64,000 bases of DNA from Sphingomonas sp. NBWT7 (lineage in GTDB: Bacteria; Pseudomonadota; Alphaproteobacteria; Sphingomonadales; Sphingomonadaceae): the NCBI RefSeq assembly GCF_014217605.1, contig NZ_CP043639.1:2193501-2257500 (forward strand), given 5' to 3'. This document shows positions 1 through 64,000 of this stretch, in pieces. The first letter of the stretch is position 1. Every line of letters begins with the position of its first letter. Position numbers and translations under genes: made by a program. The notes under the pieces were generated by a model. That model had not been told where the DNA came from, ran no database searches, and saw only the letters and a program-made list of their open reading frames with translations.

Positions 1-131
1 GCGCGCTCGCGCGTCGCCGCGTCGAACAGCTTGCTCGCCGTGGCGAAACTACGCGATCCGCGAACGATTGAGTCGCGCGCGGCGATGACCAGCGCGGCGC
101 GTTCGCTTGGGTCAGACTGGTGTTGCACCAT
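1..131 (-). CDS. crtB: Phytoene synthase, N-terminal fragment cut by window edge
   Basis: Reading down from the ATG at 131-129, 43 codons remain open to the window edge. The fragment contains the N-terminal signature of squalene/phytoene synthases: a G-S-R-S-F-A-T-A-S-K-L-F run (residues about 25-36) followed by D-A-A-T-R-E-R. CrtB condenses two geranylgeranyl diphosphates to phytoene, the first committed carotenoid step, which supplies the CrtI and CrtY products encoded just upstream on the same strand. No in-frame stop is seen before the edge. It lies 162 bp downstream of the LOG gene, and a palindromic repeat fills that gap. The identity call rests on this short fragment plus context. Confidence 0.85.
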   Translation of the reverse strand, partial: MVQHQSDPSERAALVIAARDSIVRGSRSFATASKLFDAATRER

Positions 132-156
132 CACTGCGTCACGTTCTCCAAAGCCT

Positions 157-274
157 CCGTTCGTGCTGAGGAGGTACTGAGCCGTTGGCGAAGCGCCGTC
201 TCGAAGCAACGTTGCGGCCCATGCCCTTCGAGACGGCCCCTCGCTTACGCTCGGCACCTCCTCAGGACAAACGG
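157..274. repeat. Nested palindromic intergenic repeat between LOG gene and crtB
   Basis: Two nested inverted repeats are visible. Outer arms are at 157-175 and 256-274 (near-perfect; they share ctgaggaggt read from either side). Inner arms ccgtctcgaag / cttcgagacgg are perfect at 196-206 and 226-236. The layout resembles the abundant palindromic repeats of sphingomonad intergenic regions. Transcribed, it would form a long cruciform/hairpin between the upstream crt genes and crtB, so it could attenuate or stabilise the crt transcript. No other copy was noticed in this window. Confidence 0.75.
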
Positions 275-293
275 GAGGTGAGCCTTTGCTCGA

Positions 294-875
294 TCAAAGA
301 TCGGCCGCGCTCATCCGCACGATCGGCTGCGTCGGCACATGCGCGGCCATCCGGTCGAGCAGCGTATCGAGCGTGTCGGCGACGATCAGCAGATCGCGGT
401 GCTGCGGGCGCAGGAAGCCGACCTCACCCATCTTCTCCCAGAAGGCGACGAGGTGATCGTAATAACCTGCGGTGTTGAGAAGCCCGACGGGATCGGCGTG
501 ATAGCCGAGCTGCGCCCAGCTCAACGCCTCCCACAATTCGTCCATCGTGCCCGTCCCGCCGGGGATGGTGACGAAGCCGTCGGCAAGATCGGTGAAGCGC
601 CGTTTGCGATCGTGCATGCCCTCGACGACGTGAAGCTCGGTGAGGCCACGATGCGCCACCTCTGCGTCGACCAGCGCCTGCGGGATGACGCCGATCACTT
701 CGCCGCCCGCCGCCAGCGCGCTGTCGGCGATCGCGCCCATCAGCCCCAGCCGCCCGCCGCCGTAGACGAGCCCGATGCCGCGTTCGGCCAGCGTCCGGCC
801 GACGGTATGCGCCAATTCCATATACACCGGATCGCGCGGCGTCGCCGACCCACAATAGACCGCCAGTCGCTTCAC
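294..875 (-). CDS. LOG-family protein (TIGR00730; predicted cytokinin riboside 5'-monophosphate phosphoribohydrolase)
   Basis: A 193-residue Rossmann-like protein. It has a glycine-rich G-G-G-R-L-G-L-M-G loop (residues 39-47) and the LOG family signature P-G-G-T-G-T-M-D-E (105-113), which with R90 forms the nucleotide monophosphate site. The family removes ribose 5-phosphate from nucleotide monophosphates; plant and some bacterial members release active cytokinin, but many bacterial members have unproven substrates. The open frame extends further upstream into crtI. I place the start at the GTG at 875 because homology begins at V-K-R-L-A-V-Y-C-G and because this gives a 4-bp GTGA overlap with the crtI stop, so translation is probably coupled to crtI. 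Function inside a carotenoid operon is unclear. Confidence 0.85.
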   Translation of the reverse strand: MKRLAVYCGSATPRDPVYMELAHTVGRTLAERGIGLVYGGGRLGLMGAIADSALAAGGEVIGVIPQALVDAEVAHRGLTELHVVEGMHDRKRRFTDLADGFVTIPGGTGTMDELWEALSWAQLGYHADPVGLLNTAGYYDHLVAFWEKMGEVGFLRPQHRDLLIVADTLDTLLDRMAAHVPTQPIVRMSAADL

Positions 876-2353
876 CGCCGCGCATCCTCCAGCATCAGCG
901 CCGCGGTCGCCTTCGCGCTGCCGACGACGCCGGGGATGCCCGCGCCCGGATGCGTGCCCGCGCCGACGAAATAGAGGTTGGGGATCGCGTCGTCGCGATT
1001 GTGCACGCGGAACCACGCGCTCTGCGTCAACACCGGCTCGAGGCTGAACGCGCTGCCGAGATGCGCGTTGAGATCACGCGAGAAATCGGCCGGCGAGTAG
1101 CTGAACTTGGTGACGATGCGGTCGTGGATGTCGGGGATCAGCCGCCGTCCTACCTCGTCGAGGATGCGCTTCTCCAGGATCGGCTTCACCCGCTCCCAAT
1201 CCTCGGGGAACTTGCCCTGGTGCGGCACCGGCGCCAGCGCGTAGAAGGTCGAGCACCCCTCAGGCGCGAGGCTCGGATCGGTGACGGTCGGGTGATGGAG
1301 ATAGAGCGAGAAGTCCTCGCTCACCACGCCATTGTCGTAAATGTCGGCGAGCAGCCCCTTATAGCGCGGCCCGAACAGGATCATGTGGTGCGGGATGCCC
1401 GGCCAGGTACCCTTGATGCCGAAATGGACGACGAACAGCGACGGCGAGAATTTCTTGCGCTCGAGCTTTGCCGCGCTGCGCCGCGCGCTGTTCGATCCCG
1501 ACAGAAGGTCGCGATAGGTGTGGACGATGTCGCCGTTCGCCGCGACGGTGTCGCACTCCTGCCGCCAGCCGCTGGCGGTGCGCACCGCCGTCACGCGGTC
1601 GCCCAGCGTCTCGATCTGCGTCACCGCGTCGCCCAGCCGGATCGTGCCGCCGAGCCGCTCGAACAGCTTCACCATCCCCGCCACCAGCCGGTTGGTACCG
1701 CCGCGCGCGAACCACACGCCGCCGTCGCGTTCCAGCTTGTGGATCAGCGCGTAGATCGCGCTCGTCGTCATCGGGTTGCCGCCCACCAGCAGCGTGTGGA
1801 ACGACAGCGCCTCGCGCAGCTTCTCGCTCTTCACGAACGAGGACACCATCGAATAGACCGATCGCCACGCCTGATATTTGGCCAGCGCGGGCGCGGCCTT
1901 GATCATCGACGCGAAGTCGAGGAACGCGACATGGCCGAGCTTCTCATAGCCCTCGTGATAGACGCCGGCCGAATAGTCGAGGAAGCGCTTGTACCCCGCG
2001 ACGTCGGCGGGATCGAGCTTGGCGATTTCCGCCATCAGCACGCTGTCGTCGTTGGTATAGTCGAAATTGGTGCCGTCGGGCCAGTTGAGCCGGTAGAAAG
2101 GCTGCACCGGTTCGAGCAGGACGTCGGCCGCCATGTCGCTGCCCGACAAGGCCCACAATTCCTGCAGGCAGGCGGGATCGGTGATGACGGTCGGACCGGC
2201 ATCGAAGGTGAAACCGTCGCGCTCCCAATAATAAGCGCGCCCGCCCGGCTTGTCGCGCGCCTCGAGAATCGTCGTGTCGATCCCGGCGGATTGCAGCCGG
2301 ATCGCGAGCGCCAGCCCGCCGAACCCCGATCCGATGACGATCGCGCGGCTCAC
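872..2353 (-). CDS. crtI: Phytoene desaturase
   Basis: A 493-residue FAD-dependent carotenoid desaturase of the bacterial CrtI type, which converts phytoene stepwise to lycopene at the membrane. The N-terminus carries the dinucleotide-binding G-S-G-F-G-G motif (residues 8-13) with an acidic residue about 20 residues later, then the family F-D-A-G-P-T-V-I stretch. The C-terminus has the conserved G-A-G-T-H-P-G-A-G-I-P-G FAD motif. Length is normal for CrtI. Translation begins at a GTG (2353) that overlaps the crtY TGA by 4 bp, and its own stop overlaps the next gene's GTG. The order crtY-crtI-(LOG)-crtB is therefore a compact minus-strand unit. Confidence 0.96.
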   Translation of the reverse strand: MSRAIVIGSGFGGLALAIRLQSAGIDTTILEARDKPGGRAYYWERDGFTFDAGPTVITDPACLQELWALSGSDMAADVLLEPVQPFYRLNWPDGTNFDYTNDDSVLMAEIAKLDPADVAGYKRFLDYSAGVYHEGYEKLGHVAFLDFASMIKAAPALAKYQAWRSVYSMVSSFVKSEKLREALSFHTLLVGGNPMTTSAIYALIHKLERDGGVWFARGGTNRLVAGMVKLFERLGGTIRLGDAVTQIETLGDRVTAVRTASGWRQECDTVAANGDIVHTYRDLLSGSNSARRSAAKLERKKFSPSLFVVHFGIKGTWPGIPHHMILFGPRYKGLLADIYDNGVVSEDFSLYLHHPTVTDPSLAPEGCSTFYALAPVPHQGKFPEDWERVKPILEKRILDEVGRRLIPDIHDRIVTKFSYSPADFSRDLNAHLGSAFSLEPVLTQSAWFRVHNRDDAIPNLYFVGAGTHPGAGIPGVVGSAKATAALMLEDARR

Positions 2354-3519
2354 TTGATGCCCCGCAGCGCGCGCACCGCGCGCGTCACCGGCACCGGCGG
2401 GCGCCCCGCCAGCACGCGCAGCTTGTCCGCCCGCGTCGACCGCGCGGCATAGAAGCGCCCGATCAGCCCGGAGCGCAGGCGATAGAAGCGTTCCAATACG
2501 CGATAGCGCGCATCGGGGTCGGCAGCACGGAACAACATGGCGTCAAGCATCCGGTAGAAGCGGCGCTCGTCCCAGCGCGCGCGGGCATAATCGTGGGTCA
2601 ATGTAAGCAATGCGTCGCCGCTCAAATCCTTGGCGTCGGCAATCAGTACCGCAAGCCGCACCGCATCGGGCAGTGAATAGCCCGTCGTCGGGTGGAACAG
2701 CCCGGCACGCGCGCCCGCCTTCGCGACCTTCGCCCCGCCCCACCGCCAATAGCCCTCGAAATCGCCGTTGATCACCACCGGCAGCGCGCCCTTCTCCTCG
2801 CGCGCGTCGTTCGCGCCGGCGGCGACTTCCCAGCCGCGCGCGGCGGCATAGACGTCGATCCGCCGGTTGAGCGCGCCGACGTTGAGCGAGGGCGTGTCGC
2901 TGTAATAGGTGTCCTCGACGAACAACCGCGTCGGCGAGAAGGGGAGAAGGTAGACGAAGCGATAGCCGTCGTGCTGCGTCACCGTCGCGTCCATCACCGT
3001 CGGGCGCGTAATGCCGTGGCCGGCAGGAATGTCGAGCGTGCGACCGACGAACTTCTGCCAGCCCACCTCCAGCGTCGACAAGTCGCCCGCGCCGCGCGCG
3101 TCGATCACGCCCTTCGCCTCGATCCGGTCGCCGTCCGCCAGCACCACCGCGGTCGGACTGCACGCCAGCACCTTGCGCCCCGGCATGATCGCCTCGGCCG
3201 GCAGCGCCTTGCGCACCACTGCGTCGAACCGCTCCGATTCGATCGAATAATAGGGCTGGTTGATCGTTCGCGCGTGCGCCGGAAAGCGCACGTCATACGC
3301 CGGCCATGCGTGGCAGACGAGCGGCGTCAGCAGCCAGCGATCCTCCTTCGCCACATCGGCATCGAAGAACGACCAGACGTGGTTGCCGCCCAGGCTCTCC
3401 CCCGCATCGACGATGCGCACGATCAGCTCGGGGCGGCGCTGCGCCACCGCCAGCGCGATCAGCCCGCCCGCCAGCCCGCCGCCGACGATCGCCAGGTCGC
3501 AATGGTGGGTTTCCGGCAT
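2350..3519 (-). CDS. crtY: Lycopene beta-cyclase
   Basis: A 389-residue CrtY-type flavoprotein that cyclises both ends of lycopene to beta-carotene. The N-terminus has the FAD-binding G-G-G-L-A-G motif (13-18). The characteristic N-H-V-W-S-F-F motif follows at 46-52, and an H-P-T-T-G-Y-S-L-P segment typical of CrtY lies about residue 280. It is the first gene of the minus-strand carotenoid unit; its promoter must lie in the 160 bp separating it from the divergent hydroxylase-like gene, where a palindromic site is seen. Length matches the family. No anomaly in composition. Confidence 0.95.
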   Translation of the reverse strand: MPETHHCDLAIVGGGLAGGLIALAVAQRRPELIVRIVDAGESLGGNHVWSFFDADVAKEDRWLLTPLVCHAWPAYDVRFPAHARTINQPYYSIESERFDAVVRKALPAEAIMPGRKVLACSPTAVVLADGDRIEAKGVIDARGAGDLSTLEVGWQKFVGRTLDIPAGHGITRPTVMDATVTQHDGYRFVYLLPFSPTRLFVEDTYYSDTPSLNVGALNRRIDVYAAARGWEVAAGANDAREEKGALPVVINGDFEGYWRWGGAKVAKAGARAGLFHPTTGYSLPDAVRLAVLIADAKDLSGDALLTLTHDYARARWDERRFYRMLDAMLFRAADPDARYRVLERFYRLRSGLIGRFYAARSTRADKLRVLAGRPPVPVTRAVRALRGIK

Positions 3520-3563
3520 CCGTCACGCCTAGCGGATCGGTCGAGACGGCGAAAGCGGCGATT

Positions 3564-3599
3564 GGCGGACATATTGTCCCACCCCCGGGCATGTCCGCC
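3564..3599. promoter_or_regulatory. Inverted-repeat operator candidate between crtY and divergent hydroxylase gene
   Basis: The arms ggcggacat (3564-3572) and atgtccgcc (3591-3599) are perfect 9-bp inverse complements. The left arm also overlaps a tighter palindrome ggaca-tat-tgtcc (3567-3579). This gives three TGTCC/GGACA half-sites in 36 bp, placed about 45-80 bp upstream of crtY and about 80-115 bp upstream of the divergent start. The arrangement suits a dimeric regulator controlling both genes. The regulator is unknown. Confidence 0.5.
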
Positions 3600-3680
3600 G
3601 TCCGCCATTCACGGGCGCCGAGCCGGGCCGTTTCGCTCCCGCGCCTTTTCTGCCGGCGTTACAGCGCGTAAGGCAGGGGC

Positions 3681-4493
3681 GTGACCGTCGTCCTGGCCAT
3701 CATCCTGTCCGCCGCCGCGATGACCGCGATCGTCGGCGTGCGCTATCTCGCCGCGAGCGGCGGGTTCGCGCTCGCTACGCGGCTCCGGCATCCCGGCCTC
3801 TACACCGGGCTCGATCCGCAGATCCGGCGCGAGATCGGCTGGAGCCTCGTTTCCGCCGCGATCTACGGCATCCCCGCCGGCGTCATCGCCTGGGGATGGG
3901 AGAACCGCGGCTGGACGCGGGTCTATCGCGACGTGGATGCCTTTCCGCTGTGGTATTTGCCGCTGTCGGTGCTGCTGTACCTCACGGCGCACGATACGTG
4001 GTTCTATTGGACGCATCGCTGGATGCACCGGCCGCGGCCCTTCCGCCTCGCGCATGCCGTCCACCACGCCAGCCGCCCGCCCACCGCCTGGGCGGCGATG
4101 GCGTTCCACCCGATCGAGGCGCTGACCGGTGCTGTGGTAATTCCGCTACTGGTGTTCATCATTCCCATCCACGTCGCTGCGCTCGGATTGGTGCTGACGA
4201 TCATGACGGTTATGGGCGTCACCAATCACATGGGTTGGGAGGTTTTCCCCCGGTTCATGTGGCGCGGGCCATTGGGGGCATGGCTCATAACGGCGAGCCA
4301 TCATCAGCGTCATCACGAGCGGTACGGGTGCAATTATGGGCTATATTTCCGGTTCTGGGATCGCCTGTGCGGCACCGACGACGGGCTCGGCGATTTCACG
4401 CGTGATCGCGCCCGCGCGCAGGCCCGCGCAGGCACTGCTGCTGGCGCTCGCGGCGAGCACGCTGATCGGCGCGGCGCCGGTCGCCCGGCTTGA
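3681..4493 (+). CDS. Membrane di-iron sterol desaturase / fatty acid hydroxylase superfamily protein
   Basis: A 270-residue membrane protein with several hydrophobic helices and the histidine clusters that bind two irons in this superfamily: H104...H112/H116, H125-x2-H128-H129, H143 and H207-H208...H211-H212, the last in an A-S-H-H-Q-R-H-H context. Superfamily members hydroxylate or desaturate sterols, fatty acids or carotenoid rings with O2. Its position divergent from crtY suggests possible carotenoid tailoring, but the sequence is not a clear CrtZ, so the substrate is left open. Start is a GTG with an upstream purine-rich site (aggcagggg). The last ~30 residues are Arg/Ala-rich, not family-like, and overlap the next gene by about 90 bp. 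Confidence 0.8.
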   Translation: MTVVLAIILSAAAMTAIVGVRYLAASGGFALATRLRHPGLYTGLDPQIRREIGWSLVSAAIYGIPAGVIAWGWENRGWTRVYRDVDAFPLWYLPLSVLLYLTAHDTWFYWTHRWMHRPRPFRLAHAVHHASRPPTAWAAMAFHPIEALTGAVVIPLLVFIIPIHVAALGLVLTIMTVMGVTNHMGWEVFPRFMWRGPLGAWLITASHHQRHHERYGCNYGLYFRFWDRLCGTDDGLGDFTRDRARAQARAGTAAGARGEHADRRGAGRPA

Positions 4494-4848
4494 CGTCGCG
4501 TTCGATGCGGTGCGCTCAGCCAAGGGTGTGCTGCGCGTCTGCCTGACCGCCGATCCCGAAAACTTCCCGACCTGCGTCGACGATCACAATGCCACGCGCC
4601 GCTCCGTTCCGGCGGGCAGCGACGCGCTGCGCTTCGACGGGCTGCCGCGCGGTACCTACGCGATCGCGGTGATCCACGATGAGAACGGCAACAAGAAGCT
4701 CGATACCTTTGCCGGTATCCCGCGCGAAGGCTTCGGCTTCTCGCGCAATCCGCCGATCCGCTTCGGCCCGCCGCGATTCGCCGCCGCGCGCTTCGCGGTC
4801 GAAGGTGATGCCGAAAGGCAACAGATCAAAATGCGCTACATGCTGTGA
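4402..4848 (+). CDS. DUF2141 family exported protein
   Basis: A small secreted protein of about 148 residues with the DUF2141 pattern: a beta-rich domain containing F-D-G-L-P-R-G-T-Y-A-I-A-V-I-H-D-E-N-G-N-K-K-L-D-type spacing (D-x-N-G-N-K-x-L-D), and a C-terminal P-R-F-x2-A-R-F strand. Function of the family is unknown. An ATG at 4336 is also in frame, but I prefer the GTG at 4402 because translation from there begins directly with a signal peptide (basic start, L-L-L-A-L-A-A core, A-A-P cleavage region). With this start it overlaps the 3' end of the hydroxylase gene by about 92 bp, so coupling is likely. Start confidence is moderate. Confidence 0.75.
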   Translation: MIAPARRPAQALLLALAASTLIGAAPVARLDVAFDAVRSAKGVLRVCLTADPENFPTCVDDHNATRRSVPAGSDALRFDGLPRGTYAIAVIHDENGNKKLDTFAGIPREGFGFSRNPPIRFGPPRFAAARFAVEGDAERQQIKMRYML

Positions 4849-4916
4849 GCGGCACTGGTCGGAGCTAAAGCAGATCAGGCGGGTTTGCGTCCCTTGTAAG
4901 AAGGGGACAATTTCTC

Positions 4917-5813
4917 GTGATCGCCAGGAACCTGCTCATCGGCGCGGCCGTCGCCGCCGCGCTGCCGACCGCCGCCGTCGCTCAGGACGCGCCACCCGCC
5001 GAGGCCGTATCGGCGCCCGCACCCAGTGATGCGCCCAACGCGATGGCAGATTTCGGCCGTGATACGATCACGCTCGGGCTCGGCCTTGCCTATCTGCCCG
5101 ATTACGAAGGCTCGAACGACTATCGCTTCGCGCCCGGGCCGGCGGCGATCGGCACGATCGGCGGGATCAGCTTCTCGGTGCTCGGCAGCCGCGCCAGTGC
5201 CGATCTCATTCCTAGCCCCGGCGGCCCGTCGTGGGATATCCAGCTCGGCCCCGTTGCCGCGATCAATTTCATGCGCAGCAACCGCCAGAGCATCGAGGAC
5301 GCGCGTGTCCGCCGGCTGGGCGAGCGCGATACCTCGATCGAGCTCGGCGGCTATGCCGGCATCGGCAAGACCGGCGTCATCACCAGCCAGTATGACAAAT
5401 TGTCGGTCTCGGTCAGCTATCGCCACGACGTCAGCGGCGTGCATCGCAGCGGCATCTGGCAGCCGACAATCAATTACTTCACGCCATTGAGCGAGAAGTC
5501 GGCACTCGCGCTGTTCGCCTCGGCTGAGCGGGTGGAGACCAAGTACGTCCAGACCTATTTCTACGTCCCCGCCGGCCAGTCGGCGATCAGCGGGCTGCCG
5601 ACCTACACGACCGGCCGCGGCGGGTGGAAGAACTGGACGGTCGGCGCGCTCGGCACCTACTCGCTGACCGGCAACCTGCTGCGCGGCTTCAAGCTGGTGG
5701 CCGGCGGAACCTATCGCCGCATGATCAACGACGTCGCCGACAGTCCGCTCGTCCGCATCGCCGGATCGCGCACGCAGTGGCTCGGCGCGGTCGGCGTCGC
5801 CTATACCTTCTGA
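4917..5813 (+). CDS. MipA/OmpV family outer membrane protein
   Basis: A 298-residue protein with a signal peptide (cleavage near A-V-A-Q at 20-23), a short Ala/Pro-rich linker, then an outer-membrane beta-barrel ending in the terminal aromatic Y-T-F. The segment L-G-L-G-L-A-Y-L-P-D-Y-E-G-S-x-D-Y is the typical MipA/OmpV opening strand. Family members are scaffolding or osmotically regulated porin-like proteins. The GTG start at 4917 is supported by an aaggggac Shine-Dalgarno 8-9 bases upstream. It is convergent with the Mla-type operon that follows. Confidence 0.88.
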   Translation: MIARNLLIGAAVAAALPTAAVAQDAPPAEAVSAPAPSDAPNAMADFGRDTITLGLGLAYLPDYEGSNDYRFAPGPAAIGTIGGISFSVLGSRASADLIPSPGGPSWDIQLGPVAAINFMRSNRQSIEDARVRRLGERDTSIELGGYAGIGKTGVITSQYDKLSVSVSYRHDVSGVHRSGIWQPTINYFTPLSEKSALALFASAERVETKYVQTYFYVPAGQSAISGLPTYTTGRGGWKNWTVGALGTYSLTGNLLRGFKLVAGGTYRRMINDVADSPLVRIAGSRTQWLGAVGVAYTF

Positions 5814-5858
5814 TTGGGTGCGCGCGTCGGGCGGGGCCCGGCGCGCGCCGTCACTGCC

Positions 5859-6440
5859 TCAACGGCCGACCCAGTCGGCGACCTCGCCGGCTACTTGGTT
5901 CGCCGCCTGATTGAGCGCGACGCCGACCGGCCCCGCCTCGATCGCGGACACCGGCACACGCGCTTCGAAGCGGCGCTTCTCCAACGCGCCACCCTCGTCG
6001 CGCACCAGCGCGGCGTCGTAGGTCACCACCGCGCTCGACGCCGCGGCATCGACGCCGAACATGCGCAATTCGCCCGCCAACCGCGCGCCCGGATCGGCGA
6101 GCGATTGCGCGCCCGACAGCACCACCCGCCCGGTCCGCGCCGCCACCGTGTCCGACAGGACGCGCGCGAACTGCCGTGCGGGCGGCTCGATCCACTGGGC
6201 ATCCTTGACGTAGGCGATGTCGGTCGCCGTCGCCTGCACCGGCACGCGGTTGTTGGCGAGCGCCTGCGGCACGCTGGGCACCTGAACGGTGATCGTGCGC
6301 GCACCGGCCGAGGACTGCGCCTGGCCGACGGGCACCTGCTGCGCTGCCGTCAAGCTCAGCAGCGTGTCGGGCGTCTTCCCGCCAAAGCTCAGGCAGCCGG
6401 CGAGCGGCAGAGCGGCAAGGCCGATCAGAAGCTTCTTCAT
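5859..6440 (-). CDS. ABC-type transport auxiliary lipoprotein (PqiC/Mla-associated)
   Basis: A 193-residue lipoprotein. The signal peptide ends in a lipobox L-A-G-C with lipidated Cys16. The mature part fits the ABC-type transport auxiliary lipoprotein family (DUF330-like): T-I-T-V-Q-V-P-S-V-P near the start, then I-A-Y-V-K-D-A-Q-W-I-E-P-P-A, which is the typical segment preceding the peptidoglycan/membrane-facing strands. It is the last gene of a four-gene unit, separated from mlaD by one base, so it is likely the outer-membrane lipoprotein partner of this lipid transport system. Confidence 0.88.
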   Translation of the reverse strand: MKKLLIGLAALPLAGCLSFGGKTPDTLLSLTAAQQVPVGQAQSSAGARTITVQVPSVPQALANNRVPVQATATDIAYVKDAQWIEPPARQFARVLSDTVAARTGRVVLSGAQSLADPGARLAGELRMFGVDAAASSAVVTYDAALVRDEGGALEKRRFEARVPVSAIEAGPVGVALNQAANQVAGEVADWVGR

Positions 6441-6441
6441 A

Positions 6442-7404
6442 TCACTTGCCCTTATAGTCCGGCAGCTTCTGCTGGCCGATCAGCGAACTCGCCCCCTGAC
6501 GGTCGACCTTCTCCGCGACCGACGCGAGCGATTGCGACATCTGACGCAGGTCGAGCACCAGCTGGTTGATTTCGGGTACGGTGCGCTTGGAGAAGGTCTG
6601 CAAGCCCGGCCGTGCGTCCGCGATCGCGCCGTTCAGCGTGTCGGCGCTCTGCTTGGCCGAGCGGATCGTCTCGTTGAGGTTGGCCATCGCCGGCTTCACG
6701 TCTTCGGCGAGGACGCCGTTGGTCGTCGCCGCCAGCGCGCCGATCTGCTCCGCCGCGGTGCCCGCCTGCTGGATCGCGACCCGAGTCTGCGCCAGCGTCG
6801 CGGCGATCTCCGGCCCGCGATCGGCCAGCGCGTTGGTCAGCCGGTCGGTGTTCTCCAGGATCCCGGCGATCGACGCCTGGTTACGGTCGGTCAGCAGCCC
6901 GGTCAGCCGTTCGGTCAGCGTCGACAGCCGCTCGAGCAGCTGCGGCGCGGAATTGAGGATCGCACCGATGCCGCCCGTCTTGGTCGGGATTACCGGCACG
7001 CCGTACGGGCACTGGCTCGCCATGTCGTTTTCCGGGCACACGATCGGCGGCGCGCCCTTGCGCGCACCGTCAAGGCTGATCGTGCTCGTGCCGGTGAAGC
7101 TGCCCTGCACCGTCGCCGCCGTTCCCTGCAGGATCGGCGTCTCATTGTTGACGCTGATGCGCACGCGCACGAACTGCGGATCGTTGCGCCACAGCTGAAT
7201 CGATTTGACCTGGCCTGAAGGCACGCCCGAATAGGTCACCGACGAACCCTTCGCCAAACCGTCGACCGACTGTTTGAAGAAGATGTCATATTCCTTCTCG
7301 GTCGTCCCGCCGAGCCGCGCGATCCACACCGTGAACAGCGCCAGCACAGCCAGCAGGATCAGCACGACGGCCCCGACAAGGACGTGGTTGGAACGGGTTT
7401 CCAT
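6442..7404 (-). CDS. MlaD-like MCE domain protein of lipid transport system
   Basis: A 320-residue protein with an N-terminal membrane anchor (residues about 9-29) and a single MCE domain (about 35-125) that includes the V-x-G-L-x-K-G-S-x-V-x-Y-x-G-V-x-S-G-x-V pattern. A long helical/coiled-coil region runs to the C-terminus. MCE proteins form hexameric periplasmic rings or tubes that pass phospholipids between membranes. The start is taken as the ATG at 7404 rather than the TTG one codon upstream. This ATG makes a TGATG junction with the ATPase stop. Confidence 0.9.
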   Translation of the reverse strand: METRSNHVLVGAVVLILLAVLALFTVWIARLGGTTEKEYDIFFKQSVDGLAKGSSVTYSGVPSGQVKSIQLWRNDPQFVRVRISVNNETPILQGTAATVQGSFTGTSTISLDGARKGAPPIVCPENDMASQCPYGVPVIPTKTGGIGAILNSAPQLLERLSTLTERLTGLLTDRNQASIAGILENTDRLTNALADRGPEIAATLAQTRVAIQQAGTAAEQIGALAATTNGVLAEDVKPAMANLNETIRSAKQSADTLNGAIADARPGLQTFSKRTVPEINQLVLDLRQMSQSLASVAEKVDRQGASSLIGQQKLPDYKGK

Positions 7405-8294
7405 CAATCTGCCCCTGAGATCTGGCGAGTGTCGTCGGTGCGCGCGCCCGGCACACCGGCCTGCGTGGTCTGTTGTGCGGACGCGTGCTCGTGTGCGTGC
7501 GCCTGCTCCTGCGCTTCCTGCGTCGCCACCGCGGCGCGCCCGCGCGGGCCGCGGAAATATTCCTGGATCCAGGGATGGTCGAGCGCAAGCAGCTCGTCGA
7601 TCGTGCCCACCGCGATCACGCGCTTGTCGGCCAGCACCGCCACCCGGTCGCAGATCGCGTACAGCGTGTCGAGATCGTGCGTGATCAGGAACACCGTGAG
7701 CCCCAGCGTCTTCTGCAGCGACTTGGTGAGATCGTCGAACGCCGCCGCGCCGATCGGATCAAGTCCGGCGGTCGGCTCGTCGAGGAACAGTAGTTCGGGA
7801 TCGAGCGCGAGTGCGCGCGCGAGACCGGCGCGCTTCTTCATCCCGCCCGACAGCTCGGCAGGGTATTTCGGCCCCGCGTCCGCCGGCAGGCCGGTCATCG
7901 TCACCTTGTACGACGCGATCTCGTCGAGCAACGCGAGATCGAGCTGCGGATAGAATTCGCGCAGCGGCACCTGCACGTTCTCCGCCACTGTCAGCGTCGA
8001 GAACAAGGCACCGCCCTGGAACAGCACGCCCCAGCGCTTGCGGATCTCGACCGCGTCGGTCTCCTCGCGGCCCAGCGTCGGCTCGCCGAACACTGTCACC
8101 TCGCCGGCGACGGGGCTCTGCAACCCGATGATCGAGCGCATCAGCACCGACTTGCCCGTGCCCGAGCCGCCGACGACGCCCAAGATCTCGCCGCGCCGCA
8201 CGTCGAGGTCGAGATTCTCGTGCACCACCTGGTCGCCGAACGCGTTCTTGAGCCCGCGCACTTCGATGATGTTGTCGCGTGTCGCCGCCGGCAT
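7404..8294 (-). CDS. ABC transporter ATP-binding protein, MlaF-like
   Basis: A 296-residue ATPase. Walker A is G-G-S-G-T-G-K-S (42-49), the ABC signature L-S-G-G-M at 148-152, Walker B L-L-F-L-D-E-P at 168-174, and an I-T-H-D switch histidine follows. The L-S-G-G-M-x-K-R signature is the MlaF/Ttg2A form. The start at 8294 is chosen because family homology begins at the D-N-I-I-E-V-R strand and it makes a TGATG overlap with the permease stop; an open frame continues upstream but is antisense-like shadow of mlaE. The C-terminus bears an unusual extension with alternating histidines (H-A-H-E-H) of about 40 residues. Confidence 0.93.
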   Translation of the reverse strand: MPAATRDNIIEVRGLKNAFGDQVVHENLDLDVRRGEILGVVGGSGTGKSVLMRSIIGLQSPVAGEVTVFGEPTLGREETDAVEIRKRWGVLFQGGALFSTLTVAENVQVPLREFYPQLDLALLDEIASYKVTMTGLPADAGPKYPAELSGGMKKRAGLARALALDPELLFLDEPTAGLDPIGAAAFDDLTKSLQKTLGLTVFLITHDLDTLYAICDRVAVLADKRVIAVGTIDELLALDHPWIQEYFRGPRGRAAVATQEAQEQAHAHEHASAQQTTQAGVPGARTDDTRQISGAD

Positions 8295-9391
8295 CAGATC
8301 CACCCGATCCGCTCGAAGAATACGGCGAAGATCGCGTCGAGGACGATGACGAGGAAGATCGCCTGCACCACGGCCGACGTCGTCCGCGTGCCGACCTGTT
8401 CGGCATCGCCCTCCACCTGCATCCCCTGGAAGCAGCCGGCGACCGCGATGATCGCGCCGAACACCGGCGCCTTGATCAGCCCGACATAGAGATCGGTGAT
8501 CGGCACCACCTCCCGCAGCCGCGCGATATAGGTGACGGGCGGGATCTCGAGCTGCCACCAGCACAACAGCCCGCCGCCGATAATCGCGATCAGCGAAGAA
8601 TAGAAGCCTAGCAGCGGCATCAGCACGACGGCGGCGATCGTGCGCGGCAGCACCAGCGCCTCCATCGGAGAGACGCCGATCGTGCGCATCGCATCGATCT
8701 CCTCGGTCAGCTTCATCGTGCCGAGCTGCGCCGCGAACGACGATCCCGATCGGCCGGCGACCATGATCGCGGTCATCAGCACGCCTAGTTCGCGCAGCGT
8801 GATCCGCCCGATGAGGTTGATCGTGAACACCTCCGCGCCGAACTGGCGCAGCTGTACCGCGCCCTGCTGCGCGATGACGATGCCGATCAGGAAGCTCATC
8901 AACCCGACGATGCCGAGCGCCGAGACGCCGACGACCTCGAACCGCTGCACCGTCGCGTTGAAGCGGAAGCGGTGCGGGTGGCGGATGACGTTGAAGAACG
9001 CGATCACCGTCGCGCCGAGGAAACCGAGCAGCCCGAGCAGCGTCCGCCCGGCGATCGCCACCGCCTCGCCGATCTCGCCCAGCACGCGCGTGAACGGGCT
9101 GATCGGGGCTTTGCGCATCGGCGCGGCCTGATCGGCGCGCTGCACCTGTTCCAGCAGATGCTGCTGCTCGGGCTTCAGCCCCTCGATCGCGGCGTTGGTA
9201 CGCTTGGCGAAGCGATGCACGATCCACGCACCGATCGTGTCGATCCGGTCGATCCCCGACAGGTCGATCGCCGATACGCTGCCACCATGCGCGTCGAGCC
9301 GATTGGGCAAATCGCCGATCTGCGCCAACGACAGGTCGCCGGTAAAGCGCAACCGTCCCCCGTCATCGCTGAAGTCGGCCAATGCGCCCAT
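8294..9391 (-). CDS. MlaE-like lipid transport permease with N-terminal STAS-like domain
   Basis: A 365-residue inner-membrane permease. Residues 1-90 form a STAS-like domain (L-S-G-I-D-R-I-D-T-I-G-A pattern), which in E. coli is a separate protein (MlaB). The remainder is the MlaE permease domain with G-x-V-I-A-Q-Q-G-A-x-Q-L and the conserved E-L-G-x-L-M-T-A-I-M-V-A-G-R-S-G-S motif, and about five membrane helices. It is the first gene of the operon mlaE-mlaF-mlaD-lipoprotein, which should maintain outer membrane lipid asymmetry by moving phospholipid between membranes. Confidence 0.92.
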   Translation of the reverse strand: MGALADFSDDGGRLRFTGDLSLAQIGDLPNRLDAHGGSVSAIDLSGIDRIDTIGAWIVHRFAKRTNAAIEGLKPEQQHLLEQVQRADQAAPMRKAPISPFTRVLGEIGEAVAIAGRTLLGLLGFLGATVIAFFNVIRHPHRFRFNATVQRFEVVGVSALGIVGLMSFLIGIVIAQQGAVQLRQFGAEVFTINLIGRITLRELGVLMTAIMVAGRSGSSFAAQLGTMKLTEEIDAMRTIGVSPMEALVLPRTIAAVVLMPLLGFYSSLIAIIGGGLLCWWQLEIPPVTYIARLREVVPITDLYVGLIKAPVFGAIIAVAGCFQGMQVEGDAEQVGTRTTSAVVQAIFLVIVLDAIFAVFFERIGWI

Positions 9392-9490
9392 TCCCCCGCC
9401 TCTAGCGGGAAGTACCGCCAGCCGACAAGATGAACGTGCGGTGCGACGGGTTGTTGCACGCCCGTCCGGCGATCGTACGCCAGCGTGCCG

Positions 9491-10756
9491 TTACAGGACG
9501 ACGTCGACGCTATGGATGCCAAGCCCGACGAGGCCGCCGACGAGCGTGCCGTTGATGCGGATGAACTGCAGGTCCTTGCCCACCGCGTGTTCCAGCCGCT
9601 GCGTAATCGTCTGCGCGTCCCACCCGCGCACCGTCTCGGAGACAAGGCCGACGATCACATCACCGTAATCCGCCGCCGCGCCCACCGCGACGCGGCGTGC
9701 GAAGCGGTTGATCGTGGTGCGCAGCCGCGCGTCGCGCTCCAGCGTCTGGCCCAGCTGGCGCAGCATCTCGCCGAGCTTCCCCGCGAGCAGCCGTTCGGGA
9801 TCGCGCGCGGCACGCAGCATCGCGTGGCGCGCCTGTTCCCACAGCCCGTTGATCCACTGCTGCATCGCCGGGTTCTCGAGCAGCGACAGCTTCAGCGTCT
9901 CGACGCGCGCGCGCATCTCGGGGTTGTGCTGCAGATCGTGCGCCAGGGTCGCCAGCGCCTCCTCCACTTTGGCGCGCATCGGATGTGCCGGCTGCTCGGC
10001 AACCTCGGCGAGCATCTTGTCGAGCCCGTCGATGATCTTGTTGGCCAGCGTCTCGTCGAGCCCGGTCCAGCGCAGGATCGCACCGGCGCGATCGTGCACC
10101 ATCGCGCGCACGATCGAATCGTTCGATTCAAGCACGGTGCGCGCCCAGCGCAGTGCACCGCCGATCACCGGCTGGTGGCGGTTCTCCGTCATCGCCGCCT
10201 CGAGCGCGCGTCCGAGCAGCGGCGACAGTTCGATCGTCCGCACCTGCGTCACCATCGCGCCGCGCACCATGCCGCCCAGCCGCTCCTGGTCGAGCGCCTG
10301 GAGCACCTCGACCGACAGGCGCGACGCGCCACGCGTTACGCGCTTGCTGCCTGCGGTGGGGTTGGCGAGCCAGCGGCCGACGGCGCTGGCAAGATCCATC
10401 CGCCGCATGCGCCGCGCGACGACGACGGGGATCAGAAAATAGTCACGCAGGAATTGCGCCAGCTGGTCGCCGATCCGGTCCTTGTTGCGCGGGATGATCG
10501 CGGTGTGCGGGATCGGCAGTCCCATCGGATGGCGGAATAGCGCGGTCACCGCGAACCAGTCCGCCAGCCCGCCCACCATCGCCGCCTCGGCGAAGGCGCG
10601 CACGAAGCCCCATGCCGGATGCAGCGGCTGGAGACCGCGCGCGACGAGGAACGTCACCGCCATCGCGACAAGCATGCCGGTCGCGACGAGCCGCATGCGC
10701 ACCAGCCCGGCGGGCGGACGTGTCGACGAAGGGCGCCGTAGCGCGGGCGGCATCAT
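9491..10756 (-). CDS. DUF445 family membrane protein
   Basis: A 421-residue protein of the DUF445 family. Membrane helices lie near residues 23-40 and at the extreme C-terminus (G-x-L-V-G-G-L-V-G-L-G-I-H). The conserved N-terminal block F-A-E-A-A-M-V-G-G-L-A-D-W-F-A-V-T-A-L-F-R-H-P is clear (about 54-77), followed by P-H-T-A-I-I-P-x-N-K-D-R-I-G. The long middle is helical with repeated segments. The family is widespread and functionally undefined. The exact start among M1, M2 and M21 is uncertain; I keep the longest ATG form. Confidence 0.85.
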   Translation of the reverse strand: MMPPALRRPSSTRPPAGLVRMRLVATGMLVAMAVTFLVARGLQPLHPAWGFVRAFAEAAMVGGLADWFAVTALFRHPMGLPIPHTAIIPRNKDRIGDQLAQFLRDYFLIPVVVARRMRRMDLASAVGRWLANPTAGSKRVTRGASRLSVEVLQALDQERLGGMVRGAMVTQVRTIELSPLLGRALEAAMTENRHQPVIGGALRWARTVLESNDSIVRAMVHDRAGAILRWTGLDETLANKIIDGLDKMLAEVAEQPAHPMRAKVEEALATLAHDLQHNPEMRARVETLKLSLLENPAMQQWINGLWEQARHAMLRAARDPERLLAGKLGEMLRQLGQTLERDARLRTTINRFARRVAVGAAADYGDVIVGLVSETVRGWDAQTITQRLEHAVGKDLQFIRINGTLVGGLVGLGIHSVDVVL

Positions 10757-10813
10757 GCGCGCATCAATCCGCGACGCGCGCGATGGTTCACCTGCCGGCA
10801 GGGAGGCGCTGGC

Positions 10814-13800
10814 TCACTCCGCCGGCGCCTCGCCCTCGTGATAGCCGATCCGGCCGTGCGGCGCGGGCAGCGGCCCGCCGCCCGGCTTGTGATCGATCAC
10901 CGGTTTCCCGTCGTCGCCGGGGCGATAGGTCAGCAGCTTGCGGCCGAGCCACGGGCCGATCCGCCGCTCGGTGCCGATCGCGAGGCTGAACGATGCGGGG
11001 ACGATGACGAGCGTCAGCACCGTCGACACGATCAGCCCGCCGATCACCACGATACCCATCGGCGCGCGCCATGCGCCGTCGCCGGTCAGCGCCAGCGCGG
11101 TCGGCACCATCCCCGCGACCATCGCCACCGTCGTCATCACGATCGGCTGCGCGCGCTTGTGCCCGGCGTCGACGATCGCCTCGTAGATCGGCACGCCGCT
11201 GTTGATCTCCTCCAGCGCGAAGTCGATCAGCAGGATCGAGTTCTTGGCGACGATACCGAGCAGCATCAGCAGTCCGATGAACACTGGCATCGACAGCGGA
11301 TTGCCGGTGATCATCAGCGCAATCACGCCGCCCAGCGGCGCCAGCAGCAGCGAGCCCATGTTGACGAGCGGCGGCAGCAGCCGGCGATACAGCAGCACCA
11401 GCACCGAGAAGACGAGAAACACGCCCGCGATCACCGCGAAGACGAAGTTGATCAGCATCTCCATCTGCCACTTCGCCTGACCGACGCTCATCTTCTGCAC
11501 GCCGATCGGCAGGTCCTTCATGATCGGCAGCGCGTTCACCTGCTGCATCGCATTCGACAGGACGAGGCCGGGCGCGAGATCCGCACCGATCGTCAGCTGG
11601 CGCTGCTGATTGAGCCGGTTGATCTTGGTCGGGCCCGAGCCGAAGCCGATGTCGGCGACGACCGACAGCGGTACCGATCCGCCGTTCTGCGTCTGCACCG
11701 GCAGGTTGCGGATCGTCGCCATGCGCGATCGCGATGCCTGTTCGAGCGCCACGCGGATCGGGATCTGGCGATCGTTGAGCGAGAAGCGCGCACTGTTCTG
11801 GTCGATATCGCCCAGCGTCGCGATGCGGATCGCGCTCGACAGCGCGCTCGTCGTCACGCCGAGGTCGGCGGCAAGGTCGAGCCGCGGCTTGATGACGATC
11901 TCGGGCCGGTTGAGGTCGCCCGCGATGCGCGGCGCGAGGAAGCCGGGGATCTTTGCCATGTCGGCGACGATCTTGTCGGCGGTCTGGCGCAGCAGCACGG
12001 GATCGTCGCCGCCCAGCGTCACCGACACGTCGCGGTTGTTGTCGCCCCAGCCGAACTGCGACTGGAAGTTGACGCGCGCGTCGGGAATCTTGGCGAGCTC
12101 GGGCGCCAGCGCACGCTCGAACTCGGTCGACGTCTTGGCACGCGCACTGCCCTCGCCGTCGCCACTGAAGAACGCGGCGATGCGGCTGCCGAACGACGGC
12201 TTGTCCTTGAACTGCACCGTGACGCGCCCGTTGCCGACGCCGGCGCGGGTATAGACCGTTTCCGATTCGGGCTGCTTGCGCAGCAGCTCGTACACGCGAT
12301 CCACCGTCGCCTGCGTTTGCGCCAGCGTCGTCCCCGGCGCCATCGTGATCGTGACGGTGGAGCGTTCCTGGTCGGTTGACGGCTGGAACTGCATCGGCAG
12401 GCTCGCGAAGCCGAGCACCGTCAGCACGAAGGCGATGCCGCCGATCCCCATCGTCCAGATGCGGTGATCGCGCAGATAGCCCGTCAGGCGATGGATGCCG
12501 CCCTTGGCACGGATCGCCATCGACCGGCCGGGCTCGAGCGTCCAGCGCAGCACCGCCATGTAGATGTCCATCAGCCGCCCCTCGCCATGCGATTCGGGAC
12601 CCGCGGATTTCAGGAAATAGGCCGCGATCATCGGCGTGATGAGACGCGCGACGGCAAGGCTCATGAGCACCGCGACGACGACGGTCAGGCCGAAGTTCTT
12701 GAAGAACTGCCCCGACACGCCCGGCATCAGGCCGACCGGCAGGAACACCGCGACGATCGCCATCGTCGTCGCAAGCACCGCTAGGCCGATCTCGTCGGCG
12801 GCGTCGATCGATGCCTGATAGGCCGATTTGCCCATCCGCATGTGGCGCACGATATTCTCGATCTCGACGATCGCGTCGTCGACCAGCACGCCCGCGACGA
12901 GGCTGAGCGCCAGCAGCGTCATGCTGTTGAGCGAGAAGCCCATCATGTCCATGAAGAAGAATGCCGGGATCGCCGACAGCGGGATCGCGAGCGCGGAGAT
13001 GATCGTCGCGCGCCAGTCGCGCAGGAACAGGAACACGATGAACACGGCGAGCACCGCGCCCTCGATCATCGCGTGGATCGCGCTCTTATACTGCTCCATC
13101 GCATATTCGGAGCCGTTGATGCGCAGCTGGAAGCGCACCTTGGGGTTGCGCTTCTCGAGCTCCTCGAGCTTCTTCGCCGCTTCCTTGAAGACGGTGACTT
13201 CGGAATAGCCCTTGGCGCGCTTGAAGTCGAAGCTCAGCACCGGCAGCCCGTTGACGCCCGCCGCCGTGCGCTGCTCGGCGTAGAGATCGCGCACCGTCGC
13301 AACGTCGCTCAGCTTCACCGTGCGTCCGTTTCCGATCGCGATCTGCGTCTGCCCTAGATCGTACGCGTTGCGCGCATTGCCCAGCACGCGGACCGACTGT
13401 TCGGCGCCCGCGATCTCCGCGCGCCCGCCCGCCGCGTTGAGGTTTACCTGGCGCAGCTGCGTGTTGATCTGCGTCGCGGTGAGGCCGTACGCGGCAAGCT
13501 TCGCCGGATCGAGGATCACGCGGATCTCGCGATCGACCCCGCCGTTGCGCTCCACCGAGCCCATGCCCTCGACCGACAGCAGCTCTTTGGTCACCGTATT
13601 GTCGATGTACCAGCTCAGCTGCTCGATCGTCATGTCGGTGCCGATCACAGAATAGCTGCCGAGATCGCCGTCGTTGATCTTCACGCGGCTGATCTGCGGC
13701 TCGAGAATGCCCTCGGGCAGGTTCGAGCGGATCTGCGTCACCGCGTCGCGCACCTCGTTCACCGCGCGGTCGACCGGCGTGCCGATGTCGAGCTGGATCA

Positions 13801-14083
13801 GCGTCTCGGAACTGCCCTCGCTGACGAACGACTGGATCTCGTCGACGCCCTCGATCGTGCGCACCGCCGCCTCGACGCGCTGCGTCACCTGTGTCTCGAG
13901 CTCGCTCGGCGCGGCGCCCGGCTGCGAGATCTCGACCGCGACCGCCGGGAAATCGATGTCCGGCTCGCGGTTGATGTCCATGCGGACGAAGCTGATGATC
14001 CCCGCAACCGTCAGGATGACGAACAGGACGATCGACGGCACCGGATTGCGGATCGACCAGGCCGAGATGTTGCGGAAATCCAT
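10814..14083 (-). CDS. RND multidrug efflux transporter permease (HAE1/AcrB-like)
   Basis: A 1089-residue inner-membrane RND pump. It shows the two-fold repeat: N-terminal helix, large periplasmic loop, six helices, a second helix plus loop, and final helices. The proton-relay motif G-V-L-V-D-D-A-I-V-E-I-E-N-I lies about residue 400 and the F-F-M-D-M-M-G-F-S-L-N-x-M-T segment just before it. The N-terminus (P-V-x-x-I-V-L-F-V-I-L-T-V-A-G) is typical. It exports lipophilic toxins with a periplasmic adaptor and an outer-membrane channel. The adaptor gene is immediately upstream with a 4-base gap; no TolC-like gene is adjacent. Confidence 0.95.
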   Translation of the reverse strand: MDFRNISAWSIRNPVPSIVLFVILTVAGIISFVRMDINREPDIDFPAVAVEISQPGAAPSELETQVTQRVEAAVRTIEGVDEIQSFVSEGSSETLIQLDIGTPVDRAVNEVRDAVTQIRSNLPEGILEPQISRVKINDGDLGSYSVIGTDMTIEQLSWYIDNTVTKELLSVEGMGSVERNGGVDREIRVILDPAKLAAYGLTATQINTQLRQVNLNAAGGRAEIAGAEQSVRVLGNARNAYDLGQTQIAIGNGRTVKLSDVATVRDLYAEQRTAAGVNGLPVLSFDFKRAKGYSEVTVFKEAAKKLEELEKRNPKVRFQLRINGSEYAMEQYKSAIHAMIEGAVLAVFIVFLFLRDWRATIISALAIPLSAIPAFFFMDMMGFSLNSMTLLALSLVAGVLVDDAIVEIENIVRHMRMGKSAYQASIDAADEIGLAVLATTMAIVAVFLPVGLMPGVSGQFFKNFGLTVVVAVLMSLAVARLITPMIAAYFLKSAGPESHGEGRLMDIYMAVLRWTLEPGRSMAIRAKGGIHRLTGYLRDHRIWTMGIGGIAFVLTVLGFASLPMQFQPSTDQERSTVTITMAPGTTLAQTQATVDRVYELLRKQPESETVYTRAGVGNGRVTVQFKDKPSFGSRIAAFFSGDGEGSARAKTSTEFERALAPELAKIPDARVNFQSQFGWGDNNRDVSVTLGGDDPVLLRQTADKIVADMAKIPGFLAPRIAGDLNRPEIVIKPRLDLAADLGVTTSALSSAIRIATLGDIDQNSARFSLNDRQIPIRVALEQASRSRMATIRNLPVQTQNGGSVPLSVVADIGFGSGPTKINRLNQQRQLTIGADLAPGLVLSNAMQQVNALPIMKDLPIGVQKMSVGQAKWQMEMLINFVFAVIAGVFLVFSVLVLLYRRLLPPLVNMGSLLLAPLGGVIALMITGNPLSMPVFIGLLMLLGIVAKNSILLIDFALEEINSGVPIYEAIVDAGHKRAQPIVMTTVAMVAGMVPTALALTGDGAWRAPMGIVVIGGLIVSTVLTLVIVPASFSLAIGTERRIGPWLGRKLLTYRPGDDGKPVIDHKPGGGPLPAPHGRIGYHEGEAPAE

Positions 14084-14087
14084 CGCG

Positions 14088-15284
14088 TCACACTCCGCTG
14101 TTGGTCATCGGCTGGCGCTTGACCAGCACCGGCGCGATCTTCTGCCCGGGGTTGAGGAACGCGCCGGCCGAAACGACCACGCGCTCGCTGCCGTCCAGCC
14201 CGTCGGCGATCGCCACCGACGTGTCGTTCACCGTGCCAAGCCGCACTCCGCGCCGCCGCACGACATTGTCCTGGTCGGCGACATAGACGAAATTGCCCTT
14301 GTCGTCGCTCATGATCGCCGACTGCGGCAGTTCGGGGACGTTGGCCGTCCCGCCGACGATCACCGCCGAGGCGAAGCCGCCCGGCCGCAGCGCGGGATCG
14401 TAGCCGAGCGCGATGCGCGCGATGCCCTGGCGCGTCGCGGGATCGATCACCGGCGACACCTGCCACACCTGGCCGTCGAACGATCGCGTATCGCCGACCG
14501 GCGTCACCTTGGCGCGCACGCCGGGCCGCAGCGTCACCAGATCGCTCTCGGCGAGCTGCGCGCGCAGCTCCATCTCGCCGCCCTTGGCCATGCGGAACAG
14601 CGTGCCCGATGCCGAGCTGATGATCTGTCCCGGCTCCACCTGCCGCGTCAGCACCAGCCCCGCGGCCGGCGCACGAATGTCGAGCCGGCCGTTGCGCGCG
14701 CGCTGCTCGGACGCTGTCGCCGTGGCCACCTTGACGCGCGCCGCCGCCGCATCCCGTGTCGCGATACGCCGCTGCACGTCGGCCTGGCTGATGAAGCCGC
14801 GCCCGACGAGCTGCTGCGCGCGATCGAGCTCGGACTGCGCCAGCGTCAGATCGGCGCGCGCGACGTTGACCTGCGCGGCGAGGCTCGCCGCAGTCTGCGT
14901 CTGCACCGACCGATCGACCGTGGCGAGCACCTGGCCCGCGCCGACCCACTGGCCCGGCTCGACCAGCACGCGCGTCACCATGCCGCCCTCGCCCGCGACG
15001 CCGACCGGCATTTCGCGGCGCGCGGCGAGCGTGCCGTTGGCGCTGATTGCCCGGTCCACCGCGGCGCGACCCGGCACAACCACGGTAACGCTCGGCGCCT
15101 GATCCGCTGCCGATCCCTTGGGCGCCGGCGCGTCCCCGCGCGAGAAGAACCACGCCGTCGCCGCGACGACGAGCACGGCCACCAGCGCGCCGATCAGCCA
15201 CCGCCGGCGCCGCCGCGCGGCGCTCGACTCCGGCCCCTCGAGCATCAGTGTCTCGCCCTCAAGGTTGCCGGCTTCGTAATTCAT
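14088..15284 (-). CDS. RND efflux periplasmic adaptor (membrane fusion protein)
   Basis: About 398 residues: a single N-terminal membrane anchor following an R-R-R-R-R-W stretch (residues about 30-55), a barrel-sandwich hybrid (G-x-L-A-A-R-R-E-M-P-V-G-V), an alpha-hairpin with Q-T-Q-T-A-A-S-L-A-A-Q-V-x-x-A, then beta-barrel and membrane-proximal domains. It bridges the RND permease to an outer-membrane channel. The ATG at 15284 is favoured; an in-frame GTG at 15293 lies only 3 codons upstream. The pair adaptor-permease forms an operon whose control region holds a palindrome (15304-15321). Confidence 0.9.
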   Translation of the reverse strand: MNYEAGNLEGETLMLEGPESSAARRRRRWLIGALVAVLVVAATAWFFSRGDAPAPKGSAADQAPSVTVVVPGRAAVDRAISANGTLAARREMPVGVAGEGGMVTRVLVEPGQWVGAGQVLATVDRSVQTQTAASLAAQVNVARADLTLAQSELDRAQQLVGRGFISQADVQRRIATRDAAAARVKVATATASEQRARNGRLDIRAPAAGLVLTRQVEPGQIISSASGTLFRMAKGGEMELRAQLAESDLVTLRPGVRAKVTPVGDTRSFDGQVWQVSPVIDPATRQGIARIALGYDPALRPGGFASAVIVGGTANVPELPQSAIMSDDKGNFVYVADQDNVVRRRGVRLGTVNDTSVAIADGLDGSERVVVSAGAFLNPGQKIAPVLVKRQPMTNSGV

Positions 15285-15303
15285 GCCCCTCACATCCCGT
15301 TTC

Positions 15304-15321
15304 GATCCGCCATCGCGGATC
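15304..15321. promoter_or_regulatory. Palindrome upstream of RND efflux operon
   Basis: The sequence gatccgc-catc-gcggatc is a perfect inverted repeat with 7-bp arms, located about 20 bp upstream of the adaptor start. This is a usual place for a repressor operator in efflux operons. No adjacent TetR or MarR gene is present, so the regulator would act in trans. It could also be a simple mRNA leader hairpin. Confidence 0.4.
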
Positions 15322-15514
15322 GTCCGCCAGTCACGCCGGCTAAAGTAGCCACGCCAGCTGTATTATCGAAATATATCACCCGGCTCAAGCACCGGATTTT
15401 GCTCGCGGCGCGATGACAGAAAAAACGGTTCGCCTCAATATTCCTTCCGTTCAGCTTGCGTTCGACGCCATGCCGCCACAGCGGGCGTACCGACCAAAAC
15501 GGGAGATTGATTGC

Positions 15515-16246
15515 ATGCGTTACCAATTCGCCACAGCCGCCCTGCTTGCGCTGGCTTCGGCTGCGGTCCCGGCCGCGGCGCAGTCGCTCGACACGACGCC
15601 GATTCTGCCCGACGCGACGGTGCTCGACGTCGTGGCGACGGGTCGGACGATGCGCACGCCCGACATCGCGACGCTGCGCGCCGGCGTGGTGACGCAGTCG
15701 CCGACCGCCGCCGCCGCGCTGGCGGAGAACGCGCAGCGCATGGACCGGGTAATCGCGGCGCTGCGCGCGGCCGGAATCGCCGCGCGCGACATCGCCACCG
15801 CCAACGTCGGGCTGCAGCCACAATATCGCTATACCGACAATCAGCCGCCGGTGATCACCGGCTATCAGGCGACCAACACCGTGGCGGTCAAGTTTCGTGA
15901 CGTAGCTAAGAGCGGCGCGGCGCTCGACGCACTGGTCAAGGCGGGGGCGAACCAGATCGACGGGCCGCAGATGGCAGTCGACCAGCCTGAGGCGGCGCTC
16001 GACGCGGCACGCGCTGATGCGGTGAAGCGCGCCCGCGCCCGCGCCGAACTCTACGCCCAGGCCGCCGGGCTGCGCGTCGACCGGATCGCTGCGATCGACG
16101 AGGCGGGCGAGAACCGTGGTGACAGTCCGCGCCCGCCGGTGCTGCAATTTGCACGTGCGGAAATGGCGAGCGACGCGGCGACGCGGGTGATGCCGGGCGA
16201 GACGGAGATCAGCGCCACCGTTCGCATGCGCTTCATCCTGCGCTAG
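15515..16246 (+). CDS. SIMPL (DUF541) domain exported protein
   Basis: A 243-residue periplasmic protein. The signal peptide ends at A-A-A-Q (about residue 22). The SIMPL/DUF541 domain follows: V-x-A-T-G-R-T-M-R-x-P-D, then A-A-A-A-L-A-E-N-A-Q-R-M-D-R-V-I-A-A-L-R, I-A-T-A-N-V-G-L-Q-P-Q-Y-R-Y, and the second half with A-R-A-D-A-V-K-R-A-R-A-R-A-E-L-Y-A-x-A-A-G. Members such as BP26 form channel-like oligomers of unclear role. The frame is open further upstream, but the ATG at 15515 has a gggaga ribosome site 8 bases before it and directly starts a signal peptide. Confidence 0.88.
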   Translation: MRYQFATAALLALASAAVPAAAQSLDTTPILPDATVLDVVATGRTMRTPDIATLRAGVVTQSPTAAAALAENAQRMDRVIAALRAAGIAARDIATANVGLQPQYRYTDNQPPVITGYQATNTVAVKFRDVAKSGAALDALVKAGANQIDGPQMAVDQPEAALDAARADAVKRARARAELYAQAAGLRVDRIAAIDEAGENRGDSPRPPVLQFARAEMASDAATRVMPGETEISATVRMRFILR

Positions 16247-16252
16247 AATCGA

Positions 16253-16284
16253 GAACGGCCGCCCGATCGCTCGGGCGGCCGTTC
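16253..16284. terminator. Bidirectional stem-loop terminator between SIMPL and GlsB-like genes
   Basis: A perfect 14-bp stem (gaacggccgcccga / tcgggcggccgttc) closes a 4-base tcgc loop, in the 62-bp gap between two convergent genes. It lacks a long T-tract on either side, so termination strength is uncertain, but position and symmetry fit a shared terminator. Confidence 0.75.
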
Positions 16285-16308
16285 ATCAAGCCGAAATGGC
16301 GGTGCGCT

Positions 16309-16566
16309 TTAGCGCACGCTGCCACGACGGAACAGGTTGACGATCCCGAGCAGGACGACCGCGCCGAGCAGCGAGACGAGGAACGAGGTCAGCGTCAGCG
16401 GCGCGTTGTTGATCGAACCACCCGACATGACCAGGCCACCGATGAAGGCGCCGATCACGCCGACGACGATGTTCAGGAAGATGCCCTGCTGCGCGTCGGT
16501 GCGCATGATGATGCTCGCCAGCCAGCCGATCACACCGCCGACAATCAACCAGAGAATGATACCCAT
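16309..16566 (-). CDS. GlsB/YeaQ/YmgE family membrane protein
   Basis: An 85-residue, very hydrophobic protein with three predicted helices and the family pattern I-x-G-x-I-x-G-W-L-A-S-x-I-M-R-T-D-A-Q-Q-G, then N-I-V-V-G-V-I-G-A-F-I-G-G. The family is often induced in stress or stationary phase and was once called transglycosylase-associated; no activity is established. I choose the ATG at 16566 over an upstream in-frame start because an aggggaa ribosome site precedes it by 7 bases and homology starts there. Confidence 0.9.
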   Translation of the reverse strand: MGIILWLIVGGVIGWLASIIMRTDAQQGIFLNIVVGVIGAFIGGLVMSGGSINNAPLTLTSFLVSLLGAVVLLGIVNLFRRGSVR

Positions 16567-16656
16567 AACTAATTCCCCTACGTTAACCGCCCGCACGGTG
16601 GGGCGCTGGGGAGAAGACTCATGGACGCCAAAGTTGTTCCGCTCGCGTAATGCGGA

Positions 16657-16956
16657 TCAGAACTTCTGCTGTCGCTCGTACAAGGACTTATAGTGCTGGA
16701 TGCGTGTCACGCGCAGCCCCGGCATGCCCGATCGATCGATCGCGCGCTGCCACCCGGCGAACTCCTCGACGGTCAGTCCGTAGCGCTGGCACACCTCGTC
16801 CACCGTCAAGAGCCCGCCGTTCACCGCGGCGACCACCTCGGCCTTGCGCCGCACCACCCAGCGCGTCGTCGACGGCGGCGGCAGGCTATCCAGCGTCAAC
16901 GGCTCGCCGAGCGGGCCGATGACACGTGCCGGACGGATTTTCTGGTTCTCGATCAT
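16657..16956 (-). CDS. sciP: CtrA inhibitor SciP (DUF1153)
   Basis: A 99-residue helix-turn-helix protein of the DUF1153 family: V-I-G-P-x-G-E-P-L-T-L-D-x-L-P-P-P near the N-terminus, T-R-W-V-V-R-R-K-A-E-V-V-A-A-V, then the HTH region V-D-E-V-C-Q-R-Y-G-L-T-V-E-E-F-x-x-W. In Caulobacter this family (SciP) binds DNA and the master regulator CtrA, blocking CtrA-dependent transcription after division. Presence here implies the CtrA-SciP cell-cycle circuit exists in this organism. It is monocistronic, 90 bp downstream of the GlsB-like gene's start. Confidence 0.9.
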   Translation of the reverse strand: MIENQKIRPARVIGPLGEPLTLDSLPPPSTTRWVVRRKAEVVAAVNGGLLTVDEVCQRYGLTVEEFAGWQRAIDRSGMPGLRVTRIQHYKSLYERQQKF

Positions 16957-17058
16957 TCCTAAACCTCGGTTCGGGGCGGGGGCCCCTTCGCCAACACGTG
17001 AGCCTTCTGTAATCCGGGCGCTTGAAGGCTCGCTAAAGGGTATGGGTAAACAGCGCGT

Positions 17059-17286
17059 TCATTCGTCCTTCCATCGTACCATCGCCGCCGCCACCGGACC
17101 GTTGAACGCCCCGTCGACGGGCGCGAAAAGCGCCGAATCGAGCCGCACGCGCGCCGACCGGGCGTAGATCGTCGCGGTCGGCGATGCCGCCTGCCGCGCC
17201 GTCATCTCCACCATCAGCACCGCAAGGTCCGTCGGCAGCGTGACGAGCGGCGTCGTGCGGTCGAAACGAAAAAAGCTCAGATCCAC
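17059..17286 (-). CDS. Small hypothetical protein
   Basis: A 75-residue protein from a GTG start at 17286; an aggaa sequence lies about 12 bases upstream. It contains M-D-L-S-F-F-R-F-D-R-T-T at its N-terminus, a helical L-A-V-L-M-V-E-M-T-A-R-Q-A-A segment and a C-terminal A-A-A-M-V-R-W-K-D-E. No signal peptide or known motif. A longer open frame overlaps on the same strand but is arginine-rich and shadow-like, so this frame is preferred. Function unknown. Confidence 0.5.
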   Translation of the reverse strand: MDLSFFRFDRTTPLVTLPTDLAVLMVEMTARQAASPTATIYARSARVRLDSALFAPVDGAFNGPVAAAMVRWKDE

Positions 17287-17450
17287 GCGACGCTGATTTC
17301 CTGTGCAATTCCACGGCGATCTCCCGTCTAGGGCGGGCGAGGTGAACGCGCGGTAAAGCCGGGGCTCGCGCTTGCTTGATGAAGATCACACGCCGCACGG
17401 CGCCGTTCCCTCACTAGCCCCGAGGGATAGCCCGCCCTAGATAAACGCCC

Positions 17451-18557
17451 GTGATCGAACCGGGTGATTTCCAGCTTGCGGGCGGCCAGCGCCCGCGCCG
17501 CATCGTCGTCGCCATGTCGGGCGGGGTCGACAGTTCGGTCGTCGCCGCGCTCGCCGCGGCGAGCGGCGCGGAAACGATCGGCGTCACGCTCCAGCTCTAT
17601 GATCACGGCGAGGCGACGGCGCGGCCGGGCGCATGCTGTGCCGGGCGCGACATCCGGGACGCGCGCGCGGTGTGCGACCGGCTCGGCATCGCGCACTATG
17701 TGTTCGATCACGAATCGAGCTTCCGCACCCAGGTGGTCGATCGCTTCGCCGACGAATATCTCGCCGGGCGCACGCCGATTCCCTGTGTCCAGTGCAACAT
17801 GGGGCCCAAGTTCACCGATCTTTTCGCGCTCGCGCGCGATCTCGGCGCCGATTGCCTCGCCACCGGCCATTATGTCCGCCGCCTTGTCGGCGCCGCCGGT
17901 CCCGAGCTGCACCGCGCGATCGATCCCGCGCGCGACCAGAGCTACTTCCTCTTTGCCACTACCGCCGCGCAGCTCGATTTCCTGCGCTTTCCGCTCGGTG
18001 CGCTGCCCAAGGCGCGCGTGCGCGAGCTCGCGGCGGAGGCAGGGCTCGGCATCGCCGCCAAGCCCGACAGCCAGGACATCTGCTTCGTCCCCAACGGCGA
18101 CTATGCCGGGCTGGTCAAGAAGCTGCGGCCCGAGGCGGGGGCGGGCGGCGACATCGTCGATCTCGCGGGCCGAACGCTCGGGCAGCACGCCGGGATCATC
18201 CACTACACCGTCGGCCAGCGCCGCGGGCTCGAGATCGGCGGCCAGCCCGAGCCGCTCTATGTCGTCCGGCTCGAGCCCGAAGCACGCCGCGTCGTCGTCG
18301 GCCCGCGCGCCGCGCTCGCGGTCGGCGCCGCGACGCTCTCTGACATGAACGTGCTTGGTCCGCTCGATCGCCCGCTCAGCGCCAAGGTGCGCTCGATGGC
18401 GAAGCCCGTCCCTGCGCGCTTCGACGGCGATCGGCTGGTCTTCGATGCGCCCGAATATGGCGTGTCACCGGGGCAGGCGGCGGTGCTCTACGACGGCGAT
18501 CGCGTGCTCGGTGGTGGCTGGATCGCCGCGACCGAGCCCGCGCTGGCTGCGGCATGA
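17451..18557 (+). CDS. mnmA: tRNA-specific 2-thiouridylase
   Basis: A 368-residue enzyme that thiolates U34 of the tRNAs for Glu, Lys and Gln. The ATP pyrophosphatase P-loop S-G-G-V-D-S-S is at 23-29. The two catalytic cysteines are visible: C115 in a C-N-M-G-P-K-F context and C211 in [10 protein letters not shown]. The G-H-Y motif and Y-T-V-G-Q-R-R-G-L follow in order. Length is normal. The start is a GTG directly before I-E-P-G-D-F. The 3' end overlaps the next gene by ATGA. Confidence 0.97.
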
Positions 18558-18817
18558 CCGCCGAGGAACTGCAGGCCGCGATGGACGCCGCCGCCGCGGC
18601 GCTCGACTTCGAGGCGGCGGGGAAGCTGCGCGATCGGCTCGCGATCCTGCGCCAGACCGGCGAGGATCCGGGCGACGTCGCCGGCCTGTCGCGCCAGCAG
18701 CCCGGCGCGATGGGGCTCGGCACCAGCCAGGCGCGCGTCACTCCGCCCGATGGCTGGATCAAGCCGCGCAAGCCCGATCCGATGACACGCGGCCGCAACA
18801 ACCGCCCCGGCGACTAG
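18554..18817 (+). CDS. UvrB/UvrC motif-containing protein
   Basis: An 87-residue protein whose first half is a UVR-type helical hairpin: [24 protein letters not shown] (the D-F-E-x-A-x-x-L-R-D core is diagnostic). In UvrB this motif contacts UvrC; stand-alone versions occur in many bacteria, with unclear function. The C-terminal half is basic and proline-rich (G-W-I-K-P-R-K-P-D). It overlaps the mnmA stop by 4 bp and is probably co-translated with it. Confidence 0.8.
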
Positions 18818-18854
18818 ACTGCACACCGCGCCGCGCCGTCCGGCCAGCGCCGCC

Positions 18855-19649
18855 TCACGGCAGTAGGAACGTCCCCTCGATCACCGTCACGCACGATCCC
18901 GTCAGCATCACCCGCTCGCCGTCGAGCCGGCAGCCGACACGGCCGCCGCGCGCGCTCGCCTGATAGGCGGAGAATTTGTCGCGCCCCAGCACTTCAGCCC
19001 AATAGGGCACCATCACCGCGTGCGCCGAGCCCGTCACCGGATCCTCGGGAATGTCGAAATAGTCGGTGAAGACGCGGCTGACGATGTCCGCCGTCTCGCC
19101 ACGCGCCGCGACGATCAGCACGTACGGCCCCAGTGCCTTTACCGCGCGGCCGTCGGGCACCGCCGCCCGCACCGCCGCCTCGTCGTCGACGATCACTAGC
19201 GCATAGCCCTTGTCGTGCCACAGGGTCTGGCGCGCCTCGACACCCAGCGCCGCGACGATCGCGCCGAGCGGCTTGGGATGGGGCCGCCACGCCGGCAGTG
19301 CCATCTCGTACCCCGCGCCGTGCCGTGCGACCTCTAGCACCCCCGCCTGCCGCGTCGCGAAGCGCACCATCTCGCGCGTCGTGTCCGACGACAACACGAA
19401 ATGTCCGCTCGCCAGCGTCGCATGCCCGCACAGCGCCACCTCCGCCGCCGGGGTGAACCAGCGCAGGTCGAAATCCGCCGTGCCGCCCGTCGCGGGCACG
19501 ATGAACGCGGTTTCCGACAGGTTGTTCTCCTGCGCGATCTTCTGCAGCGTCGCATCGTCGAGCCACTGCGACAGCGGCATCACCGCTGCCGGATTGCCGG
19601 TAAAGGCGGCGTCGGCGAACGCATCGATCTGCGCGAACGGTATTCTCAT
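18855..19649 (-). CDS. PhzF family isomerase-like protein
   Basis: A 264-residue PhzF/DapF-fold protein. Family features in order: Q-I-D-A-F-A-D-A-A-F-T-G-N-P-A-A-V near the N-terminus, the catalytic-type E of N-N-L-S-E-T-A-F-I (about 45), D-L-R-W-F-T-P-A-A-E-V-x-L-C-G-H-A-T-L-A and, near the end, D-P-V-T-G-S-A-H. PhzF isomerises DHHA in phenazine synthesis, but there are no other phz genes here, so a generic isomerase role is more likely. The ATG at 19649 is preferred over an upstream in-frame start 10 codons earlier that reads into the repeat array. Confidence 0.85.
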   Translation of the reverse strand: MRIPFAQIDAFADAAFTGNPAAVMPLSQWLDDATLQKIAQENNLSETAFIVPATGGTADFDLRWFTPAAEVALCGHATLASGHFVLSSDTTREMVRFATRQAGVLEVARHGAGYEMALPAWRPHPKPLGAIVAALGVEARQTLWHDKGYALVIVDDEAAVRAAVPDGRAVKALGPYVLIVAARGETADIVSRVFTDYFDIPEDPVTGSAHAVMVPYWAEVLGRDKFSAYQASARGGRVGCRLDGERVMLTGSCVTVIEGTFLLP

Positions 19650-19673
19650 GGTCGCTGCTCTTGCCCCTTTTCG

Positions 19674-19790
19674 CGTCACACGCGCTTCCCGACCCCCGGG
19701 GCGTTACACGCGCTTGCCGAACCCCCGGGGCGTTACACGCGCTTGCCGAACCCCCAGGCGCGTTACACGCGCTTACCAAACCAATGCGGC
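19674..19790. repeat. Tandem 28-30 bp repeat made of the CDF gene 3' end
   Basis: Four units with periods of 28, 29 and 30 bp (marked by gtcac/gttac at 19675, 19703, 19732 and 19762). The core gttacacgcgcttgccgaac is shared by units 2 and 3, with units 1 and 4 diverged. Unit 4 is the last codons and stop of the CDF gene (G-K-R-V-stop). Read from that strand, units 3 to 1 are copies of this coding tail placed after the stop. Each inner unit also holds a short cccggg palindrome. The array fills the CDF-phzF gap. Confidence 0.85.
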
Positions 19791-20710
19791 GTCACGTCGG
19801 CTTCCACCAGCGGGTTGTCGGTATCGACGTGCCCTTCGGGATCGAGGTGGATCAGCACCTCGACGCGCGGGAACACGTCGCGCAGCCGCCGCTCAACGCT
19901 CTCGACGATGTCGTGCGCCGCGCCCACCGTCAGCTGACGGTCGACCTCCATGTGGAATTGCGCGAACTCGTGACTCCCTGCGCGCCGCGTACGGAAATCG
20001 TGGATGCCGCGGATGCCCGGCTGGCGCGCGGCGATCTCGATGAAGGCGGCGCGCTGATCTTCGGGCCACTCCTTGTCCATCAGCATGTCGATCGCCTGGC
20101 TCGACGCGCTGAACGCGCCCCACGCGAGCCACAGTGCGATGGCGATGCCGAACACCGGATCGGCGCCCGACAGCCCCGCCATCTGGTCGAGTACCAGCGC
20201 CGCGATCACCGCGCAGTTGAGCAAGACGTCGGACTGGTAATGGACGTTGTCGGCAAGGATTGCGACCGATCCCGTCTGGCGGATGATACTGCGTTGATAG
20301 GCGAGCAGGCCGAAGGTTGCGACGATCGCCACCAGCGACACGCCGATGCCGAGCGACGCATCCTCGTTGACCTGCGGGCTCGAGAACCGCTCCACCGCGC
20401 GCCACGCGATGCCGATCGCCGACGCGGTGATCAGCACCACCTGGAACAGCGCCGCCAGCGCCTCCGCCTTGCCGTGGCCGAAGCGATGATCGTGGTCCGC
20501 CGGCTCGGCGGCGAGCTTGACGCCGTAGAGCGTGACGAGGCTGGCGAGCAGGTCGAGCCCGGTATCGGCGAGCGATCCAAGCATCGCGACCGATCCGGTG
20601 TGCCACGCGGCAAAGCCCTTCAGCCCCAGCAGAAAGGTCGCCATCGCAACGCTGGCGAGCGCCGCGCGCATCGCAAGCGGGATGATCCGGCGGTGTTCCT
20701 CGCGCGTCAT
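19763..20710 (-). CDS. Cation diffusion facilitator (CDF) family efflux protein
   Basis: A 315-residue inner-membrane metal/proton antiporter. The membrane part has D49 and D53 in S-L-A-D-T-G-L-D-L, the cytoplasmic-facing H-D-H-R-F-G-H-G-K-A-E-A motif (73-84), and N-V-H-Y-Q-S-D in a later helix, the acidic/histidine residues that bind Zn/Fe/Co in FieF-type pumps. The C-terminal cytosolic domain is present. The ATG overlaps the pdxH stop by ATGA. The stop codon lies within the outermost unit of a tandem repeat, so the C-terminal G-K-R-V residues are repeat-encoded. Confidence 0.92.
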   Translation of the reverse strand: MTREEHRRIIPLAMRAALASVAMATFLLGLKGFAAWHTGSVAMLGSLADTGLDLLASLVTLYGVKLAAEPADHDHRFGHGKAEALAALFQVVLITASAIGIAWRAVERFSSPQVNEDASLGIGVSLVAIVATFGLLAYQRSIIRQTGSVAILADNVHYQSDVLLNCAVIAALVLDQMAGLSGADPVFGIAIALWLAWGAFSASSQAIDMLMDKEWPEDQRAAFIEIAARQPGIRGIHDFRTRRAGSHEFAQFHMEVDRQLTVGAAHDIVESVERRLRDVFPRVEVLIHLDPEGHVDTDNPLVEADVTPHWFGKRV

Positions 20711-21294
20711 GGGTACAACAATTCCTCGGTCCAGCCACCGTCCACCGCGTCTGCGCGAACGAACAGGCGCCGCTCATGTAGGCGATGCGCGCGATCCTGC
20801 CAAAACTCGATCTGCCGCGGCGTCACGCGATAGCCGCCCCAGTGCGGCGGGCGCGGCACGTCGCCGCCCTCGAAACGGAATTTCATCGCCTCGAACCGCC
20901 CCTCAAAGATCGATCGCGCGGCGAGCGGTCGCGATTGTTCGGACGCCCAGGCGCCCAGCTGCGAGTCGCGCCCGCGGGTCGCGAAATAGGCGTCGCTCTC
21001 CGCATCGCTGACCCGCGACACTGCCCCTTCGATGCGGATCTGCCGGCGCTGCGATTTCCAGTGAAAGAGAAGCGCGACGTTGGCGTTGGCGCGCAGGTCC
21101 TGCGCCTTGCGGCTCTCGCGGTTGGTGTAGAACACGAAGCCGTCGGGCCCGTGCCCCTTCAGCAGCACCATGCGCACCGACGGACGTCCATCGCCGTCGA
21201 CGGTCGCCAGCGCCATCGCATTGGGATCGTTGGGCTCGCACTCGCGCGCCTCGGCGAACCAGGTGTCGAACAGGGAAAAGGGATCGTCGGCCAT
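20707..21294 (-). CDS. pdxH: Pyridoxamine 5'-phosphate oxidase
   Basis: A 195-residue FMN flavoprotein that oxidises pyridoxine/pyridoxamine 5'-phosphate to pyridoxal 5'-phosphate. Signatures: A-M-x-L-A-T-V-D-x-D-G-R-P-S-V-R-M-V-L-L-K-G (about 26-46), F-Y-T-N-x-x-S-R-K, L-F-H-W-K-S-x-x-R-Q-I-R-I-E-G, and a final P-P-H-W-G-G-Y-R-V-T-P-x-x-I-E-F-W-Q-x-R with R-L-H-x-R. The product ends in the family's L-Y-P. Divergent from ku; downstream coupled to the CDF gene. Confidence 0.96.
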   Translation of the reverse strand: MADDPFSLFDTWFAEARECEPNDPNAMALATVDGDGRPSVRMVLLKGHGPDGFVFYTNRESRKAQDLRANANVALLFHWKSQRRQIRIEGAVSRVSDAESDAYFATRGRDSQLGAWASEQSRPLAARSIFEGRFEAMKFRFEGGDVPRPPHWGGYRVTPRQIEFWQDRAHRLHERRLFVRADAVDGGWTEELLYP

Positions 21295-21380
21295 CGCATC
21301 GCCTTAGCAGGGGTTAAGCCGCGGAACGACTCCCGCGGCGAGGTATTGAATCGGCTCCGCAACGACGAAGGTCCCCGCCC

Positions 21381-22301
21381 ATGCCCGCGCGCGCTTATTG
21401 GCAAGGCCAGATCCGGCTGGCGCTGGTATCAATCCCGGTGGAAATCTACTCGGCGACCAAATCGGGCGCTGCGGTCTCGTTCCGCCAGATCCACGAGCCG
21501 ACCGGCCAGCCGATCCACTACGAGAAGGTCGCCGACGGTGTCGGCCCGGTCGATCCCGAGGATATCATGAAGGGCTTCCAGATCGAGAAGGGCGAATATG
21601 TCCTCCTCGAACAGGACGAGATCGATTCGGTGAAGCTCGAATCGAAGAAGACACTCGAACTCACCCAGTTCGTCGACGCGCACGAGATCGACGTGCTCTA
21701 CTACGAGAAGCCCTATTTCGTCGTGCCGGCGGACGATCTCGCGGAAGAAGCGTTCATCGTCCTGCGCGAGGCATTGCGGCGCACCAAGAAGGTCGGGCTC
21801 GGCCAGCTCGCGATGCGCGGGCGCGAATATGTCGTCAGCCTGAAGCCGTGCGGGCGCGGCATGGTGCTCGAGACGCTGCGCTACGCCGACGAGGTCAACC
21901 GCGCGCAGAGCTATTTCCGCGAGATCCCCGATGCGAAGCCCGACGACGATCTGCTCGAGCTTGCCGAGGCGCTAATCGAGAAGAAGAGCGCGGCGTTCGA
22001 TCCGCAGGAATTCCACGATCGCTACGTCGACGCGCTGAAGGATCTGATCGAGCGCAAGCGCAAGCAAAAGTCGAACCGCAAGATCATCGACGAGAAAGAC
22101 GACGGCGGCGGCCGTTCGGGATCGAACGTCGTCGATCTGATGGCCGCACTCAAGAAATCGATGGAGAAGAGCGGCGGCAGCGCGCCGGCCAAGGCCGCCC
22201 CGGCGAAGAAGCCCGCGGCGAAGAAAGCTGCCGCCGCAAAGCCGCGCGCGGCGAGTGCGAAAAAACCCGCGGCGAAGCCCGCCGCGCGCAAACGCGCCTG
22301 A
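21381..22301 (+). CDS. ku: Non-homologous end-joining protein Ku
   Basis: A 306-residue bacterial Ku. It begins A-R-A-Y-W-x-G-Q-I-R-L-A-L-V-S-I-P-V, the classical opening of the Ku core, followed by S-F-R-Q-I-H-E-P-T-G-Q-P-I-x-Y. The C-terminus (about 250-306) is a long Lys/Ala/Pro tail that binds DNA and partner ligase. Homodimers thread onto DNA ends and recruit LigD. It is 12 bp upstream of ligD, so the two form an end-joining operon. Confidence 0.96.
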   Translation: MPARAYWQGQIRLALVSIPVEIYSATKSGAAVSFRQIHEPTGQPIHYEKVADGVGPVDPEDIMKGFQIEKGEYVLLEQDEIDSVKLESKKTLELTQFVDAHEIDVLYYEKPYFVVPADDLAEEAFIVLREALRRTKKVGLGQLAMRGREYVVSLKPCGRGMVLETLRYADEVNRAQSYFREIPDAKPDDDLLELAEALIEKKSAAFDPQEFHDRYVDALKDLIERKRKQKSNRKIIDEKDDGGGRSGSNVVDLMAALKKSMEKSGGSAPAKAAPAKKPAAKKAAAAKPRAASAKKPAAKPAARKRA

Positions 22302-22313
22302 TCGCACACCGGC

Positions 22314-24818
22314 ATGTCCACCGATCCGCTCGCCCCGTACAACGCCAAGCGCGATTTCACCAAGACGGCGGAGCCCGCCGGCACGCTCGCGCCGGGCCAC
22401 GGCAACAGCTTCATCGTCCAGAAGCACGACGCGACGCGCCTACACTGGGATTTCCGATTGGAGCTCGACGGCGTCCTGAAGAGCTGGGCCGTCACGCGCG
22501 GGCCGAGCCTCGATCCCAACGAGAAGCGCCTTGCGGTGCGGACGGAAGATCACCCGCTGAGCTATGCCAGCTTCGAGGGCACGATTCCGGCGGGTGAGTA
22601 TGGCGGCGGCACGGTGATGCTGTGGGATCGCGGTACCTGGTCCGTCATCAAGGGCAAGTCGCCGAAGGATCTGGAAAAGGGCCATCTCCACTTCGTCCTC
22701 GATGGCGAGCGGATGAAGGGCGAATGGCTGCTGATCCGTCTGAAGCCACGCGGCAAGGAGAAGCGCGAGAACTGGCTGCTGCGCAAGATCGACGACGCGT
22801 ACGCAGGGGGTACCGACACGTTGGTCGAGACCGCGCTTACCAGTGTCGATACCGGGCGCACGATGCTGGAGATCGCGGAGGGCAAGACGCCCGCGGCCAA
22901 GCCCAAGCGCGCAGCCGGGAAGGCGCGCGCGCCTGCCGCGAAGCCGAGCGCCGCGAAGCACAAATCGGCGAGAGCCGCGGGCAAGCGCGCCGCGCCCCGC
23001 CCGCCCGCCTTCACCGAACCGCAATTGTGCACGCTGGTCGATGCCGTTCCTACCGGCAGCGCGTGGCTGCACGAGGTGAAGTACGACGGCTATCGCGCGC
23101 TGATCGCGATCGGCGGCGGCACGGCAAAGGTCTACACCCGCAGCGGGCTCGACTGGACCGACAAGTTCGCAGCGATCGCCGAGGCTGCCGCCGCGCTCGA
23201 CGTCGACAGCGCGCTGATCGACGGCGAGATCGTCGCCTTCAAGGACGGCCGCCCCGATTTCTCGACGCTGAAGGATGCGATCTCGGCCGGCGGCGACATG
23301 ACCTTCTTCGCCTTCGACCTTCTCGATCTGAACGGCGAGGATCTGCGCGCACTGCCCAACCTCACGCGCAAGGAGCGGCTGCGCGCGATCGTCCCCGGCG
23401 GGGACCGCATCCAGTTCAGCGAGCATGTCGTCGGATCGGGCGAGCAGCTGTTCGGGCAGATGTGCGACGGGGGGCTGGAGGGTATCGTCTCCAAGCTCGC
23501 CGAGGCGCCGTATCGCGGCGCGCGGACCAGGGCGTGGCTCAAGGTAAAGTGCACGCGCCGGCAGGAATTCGTCGTCATCGGCTGGACCGCGTCGGACAAG
23601 GCGCGTGGCTTTCGCTCGTTGCTGCTCGGCGCGCACGACGGCGGCAGCCTGCGCTACGCCGGCAAGGTCGGCACCGGCTTCTCGGCCGAGACGATGGCCG
23701 ATCTCGAGCGCCGCCTCGCCAGGCTCGAACGCAAGACGCCCACCGTCGACGTGCCGAAGAACCTGCGCAGCGCGGTGCGCGGCGCGCACTGGGTTTCGCC
23801 CAAGCTCGTTGCCGAGATCGCCTTTGCCGAAACGACGCCCGACGGCGTCCTGCGCCATTCGAGCTTCCTTGGGCTGCGCGGCGACAAGGCGGCGAAGGAC
23901 GTCGTCCTCGAAACGCCCCAGCCGCTCGCCGCGACACCCGCAGCCGCTGCGCCGACCAGCCGCGTCAAGGTCAGCAGCCGCGATCGCCTGATTTTCCCCG
24001 ATTCGACCGTCACCAAGGGCGATCTCGCCGACTATTACGCCGCCGTCGCCGCGATCATGCTGCCGTGGTCGGCGCGCCGCCCGATCAGCCTCGTGCGCTG
24101 CCCGCAGGGGCGCGGCAAGAAATGCTTCTTCCAGAAGCACGACGCGGGCTCGTTCGGCGATCACGTCCATCAGGTGCCGATCCTGGAGAAGGACGGTTCG
24201 ACCGAGAACTACCTCTATGTCGACGATGCCGACGGACTTGTCGCGTGCGTGCAGATGGGCACGATCGAATTCCACGGCTGGGGATCGCGCATCGACGCGC
24301 TGGAGAAGCCCGATCGCCTGATCTTCGATCTCGATCCCGACGAGGGGCTCGATTTCGGCGACACCAAAAAGGCCGCCGAGCACCTCAAGAACCAGCTTGC
24401 CGAACTCGGCCTCACAAGTTTCCCTTTGCTGTCGGGCGGCAAGGGCATCCACGTCGTCGTACCCCTGACGCCGCAGGCCGAATGGCCGGCGGTGAAGAGC
24501 TTCGCCGATCGCTTCGCGCGCGCGCTGGCGCAGGCCGAGCCCGATCGGTTCGTGGCGACGATGTCCAAGGCCAAGCGCACCGGGCGGATCTTCATCGACT
24601 GGCTGCGCAACCAGCGCGGCGCCACCGCGATCATGCCCTATGCCGCGCGCGCCCGCGCCGGGGCGCCGGTCGCGACGCCTGTCTCGTGGAGCGAGCTGCG
24701 CGATCTCGATACCGCCGCGCGCTGGCACGTCACCGACGCGGACGAGCTAATCGGCCGCGCCACCAGCCGCGCGCTCGCGGGCTGGGGCGTCGCGGATCAG
24801 GTGCTGCCCGATTTCTGA
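22314..24818 (+). CDS. ligD: DNA ligase D (phosphoesterase-ligase-polymerase)
   Basis: An 834-residue three-domain NHEJ enzyme. An N-terminal 3'-phosphoesterase domain (about 20-160) contains F-I-V-Q-K-H-D-A-T-R-L-H-W-D-F-R-L-E. After an Ala/Lys-rich linker, the ATP-dependent ligase domain has catalytic K256 in K-Y-D-G-Y-R and I-D-G-E-I-V downstream. The C-terminal primase-polymerase domain (from about residue 552) shows L-I-F-P-x-S-x-V-T-K-G-D-L-A-D-Y-Y and D-L-D-P. The order PE-Lig-Pol is one of the known LigD arrangements. It seals double-strand breaks with Ku. Confidence 0.97.
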   Translation: MSTDPLAPYNAKRDFTKTAEPAGTLAPGHGNSFIVQKHDATRLHWDFRLELDGVLKSWAVTRGPSLDPNEKRLAVRTEDHPLSYASFEGTIPAGEYGGGTVMLWDRGTWSVIKGKSPKDLEKGHLHFVLDGERMKGEWLLIRLKPRGKEKRENWLLRKIDDAYAGGTDTLVETALTSVDTGRTMLEIAEGKTPAAKPKRAAGKARAPAAKPSAAKHKSARAAGKRAAPRPPAFTEPQLCTLVDAVPTGSAWLHEVKYDGYRALIAIGGGTAKVYTRSGLDWTDKFAAIAEAAAALDVDSALIDGEIVAFKDGRPDFSTLKDAISAGGDMTFFAFDLLDLNGEDLRALPNLTRKERLRAIVPGGDRIQFSEHVVGSGEQLFGQMCDGGLEGIVSKLAEAPYRGARTRAWLKVKCTRRQEFVVIGWTASDKARGFRSLLLGAHDGGSLRYAGKVGTGFSAETMADLERRLARLERKTPTVDVPKNLRSAVRGAHWVSPKLVAEIAFAETTPDGVLRHSSFLGLRGDKAAKDVVLETPQPLAATPAAAAPTSRVKVSSRDRLIFPDSTVTKGDLADYYAAVAAIMLPWSARRPISLVRCPQGRGKKCFFQKHDAGSFGDHVHQVPILEKDGSTENYLYVDDADGLVACVQMGTIEFHGWGSRIDALEKPDRLIFDLDPDEGLDFGDTKKAAEHLKNQLAELGLTSFPLLSGGKGIHVVVPLTPQAEWPAVKSFADRFARALAQAEPDRFVATMSKAKRTGRIFIDWLRNQRGATAIMPYAARARAGAPVATPVSWSELRDLDTAARWHVTDADELIGRATSRALAGWGVADQVLPDF

Positions 24819-24819
24819 C

Positions 24820-24843
24820 CGCCGCGGGTACCGGCCCGCGGCG
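24820..24843 (+). terminator. Stem-loop after ligD
   Basis: A perfect 9-bp stem cgccgcggg / cccgcggcg with a taccgg loop begins 2 bases after the ligD stop. There is no T-tract, so it may act as a Rho-helped terminator or 3' protection hairpin rather than a classical intrinsic terminator. Confidence 0.5.
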
Positions 24844-24932
24844 GGCGAGAAGCAAGCGCCCTGCCTCACCCTCGTTCAGCCGCGGTTACGCCGGCGGCTG
24901 CCAGCGGCAGCGCGCAACGGAGGCGATGAACG

Positions 24933-25625
24933 ATGAACCACCCCAGTCGTAGAGCGATCCTGGCCGGCGCGGGGCTCGCGCTGCCACTGGTGCTGCTGCC
25001 CGGCTGTGCCACCACGCTCGGTGGGGATCCGATCGTCGATGGGCTGCGGCGGCTGCTCACGCTGTCGAGCCAGCGCGCGCTGACGCGCCTCGTCGCCGAC
25101 AACGGCTATTTCAATGATCCCGACGCGCGCATCACGCTGCCGGGCATGCAGGAAGGACGCTCGGGCGCGATGCTCGGCGCGCTGCTGCGTTCCGCCCCCG
25201 TCCAGCGCCAGCTGATGCTCACGATCAACCGCGCGGCGGGCGACGCGGCCGATCGTGCCGCGCCGCTGATCCTCGATTCGATCCGCTCGCTCACCTTCAC
25301 CGATGCGCTCGGCCTCGTCCGCGGCGGGCCGACCGCGGCGACGACCTATCTCGAACGCGCGATCGGCGATCGCATCATCGACGCGATGTTCCCCGAGATC
25401 GGCGGCGCGCTGCGCCAGTTCGACGGCAATTCGATCCTCGGCCCGGTGCTCGGCGCCGCGACGGGGATCGACGTACCCGGCATCCAGCGCGTTGTGACGC
25501 GACAGGCCGCACGCGGGCTGTGGCGCGCGATCGGGCGCGAGGAAGCCGCGATCCGCGCCGCGCCGTCGACTGCGGGCGATCCGCTGATCGCCTCGATCCT
25601 GTCGGGCAGCGGCCTGCTGCGCTGA
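24933..25625 (+). CDS. DUF4197 family lipoprotein
   Basis: A 230-residue exported protein. A twin basic start (S-R-R) precedes a hydrophobic core and a lipobox-like L-L-P-G-C (Cys25). The mature part follows DUF4197: D-G-L-R-R-L-L-T-L-S-S-Q-R-A-L-x-R-L, G-Y-F-N-D-P-D-A-R-I-x-L-P, then N-R-A-A-G-D-A-A-D-R-A-A-P-x-x-L-D-S-I and R-G-G-P-T-A-A-T-T-Y-L. Function of the family is unknown. An acggagg ribosome site lies about 7 bases before the ATG. Confidence 0.85.
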   Translation: MNHPSRRAILAGAGLALPLVLLPGCATTLGGDPIVDGLRRLLTLSSQRALTRLVADNGYFNDPDARITLPGMQEGRSGAMLGALLRSAPVQRQLMLTINRAAGDAADRAAPLILDSIRSLTFTDALGLVRGGPTAATTYLERAIGDRIIDAMFPEIGGALRQFDGNSILGPVLGAATGIDVPGIQRVVTRQAARGLWRAIGREEAAIRAAPSTAGDPLIASILSGSGLLR

Positions 25626-25646
25626 TCGCGCGCGCCCGCGTCGCGG

Positions 25647-26750
25647 CTACGGCAGCAGCACCGCCTTCACGAACTCGCCGCGCGCCTGCGCTGCGATCGC
25701 GGCGTTGATCTCCGCCAGCGGGAACGTCTCGATCAGCGTGTCGAACGGAAAGCGGCCGGCGGCGTGATGCCGCAGCAGTTCGGGGATGAACGTCTGCGGA
25801 TCGCTGTCCCCTTCGATGATGCCGATGATGCGGTGCCCCGGCGTCATCAGCGCCGAGATGTTGACGCTGATCGCCGCGTCTGCACGCTTGGGCACGCCGA
25901 CCAGCCCGATCGCCCCGTGGCTGCCGAGCGATGCCAGCCCGGCCTCGATCGCGCCGACGTTGCCGCTGGTGTCGAACACATAGTCGAGCCCATCGGGCGC
26001 GATCGCGCGCAGCGCTTCGGCCAGCGCGCCGTCATTAGGATCGACGACGTGCGTCGCGCCCAGCCGCTGTGCGATCTCACGCCGCGCTGCGATCGGCTCG
26101 ACCAGCACGATCGTCGCGCATTGCTGGATCACCGCGCCCATCACCGCGGCGAGCCCGACCGGCCCGCCGCCGATGATTGCGATCGACGATCCTGCGGCCG
26201 CGGCGAGTGAGCGCATCACCCCGCCTGCGCCGGTCTGGAAGCCGCAGCCCAGCGGCCCAAGCAGCTCGACCGGCGCGTCGGTCTCCACCTTCACAACGTT
26301 GCGCGCACGCGTGATCGTGTGGCCCGCGAACGAGGATTGTCCGAAAAAGTGCGACGATATGTCCTCGCCGTCCTTCGCGAATGCCTTCGATCCATCCTCC
26401 AGCCGCATCCCGGCATAGTTGAGCGGCGGAAAGGTGCGGCAGTAGCTCGGCAGCCCCTCGTCGCAGCGCGGGCAGTGGCCGCAGCTCGAGAAGCCGAGCA
26501 CCACTTTGTCGCCGACCGCGAGGCCCTCGACCCCTTCGCCGATGGCGGCGATCGTCCCCGCGCCCTCGTGTCCGAGCACGGCGGGCAGCGGATAGGGCGC
26601 GAACTGGTCGCGGAAGATGAGGTCGGTGTGGCATACGCCGACGCCGGCGATCCGCACCAGCACCTCGCCCGCGCGCGGCGTGCCGACCTCGATCTCCTCG
26701 ACCGAGAAATCGCCTTCGGGAACGCGCGCAACCGCGGCCATCGTCTGCAT
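25647..26750 (-). CDS. Zinc-dependent NAD(P) alcohol dehydrogenase (aryl-alcohol type)
   Basis: A 367-residue medium-chain dehydrogenase. Catalytic zinc ligands are C40 and H61-E62 (G-H-E-G-A-G). The structural zinc loop has C90, C93, C96 and C104. The coenzyme domain carries I-G-G-G-P-V-G-L-A-A (about 190-199). The sequence L-G-P-L-G-C-G-F-Q-T-G-A-G-G-V before it is typical of aryl/benzyl alcohol dehydrogenases (XylB/AreB-like). The ATG at 26750, preceded by ggagagag, is chosen over the longer frame. The physiological alcohol is not determinable from context. Confidence 0.9.
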   Translation of the reverse strand: MQTMAAVARVPEGDFSVEEIEVGTPRAGEVLVRIAGVGVCHTDLIFRDQFAPYPLPAVLGHEGAGTIAAIGEGVEGLAVGDKVVLGFSSCGHCPRCDEGLPSYCRTFPPLNYAGMRLEDGSKAFAKDGEDISSHFFGQSSFAGHTITRARNVVKVETDAPVELLGPLGCGFQTGAGGVMRSLAAAAGSSIAIIGGGPVGLAAVMGAVIQQCATIVLVEPIAARREIAQRLGATHVVDPNDGALAEALRAIAPDGLDYVFDTSGNVGAIEAGLASLGSHGAIGLVGVPKRADAAISVNISALMTPGHRIIGIIEGDSDPQTFIPELLRHHAAGRFPFDTLIETFPLAEINAAIAAQARGEFVKAVLLP

Positions 26751-26890
26751 GTCTCTCTCCCTGCTCGCGCCCGCGCGCCGGTGGCGCGACCGATCGCGCG
26801 GCGGTCTGCCCGCCACCGCCTGAAAAGGCACGCGCAAAATGGAACTTCGCCCCGCCCGATCGACTTCCTTTACCAGCAAGGAGGCCGATC

Positions 26891-27034
26891 ATGACCGAAG
26901 AGACGAAGCGCCCCAACCTCTCGACCGAGCATCAGAAGGAAGGCGACGCGCTGCGCCCGTCCGATACGCTCGACAAGGGCCAGACATCGACCGAGAAGGA
27001 ACCACGCAAGACGTCGCTGACGAAGAACGAATAG
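26891..27034 (+). CDS. Small hydrophilic protein, 47 residues
   Basis: An ATG at 26891 with a near-consensus aaggagg ribosome site 6-12 bases upstream opens a 47-codon frame ending in TAG at 27034. The product is highly charged and Lys/Glu/Thr-rich, with no hydrophobic segment: it starts M-T-E-E-T-K-R-P and ends T-S-L-T-K-N-E. It resembles small disordered stress-type proteins in composition only; no family is recognised. It is divergent from the alcohol dehydrogenase. The strong translation signal is the main support. Confidence 0.7.
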   Translation: MTEETKRPNLSTEHQKEGDALRPSDTLDKGQTSTEKEPRKTSLTKNE

Positions 27035-27053
27035 CCGTCCCGGCGCGACGGGC

Positions 27054-28241
27054 TCAGAAGAACCGCAGCCAGCCGATGTCCCGCCGCCGCTGCTTGAGCC
27101 GCGCGAACCACGCGGTCGGCAGATAGAGCGGCACGATCAGCGCAGCATACCACAGCAGTACCGTCCCGTAATCGTCGACGACGAACAATGTGCCGTCGTT
27201 CGGGCCGAACAGTGCGAGCGCGCCGTGGTAGAGCAGCCGCAGCACGGTGAGGTGCAGGAAATAGAAGAACATCGGCGCGCCGCCGAACACCGCGAGCGCA
27301 GCGACGATCGGCGACCGATCGCGTCGCTCGAACGCGGCGAGCAGCAGCGCGCCCGCCCCCAGCGTCGGCAGCAGGAACAGCAGCGATGGCGGGTATTTCG
27401 TCATCGACACGAAGCTCAGCACCGTCCGCGTCGCGCTTCCTTCAACGACGTACCATGGCGCATCGCCATAGCCGTTGACGAGGCGCAGCAGCACGAACGC
27501 CGAAATCATCGCCGCGCCCAGCCCGATCAGCCGCCGCGCGCGCGTCGCCCGCTCGATCCCAGCGCCGAACCACGGACCGATGCCGTAGCCGAGCAGCATC
27601 ACCCCCAGCCACGGCAGCACGGGGTAGGTCGTCTTGGCGAGGAACCCGAACGGCAAGGCGATCACGTCGCGCTGATGCAGCAGCGCCCATAGCGGGAACA
27701 GCGTGTCGCCCGGCGGCAGGCGGATCGGATCGAGCAGATTGTGCCCCGCGACGATGATCGCGCCGATCGCGATCAGCGCCGTGTGCGGCAGCCGGATCAG
27801 CGCGGCGAGCGCGATCATGCACACGCCCAGGCACCAGATCACTTGCAGCCAGAAGGTCGGCTGTGGCGCGACGCCCCAGTAGAGCGGCGAGAGATAGACG
27901 AGCTCGATCGCGATCAGCAGCAGCCCGCGCTTGACGAGAAAGTCCGCAGTCTCGCGCGGCGTATGGCTGGCGCCGTAGAGATAGGCCGCAAGCCCCGTCA
28001 GCGCGACGAAGATCGGTGCGCAGAAGCTCGCGGCGAACCGCGCGAAGCCGAGCGCGGGCAGCACGGTGCGCGCATCGACCGGATCGGGCATCGCAACGTG
28101 AAGGAACCACGTCTCGCGCAGGTGGTCGAGCAGCATCAGCACCATGACGAGCCCGCGCAGTGCGTCGATGCTCGCCAACCGGACCCGCTTCGCGCCAGCG
28201 ACGCCGACTGCGACGGGGTGATGGTCGAGACGCGGCGCCAT
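27054..28241 (-). CDS. DUF1624 / heparan-alpha-glucosaminide N-acetyltransferase-like membrane protein
   Basis: A 395-residue protein with about ten membrane helices. The family opening R-L-A-S-I-D-A-L-R-G-L-V-M-V-L-M-L-L-D-H (about 21-40) is clear; the D-H pair is the conserved site in this acetyltransferase-like superfamily. F-A-A-S-F-C-A-P-I-F-V-A-L-T-G follows. Bacterial members are largely uncharacterised. Its ATG overlaps the TonB receptor stop as TGATG, so it is translated with that receptor and may serve the same uptake route or modify an envelope component. Confidence 0.82.
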   Translation of the reverse strand: MAPRLDHHPVAVGVAGAKRVRLASIDALRGLVMVLMLLDHLRETWFLHVAMPDPVDARTVLPALGFARFAASFCAPIFVALTGLAAYLYGASHTPRETADFLVKRGLLLIAIELVYLSPLYWGVAPQPTFWLQVIWCLGVCMIALAALIRLPHTALIAIGAIIVAGHNLLDPIRLPPGDTLFPLWALLHQRDVIALPFGFLAKTTYPVLPWLGVMLLGYGIGPWFGAGIERATRARRLIGLGAAMISAFVLLRLVNGYGDAPWYVVEGSATRTVLSFVSMTKYPPSLLFLLPTLGAGALLLAAFERRDRSPIVAALAVFGGAPMFFYFLHLTVLRLLYHGALALFGPNDGTLFVVDDYGTVLLWYAALIVPLYLPTAWFARLKQRRRDIGWLRFF

Positions 28242-30307
28242 CAGAATGCTCCCCGCAGCGTGGCGCGCAGCGTGCGCGGCGCGCCGGGATAGATCCAGAA
28301 CGAATTGTACGAGCTCTGTGCGTAGCGCTTGTCGAACAGGTTATCGACTTCGCCGCGCAGCGTCAGCGTGGTCGACAGCGGCACCTCCACCGCCGCCTTC
28401 GCCTTGACGTAGGCGGGGAGGATCAGCCCGCTGGCGTCGGTCGCGCCCGATCGCTTGCCGACATAGGCGACGCCGCCGCTCAACAGCCAGTCCCCGCCGG
28501 TACCGCCGTCGAACCGATGCACCACAAGCGCCGTTCCCGAATGATCGGGCACGTTGAGTGCGAGCGGCGTCGCGAACGATCGGTCGTCGTTGCGCGCACG
28601 CGTCCAGGCGTAGTTGACCACCGCCTGCCAGCGCCGCGCGACGCGCAGCGACGCATCGAACTCCACCCCCCGGCTGGTCAGCGATCCGACGGGCGCAAGA
28701 AAATTGGCGTCGGCGGGATCGGTGGTCAGCACGTTGTTCTTGCGGATGTCGAAATAGGTGATGCCGACATCGAACCCGCGCCACCGCCCCGCCGCGCCCA
28801 CTTCAAAGCCGCGCCCACGCTCGGGCGCGAACGCCGCGCCGCCCGCCCCGCTGCCCGAATTGAGCTGAAACGATTCGCCCCAATTGGCGTGGAACGAGAT
28901 CGCGTCGTCGAGCGCGTAGCGCGCCCCCAACCGGAAGTTGACGGGCTGCGCGCGCGACACGGTCGCCGCGTCGACCAGGTTGCGATCTAGCCGCTGGCGA
29001 TAGGCGTCGAGGCGGATCCCACCGACGACATCGAGCCTGTCGGTGACCGACCAGGCGTCCTGCGCGTAGAATGACAGCACGTGCCGCGTCTCGCGCTGGT
29101 CGATGCTCGGCAGCAGCGGCAGCGCCTGCGCGACGCCGTAGACGGGTTGGAAGATATCGATCGCATAAGGCGCCGCCGCGCTCGGATTGCGGCGGTCGAG
29201 GAGTTCGAGATAGTCGAGCCGGTACGCCTTCACGCCGATGCTTGCGCGATGCGTGCCGAGTGCCGCGATCTCGCCGCGCAGTTCGAACCGCGCCGACAGA
29301 TCCTCGACCTCGTAACCGCGCGCGCGCCGCTGCCGCCACAGCGTCCGACCGTCGACCAGGCGCGATTGATCCGCCGAGAAGCCGCGCAGCGTTCCTTCTC
29401 GATAGGCGATGCCGCCGACGACCGACCAGCGATCGGTCAGCCGCGCCTCGCCGGTGAGCTGATGCCGCGTATCGCGCGCACGCGTGTCGCCGTTCGACGG
29501 CTCCCCCAGGAAGCGCGACGGCGGCAGGGCGAGCGGATCGCCGCCGATCGCCACCACGCCGCGGTCGAACGGCGCATCATAGGCGATATGCTGCGCCAGA
29601 TAGGTCAGCCGCACCGTGTCCGATGGCCGCCAGGTGAGCGACGGCGAGACGACGCGCCTTCGAAGCCCGACGAAATCGCGATAGCCGTCGCTGTCCTCCG
29701 CCGCGACGACGATCCGCGCGGCTAGCGTGCCACTCAGCGGCCCCGTCGCGTCGAGCTCGATCCGCCGCGTGTCGAACGAGCCGTATTGCACGCTCGCCGA
29801 CGCCGCGGGGGCGAAGCGCGGCGTCTTGCTCACCATGTTGACGCGGCCGGCGGGGTCGATGTCGCCGAACACGGCGCCTGCCGGACCCTTCAGGATTTCG
29901 ATCCGCTCGATCGTCGCGGGATCACGTGCCGGCGCGCTGCCGCGGTTGGAGATGAACCCATCGACGTAATATTCGCCGCCGCCGTCCGCCGTGCTGAGAA
30001 AGCCGCGGATCGCGAAATTGTCGGCAAAGCCGCCACGGTTGTTCTGCTGGCTGCTCGCACTGACCAGTTCGAGCGCGTCGCTGAGGCGATAGGTGCCCGC
30101 GGCGCGCAATATATCCTGCTCGAGCGACCGGCTCGATTGCGACATCAATTCGGTTGCACGATCCGACGACAGCGTCGCGTCACGCGTGCTGCGCGTACCG
30201 AGCACGACGATATCGTCGCGCGGCGCCGCCGCGTCGGCCGCGTCCTGCGCCGTCGCGGGCACGGCGCCGAATAGTCCGAGTGCCGCCGCAAGCCGGCGCA
30301 TTCCCAT
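28241..30307 (-). CDS. TonB-dependent siderophore-type outer membrane receptor
   Basis: About 688 residues. A signal peptide ends near P-A-T-A-Q. A TonB-box-like D-D-I-V-V-L-G follows. The plug domain shows R-G-F-L-S-T-A-D-G-G-x-Y-Y-V-D-G and R-I-E-I-L-K-G-P-A-G-A-V-F-G (typical of siderophore receptors of the FhuA/FecA type), then a 22-strand barrel with the C-terminal W-I-Y-P-G-A-P-R-T-L-R-A-T-L-R-G-A-F ending in Phe. It should import an iron chelate, but the ligand is unknown. The start is placed at the ATG at 30307; another ATG is two codons downstream. Confidence 0.92.
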   Translation of the reverse strand: MGMRRLAAALGLFGAVPATAQDAADAAAPRDDIVVLGTRSTRDATLSSDRATELMSQSSRSLEQDILRAAGTYRLSDALELVSASSQQNNRGGFADNFAIRGFLSTADGGGEYYVDGFISNRGSAPARDPATIERIEILKGPAGAVFGDIDPAGRVNMVSKTPRFAPAASASVQYGSFDTRRIELDATGPLSGTLAARIVVAAEDSDGYRDFVGLRRRVVSPSLTWRPSDTVRLTYLAQHIAYDAPFDRGVVAIGGDPLALPPSRFLGEPSNGDTRARDTRHQLTGEARLTDRWSVVGGIAYREGTLRGFSADQSRLVDGRTLWRQRRARGYEVEDLSARFELRGEIAALGTHRASIGVKAYRLDYLELLDRRNPSAAAPYAIDIFQPVYGVAQALPLLPSIDQRETRHVLSFYAQDAWSVTDRLDVVGGIRLDAYRQRLDRNLVDAATVSRAQPVNFRLGARYALDDAISFHANWGESFQLNSGSGAGGAAFAPERGRGFEVGAAGRWRGFDVGITYFDIRKNNVLTTDPADANFLAPVGSLTSRGVEFDASLRVARRWQAVVNYAWTRARNDDRSFATPLALNVPDHSGTALVVHRFDGGTGGDWLLSGGVAYVGKRSGATDASGLILPAYVKAKAAVEVPLSTTLTLRGEVDNLFDKRYAQSSYNSFWIYPGAPRTLRATLRGAF

Positions 30308-30372
30308 CGATCCGCCACCGGCAGACCCGTACAACCACGACCGCAACAACCCCGCCCCTCATCGATATATGA

Positions 30373-30386
30373 TATGTTGTTACATA
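30373..30386. promoter_or_regulatory. Dyad upstream of TonB receptor, candidate metal-responsive site
   Basis: tatgt-tgtt-acata is a 5-bp-arm dyad in an AT-rich island of an otherwise GC-rich region, 65-80 bp upstream of the receptor start, where its promoter should be. It vaguely resembles Fur-family (Fur/Zur) operators, but no full consensus is present. Weak evidence. Confidence 0.3.
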
Positions 30387-30492
30387 CCAAGGGAGCGCTG
30401 TTTGGGCAACCGGTGCCACCAAATTGGCCACCAGCGCGGCGTGACGTTTGCAGCTTCACCGCCGCCCGCCGGCTGACTAAGGCGGGGAAAAT

Positions 30493-32400
30493 ATGAGGGA
30501 GTTGAACACGATGAGCACTGCAACCTGGCCGCGACTGGCGTGCGCGCTCCTCCTCTCCGCATCGTTCCCGGCCACGGCGCAGGTACAGGGACCGGCCCCG
30601 GCCCAATCGCCCGCCCCGGCCCCATCGCCCGTCCAGCCGCGTCCCGACCGGGCGACCCCCGCGGTACCGGCTGAGGACGCCCGCCTCTACGCCTTCCTCG
30701 ACCAGCAGTTCGCCGAACAGCTGCGCCAGCAGCCGCAACTCGCGACGCGGCTCGGCATGAAGGAGGGGCAGGACCGGCTCGACGACATCAGCGATGCCGC
30801 CGCGCTCCAGCAACTCGAATGGCGCCGCCGCAGCGTCGCGGCGATGAAGGCACAGTTCGATCGCGCGAAACTCTCCCCCGCCGCGCAGACCAATTACGAC
30901 ATCTGGGCGCTCGAACTCGACCGCGCGGAGCTCGGCTATCGTTTCCGCCAGTACACGCCCCCCTTCTACTCCTTCCTCTACTCGGCGCACGCGCGGCTGC
31001 CCGATTTCATGATCAACACGCACACCGTGCAGGATGTCGCCGACATGCGTGCCTACGTCGCGCGGCTGCGCGGCATCCCCGCGGTGCTCGACGAGGCAAT
31101 CGCGCAGACGCGGCGCTCGGACGCCGCCGGCGTCCGCGCGCCCAAGTTCCAGGTCGAACGGATCATCACGGGCAGCCGTGCGATCACCAGCGGCGCGCCG
31201 TTCGACGGCGCGGCCCCCTCGCCGCTGCTTGCCGACGCGCAGGCGAAGGTCGCCAAGCTGCGCGCCGCGAACAAGGTGACGCCGGCCGAGGCCGATGCGC
31301 TGCTCGCCGACACTCGCACCGCGCTGCTCGCGCTGAAGCCAGCCTACGGCCGTGTGATCGCCTGGGCACAGGCGGCGCTCCCGACCGCGCCGAGCGGCAC
31401 GGTCGGCGCAGGCTCGCTGCCGGGCGGCGCAGCGTGGTACGCCGCCGCGTTGCAGCTCAACACGACGACCGATCTCACCGCCGAGCAGATCCACCAGCTC
31501 GGCCTGAAGGAAGTGACGCGGATCGAGGCGGAGCAGGACGCGCTCGCCAAGCAGGCGGGGTTCGCCGATCGCGTCGCCTATTATGCCGACCGCGAGCGCC
31601 GCAACCCGCCAGTGCCGTGGACCGACGCGCTGCGCGCCGATTACCTGCGCGATGCCAATGCCGCGATCGCACGCAACCGCACGCTGCTGCCCAAATTCTT
31701 CGGGCTGCTGCCGGAGCATCGCATGGAAGTGGTGCGCGAGCCGTCGTTCAGCGAAGTGGCGGGCGGCGCCGCGCACGCCGCGGGGCCGAGCCCCGACGGC
31801 GCGCGGCCCGGGCGCGTCTACGTCCACCTGCTCGGCAATACGAGCGATCCGTCGCCCGACGCGATCGTCGACCTGATGTGCCACGAGGGCGTCCCCGGCC
31901 ACGTGATGCAGGGCGATATCCAGGTGCGCCAGAAGGCCGGCCCGCGCTTCCGCCAGACCGCGCGCTACGTCGCGTTCGGCGAGGGCTGGGCGCTCTATGC
32001 CGAGGCGTTGTGCAAGGAAATGGGCGCCTTCCCCGATCTCGCGAGCGACTTCATGCGATTGGAGGCGGAGTTGTTCCGCGCCGCCCGTCTGGTGGCCGAT
32101 ACCGGCATCCACGCCAAGGGCTGGAGCGAGGACAAGGCGGTCGATTATATGGTCACCACCGGCCGCGCCTCGCCCGATCAGGCCCGCTCCGAGGTGCGCC
32201 GCTACATCACGCTGCCGGGCCAGGCGACGGGCTACAAGATCGGCATGCTCAAGATCGTCGAGCTGCGCCGCAAGGCGGAACGGGCGCTCGGCCCCAAGTT
32301 CGACATCAAGTCGTTCCACGATCTGCTGATCGGCTCGGGCTCGCTCCCGCTGTCGATCCTCGAGCGCCAGGTCGACGCCTGGATCGCCGCCCGCGCGTAA
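30493..32400 (+). CDS. DUF885 family exported metallopeptidase-like protein
   Basis: About 635 residues with an N-terminal signal peptide (cleavage near A-T-A-Q) and a Pro/Ala-rich linker. The DUF885 domain includes the zinc motif H-E-G-V-P-G-H (464-470) and a downstream E-G-W-A-L-Y-A-E (from about 497) that provides the third ligand. Family members are periplasmic or secreted carboxypeptidase-like enzymes with mostly unknown substrates. An alternative ATG at 30511, preceded by gagggag, gives a better-shaped signal peptide; the first ATG has ggggaaaa before it. The start is therefore uncertain by six codons. Confidence 0.87.
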   Translation: MRELNTMSTATWPRLACALLLSASFPATAQVQGPAPAQSPAPAPSPVQPRPDRATPAVPAEDARLYAFLDQQFAEQLRQQPQLATRLGMKEGQDRLDDISDAAALQQLEWRRRSVAAMKAQFDRAKLSPAAQTNYDIWALELDRAELGYRFRQYTPPFYSFLYSAHARLPDFMINTHTVQDVADMRAYVARLRGIPAVLDEAIAQTRRSDAAGVRAPKFQVERIITGSRAITSGAPFDGAAPSPLLADAQAKVAKLRAANKVTPAEADALLADTRTALLALKPAYGRVIAWAQAALPTAPSGTVGAGSLPGGAAWYAAALQLNTTTDLTAEQIHQLGLKEVTRIEAEQDALAKQAGFADRVAYYADRERRNPPVPWTDALRADYLRDANAAIARNRTLLPKFFGLLPEHRMEVVREPSFSEVAGGAAHAAGPSPDGARPGRVYVHLLGNTSDPSPDAIVDLMCHEGVPGHVMQGDIQVRQKAGPRFRQTARYVAFGEGWALYAEALCKEMGAFPDLASDFMRLEAELFRAARLVADTGIHAKGWSEDKAVDYMVTTGRASPDQARSEVRRYITLPGQATGYKIGMLKIVELRRKAERALGPKFDIKSFHDLLIGSGSLPLSILERQVDAWIAARA

Positions 32401-32473
32401 ACGATCGCCGCGTCGCGCTCCGGCGCGCGGCGCGGTTTCCGGCGCGGTCGAGCGAACCGCCGCGGCCGATCGC

Positions 32474-35299
32474 CTACAATCGGCGCAGCGCGGCGGCGAG
32501 ATCGGCCTGCACGAACGGCTTCGTCAGGCGGGAAAGCGTCGCCGGGATCCCCCCCTCCTCGGCATAGCCCGAAATGATGAGCACCTTGGTCGCGGTGGTT
32601 CGGTCGCGCACCGCCGCGGCGAGCTCGCCCCCCGTCATTCCCGGCATGACATGGTCGGTCACCAGCAGGTCGGGCGCGAACCCGCGTTCGATCAGCCCCC
32701 AGGCTTCCTCCGCAGACGCGGCGCTTGTCACCGCGAAGCCCAGATCGGCCAGCATCTGCGCAGCGGATTCGCGCACTGCATCCTCGTCGTCGACCAGCAG
32801 CGCGCTGCCGCCGCGCTCGGGGGCGGTGACATCGTACAATGGCGGCGCTGCGATCGCGACCTGCGCACTCTGCGGTAGCCACAAGGCGATCGTCGTGCCC
32901 TGGTTCGGCCGGCTTTCGATCGTCAGTGCGCCGCCCAGCTGCGCGGCCAGACCATGCGCCATCGATAGGCCGAGCCCGGTCCCGCGCCCGACGCCCTTGG
33001 TCGAGAAAAAGGGTTCGATCGCGCGCAGGCGCGTTTCATCGTCCATCCCCACCCCGGTATCGGTAACGGTGAGGCACACATATTGGCCCGCCGGCGGCCC
33101 ACCCGGGTCAGCACGATCGCCGCTGTCCGGCGTGACCGCCACCTGATCGACCGCGATGCGCAGCGTCCCGCCGTCCGGCATCGCATCGCGCGCATTCACG
33201 CTGAGGTTGAGCAACGCCATCTCCAGCTGGTTCGCATCCGCCAGCGCGGCGGGCAGCCCGTCCGGCGCCGCCACCTCGATCCGCACCGTCGGCCCGATCG
33301 CGCTCGCGACGAGCTCGACGATGCCGGTGACGAGCGCCGCGACGTCGACCGGTACCGGCTGCAACGGCTGGCGCCGCGCGAACGACAACAGCCGCTGGAC
33401 GAGAACGCGCGCGCGCTCCGCCGATTGCAGCGCGCCGCCAATCAGGCGCCGGTCACGCTCGTCACCCATGCCCTTGCGATGCAGCCGGTCGAGCACACCC
33501 ATGATCGGCGTCAGCAGATTGTTGAAATCGTGCGCCACGCCGCCGGTCAGCTGCCCCATCGCTTCCATCTTCTGCGACTGGCGCAGCGCATCTTCCGCCG
33601 AAACCTGCGCGGTGATGTCACGGCTTGATCCGATTACCTTGACGATCGCGCCATCCGGGCCTTGCAGCGGCACCAGCGTCGTATCCCAATGCTGCGGCAC
33701 ACCGCCCAGCGTCACGACTTCGCGATAACGATGGATCGCGCGCGTCGCGACGACGTGATGATAGGTGCCGATGACGCGTTCGGCCGCTCGGCGGGGCAGG
33801 ATGTCGTCGATTCGCTTGCCACGTATCTGCTCGAGCGGATAGCCGACGCCCCGCTCGTGCGCCGGGTTCACCTGTTCGACGACGAAGCCGCCGTCTGCCG
33901 CCACACCGATGACGAACAACGGATCGGGGGCGTTCTCGAAATAGGCGCGGTACAGCTCGTCGGTCTCGCGCCGTGCCTGTTCCGCGAGCCGCAGCTCGCG
34001 CGTCCGCGCGTCCACCCGCGCCTCCAGCGTGGCGTTGAGCTCGCGCAGCTGCGCCTCTGCGCGCACGCGTTCGATGACCAGACGAATGCGGTCGGCGATC
34101 TCCTCCATGAAGGTCACCTCGTCCGACCGCCAGGCGCGCGGCTGACGGCTGTTGAGGTACACGATCGTTCGCAGCCGTCCGTCGCGCACGAACGGCACGA
34201 CCAGGATCGCGCGAGTATCGCCCAGCCGCGCGGTATCGTGCGCACCCTGCTCGTCGCTCAAGGCGGCGCTGAAGATATCGTCGATGACAACGGTCTCGCC
34301 GTTGCCCAGCGCCTGCGCGATCCGGCGGCCGAAGGCTGCGGCCGGGAACCGCCCGGTTAATCGCGGCACCGATCCGTCGGTCCAGCACAGGCGATAATCG
34401 AATACGTCGGCTTCCGGATCGAGGTCCCCGAAACCGGCGCGCGCCACGCGGAAATGCGTACCCAGCAGCTCCGCGACCCGCGACAGCGCCACCTCAGCAT
34501 CGTCGCCGCGCAGAATATCGGCGACTTCGAGGCGAAGGGCGCTACGTGCCTCGCGCCGCCGAGCGCCCTGGAATGCCCGCTCCACGCGCGCCGCGCCGAG
34601 CGACAACAGCAGGATCAGTATCGTGACGATGCTGATCGCGACGGCGAGATAGGCTTGGCCGACACTCGCGACGCCTGTCGCCGCGTCGATTTGCGCCGAC
34701 GCCGTGAAGGTCGCGGCGTACATGCCGGCGTAATGCATCCCCGCGATCGCCGCGCCCATCACGCCGGCGGCAAGTACCCGCCCGCGCAAGCCCTGCTCGC
34801 GCGACGCGAGCCAAACGGCGGCGGTCGCCGCGACCACCGCGATCGCAACCGAGAGCGTGACCCAGCGCGGGTCGTAGCGCACCGTCGCGGGCATCCGCAT
34901 CGCCGCCATGCCGACATAGTGCATCGCGACGACACCCGTGGCGATCAGCAGACCGGCGGCGCCGGTCCGTCGCGAGGCCGCGTGCTGCCAGTCGATCGTC
35001 GCCAGCCCGGCGGCGGTGAAGCCGATCGCCAGAGCGAGCGAACCGACCGTCAGCCCCGGGTCGTAGCTCATCGTCATGCCCGGCATCGAGAAAGCAAGCA
35101 TCGCCACGAAGTGCATCGACCAGATGCCGCCGCCCAGCGTGACCGCCGCAGCGGCCAGCCACACCCGCCGCCACTGCCCCTGCGATGCCCGGATCCGACC
35201 AGCGAGACTGAGCGCGGTGAACGACGCAAAGGCTGCAACCGCGAGGGAAAGGATCACCAGGTAACTGTCGTGCGTACCGTTCATGATCATCGGCGGCAT
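32474..35299 (-). CDS. MHYT-domain hybrid sensor histidine kinase
   Basis: About 941 residues. An N-terminal membrane sensor (about 1-240) carries three MHYT repeats (M-H-F-V-A-M, M-H-Y-V-G-M, M-H-Y-A-G-M), proposed to bind metal and sense O2, CO or NO. A GAF-like region, a helical linker and a PAS domain (about 425-540) follow. The phospho-acceptor box is G-G-V-A-H-D-F-N-N-L-L (His about 588), then an ATPase domain with N-A-R-D-A-M and G-x-G-L-G-L-S, and a C-terminal receiver with D-L-L-V-T-D (Asp about 883). Start ATG 35299 has an aagga site. No separate response regulator is adjacent. Confidence 0.92.
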   Translation of the reverse strand: MPPMIMNGTHDSYLVILSLAVAAFASFTALSLAGRIRASQGQWRRVWLAAAAVTLGGGIWSMHFVAMLAFSMPGMTMSYDPGLTVGSLALAIGFTAAGLATIDWQHAASRRTGAAGLLIATGVVAMHYVGMAAMRMPATVRYDPRWVTLSVAIAVVAATAAVWLASREQGLRGRVLAAGVMGAAIAGMHYAGMYAATFTASAQIDAATGVASVGQAYLAVAISIVTILILLLSLGAARVERAFQGARRREARSALRLEVADILRGDDAEVALSRVAELLGTHFRVARAGFGDLDPEADVFDYRLCWTDGSVPRLTGRFPAAAFGRRIAQALGNGETVVIDDIFSAALSDEQGAHDTARLGDTRAILVVPFVRDGRLRTIVYLNSRQPRAWRSDEVTFMEEIADRIRLVIERVRAEAQLRELNATLEARVDARTRELRLAEQARRETDELYRAYFENAPDPLFVIGVAADGGFVVEQVNPAHERGVGYPLEQIRGKRIDDILPRRAAERVIGTYHHVVATRAIHRYREVVTLGGVPQHWDTTLVPLQGPDGAIVKVIGSSRDITAQVSAEDALRQSQKMEAMGQLTGGVAHDFNNLLTPIMGVLDRLHRKGMGDERDRRLIGGALQSAERARVLVQRLLSFARRQPLQPVPVDVAALVTGIVELVASAIGPTVRIEVAAPDGLPAALADANQLEMALLNLSVNARDAMPDGGTLRIAVDQVAVTPDSGDRADPGGPPAGQYVCLTVTDTGVGMDDETRLRAIEPFFSTKGVGRGTGLGLSMAHGLAAQLGGALTIESRPNQGTTIALWLPQSAQVAIAAPPLYDVTAPERGGSALLVDDEDAVRESAAQMLADLGFAVTSAASAEEAWGLIERGFAPDLLVTDHVMPGMTGGELAAAVRDRTTATKVLIISGYAEEGGIPATLSRLTKPFVQADLAAALRRL

Positions 35300-35642
35300 G
35301 GTTCCTTCAACGCTCGCCCGCAAGCGTCCCGATACGCAGCTGCACTCGCCCGCCTCTCGCCGAAATCGCATCGGCGGTAAAGCAATCTGCGCGCATCGAA
35401 GCCCACCCCTTGTGCCGGGGGGAGAAAATGCCACCGCCACCGCAGACCCCCGATCACGGCCCGGCCCTCAGCGCGAGCATCGACGCGAGACACCGTGACA
35501 CGCTCCCCGGCACGTCGACCGGGGGTTTGCTTGCAACATTCGACGGTTGGCCGGTGTATCGAGGCGGTCACATGGGCTTGCACCAGGCCTGGCGCCGGCA
35601 ATTGTCCTGCGCCGCGGCTGCGCGATCCGGCACGCCGATCGT
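35300..35642. other. Intergenic region without a supported gene
   Basis: This stretch lies upstream of the MHYT kinase and beyond the small RNA terminator. Frames open on both strands are arginine/serine-rich shadows. It must hold the MHYT kinase promoter, but no clear promoter boxes, repeats or RNA hairpins were recognised. Confidence 0.5.
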
Positions 35643-35683
35643 AAAAAAAGGCCACACGCGCTTCCCCCGAAGCCCGTGTGGCC
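35643..35683 (-). terminator. Intrinsic terminator of the candidate small RNA
   Basis: Perfect 9-bp stem (35650-35658 with 35675-35683), an internal gctt/aagc extension, and seven consecutive Ts on the minus strand. It is the clearest Rho-independent terminator in the window. Confidence 0.85.
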
Positions 35684-35760
35684 AGTCGTCGCATTCAACG
35701 AGTTTCCTCGTTGCGCGCTCAAATAGCGCCCCCGACACGCGCCGTCGTTGGATAGGCGTC
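35643..35760 (-). ncRNA. Candidate structured small RNA (about 118 nt) with own promoter and terminator
   Basis: On the minus strand the transcript would begin near 35760 and contain a small hairpin gcgct-atttg-agcgc (35729-35715), a perfect 7-bp hairpin caacgag-gaaa-ctcgttg with a GNRA tetraloop (35713-35696), and a 9-bp GC stem ggccacacg/cgtgtggcc followed by seven Ts (35683-35643), a textbook intrinsic terminator. A promoter-like TTGACG...CTAAAT pair lies just upstream. No plausible ORF with a ribosome site occupies it. No named RNA family was recognised. The combination of consecutive stable hairpins, promoter and terminator makes this a strong RNA-gene candidate. Confidence 0.7.
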
Positions 35761-35764
35761 CCAA

Positions 35765-35794
35765 ATTTAGGTGCGTAGTGGATCAGATCGTCAA
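35765..35794 (-). promoter_or_regulatory. Sigma-70-type promoter for the candidate small RNA
   Basis: On the minus strand TTGACG (35794-35789) is followed after 18 bases by CTAAAT (35770-35765). The first box matches 5 of 6 of the -35 consensus; the second is a moderate -10. The predicted start, about 5-7 bases on, falls at the base of the first structured segment. Confidence 0.5.
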
Positions 35795-35988
35795 CCCCAG
35801 GGCCTCCCGGGCACGATCCGTCCAAAGGCACGGCATGCGAATGGTTGTCTCTAACCCGCCGCCGCGAAGCCGAATGGCCACGCGTTCAGCTTACCGCCCA
35901 GGCCACCGCCATATGTGCTGCTTCGGATCGCGCCTCACGACGAACGCGCCGTCATCGGCATGGCAAGCGGCAATCAATGGAAAGCCGA

Positions 35989-36306
35989 TCAGCGCCCCGC
36001 TCGTGCCGGTGGCGCGCGCCAACCCGAAGCCTCGTCGACGTAGGCGGTGCGGGTACGCTTGTTATAAAGGCACAGCATTGCCGGTTTACGCCCCTGGCCG
36101 TTCACCAGCATCGCCACCATGCCGACGCGATCGTCGAAGCCGACGATCGATGAAACGCGCGCGCCGCGCATGCCGCTCGCCGCGATGCAAGCTTTAGTCA
36201 CGCGGGTGTTGAACTGCGCCCATGCGGCATCGCTCGATGCGAGCGCGCGGCCCGCCGTCGCCACGCCGGCAATCGACATGACCATTGCCATAATTGCTTT
36301 GCGCAT
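35989..36306 (-). CDS. Small exported hypothetical protein
   Basis: A 105-residue protein with a signal peptide (about 1-23, ending A-L-A-S), then one compact domain containing two cysteines (C40 in T-K-A-C-I-A-A-S-G and C79 in M-L-C-L-Y-N-K-R-T), suggesting a disulfide. The ribosome site ggaggaa before the ATG at 36306 is strong. The C-terminus V-D-E-A-S-G-W-R-A-P is short and variable. No named family recognised; periplasmic location is inferred. Confidence 0.7.
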   Translation of the reverse strand: MRKAIMAMVMSIAGVATAGRALASSDAAWAQFNTRVTKACIAASGMRGARVSSIVGFDDRVGMVAMLVNGQGRKPAMLCLYNKRTRTAYVDEASGWRAPPARAGR

Positions 36307-36401
36307 CGGTATTCCTCCTCAATTTCGCGATCACCAAGCACGGCCGGGCCGAACCGGCGATGAATGCCGGCAGGGGGGACATCGCCGATCGATCGTTCGG
36401 C

Positions 36402-37844
36402 TCAGCCTGTGACGACCAGCTTCACCAGCGTGCCGGGCACCAACCGCGCGTCGGGGGCAAGGCCGTTGATCGTCAGGAAGCGATCGCGCTGCAGATCGGC
36501 ATAGGCCATCTGCCGGGCAAGCGTGTCGATCGTGTCGCCCGCGCGGACGGTGTGGATGCGGATGCGCTTACCGCGCACCGCCTCGGCCTCGCGGGTGGTC
36601 AGCGTCGTGAAGCTCGCCAGCAGCGGCTCGAACGCGGCAGCGCCGCTCCCTGCCGGCGTCACGATCGTCCACAGATATGTCGCGCCGTTCAGCGGCATCG
36701 CCACCACCGTCGCATCGATGCGCTGGTTGTTGGCGGTTGCGGAGACGGTAGCGCTCGACGCGGGGCGGCCGTCGATCGTTACAGGCTGGACCTGCTCGCT
36801 CGACACGCGCGCGCCGAGCTTCTGGAATTGCTGGACGACGGCGGCGGCGGGATCGCGCGCGCCGGCGGGCGCTGCACTCAGCTGCGCCTGTCCGCGCGGC
36901 CCCTGCACCGTCACCGCCTGCGTCGAATTGGCGATTTTGTAACCCGGCGGCGCGATGAACTTGATGCGCATCGCCGGATGGCGGAACGTCTGCCCGTCGA
37001 TCACGCCCTGCGCCGGATCGTCGTCGTACCGCAGCCCATCGAGCATCCGCAGGAACGCCGTGTCCTGCGCCGCCCCCGCCCCGCCGCGCCCCGCCTGCTG
37101 CGCAAGCGCGCGGGCCCGCGCGACGCGATCGTTGCTGGAGGGATGCGTGCTCAGCCACGTTGGAACGGCATTGGCATCGCCCCCCGACGCGCGCGCGGTC
37201 AGCGACGTGCTCGCGCCCAGCTGCCCGAGGATCAGCGGCGCCGCGGCGGGATCATAGCCCGCGCCGGCGACATAGCGCACGCCGAGACCATCGGCCTGAT
37301 ATTCCTGGTCGCGCCCGTATTTCAGTCCGTAGAGCTGCGAGGCGCGCTGCGCACCGCCCGCCACCAGTTGTCCCAGCGCCGAATTGCCCACCGCCGCGCC
37401 GACGATCCCGGCGAGCACCCCGCCGATCGTCGAGGTGCGCTGGCGCCCGGCCGAGTGACGCGCCGCGACATGCCCCACTTCGTGCCCCATGACGAACGCC
37501 AGTTCGTCCTCGCTGTTCATCAGCGCCAGCAGCTGCCGCGTCACATAGATATACCCGCCGGGGATCGCGAAGGCGTTCTCGACCGGCGAGTTGAGCAGCT
37601 GGACGGTGAAGTCGCCCTGCGCGTTCGACAGGCCCGATTGCAGCGCGACGCGCTTGCCGACGCGTTCGACGAACGCCGCCTGCGGGCCATCGTAGCGCCC
37701 GCCATATTCGGCAACGAGCTGCGGACTGGCCTGTGCGCCCTGTGCCCGATCGATCTGCGATATCGAGCGTGTCGTCTGCGCGGAAGCCGCGGCGGGCGAG
37801 AGAAACAGCGCCGCAGCCGCGGGGATCAGGACAAAGGTGCGCAA
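36402..37844 (-). CDS. M48 family metalloprotease with C-terminal LysM-like domain
   Basis: About 480 residues. A signal peptide (F-V-L-I-P-A-A-A-A-L-F-L, cut near S-A-Q) leads to an M48 peptidase domain with zinc motif H-E-V-G-H and a preceding N-A-F-A-I-P-G-G-Y-I-Y-V-T-R-Q-L segment, then Y-G-R-D-Q-E-Y-Q-A-D as the third-ligand region. The C-terminal ~55 residues (H-T-V-R-A-G-D-T-I-D-T-L-A-R) resemble a LysM peptidoglycan-binding module. It resembles periplasmic chaperone-proteases such as BepA. The TTG at 37844 is chosen: it follows ggagtgaacgc and directly begins the signal peptide; the longer frame adds unlikely residues. Confidence 0.88.
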   Translation of the reverse strand: MRTFVLIPAAAALFLSPAAASAQTTRSISQIDRAQGAQASPQLVAEYGGRYDGPQAAFVERVGKRVALQSGLSNAQGDFTVQLLNSPVENAFAIPGGYIYVTRQLLALMNSEDELAFVMGHEVGHVAARHSAGRQRTSTIGGVLAGIVGAAVGNSALGQLVAGGAQRASQLYGLKYGRDQEYQADGLGVRYVAGAGYDPAAAPLILGQLGASTSLTARASGGDANAVPTWLSTHPSSNDRVARARALAQQAGRGGAGAAQDTAFLRMLDGLRYDDDPAQGVIDGQTFRHPAMRIKFIAPPGYKIANSTQAVTVQGPRGQAQLSAAPAGARDPAAAVVQQFQKLGARVSSEQVQPVTIDGRPASSATVSATANNQRIDATVVAMPLNGATYLWTIVTPAGSGAAAFEPLLASFTTLTTREAEAVRGKRIRIHTVRAGDTIDTLARQMAYADLQRDRFLTINGLAPDARLVPGTLVKLVVTG

Positions 37845-38156
37845 GCGTTCACTCCATATTTCACCGCCGATCAGGGACCACGTCTGGCCGGTGATCGACG
37901 CCAATCCATATGCGGGACGTTACGCAGGCAGACGGTGAATTGTTGCATCGGCGAAAGCCACCGTCGCATGTTCTTCGTGCGAAACGACGCGCTGCCCAGT
38001 TAGTCAGGCGCCGTTATCTTCTCATAGAGGTACGCAGACTACATCGCTTATGGCGCGCCCGTTCGCACTTTGCGCCGTTCGTCCATATCGATCCGCCACG
38101 CCCGGGCGATCTGACTGTTTCACACGTCGAACGGTGCGGCCGTCACCGCCACCCCG
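37845..38156. other. Intergenic region without a supported gene
   Basis: This lies between the M48 protease start and the small protein at 38157. Open frames here are arginine-rich and lack ribosome sites. No convincing hairpin, repeat or promoter was recognised apart from the expected protease promoter. Confidence 0.5.
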
Positions 38157-38300
38157 TCAGGCAAAATCACCGATCCGGTCCGCCTCGTCGTCGGGCAGGC
38201 CATGATCGCCGGGCACGTCACTCGGCAGTGGCATGGCGGGATCGTGCGCCATATCGCCAGGATCGGGCTCGTTCCCTGGACGGTGCAGCGGGTCCATCAT
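38157..38300 (-). CDS. Small acidic protein, 47 residues
   Basis: A 48-codon frame begins with two consecutive ATGs (38300, 38297) and ends in TGA. An aagaggag ribosome site lies 4-5 bases before the first ATG. The product is acidic and rich in Asp, Pro, Gly and His: M-M-D-P-L-H-R-P-G-N at the start, with a periodic H-D-P-A-M-P and G-D-H-G-L-P-D-D pattern. It has no hydrophobic segment. It is divergent from the FNT channel gene 100 bp away. No family recognised. Confidence 0.6.
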   Translation of the reverse strand: MMDPLHRPGNEPDPGDMAHDPAMPLPSDVPGDHGLPDDEADRIGDFA

Positions 38301-38399
38301 CGTCTCCTCTTGTCGCGGCGAAATAAACGCGTCGGTTGCGATAAGGTCGCGTCACTTCCCGTCGTTTGTGCGTTCCCGTCGATCACGGGAGCCCAAGGC

Positions 38400-39212
38400 A
38401 TGAACGACACGCACGCGGATGCCGCCTACGAGCAACGTGAGGCGGAGGAGCGCAGCGCGCCGCCAGCGCGCGTCGTCCATGCCGCCGTGACGGAACAGGG
38501 CACGGACGAACTCGCCCGCCCCGCCGCTTCCTTGTTCTGGTCGGCCTTTGCCGCTGGCATCGCCATCATGGCTTCGCTCTGGGTCAGCGGTGCACTGCAT
38601 GTGATGCTGCCCCGCGCGCGCTGGACCGATGCCGTCGTCGCGCTCGGCTATCCCTTCGGCTTCCTGATCGTTATCCTGGGCCGGCTGCAATTGTTTACCG
38701 AACATACCGCGGTCGCCGCGCTGCCCGTGATCCGCGCGCCTGGCGTGGCCGCTCTCGCGCGCCTGATGCGGCTGTGGGGCATCGTGCTCGGCGCTAATAT
38801 AATCGGTGCGGCGGCGGTCAGCGCGGCAGCGGCACTCGTCGCGGTCCAATCCCCCGATATTCTGCGCGGCATGCTCGACGTCTCGCTCAAGCTGCTCGAC
38901 CGGTCGGCGGGAGAGACGTTGCTTCAAGGAATACCGGCAGGCTTCCTGATCGCCTCGATCGCCTGGATCCGCTCCGCGACGGAGGGAAGCGGCTTCTGGG
39001 TCGTCTTTGCGGTCACCTATGCCATCGCGCTGGGCGGCTTCGCGCACGTCATCGCCGGCGCGACCGAAGCGTTCCTCCTCGCGTGGCACGGCGATGCGAC
39101 GATAGGCTGGGCGCTGGGCGGATTTATCCTCCCCGCACTGCTCGGCAACATCATCGGCGGAACCGGCCTTTTTGCCCTGCTTGCCCACGCGCAGGTACGA
39201 AACGAACGCTAA
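38400..39212 (+). CDS. Formate/nitrite transporter (FNT) family channel
   Basis: A 270-residue membrane channel with a soluble N-terminal ~45 residues rich in Glu/Arg, then six helices. FNT features: F-W-S-A-F-A-A-G-I-A-I-M-A-S in helix 1, L-G-Y-P-F-G-F-L-I-V-I-L-G-R-L-Q-L-F-T-E-H-T near the first pore loop, and G-F-A-H-V-I-A-G-A-T-E near the end. Such YfdC-like members move small monovalent anions, but the substrate is not known. An in-frame frame extends upstream, but the ATG at 38400 fits family starts. Confidence 0.88.
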   Translation: MNDTHADAAYEQREAEERSAPPARVVHAAVTEQGTDELARPAASLFWSAFAAGIAIMASLWVSGALHVMLPRARWTDAVVALGYPFGFLIVILGRLQLFTEHTAVAALPVIRAPGVAALARLMRLWGIVLGANIIGAAAVSAAAALVAVQSPDILRGMLDVSLKLLDRSAGETLLQGIPAGFLIASIAWIRSATEGSGFWVVFAVTYAIALGGFAHVIAGATEAFLLAWHGDATIGWALGGFILPALLGNIIGGTGLFALLAHAQVRNER

Positions 39213-39449
39213 TCTGAACCTAGGATAGCGGCGTCGGGCGGGTCTGTCCGGTTACGACGTACGGAGCGGGCCTTATCTGCCTCGGGTCGTACTTTGCGCG
39301 AGATGCAGCCGGCATCACCGCCGGTGCAAATACGCGGATTCGATCTTGGCGTCAGCAAGTTTGAAAGTATTCGCGAGCAAACGCAGCGATCTGTAGTCGC
39401 CAATACCGACATGTCGGATCAAGCGTATCAAGCCGCGGCGGTCTGGCCG

Positions 39450-39680
39450 TCAGGCGGTGCCTTGCCGCCGAGCGCCCTCGATTATCCGGCGGGCGATCGC
39501 GCGAACCGCTTCATCGTCCTTGGTGCCGTCGCTCGCGGGATCGCCCAGATGGTCGAGACTGCCTTCAAGAAAGTCCAACGCGCCGGGGTGCTGCGCCTCG
39601 ACATATTCGATCAGCTTGAACAGCAAATGTTCGGTCGCGATCTCGCGCCGCCACGTTTGCATTCCGTCGGTGTCTGTCAC
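39450..39680 (-). CDS. Small hypothetical protein
   Basis: A 76-residue, predicted all-helical soluble protein. Distinct segments are T-W-R-R-E-I-A-T-E-H-L-L-F-K-L-I-E-Y-V-E (helix) and D-E-A-V-R-A-I-A-R-R-I-I-E-G-A-R-R. A second ATG lies at residue 7. The amphipathic pattern and codon use look genuine rather than shadow. No known domain; it could be a small regulator or interaction module. Confidence 0.6.
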   Translation of the reverse strand: MTDTDGMQTWRREIATEHLLFKLIEYVEAQHPGALDFLEGSLDHLGDPASDGTKDDEAVRAIARRIIEGARRQGTA

Positions 39681-39747
39681 AAACGCCTCGCTTCAAACCT
39701 AAGAAAGTCTGGCTGCACCAAACATACTGTTCGTGCGTCCGCCGCCT

Positions 39748-39879
39748 TTACACAAACGCGCTGGCGATGCCTGCCCACGCCATCAGCAATCCGCCGACCA
39801 CGATTGCCAAGCCCGGTTTGACGTGCCGCTGCGCCGTGATTGCATCCGCGGGTCGCATGGGCCGTGCGGCTACATGCAT
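39748..39879 (-). CDS. Possible small single-helix membrane protein
   Basis: A short frame of 43 codons whose C-terminal half, K-P-G-L-A-I-V-V-G-G-L-L-M-A-W-A-G-I-A-S-A-F, is a convincing membrane helix. No clear ribosome site is seen before the ATG at 39879, and the frame is open further upstream. Support is limited to composition. Confidence 0.3.
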   Translation of the reverse strand: MHVAARPMRPADAITAQRHVKPGLAIVVGGLLMAWAGIASAFV

Positions 39880-40120
39880 CGCAAGTCGCGAACCGACACG
39901 GGGGAACTGATGCAACGCTCGACCCTCTCGATATTTATCGTTGCGTGACCAACAAACGATCAGCCGTTTTGGATCCACGTCCAAACGATACGCCTAGCGG
40001 CATCGGATGGAGGATGGCCACGTCGTGGGTCCCGATTGTCGACGCCGTCGACCACCAGCGAGCCGAGTTCCGGTCGGCAACCAAAGCGTGATCGCTCGCG
40101 ATACGCCTGTGCGCAGCTTA

Positions 40121-41134
40121 CTATCGCGCCTGCCGGCGGTAATCGCTCGGGCTTATGCCGTAGCGCTGCCGGAAGATGCGGCTGAGATAGGCCGGGTCGT
40201 CGAAACCCCAGCGTGCGGCGATATCGGCGATGCGTTCGCGCGGATGGGCCGCCACCAGTTCGCCGCGTACGCGCGCGAGGCGCTGCTGGCGAATATGCGC
40301 CTGTACCCCACCGTCCTCTTCGAACAGCCGGTAGAGCGCGGTACGCGACATGCCGATCGCGCTCATGATCTTGGCGACGCCGAGATCGGGCGAGGCGAGG
40401 TCGCGTGCGATCAGATCGCGCACGGCTAGCTTCTGTGCCGTCTCGATCGATCGCGGCGTCAGCGCGCAGCCGGTACCATGCATCGCCAGCGCCACGGCGA
40501 GGAGATCGATCGTCGCCGTCTCCAGCGTCTCGGCCTGTGCCCGCGTCAAATGTGGGGCAAGCCGACATATCTCGACAAGATGTCGGCGAAACATCCGCGT
40601 CGCCGGCGCCGGGACACTAACGCCGTGCAGCGCGCGAACATCGATCCCGGCGCGTTCGGCCTGCGCGCGCGGCACGGCCAGCAGGATGGTATGGCTCGCC
40701 GTCGATTCGTGCGCCTCTGGAAGCGACAGATCGATCAGCGACATCTCGCCCCGTCTGGTCACGATCGGGCGCTTGGGCGTATCGCCGCTCTGCATGCCGG
40801 CCAGCGTCACCGGGATCAGCAACCCGTCGCAATCGTCGCGCCGGATGTCGATCGCGCGCCGGGTATAGCGCTGCGCCGCCATATACGAGCGCGTGATCGC
40901 GAGCGCGCCCAGACGAAACGTCATCGCATGATTGAAAAACGCCGCCGTCGGCCGGGATTGGAACAGCATGCCGATCGCCGGCCAGTGCCGATTGGCCCAC
41001 GCCTCGTGCCGTTCAGACGGTTTGTACGCGTCGGTATCGAAACGGTTTACCGCGAGCGAATGATCCCGTGCGCGGTCCGCCGCGTCCTCGCCCCCCTGCT
41101 CCATGCCGATCGGCTTATCGCGCGATCGCGGCAT
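40121..41134 (-). CDS. AraC family transcriptional regulator
   Basis: A 337-residue regulator with an N-terminal AraC-binding-like domain (about 40-210; S-R-P-T-A-A-F-F-N-H and G-x-L-I-P-V-T-L-A-G) and a C-terminal pair of HTH motifs (about 235-335). The second HTH has the diagnostic I-A-D-I-A-A-R-W-G-F-D-D-P-A-Y-L-S-R-I-F-R-x-R-Y-G. The N-terminal domain resembles regulators of aromatic/nitrogen catabolism (NitR/FeaR type). It is divergent from the interrupted nitroreductase gene, which may have been its target. Confidence 0.88.
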   Translation of the reverse strand: MPRSRDKPIGMEQGGEDAADRARDHSLAVNRFDTDAYKPSERHEAWANRHWPAIGMLFQSRPTAAFFNHAMTFRLGALAITRSYMAAQRYTRRAIDIRRDDCDGLLIPVTLAGMQSGDTPKRPIVTRRGEMSLIDLSLPEAHESTASHTILLAVPRAQAERAGIDVRALHGVSVPAPATRMFRRHLVEICRLAPHLTRAQAETLETATIDLLAVALAMHGTGCALTPRSIETAQKLAVRDLIARDLASPDLGVAKIMSAIGMSRTALYRLFEEDGGVQAHIRQQRLARVRGELVAAHPRERIADIAARWGFDDPAYLSRIFRQRYGISPSDYRRQAR

Positions 41135-41299
41135 GTAAATGATGCTAAAGCACTAGTATAAATCGGCGGGTCGAGCCGGACGGCCGCGTTGCCCGCAGCG
41201 ACGGCGCCATAATCGCCGGCCAGAAAGGCGCTATCCCGCCGCTGATCGTCACGCTACGGCCGCCTGCCCGCCTGGCGTCGCATCCCGGAAGGAACACGC

Positions 41300-41965
41300 A
41301 TGGAGTTCGAGGAAGCCGTCCGCTCGCGCCGCTCGGTGCGCGCCTTTCGTCCCGATCCGGTGTCGCAAGAGACGATCCGAGCGCTCATCGACACCGCGCG
41401 CTGCGCACCGTCGGGCACCAACATCCAGCCGTGGAAGGTGCACGTCGTGTCGGGCGCGACACGCGAGCGGCTAGAACGCGAAGTGCTCGCCCACCGCGAG
41501 ACACGCCCGGCGGACGGCGTCGCCGAGTTTCCGCGCATGGGCAAGCGCAAGTAGCCGTACCTTTCGCGTATGCGCGCGCTCGGCAAGGATATGTACGGCC
41601 GCATCGGCATCCCGCGCGGTGACGAGGCGGCGAGCTGGCGCCAATGGGGTCGCAACTACAGCTTCTTCGATGCGCCGGTCGGGCTGATCTTCACGATCGA
41701 CAAGGATCTCGACGTCATGTCCTATGCCGATGTCGGCATGTTCATGCAGACGTTCATGCTCGCCGCGCGTGATCGCGGGCTCGATACCTGCGCGCAGGGC
41801 GCGTGGAACCTGTTCTGGACGGCGACGCGCCGCGTGCTCGGCGTGCCGGAGGACGAATATATCATCGCGGGGATCGCACTCGGCTATGCCGACACCGATC
41901 ATCCGGTCAACGGCGTCGTGGCCCCGCGCGAGCCGGTCGACACATTCGTCACCTTTCACGACTGA
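41300..41965 (+). pseudogene. Nitroreductase family gene interrupted by an in-frame amber codon
   Basis: The frame reads M-E-F-E-E-A-V-R-S-R-R-S-V-R-A-F-R (FMN-binding opening) and C-A-P-S-G-T-N-I-Q-P-W-K, then stops at TAG 41552-41554 after M-G-K-R-K. In the same frame it continues with P-Y-L-S-R-M-R-A-L-G-K-D-M-Y-G and the conserved rest of a nitroreductase to 41965. Joined, the product is about 221 residues, the family's usual length. There is no frameshift, only one stop codon, where homologues usually have Glu or another sense codon (GAG to TAG is one base). A good aaggaac site precedes the ATG. It could be a recent nonsense mutation or a sequencing error. Confidence 0.8.
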
Positions 41966-42031
41966 GGTTCGCGGCAACGACGGCTCGAGGCGCTCGTCGA
42001 CGTTCACGCTGACACCCGGTATTCTCGGCAA

Positions 42032-43450
42032 TCAGCGTTCGATCTTGGGCTGTTTGAGCGCCTTCAGAAGAGTGGTGATCGTCGAATCACCCGCCCAGCG
42101 GGTCTCGATCCGGCGGACATATCCCGCCGCGCCCCATTTCTCGCCGTCCGCGCCGGCGCGCCTTAGCAATTCCTCCAGCCGTCCGCGATCGTCGAACGTG
42201 CTGGCAATGAACGCCGGCCAGGAATGATCGGAGCTCGGCGTCATCTCCGCCTGTGCCGCTGCGCGTGCCGCCATTACCGCGTGAACGGCACGTGGGTCAC
42301 TCGTACCTGCCTGATCGATCAAGGCGGCATAATTGATGAGTTCGGGCGCCCGCCGGATCGCTGCGCGCAATCTCAGGTGATCGGCATAACCTTTCAGGTT
42401 GCCGCGCGCGAAAGCGATAACGCTCAGGCAGTCGTGGACGCTGGCAAGCATCGGCGATCGGCGCGCGATGTCGTTCAGCAGTTGCTCCGCCTGTGCCGCG
42501 CGGCCGGCGCTCCACAAGGCCCAGGCATAATCTGCCAGTAGATGCGGGGCACCGGGGCTCAACTGCCGCGCCAAGGCAAATTCCCGAAAAGCCGCCGGAA
42601 ATTCGCCGTTGTCGGCAAGGATATTGGCATACCAATGATGCGCCAGTGCGTCTTGCGGATCGGCGGCGATCGCACGGCGAAATGCCTCGCCGGCCGGATC
42701 CGGTTGATGATCGTTCCAGTACCGGATCACACCGACGACGCGCAGCGCCACGGCAGAATCGGCATTCCGCGCCAATGCCAGATCGGCCTCGTCGCGGGCG
42801 CGCTTCAGGGCGAGGGCATCGGGCAGCGTGCCGAATTCCCGCGCGAGAAGATAACCTTCGGCAAGCGCGGCATGGGCCCCGGCGTGATGCGGCGCTTCGC
42901 CCGTCAGGCGACGCAGTTCGGCGATCGCGTGATCGAGCCGCACCGCCGAGCGCGAGGCGATATCGTCGCGCGCGTCGAGCAGTCGCGCCTCGAGCGGGGC
43001 CGGGAGCGCCGGATCGCTCTTTGACCCGCCCCGCTCGAACATCATGATCAGCAGGGCCGCTGCGATGATGAAGATGCATAACACCCCCGCCGCCGCGGCG
43101 CCGAACCGGCGATAACTTCGCCGCCACCCTCCCTGCGCCGTAGCATCGCGATCGATTGGCGCGGGCGCTTCTGCCGCATCGATGCGCGGGCTGGCCTGCC
43201 TATCCCCTGCCGCTTCCGATACAGGCAGCGGCGCTGTCGGCGGGTCGGCGATGATGCTCTCGGCCTTTCCGCGCATCCACGCGTCGAGTTCCGATTGTAA
43301 CGCGTAAACCGTCCGGCTCTTGCCACCGGGCAGCGAATGTACCGGTAATGCACGGTCGTTTGTCCACCGGATAACCGTTGAACGATCACGGCCGAGGTAG
43401 CGCGCGATGGACTTCCATCCGTCCAACCGCCCATCCGTACTTTGCGTCAT
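42032..43450 (-). CDS. Membrane-anchored protein with N-terminal HTH and periplasmic TPR region
   Basis: A 472-residue protein. Residues 8-58 form an excisionase/MerR-like HTH: L-D-G-W-K-S-I-A-R-Y-L-G-R-D-R-S-T-V-I-R-W, then V-H-S-L-P-G-G-K-S-R-T-V-Y-A. A Pro/Ala linker leads to one membrane helix (about 117-137). The rest (about 150-470) is helical repeat with TPR features such as A-L-A-H-H-W-Y-A-N-I-L-A-D-N-G-E-F-P-A-A. The layout is like CadC-type one-component regulators: DNA binding inside, sensing outside. Signal and targets are unknown. Confidence 0.8.
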   Translation of the reverse strand: MTQSTDGRLDGWKSIARYLGRDRSTVIRWTNDRALPVHSLPGGKSRTVYALQSELDAWMRGKAESIIADPPTAPLPVSEAAGDRQASPRIDAAEAPAPIDRDATAQGGWRRSYRRFGAAAAGVLCIFIIAAALLIMMFERGGSKSDPALPAPLEARLLDARDDIASRSAVRLDHAIAELRRLTGEAPHHAGAHAALAEGYLLAREFGTLPDALALKRARDEADLALARNADSAVALRVVGVIRYWNDHQPDPAGEAFRRAIAADPQDALAHHWYANILADNGEFPAAFREFALARQLSPGAPHLLADYAWALWSAGRAAQAEQLLNDIARRSPMLASVHDCLSVIAFARGNLKGYADHLRLRAAIRRAPELINYAALIDQAGTSDPRAVHAVMAARAAAQAEMTPSSDHSWPAFIASTFDDRGRLEELLRRAGADGEKWGAAGYVRRIETRWAGDSTITTLLKALKQPKIER

Positions 43451-43905
43451 TCTCGGTCAGCTTCCCCCCAAAGCGATCTAACCGAATTAACGACGACCAA
43501 CGCAACAAAACAATGCTTTGCCCGCCACGATCACCGTCCGAATATTGTGTGCCGCGGCCCAAAGCCATTGGTGCGTTCGGAATTGGGACGGTTGATCGGC
43601 GGCTGCCGCGAATACAGGGGGCGGGGGAAGATAGCACCGCGCGGTTCGCCATTTTTCGAATGTCTTACGTTGCGGGCCCGGCACGATCGCCAAAGCGATA
43701 ATCGCGACGCGCCGCGGCACGCAGAGGAGCTCCGATCGGTAGAGTCCACGCCGCGATACCACGCCGAAAAAGCCCGTTGCGACGATTTGCGACGCATCGC
43801 GACCATTACCGATGCGGCCGAATCGCTGCTGCGGGTCCAGCGTTGCGATGGGGCGCGACTCCAGACGGCGATGCCTCGATCGACCGGATGGGCGGCGCGG
43901 GCGGG
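43451..43905. other. Intergenic region between divergent regulators
   Basis: 455 bp separate the HTH-TPR gene and the LuxR-type gene. Frames on both strands are shadow-like (Arg/Ser/Pro-rich, no ribosome sites). Base composition is slightly less GC-rich near 43490-43560. Promoters of both genes should lie here, but no specific element was recognised. Confidence 0.5.
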
Positions 43906-45000
43906 ATGACGATGAACGACGACGACTGGGGGATGTTCGAAGATGCGGCGCTTGGGACCGGCTCGTGGGATACGGCGCTCGGTCACCTCGCGACGGTGAC
44001 CGGGTCCAAGCGGTGCCAGCTCATAGCCTTCGGCAGTGACCAGTGGCTGCCGTTCAACTGGGTAACGAACCTCAGCGACGCCGACATGGCGTTGTTCGAC
44101 AGTATCGACGGGCATAATCCCGCGACCAACTTCCGGCTGCGTGCCGAGCAAGCGACGAACGATCAGATCAGCTTTGAGCGCCATTACGATCATGCCCGCC
44201 TGGCCACCGGCCCGACGGATTATATCGAATGCTGCGAGCAGACGGCGATGCCCTATGGCTGTCAGACGATGCTCGAGAACGATGCACGCGGCGCGCTCGG
44301 GCTCGCGCTGCTGCGCAGTCGCAAGGACGGCCGCACCACCGATGCGCACCGCGAGACCTTTCGCCGCGCGGCACGCCACGTCCGTTCTGCCGCCCGATTG
44401 CAGATCGCGCTCGAGCAGCAGGGCAGCTCGCTGATCCACGGCGCGGTCGAACGCCTGTCCGCCGCGTGCATCGTGTTTGACGGCGCCGGCCTGGTGCGTG
44501 CGATCACGCCCGCGGCCGAGGCGGCGATTGCCTCGTTCGATCACGTGTCGATCGTGGACCGTCGGCTGACCGTGCGCGATCCGCAAAGCGTTGCACAGCT
44601 CGACAGCGCGCGGGCAATCATGAAGGACCCGGCGGCGCAAGCGCAGATAAGCGTGAACCTGCGTGTCGGTGCAGGCGCAGCCGACATCATCCGCGTCGAT
44701 CTCCACCGGCTGAAGCGACGCGACTGGTCGTTCGGATTCGAGCCCGCCTTCATGCTGGTGATCGATGCCGCAAGCCGCGCAGCCTATCAGCGGCAAAAGC
44801 AGCTTGATCGCTTCTCCTTCACCCCCGCCGAGACGGCGATCGCGCAGCTGCTCGCGGAGGGTCGCAACCGAAACGACATTGCACGCCACCGTAGCGTCAC
44901 GGTCGAGACGCTGCGCGGTCAGTTGAAGATCATGTACGCCAAGGCTGGCTGCCGTCGCGAAGCGGAACTCGTTGCCACGCTTCACCGCATCGCGGTTTAA
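43906..45000 (+). CDS. LuxR-type HTH transcriptional regulator
   Basis: About 364 residues. The N-terminal ~290 residues show PAS/GAF-like alternation without catalytic motifs. The C-terminal ~60 residues form a GerE/LuxR HTH: F-T-P-A-E-T-A-I-A-Q-L-L-A-E-G-R-N-R-N-D-I-A, then S-V-T-V-E-T-L-R-G-Q-L-K-I-M-Y-A-K-A-G (in place of the commoner T-V-x-x-H). Several in-frame starts exist; the ATG at 43906 is preferred as upstream residues look random. The inducer is unknown. Confidence 0.85.
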   Translation: MTMNDDDWGMFEDAALGTGSWDTALGHLATVTGSKRCQLIAFGSDQWLPFNWVTNLSDADMALFDSIDGHNPATNFRLRAEQATNDQISFERHYDHARLATGPTDYIECCEQTAMPYGCQTMLENDARGALGLALLRSRKDGRTTDAHRETFRRAARHVRSAARLQIALEQQGSSLIHGAVERLSAACIVFDGAGLVRAITPAAEAAIASFDHVSIVDRRLTVRDPQSVAQLDSARAIMKDPAAQAQISVNLRVGAGAADIIRVDLHRLKRRDWSFGFEPAFMLVIDAASRAAYQRQKQLDRFSFTPAETAIAQLLAEGRNRNDIARHRSVTVETLRGQLKIMYAKAGCRREAELVATLHRIAV

Positions 45001-45235
45001 GCGTCGGGCGATAACGGGTGCGACGCTCGCCTTCGTCACCGCCGCGTCGATAAGGTAGCGTCGCGCCCCTGATCGAGTGCGGCGTCACGGGCGAGTGAGT
45101 GTTGCTGGCGAAAGCCTGCTATTGACCGGCCGCTAACCATTGCGGATTAGCGCGCTCGCACAGGGGAAGCGAGCTCCGGCGCCGCATCATCGCGCCGCGC
45201 GCGGGGCAGCGATCGGACAGGGCGGGCGACGGACG

Positions 45236-46402
45236 ATGAAGATAGCGGTTTTCGGGCTTGGCTATGTCGGCCTGTCGAATGCGGTGCTGCTGGCGCAGCA
45301 TAACGAGGTCGCCGCGGTGGACATCACGCCCGAACGCGTCGAGATGCTCAACGCGCGCCGCTCGCCGATCGTCGATCACGAGCTCGCGGCGTTCCTCGCG
45401 GAGAAGCCGCTCAATCTCACCGCGACGCTCGATCCCGTCGAAGCGCTCGCCGGCGCCGACTATGTCATCGTTGCGACGCCGACCAACTACGACGTCGACA
45501 CCAACAAGTTCGACACCTCGTCGGTCGAGGCGGTGATCGCCACCGCGATCGCACACAACCGGACCGCGACGATCGTCGTCAAGTCGACCATCCCCGTCGG
45601 CTTCGTCGACGACGTGCGCGCGCGGCTCGGCACCGATCAGGTGATCTTCAGCCCCGAGTTCCTGCGCGAGGGCCGCGCGCTGCACGACAACCTCCATCCC
45701 TCGCGCATCATCGTCGGCGAGCGGTCCGAACGCGCGCGCGTCTTTGCCGACCTGCTGCTCGGCGGCGCGGTGAAGAAGGACGTCGAGATCCTGTTCACCG
45801 ACGCGCGCGAGGCCGAGGCGATCAAGCTGTTCGCCAACACCTACCTCGCGATGCGCGTCGCCTTCTTCAACGAACTCGACAGCTACGCGATCGCCGGCGG
45901 CATGGATTCGCGCCAGATCATCGACGGCATCGGCCTCGATCCGCGGATCGGCACGCACTACAACAATCCCAGCTTCGGCTACGGCGGCTACTGCCTGCCC
46001 AAGGACACCAAGCAGCTGCTCGCCAATTATTCCGAGGTGCCGCAGAATTTGATCCGCGCGATCGTCGACGCCAATCGCACGCGCAAGGATTTCCTCGCCG
46101 ATCGCATCATCGCGCTGCACCCGCGCACGGTTGGCGTGTTCCGCCTCGTGATGAAGGCAGGATCGGACAATTTCCGCCAATCGTCGATCCAGGGCATCAT
46201 GAAGCGGATCAAGGCGAAGGGGATCCAGGTGGTGATCTTCGAGCCCGCAATGGCCGACGACGAGTTCTTCGGCTCGCGCGTCATCCGCGACCTCGACGCG
46301 TTCAAGCGCGAAGCCGACGTCATCATCGCCAACCGCAACACCGACGAACTCGCCGACGTCGCCGACAAGGTCTTCACCCGCGACCTCTTCGGGTCGGACT
46401 GA
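45236..46402 (+). CDS. UDP-glucose/nucleotide-sugar 6-dehydrogenase
   Basis: A 388-residue enzyme. The N-terminal NAD site is [10 protein letters not shown] (5-14). S-T-I-P-V-G-F and [13 protein letters not shown] follow, with the catalytic region [10 protein letters not shown] containing the active cysteine. It oxidises UDP-glucose (or a related nucleotide sugar) to the uronate, a precursor for exopolysaccharide or [11 protein letters not shown] in the dimer helix supports the short Ugd class. The ATG at 45236 starts exactly at the Rossmann strand. No other polysaccharide genes flank it. Confidence 0.93.
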
Positions 46403-46664
46403 ACGAACTGCCGCGCCGAACGACGTGGTAGCGCCGGCACAACTGCCGATGCGGTGAACGAAGCCTGCCGGATCGCATGGCCGCGAACGTCGCGCCTCGT
46501 CGCTTCCGCGAGCGCGATGCGTTGAGGCTGATCGCTCCGGAACGAGCGGTCTCGAGGCCGTTGGCGATTGCCCCGCACCTCCCACAACAAGATCGCCGTT
46601 TGCAACACGGCCAGGGCGCGTTCGACTTGACGGATGTGGCGGGAGCGGAAAGACGGACCGCGTG

Positions 46665-47216
46665 ATGCTGCCCGATATGCTCCTGCCCACCTACACCCAG
46701 ATGCTCGGCACGATGTCGTCGTGGCTCGACAAGGCCAGGGCGCAACGGCCGGACACGGCGGACGCGTTGCTCGCCGCTCGTCTCGCAGCCGACATGTTCC
46801 CGCTTGCCACGCAGGTCCGCTTCGCCTGCCGTCAGGCACAGGAAGGCGTGTTCCGGCTGCAACGCCGCGACTTTCCGCCTGCGCTCGACGCGCTGCTGGA
46901 CGAAGGCCGCAACGGCGCCGAGGCACCGGGCACGATCGCCGATGCGCAGGCGCGGATCGCGGAGACGCTAGCCGTGATCGATACGGCCGCCCGGAAAGGC
47001 ATCGCGATCGATCCGGCAAGCCGTATCGAGCACGCGCTGCCGATCGGCATGGTGCTGGACGTTACGGCACAGGGCTACGCGCGCGACTGGGCGCTGCCGC
47101 AATTCTACTTCCACGTCGTAACGGCCTATGCGATCCTGCGCGCCGAAGGGATCGAACTCGGCAAGGCGGATTACGCCGCGCACATGCTCGGCTATCTTCG
47201 TCCGCCGACAGCCTGA
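46665..47216 (+). CDS. DUF1993 family protein
   Basis: A 183-residue helical protein. The opening L-L-P-T-Y-T-Q-M-L-G-T-M-S-S-W-L-D-K-A and then M-F-P-L-A-T-Q-V-R-F-A-C-R-Q-A (about 45-60) and F-Y-F-H-V-V-T-A-Y-A-I-L-R (about 148-160) are diagnostic of DUF1993, a DinB-like four-helix-bundle fold of unknown function. A GTG is immediately upstream of the ATG; the ATG is taken. It is convergent with the two-component kinase gene. Confidence 0.88.
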   Translation: MLPDMLLPTYTQMLGTMSSWLDKARAQRPDTADALLAARLAADMFPLATQVRFACRQAQEGVFRLQRRDFPPALDALLDEGRNGAEAPGTIADAQARIAETLAVIDTAARKGIAIDPASRIEHALPIGMVLDVTAQGYARDWALPQFYFHVVTAYAILRAEGIELGKADYAAHMLGYLRPPTA

Positions 47217-47372
47217 TCCGATGGGCAAATAGCGGTCGGGCAACATTTCGCGGAACACCATTCCCAGCCGCCCCTATTGGGCGCGCTAAAGCAACTGAGC
47301 AGGAAATAGCGACGCCCCCTCACCAGCGCGGCCCGACGCAGCCGACACGATGATCGATCGTAGCGCGTTCGA

Positions 47373-48776
47373 CTACGCCGGGCGGGCCAACGGCAGCGTC
47401 ACCGTCGCGAGCAGCCCGCCGCCGTCGGCAACACCAAGCGTCAGGGCGCCACCGTAAAGCTCCGCCAGCTCGCGCACGATCGACAGGCCGAATCCATGGC
47501 CATCGGTCCGCTCGTCGAGCCGAACGCCCGGCGCCGTCGCGCGGTCGCGATCGGCCGGCGCTATTCCTGCGCCGTCGTCTGCGACGGCGAGCACGAGCGA
47601 CCGGCCCGCGGTCGATACCGCGATCGTCACTGCCCCGGCGGCGTGGCGGGCGGCATTGTCGATCAGATTGCCGGCGATCTCATCGAAATCCTGTGGATCG
47701 ACGGCAGCGGAAATTCCATCTGCGGCGTCGACGTCCAGCCGGACCCGCCCCCGATGGATGGTCCCGACGGCGGTCACGATGCCCGCCAGCGCCGGCGCGA
47801 TCGCGGTCACCGAACGTCGGTCGACGGCCCCGGCCCGCGCGCGGCCGAGGTGATGGCGCAACGTTGCGTCGATCCGATCGATCTGCGACCGTGCGATCGG
47901 ATCGGCGCCGAAATGCAGGGCCAGCGTCGCTACCGGCGTCTTGAGCGCGTGCGCAAGATTGGCCGCCGCCGCCCGCGCGTTGCCGAGCGCTGCCGCATTG
48001 TCGGCAGCGAGCGCGTTCAATTCGTGCGCGAGGGGCGCGAGTTCGTCGGGCATGTCGTCGGCCACGCGCGTCGTTTCGCCGCGCCTGATCGCCTCCACCG
48101 CGGCGCGCAGCGCGGTCAGCGGACGCAGCCCGATCCGCAGCTGCAGCAATGCCGCGCTGCCGAGCGCCAATCCGAGCACCGCCAGCGACACGGCAAGCGG
48201 CACGAGCGCGGCGCGCACCGGCCGATCGATCTGGTCGCGGGGAACGGCGACGGCGATGCGCACCTCGTCCCGCGCGGTCGCGATGCTGGCGACCAGGCCA
48301 TGCACCTGCATCCCGTCGCGCAGGACGCCATCGAACGGTGTACCGCCGCCATCCGGAAATGGTGAGGCGGCGGGGCCAAGCGGCGGCGGGCGCCCGTTCG
48401 GTGGCGACACGTCGGGTCGCGGCGCATTCGGGGGGCGCGCGTTCGGGGGCGGCAGCGGACGTCGCGGCTGACGGTCGATCGGCACCAGATCGCCGTTGCC
48501 GCCCAGCACTTCGCGCGCCGTCTCGATCCGCCACGGCTCGCCCACCGGTAGCCGCGCCACCAATCGCGACAGTCTTGCCCGGTCGAGCGTTCCGTCGGCG
48601 CGCACCGCGCTTTCCAGCGCGATCAGCCGATCACCCAGCCGCGCGTCGATCCCGCCCGTCACGAAGCGTTCGAGCACGCCGCCGATCACGACCCCCGCTA
48701 CCGCCAGCGCCGCCAGCGTCGCGAGCAGCGACAGCGCGAACATGCGGCCGAACAGCGACCGGGGCAGCAGCCTCAT
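47373..48776 (-). CDS. Sensor histidine kinase with proline-rich periplasmic region
   Basis: A 467-residue kinase. Two membrane helices (about 12-34 and 190-213) flank a periplasmic sensor. That sensor includes an unusual proline-rich stretch (about 104-145, repeats of P-P-N-x-R-P-P). A HAMP region (R-L-R-P-L-T-A-L) leads to the dimerisation box with H276 in N-L-A-H-A-L-K-T-P. The ATPase has N-L-I-D-N-A-A-R-H-A and D-G-H-G-F-G-L-S. The L-A-H-A-L-K-T-P form is typical of PhoQ-like kinases. Its ATG overlaps the regulator stop as ATGA, so the two are co-translated. Confidence 0.92.
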   Translation of the reverse strand: MRLLPRSLFGRMFALSLLATLAALAVAGVVIGGVLERFVTGGIDARLGDRLIALESAVRADGTLDRARLSRLVARLPVGEPWRIETAREVLGGNGDLVPIDRQPRRPLPPPNARPPNAPRPDVSPPNGRPPPLGPAASPFPDGGGTPFDGVLRDGMQVHGLVASIATARDEVRIAVAVPRDQIDRPVRAALVPLAVSLAVLGLALGSAALLQLRIGLRPLTALRAAVEAIRRGETTRVADDMPDELAPLAHELNALAADNAAALGNARAAAANLAHALKTPVATLALHFGADPIARSQIDRIDATLRHHLGRARAGAVDRRSVTAIAPALAGIVTAVGTIHRGRVRLDVDAADGISAAVDPQDFDEIAGNLIDNAARHAAGAVTIAVSTAGRSLVLAVADDGAGIAPADRDRATAPGVRLDERTDGHGFGLSIVRELAELYGGALTLGVADGGGLLATVTLPLARPA

Positions 48777-49441
48777 CGCAGCGCGCTGGCGGTCAGGCGA
48801 TAGCCGCGCCCGCGCACGGTCTCGATCAGCGCCGCGCCGATCTTCTTGCGCAGCCGCCCGACGATTACCTCCAGGCTGTTCGAATCGACGTCGGCATCCC
48901 CTTCGTACACCCGTTCGAGCAGCGTCAGCCGCTCGATCACCACTTCCTTGTGCAGCATCAGCGCGGATAGGACGCGCCATTCCAGCGCGGTCAGCCGCAG
49001 CGGCAGGCCGTCGAGCTCGAACTGGCCGGTCTGGCTCTCGAAGCCGAGCGGGCCGCAGTCGATCCGCGTCGCGGCATGGCCGGCGGCGCGGCGCACCAGC
49101 GCGCGCAGCCGCATCACGAGCTCCTCGATGCGGAACGGCTTTACCAGATAATCATCCGCCCCCGCCTTGAAGCCTGCCACTTTGTCCGACCACGCCTCGC
49201 GCGCGGTGAGCACGAGCACCGGCGCCGTCCGCCTCGCCGCGCGCCATTCCCGCAATACCGAATTGCCGTCCTGCCCCGGCAGCCCGAGATCGAGCACCGC
49301 GGCGTCATACGCCTCGGTCGCGCCGGCGTGCGCGCCGTCGATGCCGTTGGCAAACAGGTCGACCGCGCACTGCTCGGCGCGTAGCGCGCGCGCGATCGTC
49401 GGGCCCAAATCGGGGTCGTCCTCGACCAGCAGGATGCGCAT
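48773..49441 (-). CDS. OmpR/PhoP family response regulator
   Basis: A 222-residue regulator: receiver domain (1-118) with acidic pair E7-D8-D9, phospho-accepting D51 in A-V-L-D-L-G-L-P-G and K101 in V-K-P-F, plus a winged-helix DNA-binding domain (about 125-222) with L-T-A-L-E-W-R-V-L-S-A-L-M and V-I-V-G-R-L-R-K-K-I-G...V-R-G-R-G-Y-R-L. It is upstream of its cognate kinase. The target is probably the divergent gene at 49550, whose shared promoter holds direct and inverted repeats. Confidence 0.94.
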   Translation of the reverse strand: MRILLVEDDPDLGPTIARALRAEQCAVDLFANGIDGAHAGATEAYDAAVLDLGLPGQDGNSVLREWRAARRTAPVLVLTAREAWSDKVAGFKAGADDYLVKPFRIEELVMRLRALVRRAAGHAATRIDCGPLGFESQTGQFELDGLPLRLTALEWRVLSALMLHKEVVIERLTLLERVYEGDADVDSNSLEVIVGRLRKKIGAALIETVRGRGYRLTASALR

Positions 49442-49464
49442 TCGGTCAGCTACCTTTCGCAGCG

Positions 49465-49491
49465 TAAACCGAAAATGAACCGCAAGGTTCA
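49465..49491. promoter_or_regulatory. Response-regulator site candidate in divergent promoter
   Basis: taaacc (49465-49470) and tgaacc (49476-49481) are direct repeats with 11-bp spacing, the phasing that OmpR/PhoB-type dimers prefer. The second also forms a perfect palindrome with ggttca (tgaacc-gcaa-ggttca, 49476-49491). The site lies 24-50 bp upstream of the regulator start and 59-85 bp upstream of the divergent exported protein, so it could control both. Confidence 0.5.
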
Positions 49492-49549
49492 GCGGGCCGG
49501 CGGCAGCGGTGGCCTACACCGGATCCATCGACAAGCAAGGAACGGATCG

Positions 49550-50203
49550 ATGATCAGAGACGGCAAGTGGAAAAGCAGCCGCGGCAAGACCGCGATCGGG
49601 GCAGCGCTGCTGCTGATAGTGGGCGCGGCAGGCGGTGCCGGCGCGGTGCAGGCGGCACGTCCGACGGTCGAGATGGCGCCGACCGTGCGCACGCCGATCG
49701 CTCGGCTCGCGGCGACAAGCGGCATCGTCACGGTCAAGGGGCGGGTCGCGGAAGTCTACGGCGATCGCTTCGTGGTTCAGGATGGATCGGGCCGCGCGAT
49801 GGTCGCCGCCGGCCGCGACGCGCAGGGTTCGGTAAAGGCCGGTCAGGCGATCACCGTCCAGGGCCGGTTCGACGAGGGACAGCTCCGGGCGAGCTATCTG
49901 GTAGATCCCGATGGCGGTGTCGCCGCAGTCGGCCCGGCGGGGCCGCGCCCCGGCCGTCCAGGCGGCCCCGGACCACACGAAGTCGGCCCACGCACGCCGG
50001 GCCACGACGGGCCGCCGCCGCCGCCGCCGGGCGGGCTTGTGCCCCCGCCGCCGGGTGCCGACGCCCCCCCGCCGCCGCCGCCTGGTTGCGCGCCAGCGCC
50101 GGATGCACCGCGCGGTCCCGGCGCGGTTCCGCCGCCCCGCCCCGGCGATGCGCCGGCACCGGGTGCTGGCGTAGCCCCGCCGCCGCCGCCGCTCGATCGC
50201 TAG
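49550..50203 (+). CDS. Exported OB-fold-like protein with proline-rich C-terminal tail
   Basis: About 217 residues. An N-terminal hydrophobic stretch (A-I-G-A-A-L-L-L-I-V-G-A-A) acts as signal or anchor. The central domain (about 58-125) has beta-strands V-T-V-K-G-R-V-A-E-V-Y-G-D-R-F-V-V-Q-D-G and A-I-T-V-Q-G-R-F, an OB-fold/BOF-like arrangement. The C-terminal ~85 residues are low-complexity Pro/Gly (P-P-P-P-P-P-G runs). An aagga site lies 7 bases before the ATG at 49550. It is divergent from the two-component system whose sensor is also proline-rich, suggesting a common envelope signal. Function unknown. Confidence 0.7.
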   Translation: MIRDGKWKSSRGKTAIGAALLLIVGAAGGAGAVQAARPTVEMAPTVRTPIARLAATSGIVTVKGRVAEVYGDRFVVQDGSGRAMVAAGRDAQGSVKAGQAITVQGRFDEGQLRASYLVDPDGGVAAVGPAGPRPGRPGGPGPHEVGPRTPGHDGPPPPPPGGLVPPPPGADAPPPPPPGCAPAPDAPRGPGAVPPPRPGDAPAPGAGVAPPPPPLDR

Positions 50204-50232
50204 ACGCGGCTGACGCAACCTGCCTTTGCAAC

Positions 50233-50260
50233 GGCCGCGGGCACATCGCTGTCCGCGGCC
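50233..50260 (+). terminator. Stem-loop after proline-rich exported protein
   Basis: ggccgcgg (50233-50240) pairs with ccgcggcc (50253-50260) across a 12-base loop and is followed by ttgctt. It begins 30 bases after the stop. A modest T content suggests an intrinsic or Rho-assisted terminator. Confidence 0.6.
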
Positions 50261-50348
50261 TTGCTTGGTGCGTGAAACACCGGGGGATCAGCCCAGGCCT
50301 AACAGCCGGTTTGATCGTCCCCTTCCGCGTCGCAAAAACGTCCGCGGG

Positions 50349-51134
50349 TCACTCGAAACTCCCCACCAGGCCTACCTGCTTCGCCATCTCCACGCCGAAC
50401 AATCGCGCATAGTCGCGTTCGGGCTGGCCGTACGTATTACCGGCGAGCGCCATCAATCCGGCGCGATCGACAACCAAGACCTTTCCACGGATCGATCGGA
50501 TCGCGCGCTCTTCCTCAAGCCGGTGAAGCGCATCGGTAACGCTGCTGCGCCGCACGCCGAGCATCAGCCGGAACTCCTCGTGCGTCATGCAGATTTCATC
50601 CTCACGCACGCGATCGTGATACAGCAGGATCCACCGCGCCATGCGACAGGCGACCGAATGCGCCAGCGACGAGACGATCGTACGCCCCATCTGCCGCATG
50701 AAGACGTGGACGAACCGCAGCAGGGAAAGATGCAGCGTCGGGCTACGATCGATCGCCGCGCGCATTGCGTCGGCGGAGATGCGCAGCGCCCTACCCTCCT
50801 CCGCGCGAATCCTGACGTCATACGGCGATCGATCGTCGCCCAACAGGATCGGCCATCCGATAAATCCTTCGGCACCCACCAATCCGACGGCATAACGCCG
50901 GTCGTCGTCGAGTGAATCGAGCACGCCGGCGATGCCCTGCTCCAGGAAATACACCCCGTCGATCGCAGCCCCTGCCAGCGCGACGGCGTCGCCCACCGCA
51001 AACGATACCGGTTCGAGATGCGGTTCCAGCAACGCCAGGTCCTGCGCCGTCAAAGTGGCCAAGAGGCGGTTGCGCCATGGCCTGCTACCGACATTCGCCG
51101 CCCCAACCGTTGCATCCCCGACGACTGACGACAT
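50349..51134 (-). CDS. Crp/Fnr family transcriptional regulator
   Basis: A 261-residue regulator with a cyclic-nucleotide-binding-like beta-roll (about 20-140; F-A-V-G-D-A-V-x-L-A-G, Y-F-L-E-Q-G-I-A-G-V) and a C-terminal winged HTH (about 165-240; T-H-E-E-F-R-L-M-L-G-V-R-R-S-S-V-T-D-A-L-H-R-L-E-E). No N-terminal cysteine cluster for an iron-sulfur cofactor is present, so it is not an O2-sensing FNR. Effector unknown; this subtype is common in alphaproteobacteria and often concerns stress. It is divergent from the PAS hybrid kinase. Confidence 0.88.
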   Translation of the reverse strand: MSSVVGDATVGAANVGSRPWRNRLLATLTAQDLALLEPHLEPVSFAVGDAVALAGAAIDGVYFLEQGIAGVLDSLDDDRRYAVGLVGAEGFIGWPILLGDDRSPYDVRIRAEEGRALRISADAMRAAIDRSPTLHLSLLRFVHVFMRQMGRTIVSSLAHSVACRMARWILLYHDRVREDEICMTHEEFRLMLGVRRSSVTDALHRLEEERAIRSIRGKVLVVDRAGLMALAGNTYGQPERDYARLFGVEMAKQVGLVGSFE

Positions 51135-51410
51135 CCGTGGCTCCTCGCATGCCGTTCAGGTATCGAACGACTCGCTATTCGCAACGTCGCCAGCTTGCCG
51201 TTTGTTCAGCGAGGTCGGACGTAACGAACGGCCGCCACCGATTATATGATTGGCTGCTCGACGATCCTTATAGCTGCCCGATGGGCAGGTGATCGGATGC
51301 GAAAGCGTCGCAGTGCGCATCGAACAATCACCATTGGGCGGGGTTCGCGATGGGTCCGAACGCGATCCCGATCGTTACCCTGCGCTCATCGCATAAATTA
51401 CCGGCAGCCA

Positions 51411-53489
51411 ATGATTTCCGACCTCTACCGCGATCCCGCCACCCTGCCCGAGGGGCTTCGGTTCCTCGCGGGCGGTGGCGAGGCGACCCGCCTCATCCTT
51501 GCGCGCGACTGGTCCAGCCATTCGCTCGGCCCGCCCGAAAATTGGCCCGATACCCTGAAGTCCAATCTCAGCACCGTGCTCAATTCGCCGGAATCGATGA
51601 TTCTCGCGTGGGGCCATCAGCAGCTGACCTTTTTCTTCAACGAGACCTATTTTCCGCTGCTCGGCCCACGGCTGTCCTGGGCGATGGGATCGCCGTTCGA
51701 GGCTGTTTGGGCCGATGCCTGGGCGCAGGCGAAGCCGATCATCGACGACGCGTTCGCCGGGCATAGCCAGCGCTTCACCGATCTTCCGTGGAAACTCGCT
51801 ACCGATCGCGGTGCGGCGGACACCTGGTTCACCTTTTCCTATTCGCGTATTCTTGATTCGCGCGGCGCGGTCGCCGGCCTGTTCATCTTCACCAACGAGA
51901 CGACGGGCCGCGTTCTTGCCGATGCGGCCCTTGCACGCAGCCAGGAAGAGCTACGGGCGGCCAATCGGCTCCTTGAGCAGCGTGTCGAGCAACGGACGGT
52001 TGAGCGCGACCGGGTGTGGCAGCTGACCAACGATTTGATGGCGACAGCGCGGCTCGACGGCTTCCTCATCCAGGTCAATCCGGCATGGGAGTGTTTGCTT
52101 GGCTGGAGCGAAGAGGAACTGTTGACCCGGCCCTTTATCGATATCGTCGCCGCAGAGGATCACGCCGCAATCGCGGACGTGGTCGCGAGGCTTTCCGCCG
52201 GCGAGCTGGTGACGGGCTTCGTCGATCGCGTGCTGGCGAAGGACGGCACCACGCGAACGATCATGTGGACGGCGGTTCCCGAAGCCGGATCGAACCTGTT
52301 CTACATCATCGGCCGTGACCTGACCGAGCAGCACGCCGTCGAGGAAGCGCTGCGGCAAGCGCAAAAGATGCAGGCGGTGGGGCAGCTGACCGGCGGGCTG
52401 GCGCACGATTTCAACAACCTCCTGACCGGGATCATGGGTAATCTGGAACTGCTGCAGCATCGTATCGCCGGCGGGCGGCTGGAGGATCTCGATCGCTTCG
52501 TCCTCGCCGCGCAGGGTGCCGGTCGCCGCGCCGCGGCGCTGACGCAGCGCCTGCTGGCCTTCTCGCGCCGCCAGACGCTCGATCCCCGGCCGGCGGACAT
52601 CAACCGCCTGATCGCCGGCATGGAGGATCTCATCCGTCGTTCGATCGGCCCGGCCAACGCGCTCGAGGTGGTCGGCGCCGGCGGGCTATGGACCGCCAAC
52701 GTCGATGCAGGGCAGCTCGAGAATGCGATCTTGAACCTGTGCATCAACGCGCGCGACGCGATGCCCGACGGCGGGCGCATCACGATCGAAACGGCGAACC
52801 GCTGGCTCGACGAACGAACCGCCCACGCGCGCGAACTTGCCCCCGGACAATATCTCTCGATCTGCGTCACGGACACGGGAATGGGCATGGATGTCGAGAC
52901 GGCGCGTCGTGCGTTCGAGCCGTTCTTCACCACCAAGCCGCTGGGCCAGGGCACCGGGCTCGGCCTGTCGATGATTTACGGTTTCGCGCGTCAATCAGGC
53001 GGGCAAGCGCGCATCTATTCCGAACCCGGCATGGGCACCACCGTGTGTGTCTACCTTCCCCGCCACCTCGGTACGCCGATCGAGGAGACGGCGCAGCACG
53101 GCGTCGCGACGATGGGCGGCGGCAGCGGCACCGTACTCGTCATCGATGACGAGGCGACGATCCGCCACCTGATCGCCGAAGTGCTCGACGAGGCGGGGTA
53201 CACCATCATCAACGCGGCAGACGGTGTCGCTGGACTGAAGGTGCTCCAGTCGGGCGGCCACATCGATCTGCTCATCACCGACGTCGGCCTGCCCGGTGGC
53301 ATGAACGGCCGTCAGGTCGCCGATGCGGCGCGCGAGCTCCAGCCCGGACTGAAGGTGCTGTTCATCACCGGCTATGCCGAGAATGCCGCCGTCGGCAACG
53401 GCCACCTCGAACACGGCATGGCATTGCTCACCAAGCCGTTCTCGATCGATGCGCTGGTCGGCAAGATCGACGACATGATGCGACACTGA
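51411..53489 (+). CDS. PAS-containing hybrid sensor histidine kinase (soluble)
   Basis: About 692 residues without membrane helices. An N-terminal PAS-like region (about 50-175; P-P-E-N-W-P-D-T-L-K-S, typical of a PAS/PAC family that precedes kinases), a second PAS (about 215-330; F-L-I-Q-V-N-P-A-W-E), then a HisKA box G-G-L-A-H-D-F-N-N-L-L, ATPase motifs N-A-R-D-A-M-P-D-G and G-T-G-L-G-L-S-M, and a receiver domain with phospho-Asp in D-L-L-I-T-D-V-G-L-P. The start is the ATG at 51411; the earlier open frame is not family-like. Cytosolic sensing of light, redox or a ligand is possible; no Cys of a LOV motif is obvious. Confidence 0.9.
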   Translation: MISDLYRDPATLPEGLRFLAGGGEATRLILARDWSSHSLGPPENWPDTLKSNLSTVLNSPESMILAWGHQQLTFFFNETYFPLLGPRLSWAMGSPFEAVWADAWAQAKPIIDDAFAGHSQRFTDLPWKLATDRGAADTWFTFSYSRILDSRGAVAGLFIFTNETTGRVLADAALARSQEELRAANRLLEQRVEQRTVERDRVWQLTNDLMATARLDGFLIQVNPAWECLLGWSEEELLTRPFIDIVAAEDHAAIADVVARLSAGELVTGFVDRVLAKDGTTRTIMWTAVPEAGSNLFYIIGRDLTEQHAVEEALRQAQKMQAVGQLTGGLAHDFNNLLTGIMGNLELLQHRIAGGRLEDLDRFVLAAQGAGRRAAALTQRLLAFSRRQTLDPRPADINRLIAGMEDLIRRSIGPANALEVVGAGGLWTANVDAGQLENAILNLCINARDAMPDGGRITIETANRWLDERTAHARELAPGQYLSICVTDTGMGMDVETARRAFEPFFTTKPLGQGTGLGLSMIYGFARQSGGQARIYSEPGMGTTVCVYLPRHLGTPIEETAQHGVATMGGGSGTVLVIDDEATIRHLIAEVLDEAGYTIINAADGVAGLKVLQSGGHIDLLITDVGLPGGMNGRQVADAARELQPGLKVLFITGYAENAAVGNGHLEHGMALLTKPFSIDALVGKIDDMMRH

Positions 53490-53526
53490 ACCATCCCCGC
53501 GACGATCGCCGGAACCCCGCCGCGAT

Positions 53527-53564
53527 TCGACGCTCGAGATGCTTCGCGATCTACCGAGCGTCGA
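53527..53564. terminator. Inverted repeat between convergent genes
   Basis: tcgacgctcg (53527-53536) and cgagcgtcga (53555-53564) are perfect 10-bp arms with an 18-base spacer, in the 91-bp gap between the convergent hybrid kinase and small protein genes. It probably serves as a shared terminator, although no T-tract follows. Confidence 0.55.
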
Positions 53565-53580
53565 CTGATCGCACCCCGTT

Positions 53581-53787
53581 CTAGCTCGACGAGCCGTTGA
53601 CGCGCTGCGCGGTGATCGCTTCGCGTTCAAGCCGCTGCGTGGTCACACGCTCGGCGCGATCGGCCATCAGATCCCATGCGACCGCGGATCGCTCGCAGCG
53701 GTCGCGAACGTTCGCCAGCGAGGACGCAGCAGCATTTGCCCGCTCGTTCGTGGCGCGCGCGCGATAGGTCGATACATCATCCGCCAT
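53581..53787 (-). CDS. Small hydrophilic protein
   Basis: A 68-residue Arg/Ala/Glu-rich protein without hydrophobic segments. It is predicted almost wholly helical (R-A-R-A-T-N-E-R-A-N-A-A-A-S-S-L near the start; A-E-R-V-T-T-Q-R-L-E-R-E-A-I later). A gaggga site lies 9 bases upstream of the ATG at 53787. It lies directly downstream of the cold-shock gene's region on the same strand... specifically after csp (66 bp gap), so it may be transcribed with it. No family recognised. Confidence 0.6.
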   Translation of the reverse strand: MADDVSTYRARATNERANAAASSLANVRDRCERSAVAWDLMADRAERVTTQRLEREAITAQRVNGSSS

Positions 53788-53853
53788 CGAAGATTTCCCT
53801 CAAGCTTGGGCCGGCGACACATCCGCCGGCCCGTAATGTCATGCAATCGGCCG

Positions 53854-54066
53854 TTATTCCGCCGCCTCCAGGGAGACGGCGCTGGTACGTCCGCGCTTGT
53901 CGTTCTCCAGCTCGTAACTGACGCGCTGGTTCTGCTGCAGCGTCGCGAAGCCAGCGCGCTCGACCGCGGAGATATGGACAAACGCATCCGGCCCGCCGTT
54001 ATCGGGCGCGATGAAGCCGAAGCCCTTGTCCATGTTGAAGAATTTTACGGTACCGATCTGAGCCAA
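53854..54066 (-). CDS. Cold-shock domain protein (CspA family)
   Basis: A 70-residue single cold-shock domain. RNP1-like K-G-F-G-F-I and RNP2-like A-F-V-H-I-S motifs are present, with V-S-Y-E-L-E-N-D-K-R-G after them. Such proteins melt RNA secondary structure at low temperature. I start at the TTG at 54066 (A-Q-I-G-T-V-K-F-F follows), which has an exact agaaggaaa ribosome site 5 bases upstream; the longer ATG-started frame adds a cysteine-rich non-family sequence. A long leader with an anti-Shine-Dalgarno stretch precedes it. Confidence 0.92.
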   Translation of the reverse strand: MAQIGTVKFFNMDKGFGFIAPDNGGPDAFVHISAVERAGFATLQQNQRVSYELENDKRGRTSAVSLEAAE

Positions 54067-54240
54067 GACTATTTCCTTCTGATAAGGCCGGGGCGCGCCG
54101 ACAATCGGGCGCCCAGTGCCGCGGCGGCAGGGAAAGAAGGAAAAAGGTGCGCAGTGCGCCAATACCATCAATTTGCGACTGTAGCGCCTCCTTTATAAGC
54201 GCCCGGCGCGAAATTGCGAGCCTTCTCTGCCGCGCGTCCC
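54067..54240 (-). promoter_or_regulatory. Long cold-shock mRNA leader with possible SD-sequestering pairing
   Basis: In the minus-strand leader the ribosome site AGAAGGAAA (54080-54072) is perfectly complementary to TTTCCTTCT (54143-54135) located 54 bases upstream. The intervening part can fold on itself (gggcgc/gcgccc arms). A TTATAA box near 54198 may be the -10 of its promoter. Long, structured leaders are known for csp genes, and this one could switch with temperature. Pairing in vivo is inferred. Confidence 0.5.
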
Positions 54241-54273
54241 GCAAAAGGAAGGCTCACTCACCAGGCAATCGGA

Positions 54274-54522
54274 TCACGGCATGATCTGATGGATGTCGAT
54301 GCGAATGTTATCGATTTGGCCGATCGTGCTGCTCTGTACGGCAGAACTTACACGTTTCTGTTCCGGCACATTCGGGGGAAATAGGGCCTCGCGATGCGCG
54401 CAATCACAGGGCGACGTGCAGCAACGGCTACTGCGATGAAACCGGTCATCGTCGACCGTTGGATCGCTGCCGTCGCCATCGTCACGCCAATCCGTCGTAA
54501 AGAAGAAGAGAGCGGTTGACAT
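54274..54522 (-). CDS. Possible small protein divergent from padR
   Basis: An 82-codon frame starts at an ATG (54522) immediately beside the palindrome at 54526-54541. The predicted product is acidic, has four cysteines (C34, C35, C39, C41) and ends Q-I-M-P. Third-position GC is lower than in neighbouring genes and no family is recognised, so it may be a chance frame. Its only real support is position next to the PadR operator. Confidence 0.3.
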   Translation of the reverse strand: MSTALFFFTTDWRDDGDGSDPTVDDDRFHRSSRCCTSPCDCAHREALFPPNVPEQKRVSSAVQSSTIGQIDNIRIDIHQIMP

Positions 54523-54542
54523 GATATCTACCTAAGTAGATT
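54516..54542 (+). promoter_or_regulatory. padR promoter overlapped by perfect operator palindrome
   Basis: TTGACA (54516-54521) is a consensus -35 box. A perfect palindrome atctac-ctaa-gtagat (54526-54541) covers the spacer and the presumed -10 (tagatt). The padR ATG is only 7 bases further, so the transcript would be nearly leaderless. PadR repressors bind such inverted repeats and commonly repress their own operon. Confidence 0.65.
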
Positions 54543-54547
54543 TGTGA

Positions 54548-54862
54548 ATGGTGACTCGTACCCGCGCCTTGTCTGGCCACGCCCGGAACGTTCTTTCGGC
54601 CCTGCTCGACGCAGGCGGCCGATGGTCGCACGGTTACGAACTGGCGAAATCGGCAAACGTGAAATCCGGCACGCTCTACCCGCTGCTCATTCGCCTCGAG
54701 GCGCAAGGCTATCTCGCGGCGGAATGGCAAACGGCGAACGAAGGCGGGCGCCCGCCGCGTCACGCCTATCGGCTGACCCCCAGCGGCATCGCGCTGGCGC
54801 GTGCCAATCCGCCCGGCCAAGTCCTGACCGACGCCGCCCGGCGTCGCCCGGCAACGACGTGA
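54548..54862 (+). CDS. PadR family transcriptional regulator
   Basis: A 104-residue winged-helix protein of the PadR type: the recognition region V-K-S-G-T-L-Y-P-L-L-I-R-L-E-A-Q-G-Y-L (about 38-56) and the wing R-H-A-Y-R-L-T-P-S-G (about 74-83) are textbook. It lacks the long C-terminal dimerisation helix of PadR-s2, consistent with the short PadR-s1 class. It is co-translated with the next gene through a GTGA overlap, behind a promoter covered by a palindrome, so it probably represses its own two-gene operon. Confidence 0.9.
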   Translation: MVTRTRALSGHARNVLSALLDAGGRWSHGYELAKSANVKSGTLYPLLIRLEAQGYLAAEWQTANEGGRPPRHAYRLTPSGIALARANPPGQVLTDAARRRPATT

Positions 54863-56052
54863 AAAACGGGCCAGCGCGGGCCGGCCTGCGCCGTCGCGTT
54901 GCGGACATCGCCTGCCGCGCGCTGCTCGCGGCCCTGCCGCCCGCCCAGCGCGGGTGGGGACAGGCGATCCGCTGTGAAACCTCCGCCATCACCGACGATA
55001 GCGGGGCGCTGCTTTTCGCGCTCGACAATTTGCGCGGGCTCCTGCCCCGCGCGATCGCAACGCGGCTTCGCCAAACCCTCGCCTCGCTGATCGGCGATCG
55101 CGCTTTCCTGTTCGGAGATACCACCAACATGACGATATTCGATGCCGCCTTCGATCGGCCACGCGTAGTCGGCATCGCCTGCGCCATCGGTGCCGTCATG
55201 CTCGGCCTCCTCTATATGACGATGGCGGGCGCTCCGCCGCGCTATCTCGCCATCAACGCCGGCGCGCTCGTGATCGGGCTGACGGTGCTGACGCTGCTGG
55301 GACGCACGACGCACACGCCGCGGCGGGCAGGCGACGCCATGATCGTTGCGATCGGCGCCGCACTGCTGGCGACGGCACTTCTGGGTGCGCGCGCGGACGG
55401 CGCCGCGCGCTGGATCAACGTGGGCGGACTGGTGATTCAGCCGACCTCGATCCTCGCGCCGGTGATGCTCGTCGTCTTTGCGCGCATCCGCACCGTGCCG
55501 GCGACCGCGGGCGTCGCACTCGCGGCGCTTGCCATCGCCCTGCAACCGGATCGGGCGATGGCCGGCATCCTCTTCTGCGGGCTTGCGACGCTCGCGATCG
55601 CGCGGCGCGACCGTCTCGTCGTCGCGGCGCTGATCGCCGCCGCCAGCGCGTTCGCCGCCACGCTCGCGCAGGCCGATACGCTGATCGCCGTCCCCTATGT
55701 CGACCAGATCCTCTTTTCTTCGTTCGACGTACACGCCGGCGCCGGGCTGGCGATCTGGGCCGGGCTCGCGCTGCTGCTGCTGCCGTCGATACTGGGCTGG
55801 TACCGGAACGACGGCGATCGCAGCTTCTACGCGATGTTCGGCGCAATCTGGCTGGCGACCATCCTGGCCGCTGCGCTCGGCAACTATCCCACGCCGGTGG
55901 TCGGTTACGGGGGCAGCGCGATCATCGGTTATGCGCTCAGCCTCATCGGCTTGCCGAAGAGCGCCGTCATGCAGGCAAGCGCCGCCACGCAGCGGCGCGG
56001 ACGCGGGCAGGAAACGCTGCGCGACCGGCATTTGCGTGTCGGGATCGCCTGA
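54859..56052 (+). CDS. SEDS-like (FtsW/RodA-related) polytopic membrane protein with N-terminal helical region
   Basis: A 397-residue protein. Residues 1-85 are soluble and helical (A-L-L-A-A-L-P-P-A-Q-R-G-W-G-Q-A), similar to leaders seen in PadR-linked membrane proteins. About ten helices follow. Three SEDS motifs are recognisable though degenerate: A-R-W-I-N-V-G-G-L-V-I-Q-P-T (183-196; cf. R-W-I-x-L-G-x-F-x-x-Q-P-S), Q-P-D at 229-231 (the catalytic Asp position in RodA) and G-Y-G-G-S-A-I (349-355). FtsW/RodA proteins polymerise peptidoglycan glycan strands. This one may be a diverged paralogue. GTG start overlaps the padR stop. Confidence 0.7.
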   Translation: MKNGPARAGLRRRVADIACRALLAALPPAQRGWGQAIRCETSAITDDSGALLFALDNLRGLLPRAIATRLRQTLASLIGDRAFLFGDTTNMTIFDAAFDRPRVVGIACAIGAVMLGLLYMTMAGAPPRYLAINAGALVIGLTVLTLLGRTTHTPRRAGDAMIVAIGAALLATALLGARADGAARWINVGGLVIQPTSILAPVMLVVFARIRTVPATAGVALAALAIALQPDRAMAGILFCGLATLAIARRDRLVVAALIAAASAFAATLAQADTLIAVPYVDQILFSSFDVHAGAGLAIWAGLALLLLPSILGWYRNDGDRSFYAMFGAIWLATILAAALGNYPTPVVGYGGSAIIGYALSLIGLPKSAVMQASAATQRRGRGQETLRDRHLRVGIA

Positions 56053-56271
56053 CCCGCTGGCGATATCCGCTCGAGCCTTGGCGCGCTAAGTCTATCAAGG
56101 CTGATTGGACCGAGTCCGCGGGCCGGCCGAGACGATCGGTCAGGATGTTGCCGATTGTCGACACCCGTATGAGGTGGACCGCGGCAGCGATAGCGCTATC
56201 ATCGGGCAGATCGCCATCTTTCCTGTCGAGCTGACGCGCTATCGAAGCGGCGGCTGTTTTAGGAGCAAGTC

Positions 56272-57096
56272 TTGCCCGCCCGTCGACGTTTGATCCTGAT
56301 CGCGCTGCTGATGTTGGCGTTACTGGTGGTTGTTGTCGTTGCCACGCCCTTCGTGTCCCGCATGGGTGACAAAGGCGATCGCATCACGGTCAAGACAGGG
56401 ACAACGTATACGGCCGGTCAATATTACGGCGTCATCGCGCCCTGGGCGGTGATCGACCGACCCGTCATGCGGCAGTGGGCGAAATTGTCGGAGTCGATGT
56501 GGATCGACCTGCGTGCCTTTCCGGCGAACACGCGATTCAATTGGGCGTGGCCGCCGTACGCGCCGAGCTACGGCCCGGGGGTCTGGGGGTATCATCACCT
56601 CGGCTATGGCAATTACGACGGCGGCGCGCCGGAAAAACCGGTAACCCCGCGGCGGGTGCGTGACATTCGCATCCTGAAGACGGCGTTCGACTGGACCGGC
56701 GATTTCCGTTTCGGCGAGGCCACCGTGCTGAGCGAATTCTATCTGCGCCGCGATCCCGGCGACAGTGAATCGAAACAGATCGAAATCGGCTGGTTCTTTC
56801 ACGTCTCCGCCGCGACGCGCAGGTTCGTCGCCGCCGGACGGTCGCTTGGTACCTACATCGATCCGACCGGCCGGCAATGGCGCGCCACATTGCAGGATCG
56901 GTTCCTGACCTTCTGGCCGAGCGATGGCCGTGACGTAGCGACCGGCGTCCTCGACATGCGCCACGCGCTTGGCTGGTTGACCGCGAAGGGATTGGCCAAC
57001 CCCGGCGATTGGTTGACCGGCGTCGCAATTGGTGCCGAACCGATCAAGGGGTTCGGCAGCGTCGATATCAAACGGTGGCAGGTTCAGTTTCAGTGA
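56272..57096 (+). CDS. GH12-like (concanavalin-fold) exported or anchored protein
   Basis: About 274 residues. A signal anchor (residues about 6-24, L-I-L-I-A-L-L-M-L-A-L-L-V-V-V-V-V) is followed by a beta-rich domain. The features I-E-I-G-W-F-F-H-V, a G-R-Q-W-R-A-T-L strand and a final G-A-E-P-I-K-G-F-G-S-V-D-I-K-R-W-Q-V are reminiscent of GH12 beta-jelly-roll proteins, but the GH12 catalytic glutamates could not be assigned with certainty. The start is a TTG with a strong aggag site 6 bases upstream. It overlaps the acyltransferase start. Confidence 0.6.
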   Translation: MPARRRLILIALLMLALLVVVVVATPFVSRMGDKGDRITVKTGTTYTAGQYYGVIAPWAVIDRPVMRQWAKLSESMWIDLRAFPANTRFNWAWPPYAPSYGPGVWGYHHLGYGNYDGGAPEKPVTPRRVRDIRILKTAFDWTGDFRFGEATVLSEFYLRRDPGDSESKQIEIGWFFHVSAATRRFVAAGRSLGTYIDPTGRQWRATLQDRFLTFWPSDGRDVATGVLDMRHALGWLTAKGLANPGDWLTGVAIGAEPIKGFGSVDIKRWQVQFQ

Positions 57097-58244
57097 TACC
57101 GGCGCGCGATCGCGCTGACGCCGCTTCGCACGACCCGCTGGATGCCTTGCCAGCACCGCGTACGCGCGCGCAGGACGGGAGCACGCCGGGCGGGAGCACG
57201 CCGTTCTTCGCGACACTCGACGGACTACGCGGCATCGCAGCACTCGCCGTCGTCACCACGCACTACAAATCGATGCTCGCCGGCTGGTCGTTTGCGAGCG
57301 CGTATCTTGCGGTCGATCTGTTCTTCATCGTCAGCGGGATCGTGATCGAATATGCATATGGCAACCGGCTGGCACACGGGTTGCAACCGGGCCGCTTCAT
57401 GGCGGTGCGCCTGCTGCGCCTGATGCCGCTCTATGTTATCGGACAGGCGATCGGCGTCACCGTCGTTTTGCTCGCGCTGATTGCCGGCCAGTCGAACTGG
57501 ACGCTTGGGGGGCTGCTGCCGGTTGCCCTCCTTGGCGTGCTGATGATCCCCAATTTCCTGCCGGCGCCGCGCAGCGATCTGTTTCCGCTCGATGTCCCCT
57601 GCTGGTCGCTGTTCTGGGAATTGTTCATCAACCTCGCCTACGCCGCGTTGCTGCGCGGCCTGTCGAACCGGACGCTAGTGATCGTGTTTGTCGTTGCGCA
57701 GGCGCTGCTGGCGTTCGCCGCCACCCATCTCGGCAGCATCGATTTCGGCAGCGAGTGGTACCACGCCGAAATCGGCGCGCTTCGCGTGACGGCAGGGTTC
57801 ACCCTCGGCGTGCTGATCGCCCGCCTCCATCGCCGGCGGCAGCCGCTGCGCGCCTGGCTGCCCGCCCCGCTCGTCCTCGCGCTCGCCGCGATGGTACTCG
57901 CCCTGCCGGTGTCGTACGGATGGGCGAAGGACCTGCTGGCAACCACGCTGGCCTTCCCGCTGCTGTGCCTCGCCGCGCTGGCCCATCAACCGCGCGCGAT
58001 CAGGGTCTATGCGCTGCTCGGAACGCTATCCTATCCCTTGTACATCGTGCATGCCACGCTGCCGATCGAGCGCGTGACAATGTTGCTTACTGGCCGCGAT
58101 GCCGCTGCGTTCGCGCCGGCGCTCGGCATCGTTGCAATGATCTCAGCCTGCGTGCTCGCACTGCTGCTCGCCCGATTCTATGATCAGCCGCTCCGCCGCC
58201 GTCTCGGCAGCACGCTTCGACGCGATCGGATCGCCGCACTGTAG
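57093..58244 (+). CDS. Acyltransferase family 3 (OafA/NolL-like) membrane protein
   Basis: About 383 residues. The family opening L-D-G-L-R-G-I-A-A-L-A-V-V-T-T-H-Y (about 32-48), Y-L-A-V-D-L-F-F-I-V-S-G-I-V-I and R-L-L-R-L-M-P-L-Y are typical of OafA-type acyltransferases with about ten membrane helices. They O-acetylate or acylate extracellular sugars. The GTG start lies 4 bp inside the stop of the preceding GH12-like gene (GTGA). The two genes may act on the same exported glycan. Confidence 0.9.
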   Translation: MIPARDRADAASHDPLDALPAPRTRAQDGSTPGGSTPFFATLDGLRGIAALAVVTTHYKSMLAGWSFASAYLAVDLFFIVSGIVIEYAYGNRLAHGLQPGRFMAVRLLRLMPLYVIGQAIGVTVVLLALIAGQSNWTLGGLLPVALLGVLMIPNFLPAPRSDLFPLDVPCWSLFWELFINLAYAALLRGLSNRTLVIVFVVAQALLAFAATHLGSIDFGSEWYHAEIGALRVTAGFTLGVLIARLHRRRQPLRAWLPAPLVLALAAMVLALPVSYGWAKDLLATTLAFPLLCLAALAHQPRAIRVYALLGTLSYPLYIVHATLPIERVTMLLTGRDAAAFAPALGIVAMISACVLALLLARFYDQPLRRRLGSTLRRDRIAAL

Positions 58245-58376
58245 CGAGCACGGCGAATGCGACGAAACGCGGTAGGCGCTAAATCCGCTCCGCGGCACGG
58301 AAATGCCGATAGCATCGCGCCAGCGCAGATTGCTATCTGCATAAGCCTGCCCCCCACTGCAGGCGCCTCCTATCCC

Positions 58377-59063
58377 TCAAGGCTCGGCCCGCAAGCGATA
58401 GCCGACGCCCAGTTCGTTGGCGATGACGCTGCCGACCGGCCCCGGCATTTCGAGCTTCTGACGCAGGTTGCGGATGACGATACGCAGATATTCGACGCGC
58501 GGTTCTTCGTTGGCGCCCCAGCAGGCCGCCATCACCCGTTCATGCGTGACGACACGCCCCAGGTGACGCGCGAGGAGGCTCAGCACGTCATACTCCTTGC
58601 GCGTAAGGTGAATCTCGTCGGTCGCGCGCCGAACGATCCGCCGATCGAGATCGATGGTAAGATCGCCGCGCCGGACGATCGTCGGCGTTTTCTCCGCCAT
58701 GCCTTGATGACGCAGCGCGACGCGCAGTCGCGCAAGAAGCTCTTCGGTGTCGAACGGTTTGGTCACGAAATCGTCCGCGCCAAGATCAAGCGCTGCGACC
58801 TTTTCGTCCACGGCATCGCGCGCGGATATGATCAGGATCACCGCATCGCCCTTTGCACGAAGCAACGGAATGATGCTGAGACCGTCGCGATCGGGAAGGC
58901 CGAGGTCGAGAAGGATCGCACCGGGGTTTTCGGCGGCCGCCTGCCGAAGCGCGTCCTTCGCGTCCCCTGCCTCGACCACGGTGTAATCCGCCCGGATCAG
59001 CGTGCTACGCAGCAGACGACGGATCGCGGCGTCGTCATCGACCACGAGAACTTTGGCGGGCAT
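58377..59063 (-). CDS. kdpE: KdpE response regulator
   Basis: A 228-residue OmpR-type regulator. The receiver has D10-D11 and phospho-Asp D53 in I-L-L-D-L-G-L-P, plus V-T-K-P-F. The winged helix has H-L-T-R-K-E-Y-D-V-L-S-L-L-A-R-H-L-G-x-V-V-T-H and Y-L-R-I-V-I-R-N-L-R-Q-K-L-E with E-L-G-V-G-Y-R-L, matching KdpE. It activates kdpFABC when potassium is limiting. The ATG at 59063 is chosen (a GTG lies 4 codons upstream). It is the last gene of the kdp block. Confidence 0.95.
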   Translation of the reverse strand: MPAKVLVVDDDAAIRRLLRSTLIRADYTVVEAGDAKDALRQAAAENPGAILLDLGLPDRDGLSIIPLLRAKGDAVILIISARDAVDEKVAALDLGADDFVTKPFDTEELLARLRVALRHQGMAEKTPTIVRRGDLTIDLDRRIVRRATDEIHLTRKEYDVLSLLARHLGRVVTHERVMAACWGANEEPRVEYLRIVIRNLRQKLEMPGPVGSVIANELGVGYRLRAEP

Positions 59064-59064
59064 G

Positions 59065-61752
59065 TCAGGTGGCACCTTCGATCATGATATCGCGGACGAT
59101 CAAGGCCGGTGGAAAAACCAGGGCAAAGGCGGCACCCTTGCTGTCCGGCCGATTGGTTGCCTCGACGATCATTCCCATCGCTTCCGCGAAGGCTTTTACG
59201 ATGGCGAGCCCCAGTCCGGTGCCGCCGATCGCGCGATCAGACCCTTCCAGTCGCCTGAAAGTCTCGAAAACCTCACTTTCGCGACCTGGCGGAAGACCGG
59301 GGCCGTGATCGAGAACGGCAAGCCGCAACTCGCCGAAGCGGTTACGACCTTCGATAACGACCTCCGTTCCCGGTTCGCCGTAGCGACCGGCATTGTCGAG
59401 CAGGTTGAGCAGGCAATGATGCAGCAATTGCGGGTCGGCACGTACCAACGGCAGATCGGGCGGGACGTCGAGGCGGACGGCATGTCCTTCCAGCGCCCGC
59501 CGCGCGTCGTGCGCCGCACTCGTGACCGCGTCGCTCAGATCGATCGCCTCGACCTTCAGCTTCAGCGCGCCGGCTTCGACACGTGCCATGTCGAGCAGGT
59601 TGGCGACGAAGCGGTTCAGCCGCTGTGCCTCGCTTTCAATCGTGCCGATCAACTGGGGGGTTGCCCCCTGATGCAGTTGCGCCGCGGCCGCGATCACGGC
59701 GGTCAGCGGCGTGCGCAGATCGTGGCTGACCGAAGAGAGCAGCGCTGCCCGCAGCCGGTCCCGCGTGCGAACCACGTCGACATCGCGCATCTCGGTCTGC
59801 AGGCGCAGGCGCTCGAGCACCAGCGCCGCCTGATCGATCAGACTGCTGAGCAGCGGTAACTGGTCGGCGCGGATCGGACTTCCGGGCCGGTCGCTCGCCA
59901 CACCCAGCACACCCAACACCCGGTCACTCGCCTTCATCGGCTGGAACAGCCATTCCGACGCGGCGAGCGTACCCGACCCTTTTCCTGCGGTGCTGCCGGT
60001 GTCGAACGCCCAGCTCGCTGCGGCATTGTCCATCGTCTCGAGCCGATAGCTTGGGTCACTCGCGGCCAATATAGTAAGCTCGGCGCCATCAGTCCGCCCG
60101 AGCAGCACGACCTGCACGTCGAGCAGACGACTGACATCGTCACAGATCATCTGCGCCGCGAGATCAAAATCGTTGACGCTCGCGATCTGGCGCAGAAAGC
60201 CTGCCAGCGTCGCGTTGGTACGCGCGCTGGCGCTGGCAAGATCGGCTTGCGCTCTCACCCGCGCGGTCAATTGGCTGGTGGCGATCGCGATGCCCAGCAG
60301 GACGATCACCGATATCAGATTTTCCGGATTGCTGATCGTCAGCGTGCCGGTCGGCGGCAGGAAGAAGAAATTGTACGCAAGGCTCGAAGCGATTCCGGCG
60401 TACAGGCCGGTGCGCAAGCCGAAGAAGCTGGCCGCGGCCATGACCGGCAGCAGGTAAAGCAATGCGACGTTGCCCAGGTTCAGGATCTGGAACAGCGCAG
60501 ATGCGAGGGCGGTGACGGCCGCGACCATCGCGGTCGTGAATGCATAGCCGGTCGGGGTACCCCATTGTCTCCGGCCGCGCCTAACGCGCTGCCTCGCGGG
60601 CGAGGAGGCCGGCATCGGGAGGACGTGAACTGTCACATCGGGGGTGTCGCGGACCAGCTTGTCGACCACGGACCCATGAAGGAGTTCGAACCAGCGGGAG
60701 CGGTTGGATTTTCCGAGCACCAATTGCGTAGCGCGCAAGTCGACCAGCACGGACTGGATACCGGTTACGACATTTTCTGCCGGTACGGTCGCGACCGCCC
60801 CGCCAAGCTGGGTCGCCAGCGTCATCGTCGCGGCAATTCGGACGTGCTGTTCGTCGGTGAAGTGCGCAGCACGCGGCGTTTCGATGAACACCGCGGTCCA
60901 AGGACCACGCAGACCATCGGCGACGCGCTTGGCGGCGCGTACCAGCGCATCGCAGCCCGGCAATTCGCTGATCGCCACGACGATCCGGTCGCTGCCGGCC
61001 CACGTGCCGCCCAGCCCCAGCGCGCGAACGTCGTCGAGCATGCGGGCATCGACCGCCTGGGCCGCCCGGCGCAGTGCCAGTTCACGCAACGCGGACAAGT
61101 TCGATTTCGAGAAGAAATGGCCGAGCGCGCGGGTCGCCTCGGCGGGCAGATAGACCTTACCCGCCTTCAGCCGTTCGATCAGCTCGTCTGGCGGGATATC
61201 GACGACCTCGATCTCCGCCATCTCGAGGATGCTGTCGGGAACCGTTTCGCGCACGCGCACGCGGGTGAAACTGGCGACGACGTCGTTCAGGCTCTCCACG
61301 TGCTGGATGTTGACGGTCGAGTAGACGTCGATCCCCGCCGCCAGCAGCTCCTCGACGTCCTGATAGCGTTTCGGGTGGCGGCTGCCCGGCGCGTTGGTGT
61401 GCGCCAGTTCGTCGACCAGCACGAGCCGCGGCGCCCGCGCGAGGATCGCGTCGAGATCCATCTCGCGCAGCGTGCGCCCCTCGTAGGCAACGTCGCGTCG
61501 CGTGATGATCTCGTGACCGCGGGTCAGCGCCTCCGTCTCGATGCGGCCGTGCGTCTCGACGATGCCGACCACCACGTCCACGCCATCGCGCCGCCGCGCG
61601 ATCCCTTCCGACAGCATCTCGTACGTCTTGCCGACGCCCGGCGCCGCGCCGAGAAAGATCTTCAAACGTCCGCGGCCCTCCTGTGCGACAGCGCGCAGCA
61701 GGGCATCCGGATCGGGCCGCCCCCCCTCCTGTCCCGCGCCGGCGATTGCCAT
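59065..61752 (-). CDS. kdpD: KdpD sensor kinase
   Basis: An 895-residue kinase. Domains in order: KdpD N-terminal ATP-binding domain (G-A-A-P-G-V-G-K-T, about 36-44, and the D-E-L-A-H-T-N motif), USP-like domain (about 255-370), DUF4118 four-helix membrane region (about 400-500), GAF, then HisKA with S-S-V-S-H-D-L-R-T-P-L and an ATPase domain ending G-G-T-G-L-G-L-A-I. It senses K+/turgor and regulates KdpE. It starts as TGATG with kdpC and its stop is one base before kdpE. Confidence 0.96.
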   Translation of the reverse strand: MAIAGAGQEGGRPDPDALLRAVAQEGRGRLKIFLGAAPGVGKTYEMLSEGIARRRDGVDVVVGIVETHGRIETEALTRGHEIITRRDVAYEGRTLREMDLDAILARAPRLVLVDELAHTNAPGSRHPKRYQDVEELLAAGIDVYSTVNIQHVESLNDVVASFTRVRVRETVPDSILEMAEIEVVDIPPDELIERLKAGKVYLPAEATRALGHFFSKSNLSALRELALRRAAQAVDARMLDDVRALGLGGTWAGSDRIVVAISELPGCDALVRAAKRVADGLRGPWTAVFIETPRAAHFTDEQHVRIAATMTLATQLGGAVATVPAENVVTGIQSVLVDLRATQLVLGKSNRSRWFELLHGSVVDKLVRDTPDVTVHVLPMPASSPARQRVRRGRRQWGTPTGYAFTTAMVAAVTALASALFQILNLGNVALLYLLPVMAAASFFGLRTGLYAGIASSLAYNFFFLPPTGTLTISNPENLISVIVLLGIAIATSQLTARVRAQADLASASARTNATLAGFLRQIASVNDFDLAAQMICDDVSRLLDVQVVLLGRTDGAELTILAASDPSYRLETMDNAAASWAFDTGSTAGKGSGTLAASEWLFQPMKASDRVLGVLGVASDRPGSPIRADQLPLLSSLIDQAALVLERLRLQTEMRDVDVVRTRDRLRAALLSSVSHDLRTPLTAVIAAAAQLHQGATPQLIGTIESEAQRLNRFVANLLDMARVEAGALKLKVEAIDLSDAVTSAAHDARRALEGHAVRLDVPPDLPLVRADPQLLHHCLLNLLDNAGRYGEPGTEVVIEGRNRFGELRLAVLDHGPGLPPGRESEVFETFRRLEGSDRAIGGTGLGLAIVKAFAEAMGMIVEATNRPDSKGAAFALVFPPALIVRDIMIEGAT

Positions 61753-62351
61753 CAGCGCACAGGCGCCGCTGGCCTGCCGTCACGCGCCTGCGCATCGAGC
61801 GCCTGGTTGAGCGCCAGCACATTGACGTGCGGGTCGCCGAGGATCGAACGCTCGGTCCGTTCACGCACCAGCGCGTGGACCCGATCGAGCGTGATCCCAC
61901 GGACACGTGCGACGCGCGGCGCCTGTGCCAGTGCGGCGGCGGGCGACAGGTCAGGGTCGAGACCCGACCCGCTCGCGGTGACGAGGTCGCCCGGGATCGG
62001 CCCGGCCATGCCCTCGGCCCGCCGCTTGGCGACATCGGGGGTCACGCGATCGACCAGCGCCTGCGCCGTCGGCCCGAGGTTCGAGCCGGAGGACGCAAGC
62101 CCGTCATAGCCCTTGCCCGCCGCGGACGGCCGCGTCTGGAAGTAGCGATCGGCGGTGAACGCCTGTCCGACCACTGCCGAGCCGATCACCGTGCCATCGG
62201 CGCCGCGCACTAGGCTGCCGTTGGCCTGGCGTGGAAAGATCGCCTGCCCGATGCCGGTCATCGCCAGCGGATAGGCGAGCCCGAGAAGCGCGGCAAACAG
62301 GATCGTCATGACGATCGCCGGACGCAGCGCGGAGGAGAAGTCCTTACCCAT
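61752..62351 (-). CDS. kdpC: Potassium-transporting ATPase C chain
   Basis: A 199-residue subunit with one N-terminal membrane helix (about 11-32) and an exposed domain: S-A-L-R-P-A-I-V-M-T at the start, Y-F-Q-T-R-P-S-A-A-G-K-G-Y-D-G-L-A-S-S-G-S-N-L-G-P-T region, then P-G-D-L-V-T-A-S-G-S-G-L-D-P-D-L-S-P-A-A-A, a KdpC hallmark, and D-P-H-V-N-V-L-x-L-N near the end. It stabilises the KdpFABC pump. ATG at 62351 preferred over a GTG one codon upstream. Confidence 0.96.
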   Translation of the reverse strand: MGKDFSSALRPAIVMTILFAALLGLAYPLAMTGIGQAIFPRQANGSLVRGADGTVIGSAVVGQAFTADRYFQTRPSAAGKGYDGLASSGSNLGPTAQALVDRVTPDVAKRRAEGMAGPIPGDLVTASGSGLDPDLSPAAALAQAPRVARVRGITLDRVHALVRERTERSILGDPHVNVLALNQALDAQARDGRPAAPVR

Positions 62352-62363
62352 CACTCTATTCCC

Positions 62364-64000
62364 TTACGCTAGGCCGAGGCCGCCGACCACGAGGTCGATG
62401 ATCTTGATGCCGACGAACGGCGCGACGAGACCGCCGAGGCCGTAGACGGCGAGATTGCGCGCGAGCAGCGGGCCTGCCGCCATCGGCTTGTAGGCGACGC
62501 CTTTCAACGCCAGCGGCACCAGCAGCGGGATGATCAGCGCGTTGAAGATGATCGCCGACAGGATCGCGCTTTCCGGCGTGGCGAGCCCCATGACGTTGAG
62601 CACGCCAAGGCCGGGATAGAGCGCGACGAACATCGCCGGGATGATCGCGAAATATTTCGCGACGTCGTTCGCGACGGAGAAGGTGGTCAGCGCGCCACGC
62701 GTCATCAGCAGCTGCTTGCCGAGCCCGACGACCTCGATCAGCTTGGTCGGATCGCTGTCGAGATCGACCATGTTGCCCGCCTCGCGCGCGGCCTGCGTGC
62801 CGGTGTTCATCGCGACGCCGACGTCGGCCTGCGCCAGCGCGGGCGCGTCGTTGGTGCCGTCACCGCACATCGCGACGAGCTTGCCACCGGTCTGCTCCTT
62901 GCGGATCAGCGCCAACTTGCCCTCGGGCGTCGCCTGCGCGAGGAAATCGTCGACGCCGGCCTCGGCCGCGATCGCCGCGGCGGTCAGCGGGTTGTCGCCG
63001 GTGATCATCACCGTGCGGATGCCCATCGTGCGCAGTTCGCCGAAACGCTCGCGGATGCCCGCCTTGACGACATCCTTGAGGAAGATCGCGCCGAGCAGGC
63101 GGCCGTCCTTCGCCACCGCCAGCGGCGTGCCGCCGGCGCGCGCGATCTCGTCGGTGATGCGCCGCAGTTCCGTCGCCGCGGCGGTCTCGCCTGATCCGGC
63201 ATTGGCGCGCAGGATCGAATCGACCGCGCCCTTCTGAATCAGCGTGTCACCTGCCTTGATCCCCGACACGCGCGTCTGCGCGGTGAAGGCGATGACCTCA
63301 GCGCCCTCGGGCATCGGCCGCTGCAGGTTGAACCTGTCGCGCGCGAGGAGGACGATCGAGCGCCCCTCGGGTGTCTCGTCGGCGAGGCTGGCGAGCAGCG
63401 CCGCTTCGGCGAGCTCGGCATCGCTCGTCCCGCCGACTGCGCGGAACTCGCTCGCCTGGCGATCGCCGATCGTGATCGTGCCCGTCTTGTCGAGCAGCAG
63501 CACGTCGATGTCGCCCGCCGCCTCCACCGCGCGGCCCGACTTGGCGAGCACGTTGAAGCGCACCAGCCGGTCCATCCCCGCGATACCGATCGCCGAGAGC
63601 AGCGCCGCGATCGTTGTCGGAATGAGCGTGATAAGCAGTGCCGCTAGGACCGCGACGGGGATGCTGCCCCCCGCGTAGGACGCGAAGCCCGGGATCGTGC
63701 CGACCGCGATCAGGAAGATGATCGTCAGGCCGACGAGCAGGATCGTGAGCGCCACTTCGTTGGGCGTTTTCTGCCGCTCGGCCCCCTCGACCAGCGCGAT
63801 CATACGGTCGAGGAAGCCCTTGCCGGGCTCCACCGTTACCTTGACGCGGATCTCGTCGGAGATGACACGCGTGCCCGCCGTCACCGCCGATCGGTCGCCG
63901 CCCGCCTCGCGGATCACCGGCGCGCTCTCGCCGGTGATCGCCGCCTCGTTGACACTCGCGACACCCGAGACGACTTCACCGTCGGAGGGGATCAGGTCGT
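62364..64000 (-). CDS. kdpB: Potassium-transporting ATPase B chain (partial, 5' end outside window)
   Basis: The frame is open to the window edge; 545 codons are present, missing the N-terminal ~130 residues. P-type ATPase features: actuator I-T-G-E-S-A-P-V near 63.9 kb, phosphorylation motif L-L-D-K-T-G-T-I-T, nucleotide-domain [10 protein letters not shown] and [15 protein letters not shown]. KdpB hydrolyses ATP to drive the KdpA potassium channel. kdpA (and kdpF) should lie just beyond 64 kb. It is followed by kdpC 12 bp downstream. Confidence 0.97.

Follow-up and report, generated by a model that had tools for sequence, protein, structure and literature searches.

Does the space between the genes for a small exported protein and an MHYT-domain hybrid kinase encode an RNA of its own and, if so, where does this RNA begin? 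The question is raised by a 64-kb stretch of DNA from Sphingomonas sp. NBWT7 (the window), in which the first-pass annotation had placed an unnamed structured small RNA ending in a terminator. Its location was found as described, the order on the minus strand being M48 protease gene, gene for the 105-aa exported protein, the element in question and the MHYT hybrid kinase gene, which starts at 35299. We favour a small RNA gene of about 72 nt with a weak, probably activator-aided σ70-like promoter and a linker that would pair with mRNAs with the help of Hfq, found so far in two related species; we assign this reading a probability of about 55%. The fold, a conserved island in a relative and the lack of an Rfam family speak for the annotated RNA as such but not for its promoter, its length of about 118 nt and one of its hairpins, since these are located in unconserved or unstructured sequence. 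Coordinates are compiled in Table 1.

Table 1. Features of the element and its surroundings (positions of the window)
Feature	Position	Strand	Basis or remark
Proposed small RNA, ~72 nt	35643..35714	-	fold z and invariant bases; putative start, +/- about 2 nt
5' hairpin, 7 bp, CAACGAG-GAAA-CTCGTTG, GAAA tetraloop	35696..35713	-	7/7 pairs unchanged in both species
Invariant unpaired 12-nt linker AATGCGACGACT, candidate seed	35684..35695	-	MFE and centroid structures of both species
Intrinsic terminator stem-loop	35650..35683	-	inner stem carries one double change, C-G to T-A
Terminator T7 tail	35643..35649	-	read from the letters
Conserved upstream block	35743..35765	-	22/23; read as promoter/operator DNA; structure not above chance
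Dyad TTGG-N9-CCAA, candidate activator site	35748..35764	-	17/17 identical; centre about -42 from proposed start
Proposed partial -35, AACGAC (window)/AAGGAC (TZW2008)	35744..35749	-	joint consensus scan
16 variable positions, no gap; form the N17 spacer together with 35743	35727..35742	-	4/16 identical
Proposed -10, CTATTT (window)/CTATCT (TZW2008)	35721..35726	-	conservation and joint scan
Promoter of the first-pass annotation, TTGACG-N18-CTAAAT	35765..35794	-	unconserved; judged not the promoter
MHYT-GAF-PAS-HisKA-HATPase-receiver hybrid kinase gene	32474..35299	-	downstream of element; Pfam; start backed by ortholog
Small exported protein gene, 105 aa	35989..36306	-	upstream of element
M48 protease gene	36402-37904	-	upstream of small exported protein gene

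The element was compared with Sphingomonas sp. TZW2008, in which an ortholog at 87% (L042) was found when named genome contigs were scanned with the kinase. We take genome G213, whose small exported protein is 72% identical (L034), to be that of TZW2008, as L034 gives the same alignments. The element is syntenic in this strain: a blast search with the region returned an isolated 124-nt match of 84.7% between the two genes. Otherwise it recovered the genes on either side, some short or weak matches inside these genes and a match of 26 nt in L002. The alignment comprises 126 gapless columns, 103 of which are identical. On either side, identity is at the level of shuffled sequence, with 123 identities upstream over 220 bases (0.559; mean of shuffles 0.534, maximum 0.573) and 200 of 342 downstream (0.585; shuffled mean 0.567, maximum 0.599). 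Because a conserved island thus lies between such flanks, we conclude that the element is real and under selection. It is, however, shorter than first drawn.

Conservation within the island is uneven. Columns 4-26 differ at a single position, columns 27-42 agree at random level with fixed length and no indel, and columns 43-51 retain CTAT-T--G (6/9 identical). Columns 51-94 (35675-35718) are invariant in 44 of 44 positions, a run that reaches into the terminator, to which the remaining columns belong. Identity at four-fold sites between window and TZW2008 amounts to 373/537 in the kinase gene, 23/52 in the small gene and 235/303 in the M48 gene; the probability of the run is about 1e-7 at the value of the MHYT gene (0.695; 69.5%) and, by hand arithmetic, about 1e-5 at the 0.776 of M48. 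Among the 69 exact runs of at least 30 that positions 29001-58300 of the window share with eight TZW2008 stretches, counted without regard to coding, it ties at about rank 22-25, and it is the only one starting within 35300-36000.

On a larger scale, positions 1-28206 of the window are about 94% identical to TZW2008 and the syntenic stretches in 30366-58234 only about 75-89%. This sharp step near 28-30 kb is perhaps due to recombination or to a slowly evolving cluster. Positions 45224-46402 match two places in TZW2008, one at 94.9% and one inside an 83% stretch, and look like a gene of about 1.2 kb that is duplicated and highly conserved; our guess would be EF-Tu.

Predicted structure is confined to the downstream part of the island. 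The 3' portion of about 72 nt folds far better than its shuffles (z -6.9 in the window, -6.0 in TZW2008), the 5' 55 nt fold at chance level (z -0.3 and +0.3, respectively), and for the full 125 nt (z -4.8) the better-than-chance signal comes from the last 72 nt. The annotated 9-bp GC terminator with seven Ts was confirmed on the minus strand; its outer stem GGCCACACG/CGTGTGGCC consists of 9 bp, 7 of them G-C, and encloses an inner stem. A simple terminator scan listed the TZW2008 terminator, and the window's was absent from its output. Two compact hairpins had been proposed upstream, of which the 7-bp GAAA hairpin is conserved and the CGCTATTTGAGCG hairpin is not in the sole relative available. 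Comparison with relatives had been suggested as a check on these hairpins, and it yields invariance of the 7-bp stem in TZW2008 on the one hand and, on the other, one compensatory pair in 21, a covariation that 248 of 500 shuffles equal with n=2 sequences. The linker between hairpin and terminator is invariant and unpaired in the predicted folds of both species, that is, in two sequences only.

As structure is found only in the 3' 72 nt, the conserved block at the 5' end is better read as a DNA signal, and the promoter is better sought in this block, which had been taken as the 5' part of the RNA. The alternative is a longer RNA of about 120 nt that starts near 35762 from TTGACG/CTAAAT and opens with the hairpin TTGGG-ACGCCTA-TCCAA. 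TTGACG is indeed a good -35 hexamer, and the conserved 5' block could be RNA. However, although the motif is present at 35794-35765, both hexamers lie in flanking sequence of random identity and are not kept in TZW2008; CTAAAT agrees with TATAAT at 3/6 positions, and the promoter scan does not count the pair. Since in both species the 5' 55 nt also fold only as well as their shuffles, we regard the longer transcript as quite unlikely; the 5' part of the annotated ~118 nt is unstructured or unconserved, and about 72 nt fits better.

For alphaproteobacteria two sources give the σ70 consensus as CTTGAC-N17-CTATAT (PMC2873474; PMC8844928). Scanning CTTGAC-N16-18-CTATAT jointly in window and TZW2008 placed the best site at columns 20-25 and 43-48 with N17 and 8/12 matches in both species, the next best scoring 6. 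A score of 8/12 is reached by 210/300 and 183/300 shuffles of the single window and TZW2008 sequences, respectively, and the joint score is matched by 125/1000 column permutations; with the scan restricted to the first 60 columns and N17 the figure is 4/1000, but this restriction was picked after the result was known. Stricter promoter scans listed none at the element in either species. Since the stretch between the two hexamers is at random identity yet fixed in length, 4 of 16 positions agreeing without an indel, we read it as a promoter spacer. The best reading of the alignment is that the RNA is driven by a weak σ70-like promoter, nnnGAC-N17-CTATnT, within the conserved block, from which RNA polymerase with the housekeeping σ factor would start near 35714. 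The σ70 -10 region of S. meliloti is described as poorly conserved (PMC3616915).

A weak -35 region together with a dyad centred near -42 would suit the position of a class II activator, and an activator bound to the dyad probably helps the weak promoter. With 4+4 bp matching, the dyad may have arisen by chance. Allowing up to 3 mismatches, its 18-nt block is found once in the window genome and once in TZW2008, so no regulon is seen. In a sphingomonad, sites of the activator Fnr are centred at -41.5 according to PMC7713065, but the Fnr box given there, TTGAc/t-N4-g/aTCAA, differs from TTGG-N9-CCAA. Two other σ factors were considered. RpoH promoters of alphaproteobacteria are given as CTTGAA/CTTGCC-N15-16-CCTATAT/CCTATCT (PMC4843759 citing Barnett 2012); TZW2008 reads CCTATCT exactly at the proposed -10 and the window GCTATTT, but inspection found no CTTG at N15-16, columns 20-26 being AACGACG/AAGGACG. 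The EcfG general-stress promoter, GGAAC-N16-CGTT (PMC7083833), was likewise absent from the 126 aligned columns on inspection. Both were rejected because their -35/-10 pairs are missing.

Searches for known families and for proteins agree with the annotation, which recognised neither. Rfam 15 gave 0 matches at gathering cut-offs over the whole 64 kb, and at E<=10 over 35450-35950 the sole match was a microRNA model with 15.1 bits against a cut-off of 59. The four ORF translations over the element had no Pfam match. A protein-coding reading was rejected on this ground and by inspection, since the frames enter the terminator and the differences between the species are mostly amino-acid-changing.

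The position of the element behind the small gene raises the possibility that it merely ends the mRNA of the small protein, or of M48 and the small protein, with the ~72-nt RNA at most processed from it. Element and small gene are on the same strand, the distance between them is alike in the two species (220 nt in the window, 202 nt in TZW2008), and the scan of TZW2008 found no terminator in between. Nevertheless, a processed 3' end needs neither a conserved block of 23 nt nor a gapless variable spacer, and the small gene mostly occurs without the element. For the 105-aa protein (35989-36306) Pfam gave nothing at E<=0.1, and just 8 of the 295 genus genomes have a match to it. Among the eight small-protein loci outside the window genome, only that of TZW2008 has the element; the other seven showed no match to model R2 and no like terminator. 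We therefore consider a 3'-UTR product rather unlikely. In another genome (G186) there are two small-protein matches with one internal stop in each.

The small RNA gene that we prefer appears to be narrowly distributed. Model R1, run with strict filters on the 295 genus genomes, matched 13 of them at E<=1, with the window genome (G000) and TZW2008 at 155 bits and the next at 25.2 bits. The other 11 looked like chance (7 viewed as alignments, the match DNA of 10 read), and judged by sequence only the first two genomes match convincingly. In 397 family genomes, two R1 matches at E<=0.01 were obtained, self and one of 28.5 bits in G649, which we took by eye for a terminator at the end of a gene. 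Model R2 had 5 matches at E<=0.1 in 157 order genomes and 8 in 115 class genomes, self included. The best non-self value, 3.3e-4 in G857, belongs to a palindromic stem scoring on both strands; values near 3e-4 mean little because R2 gives 2.9e-4 for the antisense strand of the window itself. The non-self matches in order and class (14 rows, 7 loci as alignments) were judged to be chance, with L216 having a similar GAGGAAACTC hairpin. Genomes for the family, order and class sets were drawn evenly from larger groups; these sets overlap the genus set, and TZW2008 is not among their matches.

Other searches point in the same direction. The element was not found in plasmids, phages and viral contigs. 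On 45 loci, R2 recognised, besides the window genome and TZW2008, only L197 (16.1 bits) and L194 (15.3 bits). Blastn with 166 nt against 100 relatives returned self and a 26-nt match in the order-level genome G088 (L002), the latter judged to be chance. If up to 2 mismatches are allowed, 82/295 genus genomes contain the first-hairpin pattern, and its backward control matches too; the recurrent TTGTTGA form looks by eye like one conserved coding sequence. These matches were not taken for this RNA. The nearest M48 relatives, G159 (84%) and G001 (81%), have no small-protein match and, by reading, different DNA in the 1.5 kb downstream of M48. With filters off, R1 produced 19 matches at E<=10 in seven M48-relative loci, the best of only 9.5 bits. 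As it has been seen in two genomes only, the element is either a recent acquisition or has been lost frequently.

Its place directly upstream of the MHYT kinase gene on the same strand, with a hairpin preceding the terminator, would also suit a leader attenuator in which a ligand, a protein or an RNA controls terminator formation. But the distance from terminator to kinase start differs greatly (about 343 nt in the window versus about 758 nt in TZW2008), and the predicted folds contain no structure competing with the terminator. Nine other kinase loci (L043-L049, L077, L094; best segment 45-68% identity) have no comparable upstream terminator, although a weak stem in forward orientation with Ts behind it is present in three of them (L044, L046, L049), and R2 had no match on seven of the nine (L043-L049). 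Attenuation of the kinase gene thus seems very improbable. About 135 nt ahead of the kinase gene, TZW2008 has a further stem (L042 about 4845-4875) that resembles a terminator and runs into eight Ts; the terminator scan of the window listed none on the corresponding strand.

How might the small RNA act? A 5' hairpin, an unpaired linker and a U-tailed terminator make up the form of Hfq-bound regulators. Transcription from the proposed promoter would end at the strong intrinsic terminator to give an RNA of about 72 nt; Hfq would hold its U tail, and the 12-nt linker would base-pair with target mRNAs. Hfq (PF17209) is present over cut-off in 4/4 genomes (G000, G213, G159, G001). In the window genome it is represented by two adjacent matches (L224, G000:C1:865853-866284), an arrangement shared by the other three. 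Since both matches give a 204-aa open frame, they probably belong to one protein with two Hfq domains.

Target searches yielded no convincing candidate. Matches to the complement of the seed numbered 9 versus 12 for the backward-pattern control in the window genome and 10 versus 16 in TZW2008, with the locus itself included in the 9 and the 10. The sites shared by both genomes (L164/L173, L170/L175) by eye do not lie where a sense mRNA begins, and duplex energies for four neighbouring starts in the window and two in TZW2008 were within about 1.4 sd of shuffles. This outcome speaks for a plain strong terminator with regulatory DNA and no functional small RNA, and terminators by themselves can be conserved. 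Yet such an arrangement leaves the invariant 7-bp hairpin and the invariant 12-nt linker unexplained, and we give it little credence.

Two small RNA systems are among the closest known. Rfam includes a suhB family, and the SuhB RNA is set apart from the element through Rfam, none of whose families reaches its cut-off in the window. SuhB of Sphingopyxis granuli TFA is a trans-encoded RNA of 61 nt reported to act with Hfq on a 5' UTR, which resembles the element's RNA in its sphingomonad host and in size (PMC6563040). AbcR1 and AbcR2 of Sinorhizobium, Hfq-binding RNAs of 114-121 nt, are described in PMC8844928 as a tandem pair beside lsrB; the AbcR1 promoter is CTTGAC-N17-CTATAT with an upstream site for a LysR-type activator, and that of AbcR2 is an RpoH1 promoter. 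AbcR1 is thus a precedent for an alphaproteobacterial small RNA with a σ70 promoter and an upstream activator site, as proposed here. Compared by these descriptions, the LsrB site at -61 to -49 has another sequence than the dyad, and the tandem pair of 114-121 nt differs from a single element of about 72 nt.

It is tempting to speculate that the RNA is a young gene of one small Sphingomonas clade which, with a dedicated activator at -42, was installed together with the MHYT kinase and the exported protein as a sensory module and serves as output or feedback arm of the kinase; we consider this elaboration doubtful. The literature on sphingomonad small RNAs, covered in part, mentioned the locus in no title or abstract start among the matches listed. 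To our knowledge, few small RNAs have been characterised in sphingomonads. Measured against Rfam, the present candidate is a new family, though ordinary in kind, and what it offers is a set of exact predictions: a start near 35714, a length of about 72 nt, a named linker that would serve in pairing and a named upstream site at which an activator may bind.
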